From the IMG/VR virus record IMGVR_UViG_3300009008_000153, positions 1 through 32,182 of that record: a stretch of DNA of 32,182 bases; one strand, given 5' to 3'. Both the position numbers and the translations under genes were made by a program. This stretch comes from a virus. Position 1 is the first letter of the stretch, and each line of letters starts with the position of its first letter. The notes under the pieces are model-generated. The model was not told the DNA's origin, searched no databases, and saw nothing but the letters and a program-made list of their open reading frames with translations. Shown here piece by piece: positions 1-32,182 of this stretch.

Positions 1-1369
1 TTCCTCCTTCTTTCTTGAATACTTGGTATTTTTCCTTCAAAGCATCTAACCTGTCCTTCGAAGATTTTTGAATTATATCATTTACTGTTTCACCTGTCTG
101 AGACAGGACTTTGATGGTCACGCTAGCGGTATCCATGAACAAAGGATACACGAGTCCATCCGGGCCGTTTCTATTCTTCGCTACGAAGATACGACCAGTA
201 TTATTGTTCTTGTCCTCTACCGTTCTAGAGACGGTAAAGATAAAATCTGCTACAAAGCATTTGTTGAATGCCTCCGAAATCGATTCCATGGTAATCACTT
301 CAGCATTCAGTCCGGACCTGTTTGTTTGTGATGCTGTCCAGAGTGGACACTCACAAATCTGAGCCAATCCTCTTAGCTCTTCGTAAATAGTTTCGAGTTG
401 GTGTCTTTTCTCATCTTTTCGGCTATTTTCGGGCTTGATTAGGTCCCCATAGTCCACGATGATCATATCTGGGACGAAATCTCGCCTTTTTAGCTTCTCA
501 AGGTGATTTTTAATCGTTTGGATACTAGCGCTTCGTGTGGGATATTCTTTGACGATAAGACGACCTGGTACTTCTTTTATCTCATCGTAAATCTTCTCTT
601 TAAAAACAGTAAGATTTCTCAGTTCAACGCCAGTAATAGCAGCATCATAACGACCAGCAACAATAGTGTCACCAAGTTCCAGTGTGTAGTGTAATACATT
701 TTTCCCGGCTTTAACCGCCTGTGCCCCAAGATGTACGAGTACCATTGATTTACCCGCACCAGTAGGAGCAACAACAACCCCCAACTCACCTTTACCAAGG
801 CCTCCTTTAGAAATTTCATCAATATCTTTCCACCCTGTCGTTACTGGGTCTCTTGATTTCTTAACAAACCTCGCTTCAAAGTCTGCAAGATAATCATACC
901 CCATTGTATTATCAGAACCCAACTTGAGAGCATCATCGATAACCTTAGATACCTCATCAAAAGACGATGATTTAATTAGTTCGACTGATTTTATCAGGGC
1001 ACCTTTTAATTTTTGCTTTTTGCAAAAATCAAGTGCTGTATCTTTGATGTAATCAACCGAGTCAGGTAGGTCACCGCTGGCCAAGACTCTTGCGTAGTAA
1101 TCTCTGATTCTGGTTTTGACCGATTCTGGTTCGCTGTCCAGACCTGTTCGAATGATCGAACGCATAATATTAGATGTGGGGTGGACTCCATATTTCTCTC
1201 TATACTCCTGTATCTTTCGGATAAACACTCTCAGGTGCTTCAATTCCAAGAAATTAATGTCCAAAACTTCAAACATTTGATCCGCGAATGGTCGGTCGTT
1301 TAAAATCATATGACATAGGTCTTCCTGAAAAGACTTTCCAAATTTGGAGAAGCTTGTATCTTGTTCCAT
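1..1369 (-). CDS. 41: Replicative DNA helicase, T4 gp41 / DnaB family (3' end beyond window)
   Basis: The frame is open from an ATG at 1369 to the window edge, giving 456 visible codons with no stop. It should encode the hexameric 5'-3' helicase that unwinds DNA at the phage fork together with the primase. Visible motifs are Walker A (APTGAGKSM, about residue 205), the DnaB-type segment YTLELGD, Walker B (MIIVDYGDL), the sensor-like TASQTNRSG and the arginine-finger segment VAKNRNGPDG. The N-terminal 150 residues are helical, as in the DnaB/gp41 N-terminal domain. T4 gp41 is about 475 aa, so only a short C-terminal tail is missing. It follows the 5'-nuclease gene after 35 nt, with GGAT 5-8 nt ahead of the ATG as a modest ribosome site. 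It lies in the replication block with uvsX and gp32, as expected for its role. Confidence 0.93.
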   Translation of the reverse strand, partial: MEQDTSFSKFGKSFQEDLCHMILNDRPFADQMFEVLDINFLELKHLRVFIRKIQEYREKYGVHPTSNIMRSIIRTGLDSEPESVKTRIRDYYARVLASGDLPDSVDYIKDTALDFCKKQKLKGALIKSVELIKSSSFDEVSKVIDDALKLGSDNTMGYDYLADFEARFVKKSRDPVTTGWKDIDEISKGGLGKGELGVVVAPTGAGKSMVLVHLGAQAVKAGKNVLHYTLELGDTIVAGRYDAAITGVELRNLTVFKEKIYDEIKEVPGRLIVKEYPTRSASIQTIKNHLEKLKRRDFVPDMIIVDYGDLIKPENSRKDEKRHQLETIYEELRGLAQICECPLWTASQTNRSGLNAEVITMESISEAFNKCFVADFIFTVSRTVEDKNNNTGRIFVAKNRNGPDGLVYPLFMDTASVTIKVLSQTGETVNDIIQKSSKDRLDALKEKYQVFKKEGG

Positions 1370-1382
1370 GTTTATCCTTTGT

Positions 1383-1390
1383 TATTTATA
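1383..1390 (-). promoter_or_regulatory. TATAAATA late-promoter motif upstream of gp41
   Basis: The minus strand reads TATAAATA in the short gap between the 5'-nuclease and gp41, 13 nt before the ATG. This is the exact T4 late promoter -10 consensus. A leader starting here would be very short. A sigma70-like TATACT lies just upstream, without a convincing -35. A helicase would normally be early or middle, so chance is possible in this AT-rich gap. Confidence 0.4.
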
Positions 1391-1404
1391 CAGTATAACA
1401 GGTT

Positions 1405-2367
1405 TTACCGAGAAAAGGAAGAGATAATGTTGTTAAATCTCTGGTCCAGGTCTTGGGTACTCACGGTGAGCACTCCATCTTTGATCATCAATTTTCTCAT
1501 CTCCGTTTGATTGTATTGTGGCTTATACTGCTCAAACGTATCGTCAATCCCTTGTTTGGCTTGAATTGAAAGCATGGGCGAGGATAATTGCATAATATCA
1601 TAATTGTTTTCTATTAACTCCTTTGACTCTAAAATGTTCGTATACACTTTTTGTTTATTTTCTGGTTTTTCACATTCTGCCAGAATGCTATCTAAATAGT
1701 GCGTCTTCTCCTCTTTTAGGAAAGGAAATTTCTTTGCGACTGTTGGAAGTCCCACTCTAGGCACTCCTGGTAGGTTATCTGAGGAGTCTCCTACTATCGC
1801 TCTGGCCAAAGCGAAGTTCGTGGGGTGAATGTTAAATTTTTCCACCACGACGTTCTTGTTCAAATACTCTTTTTGGATAGGTCTGTGTAAAACTGTCTTG
1901 TCATCCAACAATTGAATAAAATCTTTATCAGCTGATACAATCACCTTCTGCCAGTCCTCAAACATGGGAGTATTTTTGATGTAAGAAATAACATCGTCTG
2001 CTTCGACGTGTGGTTCCATGAACTGAATAATCGGAGTGTTATTGAAGTACTCAATCACCCTCATCTGTTGCCAGACCTTGTTGTCAGTGATTTCTTCCTG
2101 ACTCATGCCGACTTGGCCCCAGTTTGTACGTGGTGGCTTACGGCCTCCCTTGTATGACTTATTCATTGCTCTTCGCTTTTGGGAGCCGCCCTTACCGTCC
2201 CAAACCAAAACAACCAAATCTGGCTTGATTTCTCTAGTCAGTTTATTTGTAATATTGATAAATGTCCTGATACCACCGATTGGGTCACCATTAGGGTTCT
2301 TGCTGGGGTCTACGATATAACCCCTAATAAACTGGTTGTACGCATCTACGATCATTACTCTATTCAT
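1405..2367 (-). CDS. FEN-family 5'-3' exonuclease / T4 RNase H-like
   Basis: Predicted 320-aa structure-specific 5' nuclease that would remove RNA primers and flaps from lagging-strand fragments. The N-terminus reads MNRVMIVDAYNQF, with the first metal-binding aspartate in the VDA segment. Further acidic motifs are EADDVISY, SADKDFIQLL and GDSSDNLPGVPRVG, the last being the helix-three-turn-helix plus final aspartates. These resemble bacterial Pol I 5'-nuclease domains more than T4 Rnh, but length and position match the T4 role. I chose the ATG at 2367 because GGAG lies 6 nt upstream. The ATG at 2379 abuts the terminator T-run, and the longer frame to 2463 runs through the terminator hairpin and the uvsX 3' end. 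The gene begins only 12 nt after that terminator. Confidence 0.88.
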   Translation of the reverse strand: MNRVMIVDAYNQFIRGYIVDPSKNPNGDPIGGIRTFINITNKLTREIKPDLVVLVWDGKGGSQKRRAMNKSYKGGRKPPRTNWGQVGMSQEEITDNKVWQQMRVIEYFNNTPIIQFMEPHVEADDVISYIKNTPMFEDWQKVIVSADKDFIQLLDDKTVLHRPIQKEYLNKNVVVEKFNIHPTNFALARAIVGDSSDNLPGVPRVGLPTVAKKFPFLKEEKTHYLDSILAECEKPENKQKVYTNILESKELIENNYDIMQLSSPMLSIQAKQGIDDTFEQYKPQYNQTEMRKLMIKDGVLTVSTQDLDQRFNNIISSFSR

Positions 2368-2379
2368 CTTCTTCTCCAT

Positions 2380-2407
2380 AAAAAAAGCCCGCCAGAAGAG
2401 GCGGGCT
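2380..2407 (-). terminator. Intrinsic terminator after uvsX, possible attenuator for the 5'-nuclease
   Basis: On the minus strand a 7-bp GC stem (GCCCGCC / GGCGGGC, plus one A-T pair) with loop TCTTCT is followed by seven T residues. It starts 10 nt after the uvsX stop. The next gene's ribosome site lies immediately after the T-run, leaving no room for a promoter between them. Confidence 0.9.
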
Positions 2408-2416
2408 GTGTGGTGG

Positions 2417-3544
2417 CTAATCTTCGGCCGGAGTTTCGTCCGGATCGTAGAAGTCGCCTGCATTGCCTTCTCTATTCTTGAACTTCATAATAACATCTTC
2501 TTCAATAATAGTCAAGACACTTTCTCTGAATTTTTCACTCTCAAGTTTGGTGATCCATTGTTTGCGCTGGAACTTTTCCTTAGATCCATCATTGTGAATT
2601 AGCGTAAACCATGCACCAGACTGTTCAAGTCTTTCAGAGATTTGGATTGCATCGAACCAACTTTCTTCATCTTGGACACCAACAGCATCATCTCCCCACA
2701 GGATCTTGAAGTTGCAGGTTCGGCCGTGGGTCCCGAAGCGAGACTTCTCCAACTTTACCTTCACTTCAGATCCAATGCGGAAACCATTGTCATCAACGAT
2801 GAAACTAGCCTTAGCTTTCCTTGCGGTGAGCCACACACGAAGTGAATAAGCGTAAATCATAGCCTTTCCACCCGGGGTCGTGTATGGTTCAGTCATAGCC
2901 TGTGCTGGCGTTCTTGCTCCTAGATTAGTCTTCAATTGGTTGAGGACTAGAAAGGTAGCATTTGCATCAGCAATAGGGATAGTTAATTTAGACATTCCCT
3001 TGGCTAGGATCCTAGGCTTTACTGCCATAGAAGACTGAGGATTGAAGTCGCCATCAATATCAGAAATCGAGGGAGTAAGAGCCAAAGAATCCCAAATGAA
3101 AAGCCATTTGTTGCCAGTAGCTAGCAGTTCTTCGATGGTCTCCAGGACAAACTCAACAGATGCTGCTTGGACATACATAAGTCTGTCTAAGTCACAACCT
3201 GCTCGCTCCATAAAAGAAGGGTCGATGGCTGACTCTGAATCAAAGTATACTACATCGATACCCATCTTTTGAGCGTTGCCAGCAATCTGGGCAGCCAAGA
3301 ATGACTTGCCAGTACCGGGAAGGCCAGCGATCTCTGAGATTTTACCTACAGGGATTCCAGCGTGTCTGCCCTTACAAATAATAGCATCAAGCCATTTTGA
3401 GCCAGTAGGTATCCACTCGTTCACTTCTGTCGGATTATTATCCTGAAGTGAGTGTGCAACCTCTCTACCGGCTTTTTTGTTGATAATGCCTCTGATAGAG
3501 GCAATATCTAAAGCACCTTTCTTAAGTTTAGAAACCTTAGCCAT
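2417..3544 (-). CDS. uvsX: UvsX recombinase (RecA/Rad51 family)
   Basis: A 375-aa strand-exchange ATPase that forms filaments on single-stranded DNA. In T4-like phages it drives recombination-dependent replication and repair. Walker A is GLPGTGKS at residues 74-81. Walker B is LFIWDSLAL near residue 150, followed by the DNA-binding loop region. TPGGKAMIYAYSLRVWL corresponds to the conserved core after loop 2. T4 UvsX is 391 aa, so this is full length. The ATG at 3544 has AGGTG 4 nt upstream and lies only 7 nt after the gp32 stop, so the two are co-transcribed. The C-terminus is acidic, as is usual in RecA-like proteins. A strong terminator follows. Confidence 0.97.
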   Translation of the reverse strand: MAKVSKLKKGALDIASIRGIINKKAGREVAHSLQDNNPTEVNEWIPTGSKWLDAIICKGRHAGIPVGKISEIAGLPGTGKSFLAAQIAGNAQKMGIDVVYFDSESAIDPSFMERAGCDLDRLMYVQAASVEFVLETIEELLATGNKWLFIWDSLALTPSISDIDGDFNPQSSMAVKPRILAKGMSKLTIPIADANATFLVLNQLKTNLGARTPAQAMTEPYTTPGGKAMIYAYSLRVWLTARKAKASFIVDDNGFRIGSEVKVKLEKSRFGTHGRTCNFKILWGDDAVGVQDEESWFDAIQISERLEQSGAWFTLIHNDGSKEKFQRKQWITKLESEKFRESVLTIIEEDVIMKFKNREGNAGDFYDPDETPAED

Positions 3545-3551
3545 GTTTCAC

Positions 3552-4310
3552 CTACTGATTCAACAAATCGTTGAATGCATTCTCCACCGAGTCCGAAGAC
3601 GTGGTGGTTGTAGCGCTGGTACCGCCAAATTTCTCTACCTCTGAATTTCCGGATTCTCCTGAGAGGAACTGGTCCATAATGGACTGAACTTCTTCAGTTG
3701 TCTTACGTTCAAAGATTTCATCAAAGTTTGGAATAGTTTCCAAAAGCTCTGCGCAACGGTCATCCCCGCCTACCGCGTCGTCACAAAGAGGGGTTTTTCT
3801 CGGGCGAGGACGGATGTCCGTCCGAGGAAAACTAGCACCAGGCAGTTTGCCATACATCAACTTGAGATCGTTTCCTGTCTCGGGATCTGTGATATCACCA
3901 TAATCAGGATCGAGGACGATCGTAAGGAGCTTTTCGTAAGCCATCTTTCCATAGCCCCAGACTTTAATTCCCTCTGATTCTTCGCCTCGAACTAGGACCG
4001 GCGAGAAAAATCTTTGTTTTGCGAACATTTCCTTCGCTTGACGCTTACTGTCCTCCGTACCTTCGTTCCAAAGCTTATTGGCAAAGTTGCACGTTGGGCA
4101 GTCATCTCCAAAGTTACGCTTTGGGCAGAGAAAGGATTGACCACCAACTCCGTAGTGGAAAAATTTCTCTTTGAAAGGATCACCATCCTTTGTGGAAACA
4201 ATACGAATATTGCTTTCCCCATCTTCAGGGCGCCAGAAGTTCTTCTTTCCGTCTCCCTTTCCATTAAGTTTATCTAACTTCGCTTTCATTGCGTCTAAAT
4301 TAAGTGCCAT
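3552..4310 (-). CDS. 32: Single-stranded DNA-binding protein gp32
   Basis: A 252-aa single-stranded DNA-binding protein that coats DNA at the fork and during recombination and recruits the other replisome proteins. The zinc site expected for gp32 is visible: His52, Cys62, Cys71 and Cys74, the same H-C-C-C order as in T4. The N-terminal basic region (residues 9-23) fits the cooperativity domain. The C-terminus ends in the short acidic tail NAFNDLLNQ after a Ser/Thr-rich linker, like the partner-binding tail of other gp32 proteins. It is shorter than T4 gp32 (301 aa) and close to cyanophage versions. Translation starts at ATG 4310 behind GGAGG. A strong sigma70 promoter and a structured leader precede it, and uvsX follows. 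Confidence 0.95.
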   Translation of the reverse strand: MALNLDAMKAKLDKLNGKGDGKKNFWRPEDGESNIRIVSTKDGDPFKEKFFHYGVGGQSFLCPKRNFGDDCPTCNFANKLWNEGTEDSKRQAKEMFAKQRFFSPVLVRGEESEGIKVWGYGKMAYEKLLTIVLDPDYGDITDPETGNDLKLMYGKLPGASFPRTDIRPRPRKTPLCDDAVGGDDRCAELLETIPNFDEIFERKTTEEVQSIMDQFLSGESGNSEVEKFGGTSATTTTSSDSVENAFNDLLNQ

Positions 4311-4383
4311 TATTAATACCTCCTATTGGTTTGTTGTTTTTTTGCACACTCTTGGCTATAGCAGGTCAGCGAATATCCTGACC
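4311..4383 (-). promoter_or_regulatory. gp32 mRNA leader: hairpin plus unstructured A/C-rich ribosome-binding region
   Basis: Downstream of the promoter the transcript would form a hairpin with arms GGTCAG / CTGACC (4364-4383, loop of 8). This is followed by a CAAAAAAACAACAAACC-type single-stranded stretch leading into AGGAGG and the ATG at 4310. T4 gp32 represses its own translation by binding a folded element followed by an unstructured region that covers the ribosome site. The layout here is the same kind. I could not find a convincing pseudoknot partner for the loop. Confidence 0.55.
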
Positions 4384-4393
4384 AACTGTTTAT

Positions 4394-4422
4394 ATAATAT
4401 CTTATTTTTTATTCTGTGTCAA
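4394..4422 (-). promoter_or_regulatory. Sigma70 promoter for gp32-uvsX
   Basis: The minus strand carries TTGACA (4417-4422), exactly 17 nt, then TATTAT (4394-4399). This is a perfect -35 and a five-of-six -10 with optimal spacing. Transcription would start near 4387, just after the ParB-like gene ends at 4431. Confidence 0.85.
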
Positions 4423-4430
4423 CTATTATT

Positions 4431-5594
4431 TTATTCTAAAATTCCGCTAGAATTTTGCTTAAAGTGAAGCCCGGAGTCTGAAGGGTGGTTCAGTTGTTGG
4501 ACCCAAAAGCACTCCAAAATTTCCGGGAAATCTTTGTTTCTAAGTTTCGTATTTAAAGGATCGATTGTTTTTGAGACAAAATCTCTCCTTTGCTTATTGA
4601 GAGCCAAAATATTTGTATTTGGCGCATTGACTTTCATCAAAATCTTAACACCTTTTGTTGAACTCAAAGTGTTTGTCAAATACATCTCAAATAACTCCAG
4701 CGTGACTTTTTCATTAAGTTTGTTGCCGTTAGTTGAGACGTGAGTTATACAAGTATTATCACTTGGATCTACCCACTCAACGAAGCTCATCCTAGAAGGC
4801 TTAGTCTTGCCGGGTTTAACTCCGGAAGGCCAACCTATCGATGTAGCTGCGTGCGTCCAGTCAGAAAACTCAACTGGTCGAATGATTGACTGACCTTTCG
4901 AAGCCATCTTTAGAATCTTTGTTCTAGTTCCCTTGCTTCGAAACTGACCGGGATGTAGCCAATCCATAACAGCATTAAACGCACTCTCATCCTGATCAAG
5001 CCAGTTTCCTGTGGGGTTTAAGCCCTCAAAGGTTGGATCTTCGCGATAAAGCTGCTCGACTTGTATTGCTGCGCCCTGCATGTTATATGGGTTGTTTGGG
5101 GGTGGTGAGTTTGAACGAATCTTTGACACCAAGTCTTTAAAAGCAGTGTTTGTAGCCAGCTTATAAGAGCCGTCTTTTTGTTCAACATATGGCTTTGATA
5201 CTTTCAAGAACCACAACTTTTGACCAGGGTAAATTTCCATCAAAACAGGCAAGCGATTGTGACCTGTCTCTAAATTAAGTTGCTCACTTATATGGGGAAC
5301 GAATTTCAATCCCTCGGCCTCAATTAAGGGCTTTAATTGTTCGTTACAATAGTCTTCATCATATTCCTTATCTCTGACTTGTGATCTTTTTATCTGATTG
5401 GGTGAAAGTTCAACAAAGTCAACTATAAACTTTCGACATTTATCTCCATTTGCAGTCTCAAACTCAAGACTCTGAATTTGTTGAATATCCTCTCTTGGGT
5501 TCTGATATCCTTTTGCTACCAATTTCGCGATTGCTTGGTTCTCTTTTGTTTCCAAGATCGAAACCGGGGTGTTTTTTAAATTTACTGTGTTCAT
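4431..5594 (-). CDS. ParB/sulfiredoxin-fold domain protein
   Basis: A 387-aa protein. Residues 58-135 resemble the ParB N-terminal (ParB/Srx) fold: a VELSPNQI...QVRD start, a helix-rich segment, then the conserved ETGHNRLPVL, equivalent to the G-x-(H/N)-R box that binds nucleotide or phosphate in ParB-type CTPases and nucleases. The C-terminal 250 residues carry no motif I recognise. Similar phage proteins are usually annotated as ParB-like nucleases. The real activity (CTP switch, nuclease or regulator) cannot be told from sequence. The start at 5594 overlaps the preceding gene's stop as ATGA, implying translational coupling, and a sigma70 promoter lies inside that gene. The ribosome site itself is weak. 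Function is inferred only from the fold. Confidence 0.6.
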   Translation of the reverse strand: MNTVNLKNTPVSILETKENQAIAKLVAKGYQNPREDIQQIQSLEFETANGDKCRKFIVDFVELSPNQIKRSQVRDKEYDEDYCNEQLKPLIEAEGLKFVPHISEQLNLETGHNRLPVLMEIYPGQKLWFLKVSKPYVEQKDGSYKLATNTAFKDLVSKIRSNSPPPNNPYNMQGAAIQVEQLYREDPTFEGLNPTGNWLDQDESAFNAVMDWLHPGQFRSKGTRTKILKMASKGQSIIRPVEFSDWTHAATSIGWPSGVKPGKTKPSRMSFVEWVDPSDNTCITHVSTNGNKLNEKVTLELFEMYLTNTLSSTKGVKILMKVNAPNTNILALNKQRRDFVSKTIDPLNTKLRNKDFPEILECFWVQQLNHPSDSGLHFKQNSSGILE

Positions 5595-6085
5595 AATACT
5601 TTTATTCCATATTTTTTAATTTCTGATGTAGTAACATTTGCTGACAATCTGGGGTCTTTCTTGTTTAAGACTGTAGCAAAACTTTTCTTTAACTTTGGTA
5701 ACAGTATATCATATACTTGTTTTCCTGTCAACTTAAAAGATTCAGCCAATTCTCCTTTTTCAAAACGATTAAAGTAGTGTTCTGAGTACTTTAAAATCTT
5801 TTCTTCCTTCAGGTATTTGACTTGCTTTTCCCAAGTTGGTTGAACTGAGATTCCCGTATAAGATCCTTTCACTTTTTTATCAATCGTAGACTTGTACTCT
5901 ATCTCTTCTCCCCTTTTATTGAAGGCATCTGCGCCTGATAGCGTTGCCGCGACAGTATGTCCTAATGCGCAAGCGGCATAAATTTCTTTTGCTCTTGCAT
6001 ACGAAAAAGGATCTCCCCATTCGTTCTCTTCACAGAGATCTGCCATTTTTTTATACAACTTTGCGAACTTTTCTTCTGGACTCAT
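5591..6085 (-). CDS. Small PD-(D/E)xK nuclease candidate, possible restriction endonuclease
   Basis: A 164-aa protein beside a DNA methyltransferase. Residues 50-66 read SGADAFNKRGEEIEYKS, which offers D53, nine residues, then E63-Y-K65: the spacing of a PD-(D/E)xK catalytic core. It is followed by GSYTGISVQPTW and a lysine-rich helical C-terminal half with LPKLKK. I do not recognise a specific named restriction enzyme, and 164 aa is short for a type II enzyme, so a nuclease that works as a dimer, or a non-nuclease relative, are alternatives. The ATG at 6085 has an excellent GGAGGA ribosome site and its own sigma70 promoter embedded in the end of the methyltransferase gene. It is translationally coupled to the ParB-like gene. 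Confidence 0.5.
   Translation of the reverse strand: MSPEEKFAKLYKKMADLCEENEWGDPFSYARAKEIYAACALGHTVAATLSGADAFNKRGEEIEYKSTIDKKVKGSYTGISVQPTWEKQVKYLKEEKILKYSEHYFNRFEKGELAESFKLTGKQVYDILLPKLKKSFATVLNKKDPRLSANVTTSEIKKYGIKVL
5703..5731 (-). promoter_or_regulatory. Sigma70 promoter inside the nuclease candidate, reading into the ParB-like gene
   Basis: TTGACA (5726-5731), 17 nt, then TATACT (5703-5708) on the minus strand. The start would fall near 5696, about 100 nt upstream of the ParB-like ATG. It is the middle one of three promoters of the same design in 1.8 kb. Confidence 0.65.
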
Positions 6086-6110
6086 TGTTCCTCCAATTTT
6101 TTATATTATA

Positions 6111-6139
6111 ATAATATCAGGATTTGTTAATTCTGTCAA
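6111..6139 (-). promoter_or_regulatory. Sigma70 promoter for the nuclease candidate
   Basis: TTGACA (6134-6139), 17 nt, then TATTAT (6111-6116) on the minus strand. The -35 element lies within the last codons of the methyltransferase gene. The predicted start is near 6104, about 19 nt before the ATG at 6085, so it gives a tight leader containing GGAGGA. Confidence 0.85.
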
Positions 6140-6989
6140 GACTTTTTTCATAAAAATCTTTATCTACCTCGCAACCAACAAAACTACGACCGGATCTCTT
6201 TGCGGCGACGGCCGTTGTGGCTGCTCCCAAAAATGGATCCAGGACCAAATCACCCTCATTTGAGTGCTTTTTGATTAGTTCTTCAAAAAGAGGCAAGCTT
6301 TTTTGAGTTGGGTGAAATCGATTTTTACCGCCTTGAAGTGGAAATTCATAAACAGCATTATCATATTTAGAGTTAAAAGTTGGGGACCCCTTCTTGACAC
6401 CCATCAAAGCGATCTCTCTACAGTTTGTCAAATAATTTCTAGAACTATTCAATGGCTGTGGGTTTGTTTTAATCCATTCTATAAATCTATGCTGCTTAAA
6501 TTTGTTATTTTCTAAGATATCTCTCAAGTTTGTGATTTTCCAAATATCGAAAAAAATAATAGCTGTACCGGTAGGCTTCAAAACGCGATAAAATTCGGAT
6601 ACGAAATCATTCAAAATATCCAAACTGAATTGAGAGTCCCAGTCTCCATAATCAGTTGTTATTGCATATTTCTTTCCATAGATAGATCCATATTTTATAT
6701 AATCGGATTTCATCCTAGAAGTTGCTGCTGCTCTGTCCACAACATTGCTGCTTTCAAAAAACTTATTCAAATCATTTTTAGGATTTGAAATATAATCGTT
6801 CCATTGCTGCTCAGTTTTTGCTGGTGGGGTACCAGGTTGATCTTGTTTTTTAACGTGTTCCGCCCATTTGTGCATACCAGTAGTTCGAGATGTAATATAT
6901 GGAGGGTCCGTTAAGACTAGGTCCACAGAATTTGACTCGATGGTCTTAAGGAACTCTAGGCCCTCTTGGTTGAAAATTTTAATCGTCAC
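6117..6989 (-). CDS. Beta-class DNA methyltransferase (N6-adenine or N4-cytosine)
   Basis: A 290-aa S-adenosylmethionine-dependent amino-methyltransferase. The catalytic motif IV TDPPY is at residues 27-31 near the N-terminus. The cofactor-binding motif DPFLGAATT is at 251-259 near the C-terminus, preceded by FHPTQKS, as is common in this family. That order (catalytic, target recognition, cofactor) defines the beta class. Residues 35-110 and 170-220 would hold the target recognition region, so the target sequence cannot be predicted. The GTG start at 6989 has AAGG 8 nt upstream and overlaps the preceding gene by 11 nt. It is the last member of the long coupled run that starts in the tail genes. 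Next to a nuclease candidate it may be half of a restriction-modification pair, or it may protect phage DNA alone. Confidence 0.9.
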   Translation of the reverse strand: MTIKIFNQEGLEFLKTIESNSVDLVLTDPPYITSRTTGMHKWAEHVKKQDQPGTPPAKTEQQWNDYISNPKNDLNKFFESSNVVDRAAATSRMKSDYIKYGSIYGKKYAITTDYGDWDSQFSLDILNDFVSEFYRVLKPTGTAIIFFDIWKITNLRDILENNKFKQHRFIEWIKTNPQPLNSSRNYLTNCREIALMGVKKGSPTFNSKYDNAVYEFPLQGGKNRFHPTQKSLPLFEELIKKHSNEGDLVLDPFLGAATTAVAAKRSGRSFVGCEVDKDFYEKSLDRINKS

Positions 6990-7848
6990 TTTGGTTTCCT
7001 TGTTGGTTTTCTTCTTGTATCTTAGGGGAGAAGTATTCTACATAGATATAGTCTGCTTCATATTGTGTCGGGTAGATCCCGAATGAGACCTTTGTCTCAT
7101 CTGTAATTCTTGATTTTACTTTGTTCGTAATTGTTCGAAACAAGTTTTCTTCCGTTTTTAACTTTTCTTCGTTGATACCATAATAGTATACCACCTCCAC
7201 CTCTTGATTGCAAGGAAAAAACATTAAATCGTCATTCTCTAATGATCCCAGGCCGATAGTGGTGATTCTACAAGATTCCTTTGGTCGCTTGAACGTAGAC
7301 GTGATCGGTTTCGTGTTTTTGAACACATCTAACATGTAGTAAGTACTTGTAAATACATGGTTTATTTGATTATAGTAGTCAAAAACGTTCGTCGAGCCTG
7401 CTATCTCCTCCAGTGCGAGGTTTGATACAAGGCAGATCTTCTCGAACAAACCACTTCTTGCATAGTTCTGTAAAATGTTCCTAGTAGCGCGTTCAGCTAG
7501 CATCTTCTCTTCAGACAAGACCTCAATTTCGGGCGTAAAGTATACAATATCCATCTTTACTGATCTCTGATGTAGTGAATGCAGGGCGCGCAGGGTGATA
7601 CCTGCTGAATTTGATGCACCACAAAGAAACACTGTACAGCTTTTTTCGATCGTTCCGAGCCATTTCTCTAGCTTTTTCATGTCCATCGATTCATATTCTT
7701 CAGGTCCGTCTAGTTCAGGTAGATTGAAGTGGTATTTCGTTGTCTTCTGGTTTTCAGTACATATGGTGTACGGCCTGTATACCTTATGCTCTCCAAGTTG
7801 TCTCACAACATTACTACCAGCTGTACCTATGCCTAATATCGCTTTCAT
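6979..7848 (-). CDS. Divergent FtsZ/tubulin-superfamily-like protein
   Basis: A 289-aa protein opening with MKAILGIGTAGSNVV, which resembles the FtsZ start (GVGGAGGNAV) where the first nucleotide loop lies. FLCGASNSAGITLRAL (75-90) occupies the place of the tubulin signature GGGTGTG but is degenerate. CLVSNLALEEIAG (139-151) matches the FtsZ P-N-x-x-L segment, and VFDYYNQINHVFTSTYYMLD (155-174) fits the core helix H7. The C-terminal half (195-275) could be the activation domain, and the tail is Gln/Asp-rich. FtsZ/TubZ/PhuZ proteins are GTPases that polymerise. Whether this one still binds GTP is doubtful given the altered loop, and a generic Rossmann protein is the alternative. Both ends overlap neighbours (ATGA at 7845-7848; 11 nt with the methyltransferase), so it is co-translated with polymerase and methyltransferase. 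Confidence 0.55.
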   Translation of the reverse strand: MKAILGIGTAGSNVVRQLGEHKVYRPYTICTENQKTTKYHFNLPELDGPEEYESMDMKKLEKWLGTIEKSCTVFLCGASNSAGITLRALHSLHQRSVKMDIVYFTPEIEVLSEEKMLAERATRNILQNYARSGLFEKICLVSNLALEEIAGSTNVFDYYNQINHVFTSTYYMLDVFKNTKPITSTFKRPKESCRITTIGLGSLENDDLMFFPCNQEVEVVYYYGINEEKLKTEENLFRTITNKVKSRITDETKVSFGIYPTQYEADYIYVEYFSPKIQEENQQGNQSDD

Positions 7849-8975
7849 ATTTCTAGATCCTTTAAGTGACCGAAAGTTTTACCAATTTTACAAGAGCTTT
7901 TGAAATTACCCCACCGTGTTGACTCAAATTCTTGCTTAAGATCTTTGAGGAGTTTAGCATCTTCTTTACACATATCAATGATGACCGAATCATGAAGGGT
8001 AAACGCTACCCTTGATTTTGTACCTACGAGCATCTTCTGTATGTTGTAGCAACTTTCTATAACCTGATCTGAGGTTGTAGATTGTAACAGATAGTTCTGT
8101 GCCTTCCTATCCTCAACTTTGAGTCTCCTGCCAAACGGAGTGGTTAAAATCTCCTCATCGTAATCGTAAAACTCCGAAAAGATGTTTCGATCAAAAAAAC
8201 CATTAAACAGAGTATCTTGAGAAGAAGGGTTATAAAACCAGGCAAACAACCTTTCTTTGAACTTGGCACGTGAAATGCAGTTGTTAAAGATTCTGCCGTT
8301 CAGATATTCATGTAAATCCTGTTCCGGTTGGGCTTGACCCGATAAGGCCATCAACATCCTCACCTCTGCGGCGTTTAAGTCTAACTCAACAAAGAGATCA
8401 TTTGTTGGCCTTAGATCTGCTCTTTGTTCTTTCTTGAGAGTTAAAACAGGAACAGAGTCCCTTTTTGTTGTCAATCTACCAGTTGCGGATCCGAAAATAT
8501 CATAATTTACCCTCCTGCGATTCCCCTGATAAATAACGTCCTGAAAAGAAATGTTAGTCGTAAGCACGTGCGCCTTATGAAGTATGCTGTAATCTTCAGC
8601 CCTTGAGTTCACACTTGAGATGTTCTTTAAGCAATCGTCTTTCAGCTGAAACCACTTCAAAAGCTGATGCTGTGGCAAGAGATCAAAGAAGCATTCCTCC
8701 TGCAAGCTTATCTTGGCTGAAATTGCCGCCTTCTGGTGTGCCATGATCTTGCTCCTGTAGGTATCGAAAAGCTCCTGATCAGAGCAGAACCTCCCCAATT
8801 CATCACTCTTGATCAACAAATACAGGTATGTGTATTCCTCATCGTTTAACATGGGAGAGTGTTTCCAGGCGACGTTACAGTTCTCCATTATTTTCTCTAG
8901 GTCCTCGAACATGAAGGAGCCATTGTGGAATATTCCCGAACAATTGTCTTTTATATCAAGTGTTTGAAGGATCAT
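7845..8975 (-). CDS. Minimal family A DNA polymerase (polymerase domain only)
   Basis: A 376-aa protein with the palm/fingers motifs of DNA polymerase I in order. GSATGRLTTKRDSVPVL (162-178) matches the TGRLSS...PNLQ segment. Motif A is VELDLNAAEVRM (196-207) with catalytic D199. Motif B is RAKFKERLFAWFYNP (236-250) with R236, K240 and Y248. TPFGRRL (279-285) and AQNYLLQSTTSDQVIE (292-307) are also conserved. Motif C is TLHDSVIID (326-334) with catalytic D329, where the usual HDE is HDS. Both catalytic aspartates are present, so activity is plausible. There is no 3'-5' exonuclease domain, and the first 150 residues are too short for a normal thumb plus exonuclease. T4 itself uses a family B enzyme, gp43. 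It overlaps both neighbours by ATGA. Confidence 0.85.
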   Translation of the reverse strand: MILQTLDIKDNCSGIFHNGSFMFEDLEKIMENCNVAWKHSPMLNDEEYTYLYLLIKSDELGRFCSDQELFDTYRSKIMAHQKAAISAKISLQEECFFDLLPQHQLLKWFQLKDDCLKNISSVNSRAEDYSILHKAHVLTTNISFQDVIYQGNRRRVNYDIFGSATGRLTTKRDSVPVLTLKKEQRADLRPTNDLFVELDLNAAEVRMLMALSGQAQPEQDLHEYLNGRIFNNCISRAKFKERLFAWFYNPSSQDTLFNGFFDRNIFSEFYDYDEEILTTPFGRRLKVEDRKAQNYLLQSTTSDQVIESCYNIQKMLVGTKSRVAFTLHDSVIIDMCKEDAKLLKDLKQEFESTRWGNFKSSCKIGKTFGHLKDLEI

Positions 8976-10162
8976 CTGTAATCTTTCAGTGTTGTTTTCT
9001 CGTAGCTGTTGATGTTTCTATTCTCAAGCATTTCTCTGTATTTAGAGGAGGCCATCTTTTGGATTCTTCCCAAAACAGGAAGGAATTTATCTTTCCCTCT
9101 TTCTTCGTATCTTACACTATATGCGCGGTGATAGTCAAGCATTTTTTGAACTTCTAGATTATATTTCTTTAAGTCAATGTCAAGTTCTAGCATTCTGATT
9201 CTCAATAGCTCCCCTATGAAGCCCTCTGTTCGGGTACTTGGGGAGTGGCCAAAATCGGATAATGCCTCTCGTTGAACTTGCGCAATTGACTGTCCCGAGT
9301 AAAGCACAAACATCCTTGTTATTGTTTCAAAGATCGCGTGGTGGTCGTCAAATGCAGGCTTAGATCTATAAAACCTGTTCATGTAGTCCATATATGGTCG
9401 ACTTTCAGTTGATGTTGGTGATTCTACGTTCCTTATGTAACTTTGCATTTTTTCTGAATTTAGATCCGCATAAAGTCTCCACGGCAAGTTCTTATCTACT
9501 ATCATACCATGTTCTCTCGAAAAATCCAAGAAACATTTGAACGCAGGGTCCTCAAAAATCATTGATTTGTTCGTGTCCAGATTTTTTGGTAGCTTTGTGA
9601 GTTCTATCGTCAGCCCCGTAACGCCGATTGGGCAAAAACTGGACATCAGGAACCCAGACTTGGAAAGGGGCCTGCGTTCGCCACCCTGCAAACATATCTG
9701 AACCGCTCTGTTCGTAAATGTCTTAAAGTTGTGTTTTTGAGCATCTCTCGAAATTATTGGCACCACGAGAGATGAAACATATTGCACATAATCGCTATAG
9801 ACGTCATCAAAAGATGTATATGCGACGGATGGAGTCAGTCCATCCAGGAAAATCGGGTATCCTATGTTCGAATTTTGAACAATCAGTGCATACTCAGTTA
9901 CAAAATTATTGAAAGCTTGGGCCATAAAAGGGGACGTCTTCAGCTCGGGGGCCAAGGGGCTCAGATCTTGTAAGTTTTCAACCTGCTCGTCTTCCGGCAA
10001 ATATACTGGTTCGTATTTTTCATTTAATCTTCCGTAATAAGGATTTTCATACCAAGTGTCAAGAAAGTCATAACCCTCCACCCGGAAGTTCTCCTTATAA
10101 TTTTTTCTTTCTCTGTATGAGACGGTAGTTCCTGGATCTAGTCCTGCTTTAAAAATCGTCAT
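8972..10162 (-). CDS. Protein of unknown function between tail and polymerase genes
   Basis: A 396-aa protein I do not recognise. The start at ATG 10162 is preferred over the longer frame to 10240 because it makes an ATGA overlap with the stop of the 733-aa gene. The longer version would add an Arg-rich stretch encoded inside that gene. Visible features are an acidic, tyrosine-rich N-terminal part (residues 20-60), a possible beta-rich middle (115-205) and a helical, charged C-terminal third (290-396) containing YNLEVQKMLDYHRAYSVRY. There is no signal peptide, membrane segment or nucleotide-binding motif. Position suggests a virion or tail-assembly protein translated with the hub-type protein. 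Coupling to the polymerase on the other side leaves a replication-related role open. Confidence 0.8.
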   Translation of the reverse strand: MTIFKAGLDPGTTVSYRERKNYKENFRVEGYDFLDTWYENPYYGRLNEKYEPVYLPEDEQVENLQDLSPLAPELKTSPFMAQAFNNFVTEYALIVQNSNIGYPIFLDGLTPSVAYTSFDDVYSDYVQYVSSLVVPIISRDAQKHNFKTFTNRAVQICLQGGERRPLSKSGFLMSSFCPIGVTGLTIELTKLPKNLDTNKSMIFEDPAFKCFLDFSREHGMIVDKNLPWRLYADLNSEKMQSYIRNVESPTSTESRPYMDYMNRFYRSKPAFDDHHAIFETITRMFVLYSGQSIAQVQREALSDFGHSPSTRTEGFIGELLRIRMLELDIDLKKYNLEVQKMLDYHRAYSVRYEERGKDKFLPVLGRIQKMASSKYREMLENRNINSYEKTTLKDYR

Positions 10163-12360
10163 GATAAGACCCCTGGGGATTTCTTGTTCGATATATAACT
10201 GTCCAACTGTTGATACAACTCTTGCTCGTCTTCTGCCCACGAAACTTGAACACCATCTACCTTAGTGGTAAGCGCCCCTCCTTGATATGATATATTTACT
10301 GATTTTGCTTGGTAATAACCCCCCAGACCAATCTGAAACGCTGCCGATGAACGGTCGCGAGGATTACCCATTCCAACACTAGAGGGGTCTATAAAGAATA
10401 TTGATCCAGGTAAAAAGGCGGTATTCCCAATCATATCTAGGCTAGCATTGTAGGGCATCTTTAATTGATCATAGAGAGATGCCGCGGATACAATCAAGGC
10501 CTCTTTTCTGTATTTTATGTCCATCATCGAAAAGTCTATATTCTTAAGCACGCCCCTGTTGCGACCTAGATAAAAGTGGTAGATCCCATTCTTGAGATCT
10601 TGCAATCTAGAGCCTCTCCTGGATAATTTAGCGTCATCCGGGTGAGTGCCGTACATGATGAAATAATCAACTTCATCAGACTTCAAGCGCGCTGGTATTC
10701 TACTTAGTGTGCCCGGCAAATCGATTATGTCTATCTCTGGATCTGTTGTGCCCAGGGATGGGCCCGTGACTTCCATAGACTTAACCCCAACGGTTCCATG
10801 TAAAAACTTCGCGTTATCTAGGCCATGGGAAGAAAGGCTATTGGGAACGATCTTTGTTGCGCAATCATTCAAGAACTTTGCGAAGGAATAATTCTGTGTA
10901 TAGTTGTTCTCCACGTTGTTGACAAAGTAATTCTGAAAAAATTCTAAAGAAATTGGGATATCAGCTAGGTTGACGGATTTATACTCGCCGTCGGCAACTG
11001 ATATTAGAACGCTACCCAACAAGATTTTCATAGACTTCAAAGCTTCAATGTCTTTCTCTATCGATATGATTTCCTCCTTCTTGCTAGATGATTTACTTTT
11101 CTCTATATCTATTTTTGCGTCCTGCAACCTCTTGGTTGTGGTTTCGGAGACGACAGAAATCAAATCACCCAAGTAAAAGAATGAAACGCGATGTTCGTTC
11201 GCTAGTAGTTGAGCAGGGTCATCGGGGTCATCAACTGAAGATTTAGGAAGAGATGTCAATACATCAGCGGTGATGCTGGGTGTAATCTCTGAATTCTTTT
11301 TTCTGGATTCGTTATACCTCTTTTGATAATCATTAAAGACCTTTATGTCCTCTTCTTTCAGAGAATAATCATACATTAGCTTTTTTGTCTCTAATGTTGT
11401 CGTGAGTTCTTGGATCAGAGATCGATTTGTAGTTGATATTAAACTTTTAATCTCCTGAATTCGGTCTGTTTGCGTAGAATCTGGTTTTTTTGTTTTCTCT
11501 TTCAGTTCCGCCCTGTACTTAGCCAATCTAGTTATTTCCACTTTCGATGCCATTAAGTTATAAGTGTTTTCTTTCAATATTGAAAACATCCTACCAACAA
11601 ACTGAATATTGACGGTTGCGGCGCCGTTCTGCTCCACATTTATGTTGTGCTGGATATAAGTCAACCTCAAATGCAGCTTTGAGTTTTCTATCGTGCTAAT
11701 TTCCTCGTTTGTCATGAACTCTTTTGCATTATAAGGTACAGAATAACCCACATACGCCGCGATTTCGGCGCTTCGGGATTTCCTCACGCTCGACTCTGGA
11801 ACACTTTTGTCAGTTTTCGATTTTGTCTTCAGGTGGGTCTTGTCCTTGTAAATAGTGAAAAGCTCTGCGGTTTGAGCGTATCCCAAAGGAGTGTCGACAA
11901 AGAGGTTTTTTATATTGTCGGTATACAAGGTCATATTAAAGTTAAGCATTTTTTCAGCCGTGGCTGGATCTTTGCCTGTGTATTGTATATCGAAGTTTTG
12001 CACGGACACTGCCCTTGTGGTTCCAACCTCCAGAATTGAAGATCTTGACATTTCTTCTGCTGACTGTGGGAAATAGAAAGGCACATATTCTTTGTCTTTG
12101 ACCTTGTAAAATCTAAACTCTGGAACGATAGCTGTCAACTTGTGAGTTTCAAGATCTAAGAAATTCTTATAGATGTCAAAATCACGGTTATGTGTTATTC
12201 TGGAGGCAAAAGTACTTGGTTGATAGTTCCCTATTATCTTGTGAGCCAGGGCTGTCTCCTCAGATCTATTGAACTTCTCCAACTGTGCTTTGTTTTGCGG
12301 TTCTGTGTTTAGCACAAAGTTCCGCCATATTACATATGCCTGTTTACTGAAGCCTGCCAT
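10159..12360 (-). CDS. Large baseplate/hub-type structural protein
   Basis: A 733-aa protein whose start overlaps the LysM gene stop by one base (TAATG). Residues 20-270 look beta-rich. Residues 275-350 and 400-460 are strongly charged and helical (probable coiled coils, rich in Lys, Glu and Ser). Residues 470-720 are again beta-rich and contain FLPGSIFFIDPSSVGMGNP and GGYYQAKSVNISYQGG, reminiscent of the oligosaccharide-fold and barrel regions of hub proteins in contractile tails. It follows tape measure, cap-type and LysM-type genes, the position of baseplate genes in T4-like and P2-like phages. I do not see a lysozyme or peptidase motif. The specific T4 counterpart (gp27, gp5 or another) cannot be assigned with confidence. 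Confidence 0.6.
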   Translation of the reverse strand: MAGFSKQAYVIWRNFVLNTEPQNKAQLEKFNRSEETALAHKIIGNYQPSTFASRITHNRDFDIYKNFLDLETHKLTAIVPEFRFYKVKDKEYVPFYFPQSAEEMSRSSILEVGTTRAVSVQNFDIQYTGKDPATAEKMLNFNMTLYTDNIKNLFVDTPLGYAQTAELFTIYKDKTHLKTKSKTDKSVPESSVRKSRSAEIAAYVGYSVPYNAKEFMTNEEISTIENSKLHLRLTYIQHNINVEQNGAATVNIQFVGRMFSILKENTYNLMASKVEITRLAKYRAELKEKTKKPDSTQTDRIQEIKSLISTTNRSLIQELTTTLETKKLMYDYSLKEEDIKVFNDYQKRYNESRKKNSEITPSITADVLTSLPKSSVDDPDDPAQLLANEHRVSFFYLGDLISVVSETTTKRLQDAKIDIEKSKSSSKKEEIISIEKDIEALKSMKILLGSVLISVADGEYKSVNLADIPISLEFFQNYFVNNVENNYTQNYSFAKFLNDCATKIVPNSLSSHGLDNAKFLHGTVGVKSMEVTGPSLGTTDPEIDIIDLPGTLSRIPARLKSDEVDYFIMYGTHPDDAKLSRRGSRLQDLKNGIYHFYLGRNRGVLKNIDFSMMDIKYRKEALIVSAASLYDQLKMPYNASLDMIGNTAFLPGSIFFIDPSSVGMGNPRDRSSAAFQIGLGGYYQAKSVNISYQGGALTTKVDGVQVSWAEDEQELYQQLDSYISNKKSPGVLS

Positions 12361-12701
12361 TATTTTTTACCTGCGTAGTATAATATTTCCTCTATCGGTG
12401 TCGGAACGTGTATTATATCACCGGGTTTACAAAAATTATCAATTGGCTTCTTGTTGAACCAGGCTATAACCCACCAATACTGTGTATCCCCGTAATACCT
12501 TAGTGCCAGCTTATAGTACTTATCTCCCGTTTTCCAAACGTGGTCCAATATTGTTAAGTCTGATAATTCTTCTTGACTTAATGAATTCAATCTTAGTTTT
12601 CCCAAGTGTTTGATGGATTTTAATCCTCTGTCTTTCAACAGTTTAGAATACAGTTCATTATCGTTTACAAAAACATCCCTGTCCTGGTTCCTATACGGCA
12701 T
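12360..12701 (-). CDS. LysM-like baseplate protein, gp53-type
   Basis: A 113-aa protein. Residues 50-107 form a LysM-like unit: HVWKTGDKYYKLALRYYGD, then TQYWWVIAWFNKK, then KPGDIIHVPTP. That matches the first helix, the second helix and the closing strand of LysM folds in phage tail proteins. T4 gp53, a baseplate wedge protein, and P2 gpX-type proteins carry this kind of domain near the tail tube end, where it supports assembly of the wedge or hub. This copy is shorter than T4 gp53 (196 aa). Its start overlaps the upstream stop by one base and its stop overlaps the next start by one base (both TAATG), a tightly coupled trio. Peptidoglycan binding is less likely than a structural role. Confidence 0.7.
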   Translation of the reverse strand: MPYRNQDRDVFVNDNELYSKLLKDRGLKSIKHLGKLRLNSLSQEELSDLTILDHVWKTGDKYYKLALRYYGDTQYWWVIAWFNKKPIDNFCKPGDIIHVPTPIEEILYYAGKK

Positions 12702-13417
12702 TACGAATCTCCTCCGTCCAACACTGACTTCTCGTTCGTTCTTCTCACATCCTCATTTGTCGTTCGAGGAGATTGTTCACTCAACCTTTCGGCGCCGGCC
12801 CTATATGGGAACCTACTAGACAAAAATTGACTGTCCATTCCCCAACCAAGTGTTTCTTCATGCTGGGGGTCGAACTGAAAAGTCACAGTGAAATATTTTG
12901 GCAACAATTTATTGTCCTCGTCTATGAAAGTTCCGTTCTTTGCAATGTCGGGATCAAACTTGAAACCTTTTATACATCCAAGAAGGCCTTCTTCGAACGA
13001 GGAATCTGATATGTTTTCTATGTAATTCATGAACTTTAACCTGATATATGGAGGTGCCTTAATTGTTCTACCTTTAGCTCCAGGTGTGCCGACGTAACCA
13101 GCACTTAAAGGTTCACTGTAAACTGGATATAACATTCTCTTCAATAGTGCGTACTTTTCCATGTTTCTCTTGGCAGTAGATAGAGAGTCCGAGACCACGT
13201 CAAATGAGATATTTATCGATCTTCTGGTCGACTGATAGTTCTGAACAGGGTCTGTTCTACCAAAGATCTCGACTGGTTGCCAATTCACGTTATAACTATC
13301 GCTGAAAGTTCTAATAAAAGCGGGAAAACTGACTTCCCTACCGGATCCGACATGCAGAAAGCTTATAATATGGTTTCTACTGTACGCTATATCTTCAAAT
13401 GTCATTCTATCAGTCAA
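12701..13417 (-). CDS. Baseplate / tail-tube cap-type protein (gp48/gp54 position)
   Basis: A 238-aa protein immediately after the tape measure gene, where T4 encodes gp48 and gp54, the proteins that cap the baseplate hub and start the tail tube. Residues 45-100 (EIFGRTDPVQNYQSTRRSIN and the following segment) follow a pattern common in tail hub/initiator proteins: a conserved Gly-Arg-Thr-Asp-Pro, then alternating beta strands and a helix ending in a YP turn. The C-terminal 30 residues are polar and probably disordered. Translation probably starts at TTG 13417, since AGGAG lies 8 nt upstream. An ATG in another frame between them is followed at once by TGA. An in-frame ATG at 13405 is the alternative. 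Assignment to gp48 or gp54 is by position only. Confidence 0.6.
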   Translation of the reverse strand: MTDRMTFEDIAYSRNHIISFLHVGSGREVSFPAFIRTFSDSYNVNWQPVEIFGRTDPVQNYQSTRRSINISFDVVSDSLSTAKRNMEKYALLKRMLYPVYSEPLSAGYVGTPGAKGRTIKAPPYIRLKFMNYIENISDSSFEEGLLGCIKGFKFDPDIAKNGTFIDEDNKLLPKYFTVTFQFDPQHEETLGWGMDSQFLSSRFPYRAGAERLSEQSPRTTNEDVRRTNEKSVLDGGDS

Positions 13418-13432
13418 AACATATTCTCCTCG

Positions 13433-15082
13433 TTAAAAGTCAAGCTCAAGCTTTCCAACTTTAAGTCCACCAGGAGCACTTGTCTTGGTGGATATAGTAT
13501 TCTCTAATTTACTCACGGCGGCGGTCAATAGTCCGACGGCTGCCAAAGTCTCGGGGTCCAAAACGCTGGCCTTTGCAGCGACGGTGGCGGCGGTGACGAC
13601 TTTGGAGTCCGAAGGTTGAATAGTAAGCTGATCACCCATGGGCTTTGCTGGATCGACGGGCTGTGCCCTTCTTTTTCGATTAGCAGCTTCTTGTTCTTTC
13701 CTTGTGTTGAGTTCGGCGGTGACTGCCAAGAAATTCGCATCGGCCTTGGCTGGTGTTAGAATCTTTTCTATTGCTTCTGCTGATCTCAGGAGGTTTGTAT
13801 TCACCAAAACGCCTGTGCTATCAGAAATATTATTCGCCATTACCAAAAGTTCTTGATTTATTCTTCCGCTACCTTTCTTAAATATCTCGTTTAAGTCGTT
13901 GATCGATGTAGCCAAATTGGCATGCTGCTTCTCCATAACAGTTTTACTGTCTGGAAGTGCTTTATCCAAAGCTGCAGCGACTCCAGTTTCACCCAATAAA
14001 ACCCTCCTAGTTTCTGCCGGACTTAATCCAAGCTGCTTTGCAACAGCTTTTAAGTTGAATTTGTCAGATACCAAGGACGTAACATTTACATTGCTTCTTA
14101 TTCCCTCGATCATTGTGTTCATTCGTTCAGCTTCATCCATCTCCAATAATTCTAGAGAGTTAAAGATATTTCCCCCCAAGAGCGCATTGAGGCCACCAGC
14201 CTTCTGGGCGGAACCTTCGAAGCTATCCATGGTATCTCCAAAGGTGGTGGCCAACTTGTTAAAGTCAACACCAGTTATCCTAGAAGTCCTCTGAAGTTGC
14301 GTGAAGATAGTGTTCACCCTGTCTGTGCTGTATAATAGGTTTTCTTGTGCGAATATAAAGTTTTTCGATATCTCGCTTGCACTTACGTTGAATTCTTTTC
14401 TTAGATTGGCCAAGTTAGCAGTGGTCTTCATGGCCTCGTCGGAACTCATTCCCATCGACCTTGTTGCGTTATCCATAACTTTAGATACATCGTTGGTGTC
14501 AAAGCCCAATTTATCCATAGCTAAAGCAGTTTGGACCAGTTCGTCGCGACCGTCCTTAGTGAGCCCTATAAATCCTCCGAAACTTTGGGCAAGATCCATG
14601 AAGACTCGCTTGCCAGCGCGGGATGATCCGTAAAGCTCCTCAGATCTTGCCATGGCATTCTGCAAACCAGCCGCCAGATCATTACCGCTTACACCTACGT
14701 TCGCTAAAGTGTCACCAAAGGCCCTCAAGGATACCTGATCTGCTTCTCTTTTGCTTCTAAATTGGTCGATGACGCGCGCGAGAGGGTCGAACAAAACGTT
14801 AAAATCGGTCTGGTCTAAAGTTATACCCTCCCGGATTTCGGTGTTTATCATCTTCTTCAAATCGCCGGTGAGTGTACCGCCGAGCTTTTTGGCAATCGAG
14901 TCGGTGAAGCTAGCGCCTTTTTCCTCGGCTTCCTTCGCGCGCTTTCTATCAGCTTCCCTTTGTTCGACTGTACGGTCTGTTCGCGGACCTGACCGGTCCT
15001 GGTTTCCACCGCGGTTGGCTTGTCGAAACCCTTCTTTTATCGCATCGACAATAGCTTTTCTGTCTTCTGATCCGAAGTTCAC
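13433..15082 (-). CDS. 29: Tape measure protein, gp29-type
   Basis: A 549-aa, almost entirely helical protein placed directly after the gp26-type gene and its overlapping frame, the usual location of the tail length-determining protein. T4 gp29 is 590 aa, so the predicted tail length is similar to T4's. Residues 1-75 are charged and likely coiled; residues 110-430 are amphipathic helices rich in Ala, Leu, Asn and Asp. An Ala/Pro-rich segment (470-500) precedes a short C-terminal helix and beta end. The start is GTG at 15082, with GAGG 6 nt upstream and a TATAAATA late motif at 15099-15106. There is no lytic enzyme motif. Identification rests on position, size and helical character rather than a diagnostic motif. 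Confidence 0.75.
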   Translation of the reverse strand: MNFGSEDRKAIVDAIKEGFRQANRGGNQDRSGPRTDRTVEQREADRKRAKEAEEKGASFTDSIAKKLGGTLTGDLKKMINTEIREGITLDQTDFNVLFDPLARVIDQFRSKREADQVSLRAFGDTLANVGVSGNDLAAGLQNAMARSEELYGSSRAGKRVFMDLAQSFGGFIGLTKDGRDELVQTALAMDKLGFDTNDVSKVMDNATRSMGMSSDEAMKTTANLANLRKEFNVSASEISKNFIFAQENLLYSTDRVNTIFTQLQRTSRITGVDFNKLATTFGDTMDSFEGSAQKAGGLNALLGGNIFNSLELLEMDEAERMNTMIEGIRSNVNVTSLVSDKFNLKAVAKQLGLSPAETRRVLLGETGVAAALDKALPDSKTVMEKQHANLATSINDLNEIFKKGSGRINQELLVMANNISDSTGVLVNTNLLRSAEAIEKILTPAKADANFLAVTAELNTRKEQEAANRKRRAQPVDPAKPMGDQLTIQPSDSKVVTAATVAAKASVLDPETLAAVGLLTAAVSKLENTISTKTSAPGGLKVGKLELDF

Positions 15083-15098
15083 TGCAAATCCTCACTTA

Positions 15099-15106
15099 TA
15101 TTTATA
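15099..15106 (-). promoter_or_regulatory. TATAAATA late-promoter motif ahead of the tape measure gene
   Basis: The minus strand reads TATAAATA, a perfect match to the T4 late -10 element, in the 43-nt gap before the tape measure GTG at 15082. It sits inside the palindrome TATTTATAAATA. Transcription would begin about 6-7 nt further on, just ahead of the GAGG ribosome site. Confidence 0.55.
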
Positions 15107-15125
15107 AATAGATGCTTTTTAATTA

Positions 15126-15332
15126 TTATTCAGATGGAGTTAGTTCATTAATAAGTCTTGCGACAAACCAAGACCTTAATTTTATCGGCAAATTGTAAGC
15201 TTCGATGAATGACCAGTTGCCGTGGTGCTTTAGGAGGAAGATCTCTTCATAAGTAACTTTTTCAAGATACTGAGATGTCAGGCCAAAACCAGCCCATAGT
15301 AAAGGGCACCTCCCTTTCAACTGAGGCTTCAC
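15126..15332 (-). CDS. Downstream tail-assembly frame (gp51 position), probably expressed as a +1 frameshift extension of gp26
   Basis: The frame runs in the +1 register relative to the gp26 gene and overlaps its last 71 bases. It holds a well-formed helical protein segment (YLEKVTYEEIFLLKHHGNWS, EAYNLPIKLRSW), so it is likely real coding sequence. It contains no ATG at all. Its first possible start is a GTG at 15332 with no ribosome site. A frameshift site at 15303-15315 would join it to gp26 after residue 276, adding 58 residues. In T4, gene 51 (a hub assembly protein) follows gene 26, so the position suits gp51, although this frame is much shorter. Independent initiation from GTG or TTG cannot be excluded. 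Confidence 0.65.
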   Translation of the reverse strand: MKPQLKGRCPLLWAGFGLTSQYLEKVTYEEIFLLKHHGNWSFIEAYNLPIKLRSWFVARLINELTPSE

Positions 15333-16131
15333 AGTTTTTACAAATACATGATTGCATTTTCTTTGGATTTGGCATTACGCTAGCATAAACTTTTCTGATT
15401 TTTCTTATATCTTTTAATGGCAAAACTTCAAAAAGTTGCAACAAAAGTTCAGTATCTCTTATTTCATTAACGTGGTCTACAACAAGATTAAGGTAATCTA
15501 TTGTTTCCGAACCTTCAACATTCAACTTGTCTCTTCTATCTGATTGCTCCCTCAAATATTGAGAGTCATGACCATTTATCAATCTTATTCCGACTGTTAG
15601 ATCTTTGGTAGATATCTTAAATTCAAAAATACCATCAACCTCGGTCACACCGTCAGGAATCTCTTGATCTGTTGTGTCGGAAATCATCTTTTCTAGATCA
15701 AAGGTAAATTCAGTTTCCTTACCACAGGCTTCACAGATTGTCTTTGTTTCATATTCTGGTCCATATCCGGTTATTCTGGCTGCAGCTAGGACTGCCAACT
15801 TGTCACCATCTAGAAAATCATCTGGATCTATTGATTTATCCACGAGAATGCTTCTCAGTAACTTATCAAAAACAGTACCGTTCTTGATATATTCTTCGTT
15901 TCCTAAGACATCTTCTTCTTTAGCGGTTAAGTGCTTTATTTCAACTGTTGAGTGTCCGTGAAGTGAAGAGTCTTCAAGGTAGTATTTTCCTTTACTTGGA
16001 AGGTTTACCACCTCTTTACCCACGACAAACGACATCCCGAAAGGGTTGTCAGCTTGTTTTGGTTGTGGGGGGGTTGGTTTGGTTGGTGTTTGAGGCTGGT
16101 TTCCCAGCCTTCTAGAGTTTCTTCGAGACAT
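15262..16131 (-). CDS. 26: gp26-like baseplate hub assembly protein
   Basis: A 289-aa protein resembling the T4 baseplate protein family that includes gp26. A Pro/Gln-rich N-terminal tail (1-30) leads into the conserved VNLPSKGKYY segment and KHLTAKEEDVLGNEEYI (66-82), followed by a helical domain. A split zinc-ribbon signature is visible: C133-x-x-C136 (CEAC) and C262/C264/C267 near the C-terminus (CICKNC). T4 gp26 is 208 aa. The ATG at 16131 has AAGGA upstream. It sits between tube and tape measure genes, the same slot as tail-assembly chaperones in other long-tailed phages, and its end overlaps a second frame through a probable +1 frameshift site. Confidence 0.82.
   Translation of the reverse strand: MSRRNSRRLGNQPQTPTKPTPPQPKQADNPFGMSFVVGKEVVNLPSKGKYYLEDSSLHGHSTVEIKHLTAKEEDVLGNEEYIKNGTVFDKLLRSILVDKSIDPDDFLDGDKLAVLAAARITGYGPEYETKTICEACGKETEFTFDLEKMISDTTDQEIPDGVTEVDGIFEFKISTKDLTVGIRLINGHDSQYLREQSDRRDKLNVEGSETIDYLNLVVDHVNEIRDTELLLQLFEVLPLKDIRKIRKVYASVMPNPKKMQSCICKNCEASVEREVPFTMGWFWPDISVS
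15303..15315 (-). promoter_or_regulatory. Putative programmed +1 ribosomal frameshift site in gp26
   Basis: In gp26 codons the minus strand reads AGG GAG GTG CCC T. A Shine-Dalgarno-like AGGGAG lies three bases before a CCC-T slip site. The prfB site has the same design (AGG GGG TAT CTT T). Slipping one base forward on CCC-T moves the ribosome into the frame of the downstream ORF, reading Pro then Leu-Leu-Trp-Ala-Gly. This would give a 334-aa fusion besides the 289-aa product. Confidence 0.6.
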
Positions 16132-16146
16132 TAAATCCTTCTTTCA

Positions 16147-16695
16147 TTAATTGTTTTGTGGCCAAGATTGCCCTGCAGACTCTAAGCTGGCCCAGTCATA
16201 TCTGATAGTTATATCGATATCAACTGTCCCATCCTGTGCATAGTCTAAGCTACCAAAGTTACAAGTAGTGATGAATGGATTGTTCAAGGTCCAAGTTTCA
16301 AGAGGTGCCACAGACTGATCGCCTGAGCCTGCCCCTATCTGTTGGATCTTTATCTGTCCACCCAAAGAATCTACAAAGCCTTTCTTTGATATTGTTCTTG
16401 GGTTGTCTTGAGAGTAGTCCGAGGGTATAGTATAGCCGGCTGCTCCAAGGATAGAGTAGAGACTCAAGGTAGAATCTGGCTGAACAGGGTCTACAATCTT
16501 AAATTGCAGAGTCTGCCAGGTTACCTTTCCTGGAAAATGGAACTCATAGTTCAGAAAGTCGTGCTTTGAGTCTCCCACTTGAAAATTCGGCTTTGCTGTG
16601 CTTTTCGCAATAAATTGCGGCATATTTGCAAAGTACATCAACCATCTAAACTGTCTTTTTGGCTCTAAGCTAGCCTGGCTCCAAAATCCTGCCAT
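16147..16695 (-). CDS. 19: Tail tube protein gp19
   Basis: A 182-aa protein, slightly longer than T4 gp19 (163 aa), that would stack in hexameric rings to form the inner tube. It follows the sheath gene, as gp19 follows gp18 in T4. The sequence is beta-rich, with a strand pattern typical of tube proteins: an exposed loop region at 35-60, LQFKIVDPVQPD in the middle and the closing IDITIRYDWASLE, comparable to the TLALDYWE end of T4 gp19. The ATG at 16695 follows AGGAG at a suitable distance. A 52-nt gap separates it from the sheath gene, with no terminator seen, so sheath and tube are probably co-transcribed. Confidence 0.88.
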   Translation of the reverse strand: MAGFWSQASLEPKRQFRWLMYFANMPQFIAKSTAKPNFQVGDSKHDFLNYEFHFPGKVTWQTLQFKIVDPVQPDSTLSLYSILGAAGYTIPSDYSQDNPRTISKKGFVDSLGGQIKIQQIGAGSGDQSVAPLETWTLNNPFITTCNFGSLDYAQDGTVDIDITIRYDWASLESAGQSWPQNN

Positions 16696-16747
16696 AATAC
16701 TTTATCTCCTAATATTATATATGTTGAAGAAGCATTTTTTAAGTGTT

Positions 16748-19700
16748 TTAATCCTCAAAAGATGCTCCCGTGTTTGTAATAACGAAATCAACTGCGATAA
16801 ACTCAATTGCACGAGCAGGTTTCAAGAAGATCTTTGCGTACATGATATTTCTGTCGATAAGATCTGGTGTCGTTGTCGTTTCGTCGAGTATAACTCTAAA
16901 ATCCGCCAACCCTAGTCGTGCCTTCACGCTCTCCAAGAGTGGTACAACCTGTCCAAGGAACCGGTTCCACGTTGCTTGAAGATTCTGGTCAAAAAGAAGA
17001 GCATTCGAGATTCTGGAAACTTCCTTCTTCACGAAAATCAGCAATCTTCTGACATTGATCCTGTCAAGTGCACTCTGCGTAGACTGAAGGGTCTTCTGTC
17101 CAAAAACGACTATACCTTCCGAAACAAATGATGCTATCGGATTTATATTCGCCTCATAGAGAGCGTCTCTCTGCTTTGAAAGCAGTTGCTCGGAAGCTTG
17201 AAGCACTGGCAAGCCAGCGTTACCTTCATTTAAGCCACCGCGGTTGAAACCTGCAGGAGCAAACCAAACTTCATCGCGTTGTTCTGTGTATGCCATGACG
17301 CCAAGCGCAATAACTGATGGCGGCACCCATACGTCTGCGTCGTTCTCATCGTCCTTGATCTTAACCCAAGGGTAATAAGTCGCACCGTAAGAAGAGTTAA
17401 GCTGTCTAGAGGTCAATGCCTTTGCAGCCTTCTGTGGTGTAGTCTTTATTCTGTCCGCAAAAGTAGTACACTTCTGCTCACTTGGCGGAACATATACGTC
17501 CTTAAGATCAATGATTGCCAAAGAGTCTGCCCTGTCTTCACAAGTTCGAACCAACTTTGTTGTTAAGTTATCATTTGTGATACCGGGCATTACTGCGATG
17601 TTGTGCTCAACAGCCTCTGGGTCTCTAATAAGCTCTATTGCTCTGTCTACAGAAGCGTAAGCGTAAGAAGTCGCAGTGGTTTTACCGAGCAACACTCTAT
17701 TATTGAATGGGTCTGCTTCTGTGATATCTACACCATCGAATCCACCAGCCAAGGGCATTCTAAACTTATCGAACCCTAATTCTGTAAGTAGAGATGCGGA
17801 GTATTGTGCTGTGTATGAGCTGAACTCTGGGGAAGCCGGAACGGCTGCAACAGCATCTACACCACCACTCAATTGGATATTTTTTGCGCCGGCAGCAGGA
17901 AAAGCAGGGTAAGCTGTAGACTCACCATCTTCGATTACTAAATTAGTCGTGAAGTTTGACGATGTTACAATTTGTGTGCTGCCGGCAGAACCCGAAACGG
18001 TGCTCTTTATTAGAACTTCGTTTGATATTATAGACGCTGTTATCTGAAGAGTTCCAAACCCCAGTGGTCCATAATTGTTTATAGCATCCTTTATTAAGCC
18101 TTCACAGGTCGCTGCGTTAGCGCTGTTTTGCACCTTTATGTTTCCACCAGTGACAGAGTCAGATGCCTGACCAGTGAAGAATTCGAAAGTTACATCACTT
18201 CCTTGTGCGTCAGTGAGCGTAAAGCTTCCCGTGAGTTCGCTAGCGTCGAAACCTCCTGCAGCATTTATACTTGCTGAAGCGGCCTGAGCTGTTACTGCAG
18301 ATATACCTGCGACAGATCCGATGCCAACATGCGAACCACTCAAAAGGTGAACCTTTTTGATTCTTGCGCTTTCTGGATCGGACAGATTTGAACCGCTGAT
18401 GTAGACTTCATCTAAACTGAAAGTGAATGCATATTCGCTGTTCGAGTCAATTTCGCCTGTGGACACATCAGAGCTAAATGTCTGAGGTAATGCTCGTACA
18501 TAATCTACATATCCGTAATCTATTTGATCACTCAAATCTCCGTTTCCGTCAACCTTGTATACTGCTGCACCGAAATGATCAGTACCTCTAAGTGAGGCGG
18601 ATACTACCTGAGGTAGGGTTGACCATTTCACGCACAATTCCTGATTTGTAGACCCGGACCACTGAAGTACAGCCTTCTGATCTAGGAATGTGTTGCTAGC
18701 TGCTCCAAGTTCTATCTGACCTGACCCGTCTCTCGCTTGACGATGCATCTTTGGTACGACTGGCCCGAAGAAGCCAAATGGTACATGTGATGGGTTGGTT
18801 GGACCTGATGCGTCGACGTCAGGGTTCATGTCTACTCTAATATATTTTGACTGATTAGGATAGCTGCCGTAAAGCTTGTTTCTTTTTTCTTGTCTGCTCC
18901 AGTCCAAATACTGATCGCCAATTACTCTGGCGATGTAGTTTTGGGAATTTGGATTCAAGTTGCAATTCGAAAATGACTCAACCACTTCCAATCTACCGCC
19001 GAATAGTCGACTGACCACAACACTAAAGCTCCCATAAGGGTCTGCTGCGTTTTCAGCAGGAACTCTGATATCTTCTATCGAAATTACAGTATCTCTTGAT
19101 GACTCCTCACCTTCATGAAGAGCAATAAGTCTAAAGAGCTTCTGGAAGTTTACAGGATCATAGGAACCCGTAGACTCAGTGTTCTGATGAAACACCCAAC
19201 CAGTTCTAGCAGCGGCCATTTCTTGAGTGAAATCACTCATGTCCGTGTCCGTTGAATCATTAAGTCTTGCAAGTGCAAGAGCGACCTTTCCGTTGCCGGC
19301 TGCCGTCTTGACTTCTTGAAAAGTTCTCTCAAACGTCTCACCTAGCCAGTATTTGTTACTGTTGATAGGTGTAGTCGTAGTGATGTTAGTGTTACTATAA
19401 AGAGGATTAGTGTTCAAAACACTTCTTATAAAATCTTTATCGTTCTCAAAGGAGATCTTTATTTCCCTTGTGTTTGCCGCGTTTGCGTGATCCTTAACAT
19501 AAAAGGTGTATCTGTTGTTGGAGTCAGGAAGAATAAATGATCCAGACTGGGCACCAGTAGTGAACAGTTCCGTTGTTGAGTTGTTGGATACATCGACACC
19601 CTTCAGTCCCAACTCAAAATTACTGGTGTCTGCTTCTGTATTGTAGACAACACCAACCAAACTGGCAGTTACTGCCTGAGCACCAACGGCTGTGGATGAT

Positions 19701-20101
19701 GAAACAGCAGCAAATAGTCCATAAGCTGAGTTTGTTTGCCATCCCGCTTCACCTGAGGCGCCTGCATCGTCACCCTCAACACCCAACAATCTTACTACCG
19801 TTACCGGAGAAGATATGTCAGCAGAGAAGTAAGCCTTTGCGGCATAATGCGCTGGAGCGCTGGCCAACAGGCCGTTACCTTCTCTATACACGTCTTGACC
19901 CTGACCTCCGGCGATCGGGGATCCGAATATTTCGACAAAATCTGAGTACGATTGTACCTTGAATGGTTTAAGGGCTGGGCCCTTTCTGGTTCTACCAATA
20001 ACAACAGGGCCTATGGCCCCTGGTTCTTTTGGAATTTGAGAGTTGTCTATCTCTTTCAAGAAAACTCCTGGTGAGACAAACTTAAATTTACGTGCTGCCA
20101 T
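16748..20101 (-). CDS. 18: Tail sheath protein gp18, enlarged
   Basis: A 1117-aa contractile sheath protein. T4 gp18 is 659 aa. The N-terminal FVSPGVFLKEIDNSQIP and GPVVIGRTRKGPALKP are classic sheath sequences. The C-terminal 280 residues hold the conserved sheath core: a VNRAIEL-like segment, PPSVIALGVMAYTEQRDEVW, APAGFNRGG, INPIASFVSEGIVVFGQKTL, then RINVRRLLIFVKKEV and the closing FVITNTGASFED. About 450 extra residues lie between, including a FTLTDAQGSDVTFEFF-type module (about 620-760) that is repeated across unrelated phage structural proteins. The start at ATG 20101 is chosen because AAGGAG sits 8 nt upstream. A GTG at 20125 would place the ribosome site inside the gene. A terminator separates it from the fibre gene. 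Confidence 0.95.
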   Translation of the reverse strand: MAARKFKFVSPGVFLKEIDNSQIPKEPGAIGPVVIGRTRKGPALKPFKVQSYSDFVEIFGSPIAGGQGQDVYREGNGLLASAPAHYAAKAYFSADISSPVTVVRLLGVEGDDAGASGEAGWQTNSAYGLFAAVSSSTAVGAQAVTASLVGVVYNTEADTSNFELGLKGVDVSNNSTTELFTTGAQSGSFILPDSNNRYTFYVKDHANAANTREIKISFENDKDFIRSVLNTNPLYSNTNITTTTPINSNKYWLGETFERTFQEVKTAAGNGKVALALARLNDSTDTDMSDFTQEMAAARTGWVFHQNTESTGSYDPVNFQKLFRLIALHEGEESSRDTVISIEDIRVPAENAADPYGSFSVVVSRLFGGRLEVVESFSNCNLNPNSQNYIARVIGDQYLDWSRQEKRNKLYGSYPNQSKYIRVDMNPDVDASGPTNPSHVPFGFFGPVVPKMHRQARDGSGQIELGAASNTFLDQKAVLQWSGSTNQELCVKWSTLPQVVSASLRGTDHFGAAVYKVDGNGDLSDQIDYGYVDYVRALPQTFSSDVSTGEIDSNSEYAFTFSLDEVYISGSNLSDPESARIKKVHLLSGSHVGIGSVAGISAVTAQAASASINAAGGFDASELTGSFTLTDAQGSDVTFEFFTGQASDSVTGGNIKVQNSANAATCEGLIKDAINNYGPLGFGTLQITASIISNEVLIKSTVSGSAGSTQIVTSSNFTTNLVIEDGESTAYPAFPAAGAKNIQLSGGVDAVAAVPASPEFSSYTAQYSASLLTELGFDKFRMPLAGGFDGVDITEADPFNNRVLLGKTTATSYAYASVDRAIELIRDPEAVEHNIAVMPGITNDNLTTKLVRTCEDRADSLAIIDLKDVYVPPSEQKCTTFADRIKTTPQKAAKALTSRQLNSSYGATYYPWVKIKDDENDADVWVPPSVIALGVMAYTEQRDEVWFAPAGFNRGGLNEGNAGLPVLQASEQLLSKQRDALYEANINPIASFVSEGIVVFGQKTLQSTQSALDRINVRRLLIFVKKEVSRISNALLFDQNLQATWNRFLGQVVPLLESVKARLGLADFRVILDETTTTPDLIDRNIMYAKIFLKPARAIEFIAVDFVITNTGASFED

Positions 20102-20190
20102 GCTTATTTCTCCTTTAAGAAGCACACAAGTGTGTGAACAAAATCTAGTATTTTACTTATTAATTAGTTTTTCTTTGCACCAACGGACAC

Positions 20191-20222
20191 AAGAAAAGGA
20201 AAAGCCCGGAAAAACCGGGCTT
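20191..20222 (-). terminator. Intrinsic terminator between fibre and sheath genes
   Basis: The minus strand forms AAGCCCGG-TTTTT-CCGGGCTT (20202-20222), followed by a T-rich tail TTTCCTTTTC. It lies 27 nt after the fibre stop, so the sheath gene needs readthrough or its own promoter in the following 90 nt. Confidence 0.85.
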
Positions 20223-20248
20223 AGGTGGGATTTGTTAGGTGAGATTAA

Positions 20249-23200
20249 TTATTTTTTAAGGTATCTAACAACGAGAACGTCGTCAGCATCGAGTGCACCC
20301 TGAAGTACAACCGCGGTAGGTGTAGTACTTCCGTAACCGGATGCACCAGAGACCTCGTAATCAAATACTCCAGTAGCTGAAGTGTGGCCCGCGGATGAGG
20401 AGACTGTCTGGAGCATACCATTCAAGAATACTTGAAGTGAATCTGCCAAGACGTTACCTTCCGAACCAACATTCAAAGATGCAGTCACGAGGTTAGTAGA
20501 CATACCACTAGCAGCACCAGTATTAGAAGACGCGCTGAAGAAATGCTTTTCAACAACATCAACTGCGATGACGCCATTTGTAGCTGTCAATCCGTCACCT
20601 GTCAATGAACCGACAAGATCTGAAACACTCTCTTTCTTTGCTTCGCCGCTTGCGCCGCCATCAAGGAAAAGAATGTAGTCATCAGCAACATCTGCTGCAG
20701 CTTCTGTAACAAGAGCTGGACCAATCTTGAAGAGGTCATCAACTGTCTCAGAGTGAAGACCGTTGTCACCAGCATCCGAGAACGCAATCTTGTCGCCTGT
20801 AGCGATAACTTCTGCGTCCAAACTGTGAATTGCCAAAGACAAGACACCGCTTGAGTCTGCAATACCAGTGGCTGTAACAGTACCAGCAACTAGTCCCATG
20901 ATATCAGCGATAGTATCAGACTTAACCTTTCCATCTGCATCCTTGAAATACAAGGAGTCGGCTGCTAAGTCTATGACTGTGTCATTAACTGAAGCGAGCT
21001 GAATACCGTGCGAACCTGAAATGCCGATAGTACCAGCTGAAGCCGAGAGGGATAAACCGTTGACCCCTGCAGTCTTAAGGGCAATCTTGTCTGCATTACC
21101 GGAATCTGTATAAACCTCAAGCTCACCAGCTTTGAATCCGTTGTTGTGGAACTCTATTGTTCTACCTGCACCAGATGGCGTGTCAATCTGGACCGTTGTA
21201 TCAGTTGTTGTAACCTTTGCACCAGTCTGCCTCTGAAGGACTGCATTTGCACCGACCGCAGTAACGGTCGCGGCGCCGTTGGCAGCTTTCATAGTAAGAG
21301 CTGCTGCAGCGTTGATTTCAGCAATTGAACCACCAGCTTCAATTTGAAGCTTGTTGTTGTTGCTTCCGTCACCAACAAGCGTGAAGAGTGCTTTATTGTC
21401 ACTACCGCTCAGGATAAACCCTGTGCTGTTACCAATGGTGCCACCCTTTGCAAAGAGAACAACGTCACCAGTAGTATCGTTGTCACCAACCAAAACATCA
21501 TCAGTCTTACCAGCTCGGAGCTGTAAGTTCGCTGAGGATGAAACTTCCGCAAGACCAATTCTATTTGCAGACGGGTTGTAGGTACCGTGAGCAGTTGAAT
21601 CAATCAAGAGAGAAGCCGCGTCAGCAGCTGCGTCAGTTACGAAAGAAAGCTTAAACTCTGTATTTGCTGCTGAAGTAGAAACTTCTGCTCCAACACCTGT
21701 TAAGTTCGAACCATCACCGTAGAACGCTGAAGCTGAAACATTGGTTGAAGCTGAAAGGTTTCTAAAACCTGCAGCATCTTTGTTAGCGTCTACAACAACT
21801 GCCTTGCTTGCAGCTACCGTACCGTTTGTGATATCGTCAAGCTTCTCTAAGTCCGCTTCACTCATTGCAGCGGAACCGATTGTGAGCGCAGTTGCACTTA
21901 GAACCTCAGTGTTGTTAATCTTGTAGACCTTGCCAGAAGCAATGTCAAAGTTTTCACTAGACTTGAAGTTAGTGCCAGTATTCTGGAACAAGATTGACTT
22001 GTCGTCTCCAGCAATATCTTCAACAACAATACCCGCGCCGTCTGCTGCTGCAGCATTTGCAGAACCAGAAGCGATAAGAAGTGTCTTGTCAGCTACTTCT
22101 AGATGAGTAGTGTTAATGATAGTTTGTGAACCATCAACTTGCAAGTTACCAGTAATTACGAGGTCACCTGCGATAGAACCAGTACCAGCGATTGTTACAT
22201 CACGGAAACCAGCAATATCCTTGTTGCTATCTACAACAACTGCCTTTGAAGCAGCTACTGTACCGGCTGTTACGCCATCGATAGTTTCCAATTCAGCTTC
22301 GTTGATGTCAGCTGAACCAATAACAAGACTACCAGCTGTGACTGCACCAGTAGCTGTGAGGTTACGGAAGCTTGACGCATCCTTATTACTATCGACTACA
22401 ACCGCTTTGTTAGCAGCAACTGTACCGTCTGTTATGCCATCAAGCTTCTCAAGGTCAGCTTCAGACATATCCGCAGAACCAACTACTAGTTTAGAACCAG
22501 AAAGTGCGGTAAAAGCGGTGATTGTTCCGGTACCTGAAACGTTTCTAAAGCCTGTTGCGTCTTTGTTTCCATCGACCACTACAGCTTTTGAAGCCTCAAC
22601 AGTACCAGCAGTTGTTACGTCAACATAATTGAGTTCAGTAGTTGTGGCAGTTACGCCGTCGAGCTTATTAATCTCTGTTGCATCAGCTGTTATTAAAGTA
22701 CCGCCCAACTTAAAACCGTTTGTACCATCATGCGACGCAATGTCAAAGTCATAAGTACCGTTCTTAATTACAATATCGCCATCTGCATTAAAAGTAATTA
22801 AGTCAGTAACTGCAGCGTTACCGATTGTGCTGGTGTTACCAACAATGATACTACCGCCAACTGTTAATAAGTTGGTAGACGGTGTAAATGTCAAACTATT
22901 GCTGTCCACGAAAAGTGAACCACCAGAGCTTGAAGCCATAACGAGTTTAATCGCTACGTCACCAGCTGTAGATGTAACATCAACTGATGAGAAATAGTCT
23001 TGCATCTCTGATGCAAGGATCTTGGTCGGCGTATCGCCGTCCTTTTGTACGACGAACATCATGTCCCCCGCGAGTGAGCCGGTTAATCCGGCGCTGCCTG
23101 TAATATCTAAAGATCTTGCCCCAACTTTGTTGGAATCAAGAATCTTCGATAATTGTGTATTATTTAATTTAGTTCTTGCCATATTTTCGTCCTCCACGGC

Positions 23201-24835
23201 TAAGTAGTCACTAAAACGAGTGGTCGTAAAAGTGATGTTGTTTTCACCTGAATCAACTGTATATAAATTACTAGGAACTATAAACCACGGAGACGATGCT
23301 CCGAATCTCTTTAACAAAACTGTTTTACTTGTATCTGCACCTGTAAGCAAACTTAACGTAACTGTAGCTGCGCTAGCCAGTGTTCCTGCTGCTGCAGGGA
23401 TTGTGACCGAGAGCACTTTTGATGCGGGCTGACTAAAAGACCCACCTGATGACTCAGCATCTAATGTCTTTGGATCATTATCGTCAGAAAGTTCTACCGT
23501 TACAGACCTGTTCGTGCTGAAAGCATTTGCAGGAAACTGAACTGATGCGTCTGGTGTATTTGTGGTACCTCCTACGCTTATCGTTCCGCCGGATGTACCG
23601 ACTGTCTCGGTCGAAGAGTCATCCAATGCTGGGTTTGCAGCTATGATATTCTCATAGACCGTAAAACCATAAGTGGATGTCGAACCTGTGGTCCAACCAA
23701 CGTAATATGGGGCGCCGATTGGCAAACCGCCAAGATTGACGCTGGTACCTATAGCATTGTCCTCAAGTTCACTGAATTTCCACCCATCAGAACCTGTCTC
23801 CATAATCATATAGGTCACGTCATCATACGGACTCCCATTTTTAGAGATAGTACGCCCGAAGATTCTATCTCCGTTTGCGGGGTCTGCATTAAATGTCATA
23901 CCACGCAGGGCCCTAACATTTCCTTCTCCTCCGTCGGTTGAACCAACAGGATCGATCTCTAGAAGCTCTCTGCCAGGAGCAGAGTGCGGGTTGCTCGCCG
24001 GTATGTAACCAGTCGACTGTGATGGGATAAGATTGAGTGATGCATAACCTGCACTGGTGTATCCACCAACGAGCAGGGTACCGTCTCCACCATTGGAACC
24101 GGAGTGCCAATGGACCATCCAACCAAGGTTTTTTACGCCCTGGCTGCCATTAAACCCATCGCAGTTTCGAACCAAGGTCGCAGTTGTGTCATCAAAACTG
24201 TAATGCACGATACGCCCTTGATTGTCATTGTCTGGATTGGGTTGACCAACAATCATATTGTCGTCGTCAACCCAAGTCACGCCGGTGACTCTACCGTTTG
24301 GTTCAAGTGCAACTGTGTTAAAGTTTACCCTCGTCCAATCCCCAGAAGAACTCACATACACATCCATTTCCTCGTCATCGTCTAAATTAGTCGCTGAATA
24401 AGCTTGAAATGAATCGACAATTGCTAGTTTTGTCTTAGCAGGGTTCCACTTCATCTCAGTACCTGACGAATTCACCGAACCTAGTTCAGCTATTGACCAG
24501 CCACTTGAAGCAGAGGTGTAAGTTTTGAGCTTGTTGCCAGTTGTGACACCAAAAATTTGATTGTCATTATACCAAGTCAAGTATCTAGGTAAATCGGACG
24601 ACGATGCACCAGTATCAATTGATTCTGATTCTTCCCAGCCGTTTGCACTACTGGACGTCCAAATGTCTATACCATAATCAGTTGAACCAGCGCCGCCATG
24701 TCGGTAACTGATACCAGCTATCTTGGCGCCGTTCGGACTTGGTGTGCCGCCTAAGGTGGATGTGCTTGCGCGTGCTTGGACCCATGTCCCAACTACATTA
24801 CCTGCGGCTATTGATGAACTTACTTCATAAGCCAT
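20249..24835 (-). CDS. Giant multidomain tail fibre / adhesin
   Basis: A 1528-aa protein. Residues 1-390 are repeating beta-blade segments with Trp and Gly-Asp motifs (such as LTWYNDNQIFGV, VTWVDDDNMIVG), suggesting a beta-propeller-like head. Residues 395-545 resemble a ZU5/autoproteolytic-type beta domain (GTSGGTISVGG, VQFPANAF, then the ending RFSDYLAV). At residue 552 a new unit starts with MARTKLNNTQLSKIL, typical of fibre N-termini. Residues 735-1030 hold four approximate repeats centred on KAVVVD(G/S/A)NKD, with partner segments GSADMSEADLEKLD. The rest is Ala/Ser/Gly-rich fibre shaft. A C-terminal domain (1465-1528) with FLNGMLQ ends in VVRYLKK. The ATG at 24835 follows AGGAGG. No catalytic motif is visible; receptor binding or decoration is inferred. 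Confidence 0.85.
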   Translation of the reverse strand: MAYEVSSSIAAGNVVGTWVQARASTSTLGGTPSPNGAKIAGISYRHGGAGSTDYGIDIWTSSSANGWEESESIDTGASSSDLPRYLTWYNDNQIFGVTTGNKLKTYTSASSGWSIAELGSVNSSGTEMKWNPAKTKLAIVDSFQAYSATNLDDDEEMDVYVSSSGDWTRVNFNTVALEPNGRVTGVTWVDDDNMIVGQPNPDNDNQGRIVHYSFDDTTATLVRNCDGFNGSQGVKNLGWMVHWHSGSNGGDGTLLVGGYTSAGYASLNLIPSQSTGYIPASNPHSAPGRELLEIDPVGSTDGGEGNVRALRGMTFNADPANGDRIFGRTISKNGSPYDDVTYMIMETGSDGWKFSELEDNAIGTSVNLGGLPIGAPYYVGWTTGSTSTYGFTVYENIIAANPALDDSSTETVGTSGGTISVGGTTNTPDASVQFPANAFSTNRSVTVELSDDNDPKTLDAESSGGSFSQPASKVLSVTIPAAAGTLASAATVTLSLLTGADTSKTVLLKRFGASSPWFIVPSNLYTVDSGENNITFTTTRFSDYLAVEDENMARTKLNNTQLSKILDSNKVGARSLDITGSAGLTGSLAGDMMFVVQKDGDTPTKILASEMQDYFSSVDVTSTAGDVAIKLVMASSSGGSLFVDSNSLTFTPSTNLLTVGGSIIVGNTSTIGNAAVTDLITFNADGDIVIKNGTYDFDIASHDGTNGFKLGGTLITADATEINKLDGVTATTTELNYVDVTTAGTVEASKAVVVDGNKDATGFRNVSGTGTITAFTALSGSKLVVGSADMSEADLEKLDGITDGTVAANKAVVVDSNKDASSFRNLTATGAVTAGSLVIGSADINEAELETIDGVTAGTVAASKAVVVDSNKDIAGFRDVTIAGTGSIAGDLVITGNLQVDGSQTIINTTHLEVADKTLLIASGSANAAAADGAGIVVEDIAGDDKSILFQNTGTNFKSSENFDIASGKVYKINNTEVLSATALTIGSAAMSEADLEKLDDITNGTVAASKAVVVDANKDAAGFRNLSASTNVSASAFYGDGSNLTGVGAEVSTSAANTEFKLSFVTDAAADAASLLIDSTAHGTYNPSANRIGLAEVSSSANLQLRAGKTDDVLVGDNDTTGDVVLFAKGGTIGNSTGFILSGSDNKALFTLVGDGSNNNKLQIEAGGSIAEINAAAALTMKAANGAATVTAVGANAVLQRQTGAKVTTTDTTVQIDTPSGAGRTIEFHNNGFKAGELEVYTDSGNADKIALKTAGVNGLSLSASAGTIGISGSHGIQLASVNDTVIDLAADSLYFKDADGKVKSDTIADIMGLVAGTVTATGIADSSGVLSLAIHSLDAEVIATGDKIAFSDAGDNGLHSETVDDLFKIGPALVTEAAADVADDYILFLDGGASGEAKKESVSDLVGSLTGDGLTATNGVIAVDVVEKHFFSASSNTGAASGMSTNLVTASLNVGSEGNVLADSLQVFLNGMLQTVSSSAGHTSATGVFDYEVSGASGYGSTTPTAVVLQGALDADDVLVVRYLKK
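21750..22640 (-). repeat. Imperfect tandem coding repeats in the fibre gene
   Basis: Four diverged copies of a unit encoding KAVVVD-x-NKD-x-x-x-FR(N/D), centred near 22575, 22395, 22225 and 21790. Most are preceded by a GSAD(M/I)(S/N)EA(D/E)LE segment. Spacing is about 170-180 bp for the first three copies and about 435 bp to the fourth, which follows an inserted shaft segment. Such repeats build the triple-stranded shafts of phage fibres. Confidence 0.75.
23180..23195 (-). promoter_or_regulatory. Internal ribosome-binding site and ATG inside the fibre gene
   Basis: GGAGG (23191-23195) lies exactly 8 nt before an in-frame ATG at 23182, which begins MARTKLNNTQ, a fibre-type N-terminus. Starting here would yield a separate 977-aa fibre protein ending at the same stop. 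The site looks like a former or still active gene start within a fused gene. Confidence 0.55.
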
Positions 24836-25008
24836 ATATTTTCCTCCTATATATGAATTTTCACGTAAAGAAATTTAACTGATTTGAATAAAATAATTTA
24901 ATATTAATAAATCGTGATATGAATTATGATGTAATTTGATTGGAGAAAATTTCTGTTAAAGCACTGAAACGAACGTCAACAGTAAATAGTTTTGTAATCT
25001 TTCAAAGA

Positions 25009-25413
25009 CTACTGTTTCACCAATTTGGCGGGGGTGGTGCCATCTACAGATAGCTCGATCATGTAAGAATCCAACAGTGAAGGGTCCGGGATCATTTCTG
25101 ACTTAATCTGCTGGACTGTGTGCAGCAGAGAGTCTTCATTTTTCTTTAGTTCGCCTATCCCGGTGGCTTTCATTTCTTCTATGTCGACAAGTAACTTGCC
25201 AAGCGCAAGCTTTGCCGATATTATCGACTCTCTAAGTCCATTAATGGATTGAGTCTGCTCTTCTGAGAGTTCTATCACATCTGGTGTCTCCAGAATGCCC
25301 TCTTCGTCCGCATCTTCTTCCTTTTGTTGCTTTTCGAACTCTTCGAAAAATTCCTTTTTCTCGTCTTCATTCATGTCTGCAACCATACTCTTTAATCTGT
25401 CCAAAAGTCCCAT
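25009..25413 (-). CDS. Small acidic coiled-coil protein, paralogue of the 99-aa protein
   Basis: A 134-aa protein of unknown function with ATG 25413 behind AGGAGGAG. The first 40 residues are highly charged (Glu/Lys-rich). Residues 43-110 form a long amphipathic helix, and the protein ends with SYMIELSVDGTTPAKLVKQ. From residue 43 on it aligns with the 99-aa protein at 25720-26019 (TPDVIELSEEQ versus SPEVIDLEWQD, then a helix of similar length and a Y-x-(I/L)-x-L end), so the two are probably duplicates. It sits at the end of the head/neck cluster before the fibre gene. A 173-nt AT-rich gap without recognised signals follows. A structural, chaperone or regulatory role cannot be separated by sequence. 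Confidence 0.75.
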   Translation of the reverse strand: MGLLDRLKSMVADMNEDEKKEFFEEFEKQQKEEDADEEGILETPDVIELSEEQTQSINGLRESIISAKLALGKLLVDIEEMKATGIGELKKNEDSLLHTVQQIKSEMIPDPSLLDSYMIELSVDGTTPAKLVKQ

Positions 25414-25428
25414 TGTCTATCTCTCCTC

Positions 25429-25668
25429 CTATGAAAACAATATTTTCTTCAAATTTCTAACGTTGTTATCAAACTTACAAAAGTCTGAATCTAAAAATTC
25501 TAAAGATTTGACGCTACACGTCTGATCTTTATCCTCAAATCTAAAAAAGAACTTACCTGACTGTAATCTCTTGCATTCCACCAACTTGTGGCCGCAAAGC
25601 TGCAAGTAAGCGGCGATTCCAATGTCACTTGTTGTGTAGAACTCCTGTTCTTGTTGTGTGTTTTCCAC
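25429..25668 (-). CDS. DUF5659-like small protein
   Basis: A 79-aa protein whose sequence FYTTSDIGIAAYLQLCGHKL, then FFFRFEDKD, and a final RNLKKIL helix match the pattern of the DUF5659 family: a short alpha/beta domain common in phages, with unknown function. I chose the GTG at 25668 because GGGAG lies close upstream. A TTG at 25713 would add 15 residues but has no ribosome site. The gene lies between two paralogous coiled-coil genes, with short gaps of 15 and about 50 nt, so all three are likely one transcript. Confidence 0.7.
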   Translation of the reverse strand: MENTQQEQEFYTTSDIGIAAYLQLCGHKLVECKRLQSGKFFFRFEDKDQTCSVKSLEFLDSDFCKFDNNVRNLKKILFS

Positions 25669-25719
25669 TATACTCCCTCTCCCGTGGTTATGAACAAAGT
25701 AATTAGTGCTCAAGAGAAG

Positions 25720-26019
25720 CTATTTGCGTATAAAGTAGCCTTTTTCGCCGGCGGAGACAGGAAGCTTGAGTTCATATGTTAGCGAATCGTCGATTTCCTT
25801 TGCCTTTAGAAGCTCCCTAGCGGAAGAATCTATGGCCCTTTCAGTATTTTCCATTTCTCTCAGGAATGCTGATTTCGTTTTTTCAAAATTTACACACATT
25901 GCAGCCAATTGGTGCTCCAATTCGCTAAGTGTAGTCTTTAGTTCGGTGATCCCTTGCACATCTTGCCATTCAAGATCTATCACCTCGGGGCTTTCGTTTT
26001 CTGTTTTTTCGTTTTTCAT
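25720..26019 (-). CDS. Small coiled-coil protein, paralogue of the 134-aa protein
   Basis: A 99-aa protein of unknown function. The ATG at 26019 follows AAAGGA. Residues 1-12 are polar; residues 20-75 form one long heptad-like helix (ITELKTTLSELEHQLAAMCV onward). The end, LTYELKLPVSAGEKGYFIRK, is short and beta-like. It matches the C-terminal 90 residues of the protein at 25009-25413 in order and spacing. It is shorter because it lacks the acidic N-terminal helix. It follows gp15 by 14 nt. Confidence 0.72.
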   Translation of the reverse strand: MKNEKTENESPEVIDLEWQDVQGITELKTTLSELEHQLAAMCVNFEKTKSAFLREMENTERAIDSSARELLKAKEIDDSLTYELKLPVSAGEKGYFIRK

Positions 26020-26033
26020 AATATTCCTTTCTT

Positions 26034-27281
26034 TTATGATTTTATGTAGGTTATATAAATAGAGTCTTCATACTCTATGTCATATCTAAATGTGATTGTG
26101 TTTCCAGATATCGTATAGTCATTTGATACTCCGACGGCTTGCAAGATACCGTTGACATATACGGATTCAGTATTTGCCTTGACAGTTGCGCCTGATACAG
26201 TATATATGTTTCCGCCAGCAGCTGCTGAGTCTCCTTGTTTTATCAACTCTCTAACGGCAAAATTATTAGACAGGGTTTCAACAAAGTTATTTTCTGTTAT
26301 TATGTTTCCACCTACGCCAGGATTATTTTGATTCACCCCAGTCGACGATGCGGCACCTGCTCCTACCGCGGGAACGTTCCCAAAAAAGAATGTAAATGGA
26401 CTCTTGGCTTGCGCCTCTTCTAGAGATAGACCTGCTAAGCCATAATACCTTCCAAATTCATGTTCCGGAACCTCTGCCAATGATATCCTCTCTCTTGGTA
26501 TCTTTACTTCCACTGCGTTTTCTCTAAGAGCAAACGATGCTTTTTCTGAATTCTTTCCTTCTCCTACGAGATAGCCAACAACCTTGACTGTTATCTTTGT
26601 TTCGAACTTTCGCTCCTCTCCAGAGTAATCGTTTAAGTTGTTGGTCTGTTGGAAATTATCCTCAATGAACGCTTCATATTTGTGCTCGCCGTTATTTATA
26701 GACGCAAAATTAATTGTGCCCGGCTTTGTTATAAATGGCGTGGTCAACTCGTTCATTTGTTGTTGGTATTCTGTCCTTATTGTTATCTCATACGTTACGT
26801 CGACATTAACGGGCATTGGTATTGAGATTGTTCTGTATACTACTTTACCATTTTCTGTTGGGTAATTAAACTGACTTTTTAACCTTTTTGCATCGGCTGC
26901 AGCAAAGTTTGCAGTCTTGTCATGGTATATTACACGTTCGAGTGGTATCGAACCACCTTGTTCATCGTTCACTGCTGGTACATTTCCCTTAAACGCGCCA
27001 GAAGATCTTAGAGGTTTCTTGACAGATGCTCTGTTTATGCTAATTAAAGGAAGAATTAGTGCACCTTGTTTGTCCCTAACATCTTGGTCTTTCTTTGAGT
27101 GGAACGCTCTCTCTGATGTTGACCAAATAATTGGAACGGGTCTAAACCCTTTATTTGTTGTCGCGGACAACTTTAAAGCTTCAACAAAGTTGAACAGTGC
27201 CTGGTCTATTGACTCCAACGTTGAAGGTTCGAAGTACAATCTCCTAACTCTATTTGGATTTACGTATATTCCATCAGCCAT
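26034..27281 (-). CDS. 15: gp15-like tail terminator / sheath stabiliser with C-terminal extension
   Basis: A 415-aa protein. T4 gp15 is 272 aa and forms the hexamer that closes the tail tube and sheath and joins the head. The family pattern is visible: VPIIWSTSERAF followed by LILPLISINRAS (residues 50-85, compare VPITYAS and ILPRINL in T4), then VTYEITIRTEYQQQMNELTT (160-180, compare YELSIFTRYEDDMFQIVEQI), and KITVKVVGYLVGEG. The last 44 residues (ESVYVNGILQAVGVSNDY to ITYIKS) are an added small beta domain also found at the end of the fibre protein. Its start overlaps the gp14-type gene by 8 nt. A TATAAATA sequence at 26693-26700 is inside the gene and probably only coding. Confidence 0.8.
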   Translation of the reverse strand: MADGIYVNPNRVRRLYFEPSTLESIDQALFNFVEALKLSATTNKGFRPVPIIWSTSERAFHSKKDQDVRDKQGALILPLISINRASVKKPLRSSGAFKGNVPAVNDEQGGSIPLERVIYHDKTANFAAADAKRLKSQFNYPTENGKVVYRTISIPMPVNVDVTYEITIRTEYQQQMNELTTPFITKPGTINFASINNGEHKYEAFIEDNFQQTNNLNDYSGEERKFETKITVKVVGYLVGEGKNSEKASFALRENAVEVKIPRERISLAEVPEHEFGRYYGLAGLSLEEAQAKSPFTFFFGNVPAVGAGAASSTGVNQNNPGVGGNIITENNFVETLSNNFAVRELIKQGDSAAAGGNIYTVSGATVKANTESVYVNGILQAVGVSNDYTISGNTITFRYDIEYEDSIYITYIKS

Positions 27282-27762
27282 TGAATAGTCCCTCTCTCGC
27301 TCTTACGCATTTGGCAACTATCTCAAACTGGGAATCTACTTGACCGTAGAGCCATTGTGGCTCTTCTAGTGTGAGAATTTCATAAAGGAATTCCCCGTAC
27401 TGTATAAAATCTCCCTCACGAACAAACAAGTTCTGATCTTCTGTTAATCTTCTCTTGTGAAATGAAACTGTAATGCTCTCTATCCTGTCGACACCAAGAG
27501 GGGTCGTCTTAGTGGCCTGACTGTCGTATTTGACCATTGCATAGACTCTTACTGGATCTAGGAAGTTTTTTTCGATGGCTTCACCGTACAAACTGTGAAA
27601 GTTCGTGTGTTCCAAGCTTATAGGATAGTATACAATGGTCTGACCAACAACTCTTTCGATGATCTCATCGTTGACTTGCTTTACGAAGTCCTTTTCTTTC
27701 TTTCCCGTAAACAGGGGCGGCGGAGGGGATGCCGGTTGTGACCATTTATTATCATCAGACAT
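27274..27762 (-). CDS. 14: gp14-type neck protein
   Basis: A 162-aa protein between gp13 and gp15, the T4 gene order. The segment LFVREGDFIQYGEFLYEILT (113-132) matches the conserved gp14 pattern of a loop E-G-D-x-I followed by aromatic strands. VDRIESITVSFHKRRL resembles the preceding strand. T4 gp14 is 256 aa, so this copy is short. The N-terminus is Pro-rich (ASPPPPLF) and probably flexible. In T4, gp13 and gp14 complete the DNA-filled head and prepare it for tail joining. No strong ribosome site precedes the ATG at 27762, but the gp13 stop is only 6 nt upstream, suggesting coupled translation. Confidence 0.65.
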   Translation of the reverse strand: MSDDNKWSQPASPPPPLFTGKKEKDFVKQVNDEIIERVVGQTIVYYPISLEHTNFHSLYGEAIEKNFLDPVRVYAMVKYDSQATKTTPLGVDRIESITVSFHKRRLTEDQNLFVREGDFIQYGEFLYEILTLEEPQWLYGQVDSQFEIVAKCVRAREGLFNG

Positions 27763-27768
27763 CTATCA

Positions 27769-29028
27769 TTACCCCACGAAAATATAATTTGGAACGTTTT
27801 GCAGTACCTTTTCTACGTTATCCGCCATGCCAGCGTTTCTTTCAGCTAACTTGGTATAAGTTAACTCTGCCAAAGTCGCCTTTAACTCATCTCTAAGGGC
27901 ATTCTGCTCGGCCTTTGCTTCGGTAAGCAGCGCGCTACCGTTTAATGTGACCTGTTGGCCAGGAACTGGTACATTTCCGAACTTAGATCTCACTTGCCCT
28001 AAGATTTCCTTGCTCAATGACAGAGCGAATCTACGAATCCACTGCTTGCCAATAGAGTTTATGCTTTCAAAAGGCAAATTGCCCACTGGTAAAGTATTCA
28101 TGTTGTTGACACCGTCTGTTTGCGGGTCTGTATTGTCCCACACATCTGATGGTATAGAGAACTCGACCCACATTTTAGTGGGGCCGCCGTTATATGGCCT
28201 GGGGTGGATTCTTACCTTATTGTCTCGCAATTCGTATGAATAGTGAGACAGCCTAGTGTATATTGCATCTTCGAACGCCATGGCTTGAGATTTGTTCTGC
28301 CAAGCAGGAACTAATTGGAATGTTGAGTCATCAGAAAACTGACCATAGTTATGCAGGTTACCCACAACGTTTAGACCGCCGTAATAACCGTAAAACCTCC
28401 ACATTGCATGCGGAGTTTTATAGAAAACTTTTTTGATTAGGATTTTCTTGCTTCCAATAGATCCGGAAAATTGCTCGGAACTTGCAAGTATGGACTGAAG
28501 GTCGTAATCCTGAATTCCCGTTGTGATATCGAAGCTTCCAGAGAATTGCACTGAACCGTTTAATCCGACTTCGGCGCCGATTCCATCAGCAATTCTCCTC
28601 GTCATACTATAGTCAAATTTTGGATATTTTAAGGCGACGTGCGTGTCCCCTAATGATGAAGATAGAGCACCTGCTTCTAGGTTACCCTTCGAATCAAAAG
28701 ATCCGGTAGTGTTCCCCAATGCGTCGGACAACACGTTCGTGGCTTGATGTACGTTGACTAAGTAAGAATACTCCAGCACAGCCTCTTCGTAAGCTGTATA
28801 TACATTTCCTTCTGTTATTTCCACATCTAGGACATCTCCGCCCAACTTCTTAAAGACATAAGAAACCTGATCCACCGCTCCTGACAGAAATTCAGTTGAA
28901 TACAACGGGGAGCTTTCCTGAGAATAGATCTTATATGGAACGCCGGCGTTCACACTGGTGATCGAACCGGTTTCTGGTAGCACAATTGCAGAAAGAGTGC
29001 TTGCTGGTGTTAATGTAGGTAAAGACAT
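27769..29028 (-). CDS. 13: gp13-like neck protein
   Basis: A 419-aa protein. T4 gp13 (309 aa) binds the filled head at the portal vertex. Matches include VEITEGNVYTAYEEAVLEYS (about 75-94, compare VELTPDQIYDCIQRALELY). Near the C-terminus are KQWIRRFALSLSKEILGQVR, then VPVPGQQVTLNG and LLTEAKAEQNALRDEL (compare [21 protein letters not shown]), and a final YIFVG like T4's GILVG. The middle carries extra sequence of about 100 residues. The ATG at 29028 lies 9 nt from GAGGG. Another ATG 4 nt earlier is out of frame. It starts the coupled run gp13-gp14-gp15. Confidence 0.88.
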   Translation of the reverse strand: MSLPTLTPASTLSAIVLPETGSITSVNAGVPYKIYSQESSPLYSTEFLSGAVDQVSYVFKKLGGDVLDVEITEGNVYTAYEEAVLEYSYLVNVHQATNVLSDALGNTTGSFDSKGNLEAGALSSSLGDTHVALKYPKFDYSMTRRIADGIGAEVGLNGSVQFSGSFDITTGIQDYDLQSILASSEQFSGSIGSKKILIKKVFYKTPHAMWRFYGYYGGLNVVGNLHNYGQFSDDSTFQLVPAWQNKSQAMAFEDAIYTRLSHYSYELRDNKVRIHPRPYNGGPTKMWVEFSIPSDVWDNTDPQTDGVNNMNTLPVGNLPFESINSIGKQWIRRFALSLSKEILGQVRSKFGNVPVPGQQVTLNGSALLTEAKAEQNALRDELKATLAELTYTKLAERNAGMADNVEKVLQNVPNYIFVG

Positions 29029-29089
29029 TCATGGTCCCTCACATGTTATAGTTTATCAATATAACTAGTTGTTCAAAGGGACAAATAAC

Positions 29090-29464
29090 CTAGGTGTCTG
29101 TTTTTGTTTTGTTGGTTCTTCTTTTGCGGGTTGTAGAAGTAGATTTCTTTCTTGGGGTGTTTGTCTTTTTTGGTGCCGGGCGTGTAACCTTTGGCTTCTC
29201 AACAATTGGTTCCTCAACCTTTGGCTCTTCGACCTGAACAGCTTCTTCCTCGTCTGTAAAGCGGAGAGCATTTACACGCTCTTGTGTTTGGTCCAAGACT
29301 TCTTCTGCTTTCTCGGCAGCGACAATAACTTGTTCTGTTACTGTCTCCACTACTGTCTCTACTGTTTCTGTTATTTGGCCTCGCAGTCTTGCGAATGTTT
29401 CTCTAAGTGCCGATGCCTTTGCGGCATACTTCGGACTTCTTAATTTTCTTGCTTTCTTTCCCAT
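29090..29464 (-). CDS. Small protein with basic Lys/Arg/Thr-rich tail
   Basis: A 124-aa protein of unknown function. I start it at ATG 29464 because AAGGAG lies 6 nt upstream; the longer open frame to 29602 runs back through a terminator. Residues 1-70 are helical, with a run of Val-Glu-Thr repeats (ETVETVVETVTEQVIVAAEK). Residues 78-95 repeat VEEPKVEEPIVEKPKV. The last 27 residues are Lys/Arg/Thr-rich (PKKTNTPRKKSTSTTRKRRT), like histone H1-type tails, which suggests DNA binding or charge packing in the head. No hydrolase motif is seen. It sits between two terminator/gene boundaries in the head cluster, so its expression may be set separately. Confidence 0.78.
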   Translation of the reverse strand: MGKKARKLRSPKYAAKASALRETFARLRGQITETVETVVETVTEQVIVAAEKAEEVLDQTQERVNALRFTDEEEAVQVEEPKVEEPIVEKPKVTRPAPKKTNTPRKKSTSTTRKRRTNKTKTDT

Positions 29465-29505
29465 GGGAAACTCCTTTCGTGTTATATTGTAAATAGGTTG
29501 GACAT

Positions 29506-29540
29506 AAAAAAACCCCCAACCAAGAGTGGAAGGGGGTTTA
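29506..29540 (-). terminator. Intrinsic terminator after the 177-aa gene
   Basis: The minus strand forms AAACCCCC ... GGGGGTTT with a 14-nt loop, followed by a run of T residues. It begins 16 nt after the stop of the 177-aa gene and lies before the ribosome site of the small basic protein. Confidence 0.85.
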
Positions 29541-29556
29541 GAAGATTTGTTAAATC

Positions 29557-30090
29557 TTAAACGTCGCCTGTTGCGACATGGGTGTCTGTAGAAGATGCCC
29601 AACCCATCATAACATAGTTTGTAAGACTGCTTGCTACAAAACTTATGTTAAACCCTGTCGGGTTATCCACAGTCAACTTCTCGTGAGCTGCGCCGGCGCG
29701 TAGCTTCGCGGCGATACCGCCCGTACCGCCGTCTTCGTCCTCGTCAACACTAAGAACTGCCCCGGTGAGAGTGAAATCGCCGGCGGTGCCTGCCTTAAAA
29801 ATTACTGTGTCGGTGTCGGCGCCTGCGCCAGACCACACAAAGCTGTATGTTTCTCCGATTGAAGTGGGAACAGGCAAGACATACTCATCGTCGGCGGTGG
29901 CGGTGGATGGAATAAAATTAATCCTATTTGCATTAGCTGCCTTAGTCAAAGTAACACTCGCGGCTGGTGCTAGCGATACCGGGGTCACCTCCAAGCCGCC
30001 ACTTACTGTGCAAGAGGAAAGATCCAAGTCCCTCTTTAAATTCTCTATTAGTGCCTCGACTCTCGCCAGGCCTACTCTTTTAGTACCCAT
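29557..30090 (-). CDS. Head-cluster protein of unknown function (virion decoration candidate)
   Basis: A 177-aa protein next to the major capsid gene. The N-terminal helix (RVGLARVEALIENLKRDL) is followed by a beta-rich, low-Cys domain rich in Ala, Gly, Thr and Asp (such as TPVSLAPAASVTLTKAANAN, SIGETYSFVW and VIFKAGTAGDFTL). The last 25 residues (FVASSLTNYVMMGWASS) resemble the closing strand of small phage beta-sandwich proteins. Such proteins next to gp23 in marine T4-like phages are often head decoration or vertex proteins, but this is inference. The ATG at 30090 has GGAGGG 8 nt upstream. Late-promoter motifs lie at 30126-30133 and 30090-30097, and a terminator separates it from gp23. Confidence 0.75.
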   Translation of the reverse strand: MGTKRVGLARVEALIENLKRDLDLSSCTVSGGLEVTPVSLAPAASVTLTKAANANRINFIPSTATADDEYVLPVPTSIGETYSFVWSGAGADTDTVIFKAGTAGDFTLTGAVLSVDEDEDGGTGGIAAKLRAGAAHEKLTVDNPTGFNISFVASSLTNYVMMGWASSTDTHVATGDV

Positions 30091-30125
30091 ATTTATAACC
30101 CTCCATTGGTTGTTTTGGTTTTAAC

Positions 30126-30133
30126 CATTTATA
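30126..30133 (-). promoter_or_regulatory. Late-promoter-like TATAAATG ahead of the 177-aa gene
   Basis: The minus strand reads TATAAATG, one base off the T4 late consensus, between the gp23 terminator and the gene. It would place the start near 30120, giving a 30-nt leader that contains GGAGGG. A perfect TATAAATA at 30090-30097 overlaps the ATG itself and is less useful because its transcript would lack the ribosome site. Confidence 0.45.
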
Positions 30134-30184
30134 ATCATGTCATGAAACTGGGTAGATTCATTCTATGTACAAATAATTAGTACC

Positions 30185-30226
30185 CAAAAAAACGAAACCC
30201 CTGACCAAATTAATGACCAGGGGTTC
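30185..30226 (-). terminator. Intrinsic terminator after gp23
   Basis: On the minus strand AACCCCTG and CAGGGGTT pair around a loop of about 14 nt, followed by TTTCGTTTTTTT. It starts about 30 nt after the gp23 stop and would end the abundant capsid transcript. Confidence 0.85.
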
Positions 30227-30256
30227 TGTTTATCTAAGAGCTGCTTTATTCAGCTA

Positions 30257-32182
30257 TTAGCTGGTTGCACCTGCCTCACCGAGGAGACCACGTACAATAA
30301 CAAGACCGTACATATCAGGTCGTACCATCTTCTTAGCGTAACGGGTCATGACACCCTTACGTGGTACAAAGTCCTCTGTACCGAAAATGGTTGGTGTTAC
30401 CTGCAATGGTACGTAAGGAGCATATACAAACCCACTCTCAAGGAATGAGCTACCCTTACGGCCAACGAGGACAACATTTCGAATGAAGTAAGGGTCAACG
30501 TAAACGTCGAACTTCTTACTGAGTGAACCAGCCTTTACAGCACCGATGGTGCCTCTGTCCTGGTCAGCGGTAACGCTTGCGCGGAAACCACTTGTGAACT
30601 CAAGGATGTTAGCCACCTCTGGAGAACAAACAACAAAGTTTGCACCGCCACGAAGCGTCTTTCTGTGAATCTGAGCGCTTACGTCATTGATTGTCTCAAT
30701 GAGAGTCTCGTACCACTCGCTAACTGTACCAGTGAAGTCAGGAGCTGCCGAAGAAGCGCCGATTTCTGTACCGGAAGAGTTAACGAAAAGACCTGGTGCA
30801 CGGCTCCAGTAGCGCTTGCCGGCAGTTGCGCCGTCAACTAGTTCACCGAGAAGTTCACGGTCAATTTCAAGAGCAATCTGCTCTGAAAGAATACCGGTCA
30901 ATTCGACTTCTGCGTCCAAGTTATGATAAGCGTTGAGGTCCTGACCTAACTCAGGAGTCCACTTCGCCTTTAACTTCTTGGTCTGTGCGGTAACAGCTAC
31001 GCTGTCGACCTTGATGTCGATTTCAGCAATCGCGTTCTTTCCGCCGGCTGCTTTTGATGCGACAACTCCAGAAGCCTGTGCTGCGTTAGTCGCTTCTTCC
31101 AAAGGCATTGCACCGGCAACAAGAGCACCTAATCCGTTTGATGACGCGTTAATATCATCGCGTGAAGGAGCCTCAAGAGAGAGTGACACATCTACCAACA
31201 GAGCAGCAATAGCTGTTGCAAGACCTTGCGTTACTGTTGCTGCAGCTGTGTCAGCGTGTGCAGCTGCTGTGGTTACCTGGGCCAGTGTAGTGATGTCCAA
31301 GTTTGTGCTATTTGTTGCAGCAGTGTGCTTAGCTGCAGACTCTAAAGTAAATACGAGCCTACTGACATTGGTAACAGCTTTAAGACCTTCAGAATTTGTA
31401 GCAGTAGTAACTTCTGTAAGTCTCTTCTGCTGACGCAATCTTACAAGAACAATGTCATTGCTGGCCAGTGAAATACCACCAACAGTTGCGCTTCCGTTAG
31501 CCTTTACTGCCACAAGAAGGTCACCGCGAATACCGGTTCCCAAGTCACCTCTGGAAGCTGTAGCGTCATCAACAACAGCACATGCTTCGTCCGCGGAAGC
31601 ACCAAAGTTTCCAGCAGCCATGCCGCCAGCTTGTGTTTCAGGATTACCAGCTGAGCCAAACTCAAGTGTAATTGCTCGTGCTGCACCTGGGTCAATTTGA
31701 GCCAAGTCTGTCGAGCTGAAATCAGCAGCATCTGGGCGCATTCTAACTACAAACTTACCAGACAAATCTGGGTCGTAGTCAAGAGCCGAAGAAGCCTCTG
31801 GGCTTGAAACTGAATCTATTGAGTTTATATCACCTGCAGATGCTACAGAACCTGTTGCGTTGGCATAGCCGCTGCGAAGGCCATAAAAACCAGTCTCAGA
31901 AATATCTGTTACACCGTCGATGATGTTTCGACCTACAACGCCACCACCATACAATGATGTATCAGGACCAAAGCCTGCACGGCCATTGCTGTGTGTGAAA
32001 TCCAAGAAGAAGATAAGACCACTTGGAAGACTCATAGGCTGAACGCTTACGAGGTCGTTTGCAATCAATCCACCGAATACACGACGAACGATTGGGAAAG
32101 CAACTGCTGCGAAGCCTTCGACGTCGCCTGCTGCCATTGATGAAGCCTCACGAAGAAGCTCCTTGGCCTGGTTCTCAAGAAG
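30257..32182 (-). CDS. 23: Major capsid protein gp23 (5' end beyond window)
   Basis: At least 641 residues are visible; the frame continues past the window edge through LLENQAKELLREASS before the first internal Met at 32137, so the true start lies outside. The conserved gp23 sequence is clear: AFPIVRRVFGGLIANDLVSV, MSLPSGLIFFLDF, the C-terminal core KLKAKWTPELGQDLNAYHNL, then EQIALEIDRELL, and MTRYAKKMVRPDMYGLVIVR at the end. T4 gp23 is 521 aa. This one is at least 120 aa longer because of an Ala/Thr-rich insertion (roughly visible residues 120-370, including HTAATNSTNLDITTLAQVTT) in the surface region. It forms the hexameric shell after protease processing. A strong terminator follows. Confidence 0.97.
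   Translation of the reverse strand, partial: LLENQAKELLREASSMAAGDVEGFAAVAFPIVRRVFGGLIANDLVSVQPMSLPSGLIFFLDFTHSNGRAGFGPDTSLYGGGVVGRNIIDGVTDISETGFYGLRSGYANATGSVASAGDINSIDSVSSPEASSALDYDPDLSGKFVVRMRPDAADFSSTDLAQIDPGAARAITLEFGSAGNPETQAGGMAAGNFGASADEACAVVDDATASRGDLGTGIRGDLLVAVKANGSATVGGISLASNDIVLVRLRQQKRLTEVTTATNSEGLKAVTNVSRLVFTLESAAKHTAATNSTNLDITTLAQVTTAAAHADTAAATVTQGLATAIAALLVDVSLSLEAPSRDDINASSNGLGALVAGAMPLEEATNAAQASGVVASKAAGGKNAIAEIDIKVDSVAVTAQTKKLKAKWTPELGQDLNAYHNLDAEVELTGILSEQIALEIDRELLGELVDGATAGKRYWSRAPGLFVNSSGTEIGASSAAPDFTGTVSEWYETLIETINDVSAQIHRKTLRGGANFVVCSPEVANILEFTSGFRASVTADQDRGTIGAVKAGSLSKKFDVYVDPYFIRNVVLVGRKGSSFLESGFVYAPYVPLQVTPTIFGTEDFVPRKGVMTRYAKKMVRPDMYGLVIVRGLLGEAGATS

What the first reader, a model, noticed from the sequence alone, without database searches (positions are those of the whole stretch)
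5591..6989. Methyltransferase in a late unit next to an early-promoted nuclease candidate: a phage-borne restriction weapon?
Seen: a beta-class methyltransferase translationally joined to the tail operon, followed by a small protein with a D-x9-E-x-K core and its own TTGACA-N17-TATTAT promoter. Inferred: phage DNA would be methylated late, during packaging; in the next host the nuclease would be made early and cut unmethylated host or competitor DNA while sparing the phage. Chlorella viruses do something comparable. This timing is the reverse of a normal restriction-modification system, where the nuclease is delayed.
Basis: partly seen in the sequence, partly recalled or inferred. Interest (0 to 1): 0.7.

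Follow-up and report, generated by a model that had tools for sequence, protein, structure and literature searches.

The report
Phage-carried restriction enzyme, probable CATG cutter
Many ocean and lake phages carry a PvuII-like DNA-cutting enzyme, usually beside a DNA-methylating partner, and the lineages without that partner have lost every CATG site from their own DNA, which points to a DNA-cutting weapon aimed at CATG that the phage itself is immune to.

Summary
The 164-aa protein is a predicted type II restriction endonuclease. Its AlphaFold model (pLDDT 94) matches PvuII over its whole length (Foldseek E 3e-7, Z 14.5). The catalytic triad D53/E63/K65 is intact in 151 of 151 distinct viral homologues, including those of cyanophages P-SSM2, P-SSM5 and P-TIM68. 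A methyltransferase of one of two different families accompanies 138 of the 151, and the two families never occur together. A third group of seven phage lineages has the nuclease but neither partner. Those genomes hold no CATG at all (0 seen, about 1,763 expected, 488 kb). Sister phages without the nuclease keep CATG at 0.80 of expectation. The simplest reading: the enzyme cuts unmethylated CATG, and the phage is protected either by methylation or by having purged the site. The early-type promoter in front of the nuclease is real and recurs in relatives. The 'late methyltransferase' half is not shown: the window's methyltransferase is coupled to a DNA-polymerase gene, and in most relatives the methyltransferase lies just downstream of the nuclease, often overlapping it. 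Cleavage, site and role in infection are untested at the bench.

The parts
5591..6085 (-). PvuII-fold restriction endonuclease candidate, 164 aa
5927..5929 (-). codon of catalytic D53
   Evidence: aligned to PvuII D58; 151/151 conserved
5897..5899 (-). codon of catalytic E63
   Evidence: aligned to PvuII E68; 151/151 conserved
5891..5893 (-). codon of catalytic K65
   Evidence: aligned to PvuII K70; 151/151 conserved
6117..6989 (-). beta-class DNA methyltransferase (mtW family), predicted N6-adenine, GTG start
   Evidence: Pfam PF01555 E 4.8e-32; nearest solved structures 'DpnA' adenine methyltransferase 5hfj/5hek, E 9e-35
6897..6908 (-). codons of the DPPY catalytic motif (residues 28-31 of the methyltransferase)
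   Evidence: invariant in alignment A3
6111..6139 (-). sigma70-type promoter TTGACA-N17-TATTAT, 11/12, for the nuclease; the -35 lies inside the methyltransferase 3' end
   Evidence: recurrent in relatives
6090..6094 (-). Shine-Dalgarno GGAGG of the nuclease
   Evidence: sequence

Best explanation
The pair is a virus-borne type II restriction-modification module. Shown by computation: the small protein has a predicted PvuII fold with an invariant PD-(D/E)XK triad; it is co-inherited with one of two different methyltransferase families; lineages lacking both have no CATG in the DNA examined. Inferred: the enzyme cuts DNA at unmethylated CATG. In the window's phage the adjacent methyltransferase would methylate CATG (most likely N6-A), so progeny DNA enters the next host already protected. 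The nuclease, from its own host-type sigma70 promoter, would then cut host DNA and any unprotected competing DNA every few hundred bases. In partner-less lineages selection has instead removed every site, so no methyltransferase is needed. Most likely role: early destruction of the host chromosome (nucleotide recycling, shut-off), with competitor exclusion as a second effect.
For: PvuII fold: Foldseek E 2.9e-7, prob 1.00; VIA Z 14.5, 147 residues, rmsd 3.1 A. Sequence alone also gives PvuII as the top PDB hit with the family profile, though not significantly (E 0.13), and Pfam Endonuc-PvuII at E 0.087 for L031. Triad 151/151. Partner methyltransferase in 138/151 distinct nucleases: 39 mtW, 99 NPPF, 0 both. 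The reverse search seeded on NPPF finds the nuclease in 68 of 79 loci. Among 50,697 phage records the nuclease and the close NPPF homologue occur in exactly the same six. CATG in seven nuclease-positive, partner-less lineages: 0 of 1,763 expected in 488 kb, while one-mismatch words are at 0.96-1.37 of expectation. Nuclease-negative relatives with the same neighbouring helicase: 2067/2597. In the helicase tree CATG-free nuclease carriers alternate with CATG-rich nuclease-free sisters. Nuclease carriers with a methyltransferase keep CATG (mtW 0.52, NPPF 0.21). Sigma70 promoter recurrence. Chlorovirus precedent for viral restriction enzymes degrading host DNA (PMC7019647).
Against: No cleavage or methylation has been measured; the site is inferred from its absence. 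The partner-less nucleases group together in a small nuclease tree, so loss of the partner may have happened only once or a few times. NPPF loci without a visible nuclease are also CATG-poor (32/168), so part of the depletion there has another cause or the nuclease lies outside the locus. L285 has the nuclease, neither partner in its 18-kb contig, and keeps CATG (27/62); it does carry another PF01555 methyltransferase about 4 kb away. Host breakdown versus competitor exclusion is not distinguished by any result here.
Confidence: 0.82

Rival explanations
1. Competitor exclusion is the main role: the enzyme acts mostly on DNA of co-infecting phages and plasmids, and host DNA is degraded by other phage nucleases.
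For: Any CATG-bearing unmethylated DNA is a target, and the nuclease-free marine phages examined are rich in CATG.
Against: Host DNA would be cut as well unless it is methylated at CATG. The chlorovirus review states that exclusion was considered earlier and that its authors now favour rapid host DNA degradation (PMC7019647).
Confidence: 0.3
2. CATG loss is caused by a host restriction system; the nuclease has another specificity and the link is coincidental.
For: Phages are known to avoid host restriction sites, and several palindromes (AGCT, CCGG) are depleted in both groups.
Against: Sister lineages without the nuclease have near-normal CATG while nuclease-positive sisters have zero, repeatedly. 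CATG is the only 4-mer that is zero in partner-less carriers and near normal in controls (CCGG is 0/182 but also 35/237 in controls).
Confidence: 0.08
3. The nuclease is a modification-dependent enzyme of the BisI type, which shares the PvuII-like fold, and attacks methylated host DNA.
For: NhoI and Eco15I are the next best fold matches (Z about 10).
Against: It would attack DNA marked by its own partner methyltransferase. PvuII, which cuts unmethylated DNA, fits better (Z 14.5), and the purge of plain CATG in phages lacking the methyltransferase is not expected.
Confidence: 0.04
4. The nuclease serves phage DNA repair, recombination or packaging (Holliday-junction-resolvase-like), not restriction.
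For: Holliday junction resolvases share the core fold (Z 6-8), and the window gene lies beside replication genes.
Against: PvuII fits far better and over the full length; the methyltransferase co-inheritance and the CATG purge are unexplained; gene position varies among phages.
Confidence: 0.04
5. The timing scheme of the first reader: methylation late during packaging, nuclease early in the next host.
For: Own sigma70 promoter for the nuclease, and the methyltransferase in a separate upstream chain in the window and upstream in L015-L020.
Against: The upstream chain holds a DNA polymerase gene, and in most relatives the methyltransferase is directly downstream of the nuclease, overlapping it or a few bases away.
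Confidence: 0.2

Closest known systems
R.PvuII type II restriction endonuclease (PF09225)
   Same: Size (157 vs 164 aa), whole-length fold, and D58/E68/K70 aligned with D53/E63/K65 at the same spacing.
   Different: About 16-20% identity; Pfam cut-off not reached. CAGCTG is not avoided in partner-less carriers (15 seen, 12 expected), whereas CATG is absent. Almost wholly confined to viruses in the collections searched.
Chlorovirus restriction-modification pairs
   Same: Virus-borne restriction enzyme beside its methyltransferase, proposed to degrade host DNA early (PMC7019647).
   Different: Phage instead of algal virus; here the methyltransferase is exchanged between two families or replaced by loss of every site.
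BisI family (NhoI, Eco15I)
   Same: PvuII-like nuclease fold (Z about 10).
   Different: Those require methylated cytosines; this one is paired with its own methyltransferase.
Orphan methyltransferases of phages (phrog_799, phrog_67, the cyanophage SPPY methylase)
   Same: The two partner methyltransferases belong to such families.
   Different: Here they are co-inherited with a nuclease. The SPPY methylase occurs in CATG-free phages too (L006, L008, L010), so it does not seem to be the CATG partner.

Membership tests
PD-(D/E)XK nuclease superfamily | Core fold with D, E and K catalytic residues at standard spacing | tested here: met
   AlphaFold model and PDB comparison; D53/E63/K65 in 151/151
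PvuII endonuclease family (PF09225) | Full-length PvuII fold | tested here: met
   Z 14.5 over 147 residues, E 2.9e-7
PvuII endonuclease family (PF09225) | Score above the Pfam gathering cut-off | tested here: not met
   No hit for the window protein; best relative L031 13.2 bits against a cut-off of 25
PvuII endonuclease family (PF09225) | Recognition of CAGCTG | tested here: inconclusive
   CAGCTG not avoided in partner-less carriers (15/12) while CATG is absent; no enzyme assay
Type II restriction-modification system | Separate endonuclease and methyltransferase genes, linked and co-inherited | tested here: met
   138/151 nucleases with a partner; 68/79 NPPF loci with a nuclease
Type II restriction-modification system | Both enzymes act on the same site; methylation blocks cleavage | not testable with these tools
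   Only indirect: CATG kept when a methyltransferase is present, absent when it is not
BisI family of modification-dependent endonucleases | Cleavage requires methylated cytosines | not testable with these tools
   Fold match weaker than PvuII
PF01555 N6_N4 DNA methyltransferase | Score above cut-off and DPPY motif | tested here: met
   112 bits, E 4.8e-32; DPPY invariant

The most novel reading that the evidence does not exclude
A restriction enzyme carried by phages that, in some lineages, works without any methyltransferase: the phage tells itself from other DNA simply by having no CATG in its genome, and related phages switch between this and two interchangeable methyltransferases.
Probability: 0.72. 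Interest if true: 0.88.

Novelty: new variant of a known kind. Interest (0 to 1): 0.8.

Why it matters
Restriction enzymes are textbook bacterial defences against phages. This is a large family on the phage side, present in model cyanophages where it is annotated 'hypothetical protein', and it offers a direct, testable explanation for host DNA breakdown in some widespread aquatic infections. Loss of every CATG suggests that a virus can escape its own restriction enzyme without methylation, so genome composition can be read as a record of a virus's own weapon. It also gives a way to predict a restriction site from sequence alone.

Tried and rejected
Family libraries alone were uninformative for the nuclease: no Pfam, NCBIfam or PADLOC hit of use, and phrog_35715 is of unknown function. 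Two scans of bacterial and archaeal genomes gave no relative and then one 3.3-kb contig in a metagenome-assembled genome; plasmids gave none. A 5-methylcytosine methyltransferase (PF00145) as partner was not found in any of 28 records, and PF02086 in 4 of 28. The 387-aa ParB-like gene coupled to the nuclease was considered as a third component and dropped: among the loci tested it appears only in near-identical copies of this phage. GAGCTC, CTCGAG and CCTNAGG are depleted in mtW phages but on few expected sites and not tied to nuclease state. The apparent exceptions L032, L045, L319 and L331 are contigs cut near the nuclease. Literature searches found no report of this family or of CATG purging in cyanophages in the open-access library; subscription papers were not searched.

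Full report
Observation. The window is a 32,182-base IMG/VR virus record with essentially all plausible genes on the minus strand: structural genes (head-tail connector, tail tube, baseplate), then replication genes. TTGACA-N17-TATTAT occurs at 6139..6111 on the minus strand with GGAGG before the ATG. The methyltransferase GTG overlaps the stop of the 289-aa gene, which overlaps a DNA-polymerase-A-like gene (PF00476, E 3.6e-7), so the chain is not just a tail operon and 'late' does not follow. The gp32-like SSB gene downstream has a promoter-like site of the same type (4422..4394).

Fold. The alignment A2 of 55 viral homologues gave a model with mean pLDDT 94.4. Foldseek against the PDB ranks PvuII first at E 2.9e-7, probability 1.00, TM-score 0.65-0.73 among the best rows. 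VIA-align gives Z 14.5 over 147 residues, rmsd 3.1 A, with BisI-type NhoI/Eco15I next at Z about 10 and Holliday junction resolvases at Z 6-8. By sequence, phmmer with the window protein aligns D53/E63/K65 with PvuII D58/E68/K70 (E 0.65); with the family profile PvuII is the top PDB entry (E 0.13); Pfam Endonuc-PvuII appears for L031 at E 0.087. None of these is significant alone, but all agree with the fold. Across 151 distinct nucleases the triad is invariant.

Distribution. 303 viral stretches encode relatives. In 50,697 phage records the family occurs only in P-SSM2, P-SSM5 and P-TIM68 (six records), annotated hypothetical or predicted protein. Bacterial and archaeal genomes gave one 3.3-kb contig in a metagenome-assembled genome, plasmids none.

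Partners. Around the nuclease lies either the window-type DPPY methyltransferase (mtW) or a different ~180-aa NPPF protein of phrog_799 'DNA methyltransferase' with weak Eco57I and EcoRI-methylase similarity. Of 151 distinct nucleases 39 have mtW, 99 NPPF, none both, 13 neither; 90 of 99 NPPF genes lie within 30 bases of the nuclease or overlap it. mtW occurs upstream or downstream, adjacent or 1-2 kb away, so linkage survives rearrangement. Seeding on NPPF, 68 of 79 loci hold the nuclease. In phage isolates close NPPF homologues occur in exactly the six records that hold the nuclease, even in P-SSM2 where the genes are 6.5 kb apart.

Site. Looking for avoided words, nuclease carriers without a partner proved to hold no CATG. 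This was then tested on new loci fetched for the purpose, with relatives sharing the neighbouring helicase as controls. Seven partner-less lineages, clustered at 85% DNA identity over 1 kb: 0 CATG in 488 kb against 1,763 expected from a second-order Markov model, while the twelve one-mismatch words are at 0.96-1.37. Nuclease-free controls: 2067/2597. In the helicase tree nuclease-positive CATG-free lineages sit next to nuclease-free CATG-rich ones, for instance L006/L009/L010 beside L357/L358, and L280-L282 beside L340/L342/L345/L349. The 171.8-kb and 181.9-kb records of L294 and L347 have no PF01555 match and no NPPF match and 0 CATG in 100 kb sampled from each. CCGG is also zero (0/182) but is depleted in controls too (35/237), so it is not tied to the nuclease. 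Of thirteen partner-less sequences, four are in contigs cut near the nuclease and keep CATG, eight are CATG-free, and L285 is unexplained. The window's own phage keeps CATG (67/88), as expected if its methyltransferase protects it.

Regulation. In about 15 of 59 distinct loci a sigma70 site of 11-12/12 lies upstream of the nuclease, mostly 15-37 bases from the start, in phages with either partner; shuffles reach these scores at most 1% of the time. This supports early, host-polymerase transcription.

Role and precedent. Chloroviruses encode adjacent methyltransferase-endonuclease pairs, package the endonucleases, and are proposed to use them to degrade host DNA within minutes (PMC7019647). Host breakdown is therefore my first choice and competitor exclusion the second; nothing here separates them. 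CATG sites every few hundred bases would fragment a host chromosome thoroughly.

Limits. Cleavage, methylation, shared specificity of the two methyltransferases and timing are all inferred. Most records are fragments. The tree of helicases is a quick FastTree tree. The partner-less nucleases cluster together in a small nuclease tree, so the number of independent partner losses may be small; the continued absence of CATG in diverged lineages still implies continuing selection.

Noticed in passing
window 6979-7848 (-): 289-aa gene with a glycine-rich N-terminus (GIGTAGSNVVRQL) and a later GASNSAG motif that recall FtsZ/tubulin-like proteins; no family hit, homologues only in L022, L034, L041 and near-identical contigs.
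   Followed up: partly
window 4431-5594 (-): 387-aa gene overlapping the nuclease stop (ATGA) with a ParB-like ETGHNRLPVL stretch; no family hit, and no homologue in the relatives' loci tested.
   Followed up: partly
window 7845-8975 (-): Short DNA-polymerase-A-like gene (376 aa, matching only C-terminal parts of the family) lying between structural-type genes and the methyltransferase.
   Followed up: no
L168, L179, L186, L204, L215, L227: NPPF methyltransferase loci without a visible nuclease are also CATG-poor (32/168), unlike other nuclease-free phages.
   Followed up: no
L285 10001-10501: Nuclease present, neither partner in an 18-kb contig, yet CATG is kept (27/62); a further PF01555 methyltransferase lies about 4 kb away.
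   Followed up: partly
L119, L158: More divergent nuclease homologues (E 2e-23) lie 8 bases downstream of mtW-type methyltransferases, suggesting the family is wider than sampled.
   Followed up: no
cyanophages and marine contigs generally: AGCT and CCGG are strongly depleted with or without the nuclease, and TCGA is 0/101 in S-SSM4, which may point to other restriction pressures.
   Followed up: no

Follow-up and report, generated by a model that had tools for sequence, protein, structure and literature searches.

At the end of a gp26-like gene on the minus strand of this viral DNA, a second reading frame opens in the +1 register and continues past the gp26 stop codon. How is this frame translated, and if ribosomes shift into it, where do they slip? 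Frameshifted tail chaperones are widespread among phages, which use -1, -2 or +1 shifts, with T4 named as an exception (PMC5009743). An earlier note on this DNA proposed a prfB-like +1 slip at a CCC_T site. Comparison with relatives makes it very probable that gp26 encodes a tail-assembly chaperone and yields a short and a long form of it through programmed +1 ribosomal frameshifting, with the slip at a different, conserved site. Here, the window refers to the whole stretch of DNA analysed (32,182 nt).

Results

The gp26 locus and its relatives

The gp26-like protein matches Pfam family PF12322 (E=6.6e-8; 32.9 bits, above the curated cut-off of 24.5) and phrog_150 (E=6.3e-12). In the window, a tail sheath gene and a tail tube gene precede gp26 and its +1 frame; a probable tape measure gene follows, and beyond it come more tail genes, one of them likely to encode a baseplate wedge subunit (Table 1). 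An equivalent order is found in the annotated phages SP-15, LIS04 and Flavobacterium phage immuto, all three with a tape measure annotated at the equivalent place. The gene thus stands where tail-assembly chaperone genes of the G/GT type do, with the tail tube on one side and the tape measure on the other. AlphaFold2 models were made of two plain translations from the window, one for the short form and one for the extension. The short-form model (pLDDT 89.5) matches other phage gp26/baseplate-hub models. Foldseek comparison of the models with the PDB gave no significant match, so the fold offers no test of the chaperone role, and a profile of the fusion matched no solved structure by sequence at E<=1.

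Table 1. Features of the gp26 locus in the window
Feature	Position	Strand	Basis
Tail tube protein, upstream of gp26	16147..16695	-	phrog_4542, E=6e-17
gp26-like short form (TAC-N / 'G'), 289 aa, frame 0	15262..16131	-	PF12322, phrog_150, AlphaFold2 model
Shine-Dalgarno-like AGGGAGGTG, A of GGAGG 23 nt upstream of slip codon	15307..15315	-	Family-wide synonymous-level excess
Putative +1 slip site TTT_TGG: slip codon TTT 15288-15286, next base T 15285, A-site TGG 15285-15283	15283..15288	-	YTT_T in 219/219
Conserved CCT after A-site codon, dual-coded Pro (frame 0) / Leu (+1)	15280..15282	-	CCT in 209/212 Pro codons there; 29% elsewhere
+1-frame extension (T domain), GLTSQYLEKVTYEEIF...INELTPSE, 52 codons after slip, TAA 15128-15126	15129..15284	-	Kept in all +1 loci; substitutions; AlphaFold2
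Predicted 334-aa fusion (TAC-NC / 'GT' form)	15129..16131	-	Translation; 25-member fusion alignment
Probable tape measure protein, downstream of gp26, 549 aa	13433..15082	-	PhageMin_Tail, E=0.0016 (below cut-off); position

Relatives were collected by profile searches of IMG/VR (80 loci per scan) and from phage records and GTDB contigs, leaving 229 distinct gp26 junctions after removal of duplicates; junction counts refer to loci of shared ancestry, not to independent events. We scored a +1 extension where an ORF overlapped gp26 by at least 12 nt and ran at least 90 nt beyond its stop. Such an extension is present at 218 junctions, while five are cut by contig ends and six use the -1 frame. 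With the -1 group set aside, 218/223 therefore pass for the +1 frame, compared with 13/223 for the +2 frame, a built-in control. An overlapping +1 frame is shared by the relatives, 78/219 of which lack any start codon in the relevant stretch, as expected of a G/GT-type chaperone, and this distribution, together with the place of the gene after the tube and before the tape measure, supports the earlier proposal of a +1 shift from gp26 into a long form. The window's own +1 frame is as that note described it, open from 15302 for 58 codons to a TAA at 15126 with no ATG. Its junction sequence recurs identically in two other IMG/VR contigs and is therefore not an assembly error.

An invariant YTT_T site near the end of gp26

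Aligned on the F-F-W-P conserved in frame 0, all 219 junctions carry YTT_T, as TTT_T in 204 and CTT_T in 15; this set excludes two loci with other sites (L005 and L007) and loci lacking the F-F-W anchor. The near-invariant family context is TTT-YTT-TGG-CCT. The window reads TTT_TGG_CCT at 15288-15280 and is atypical in the codon preceding the slip codon, which is TGG rather than TTT (1/214). Codon choice at the site is strongly constrained: phenylalanine at the slip codon is TTT in 204/204 cases, against 77% TTT and 23% TTC elsewhere, and the proline after the A-site codon is almost always CCT (Table 1). The A-site codon is TGG in 211/219 junctions and otherwise TAC, TTC or TAT, its first base being T throughout. 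Re-pairing in the +1 direction needs T at the last two bases of the slip codon and at the next base, and all three are invariant. The frame-0 stop follows 3-8 codons beyond TGG. A conserved slippery site late in the short ORF is a further property of G/GT-type genes, and it is seen here. In 24 loci a nearby upstream stop in the +1 frame confines the shift to the last four codons before TGG.

These observations bear directly on the site proposed in the earlier note. AGG GAG GTG CCC T can indeed be read in the gp26 frame on the minus strand, at 15315-15303, and in the window AGGGAG stands three bases upstream of CCC_T (15306-15303) in a prfB-like layout, with the +1 frame open across the stretch; Listeria phages, moreover, are known to shift +1 at CCC_U (PMC5009743). 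However, the proline codon varies among relatives (CCA, CCG, CCC or CCT), and CCC-T is read in only 23/211. A +1-frame stop intervenes between this codon and the YTT site in 72/211, and the frame-0 V-P-F-T motif carries on beyond the proline. We therefore give a slip at CCC_T driven by AGGGAG next to no credence, and place the conserved site 18 nt downstream, at YTT_T. Slippage at TTT_TGG leaves the fusion at the 334 residues given in the earlier note, with the predicted junction VPFTMGWF-GLTS. The two sites predict different junction tryptic peptides: EVPFTMGWFGLTSQYLEK would speak against a CCC_T slip and EVPLLWAGFGLTSQYLEK for it.

The site coincides with a T run, which invites two other mechanisms. 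The run is TTTTTTTGGCCT, with seven T's, in 175/214 relatives, and several others also have seven; shorter runs occur as TTTCTTTGG in 15 relatives and TTCTTTTGG in 10. A -2 shift, as used by Mu (PMC5009743), would lead into the same frame and leave the product one residue longer, and on seven T's the P-site tRNA could re-pair two bases back. Such re-pairing fails, however, at the window's TGG TTT and at the 10 loci with TTC TTT, and it has no need of the T that invariably begins the A-site codon, although conservation of Trp, Tyr or Phe there is a partial cause of that invariance. We regard a -2 shift as improbable, with a small residual chance. In the seven-T relatives a +1 shift predicts FFGL at the junction and a -2 shift FFFGL; the +1 junction of immuto would be FLGL. 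The same long runs might allow RNA polymerase to slip and produce shifted mRNA, yet slippage is not expected in runs of four T's (the window and TTC-TTT) or three (TTT-CTT), and we find this explanation scarcely credible.

A +1 slip by the ribosome at YTT_T, which we prefer, has its own difficulties, as no stop codon adjoins the slip site and no Shine-Dalgarno (SD) sequence lies at the usual 3-nt spacing. Predicted downstream RNA structure (mean z of -0.67 and -1.04, against -0.30 in a control stretch) is too weak to claim a stimulator.

A selected Shine-Dalgarno-like element

Upstream of the slip codon, a match of at least five contiguous nucleotides to the anti-SD complement is present at 178/219 junctions, compared with about 21% of control stretches. 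Across the family the A of GGAGG is centred 23, 29 or 32 nt before the slip codon. Synonymously shuffled sequences do not reach this signal (-9.45 observed against -5.97 +/- 0.12; 0/50 shuffles), and three control regions show no such excess. The glutamate codons at positions -9 and -12 are GAG rather than its synonym in ratios of 66:6 and 65:12, whereas GAG makes up 32% elsewhere. These comparisons indicate that the SD-like element is real and selected family-wide at the synonymous level, roughly 18-29 nt upstream of the slip codon. Known SD stimulators are spaced 3 nt from +1 sites and 9-14 nt from -1 sites (PMC5009743); the element fits neither spacing. The AGGGAG singled out in the earlier note is thus a genuine feature, although it does not stand at the 3-nt prfB distance from the YTT slip codon.

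A conserved extension in the +1 frame

Past the gp26 stop codon, substitutions counted over 75 independent pairs fall 1040/699/1881 at +1-frame codon positions 1/2/3, a pattern that fits a translated +1 frame. The extension has the consensus FGL..xY....xEIF.L..HG..S...YN.P..LR, and its AlphaFold2 model consists of helices (pLDDT 80.8). By comparison, then, it behaves as a conserved helical domain under purifying selection.

Could this domain instead be an independent small gene with its own start? The records of Mel-JY01, immuto, SP-15 and RM378 list all or part of it as a hypothetical protein in its own right, and the SD-like element lies upstream in most loci. Nevertheless, from the opening of the +1 frame to 10 codons beyond the site, 78/219 junctions contain no ATG, GTG or TTG, so that independent initiation cannot be general. 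The only candidate starts in the window, GTG at 15332 and TTG at 15320, both lie upstream of the SD-like element, and an independent gene would leave the invariant YTT_T and CCT unexplained. We hold this explanation to be very improbable, and a +1 frameshift from gp26 accounts for the extension far better.

Discussion

Comparison across the family establishes the architecture, the slip site and the selection acting on the extension. The chaperone role of gp26, the occurrence of the +1 shift in cells and its efficiency we infer. We propose a model where most ribosomes would read through TTT TGG CCT and terminate a few codons on, yielding the 289-aa short form. A fraction would slip +1, as the tRNA in the P site leaves UUU, or CUU in some relatives, and re-pairs with the overlapping UUU, and would continue with GGC CUG, adding the conserved helical domain to give the 334-aa long form. 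Assays of +1 slippage put UUU among the codons most prone to it, according to PMC10885494. If the parallel with lambda G/GT holds, the portion common to both forms might coat the tape measure protein, and the added domain might recruit tail tube subunits.

As in lambda G/GT, the locus would encode short and frameshifted long forms, the latter with a C-terminal extension, from a gene between the tube and the tape measure. Lambda shifts -1, whereas here the shift would be +1 at YTT_T and the short protein belongs to the PF12322/gp26 family. Short and long members of that family both exist in T4 as well, where two divergently transcribed PF12322 genes, 26 and 51, supply the two forms in place of one gene with a +1 shift. 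The "gp51-position frame" of the earlier note is therefore a loose label, gene 51 being a separate gene. T4 gp51 consists of PF12322 over residues 1-201 and a C-terminal stretch of about 48 aa. Compared with our extension by hhalign, this tail gave a probability of 50% with the whole fusion and 2% with the domain alone, and homology between the two is only suggestive. The window (a fragment), RM378 and SP-15 each have one PF12322 copy against two in T4, counts that are incomplete because the model found no copy in Mel-JY01 or immuto although tblastn shows a clear gp26 in both. The window thus does not have the T4-style pair of genes.

Vladimirov, Gautam and Davidson (2022, Virology 566:9-15) reportedly identified the tail-assembly chaperone (TAC) genes of T4-like phages, and their title is said to argue for a mechanism other than frameshifting. 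PMC10885494 cites that work for separate short and long genes, and PMC12846349 cites it for -1 signals of poly-T type in the TAC genes of T4-like phages. Together with the position of the gene, published T4-like TAC work, as represented in such citations, suggests a tail-chaperone function for gp26. Going by its title and these citations, the 2022 paper may overlap with part of our results. TAC frameshifting, including +1, was already known; what we add to this is the +1 cassette with its slip site, as well as a change of direction to -1 among jumbo phages.

Other systems share individual elements. The poly-T site in the TAC gene of Pseudomonas phage Adele (PMC12846349) and those of jumbo phages are U-rich and near the end of the short gene, as here, yet they shift -1 (at T_TTT_TTH in the jumbo phages examined), whereas here the +1 frame is reached. 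HSTV-2, a myovirus G-T case, and Listeria phage PSA (PMC5009743) use +1 shifts in viral structural genes, although in other hosts and families, and PSA does so at CCC-U in its capsid and tail-shaft genes. The site is not a cassette of the prfB type. It shares with prfB (RF2) the CTT_T slip codon, in 15 relatives, and an upstream SD-like element, but prfB has UGA in the A site and its SD at 3 nt, whereas the A site here is Trp (or Tyr/Phe) and the element is about 18-29 nt away. The likeness drawn in the earlier note therefore holds for the slip codon and not for the SD spacing.

The PF12322 relatives of T4 carry a frameshift-type architecture, +1 in one large lineage and -1 in jumbo phages, which suggests that the two-gene arrangement of T4 is one of several solutions. 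It is tempting to join these results in a single reading, which we offer tentatively and at somewhat less than even chances: a new +1 cassette, TTT-YTT_TGG-CCT with a selected SD-like element about 18-29 nt upstream, would extend across a large uncultivated T4-like lineage, in a family where both protein forms persist although the shift may go +1 or -1 at the same codons or give way to two separate genes. The loci also provide a natural series for the study of +1 slippage without a stop codon, and the predicted long chaperone form is mis-annotated or missing in hundreds of genomes.

Variation within the family

In jumbo phages XacN1, RAS14, PA5oct, Atu_ph07 and LR756511 the extension occupies the -1 frame, and the same FF codons carry T_TTT_TTH (loci L007, L009, L012, L096 and L097), and the direction of the shift thus varies within the family. 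A -1-frame extension is also present in a Deltaproteobacteria MAG contig (L261), where the sequence AAC TTC TTC CTG contains no obvious slippery heptamer. In public records for L001, L008, L010 and L095, the extension appears as a separate hypothetical protein or by its distal part only, and the fusion is unannotated.

The Firmicute phages SP-15, LIS04 and GXN1 (L010, L011 and L006) have a +1 extension with NCC_CGA near the gp26 end in place of YTT_T. GXN1 also carries TTT_CGT_C, which we take to resemble the influenza PA-X site. In LR756508 (L005) the +1 extension is accompanied by TTT_CTA_TTC_CCT where YTT_T would stand.
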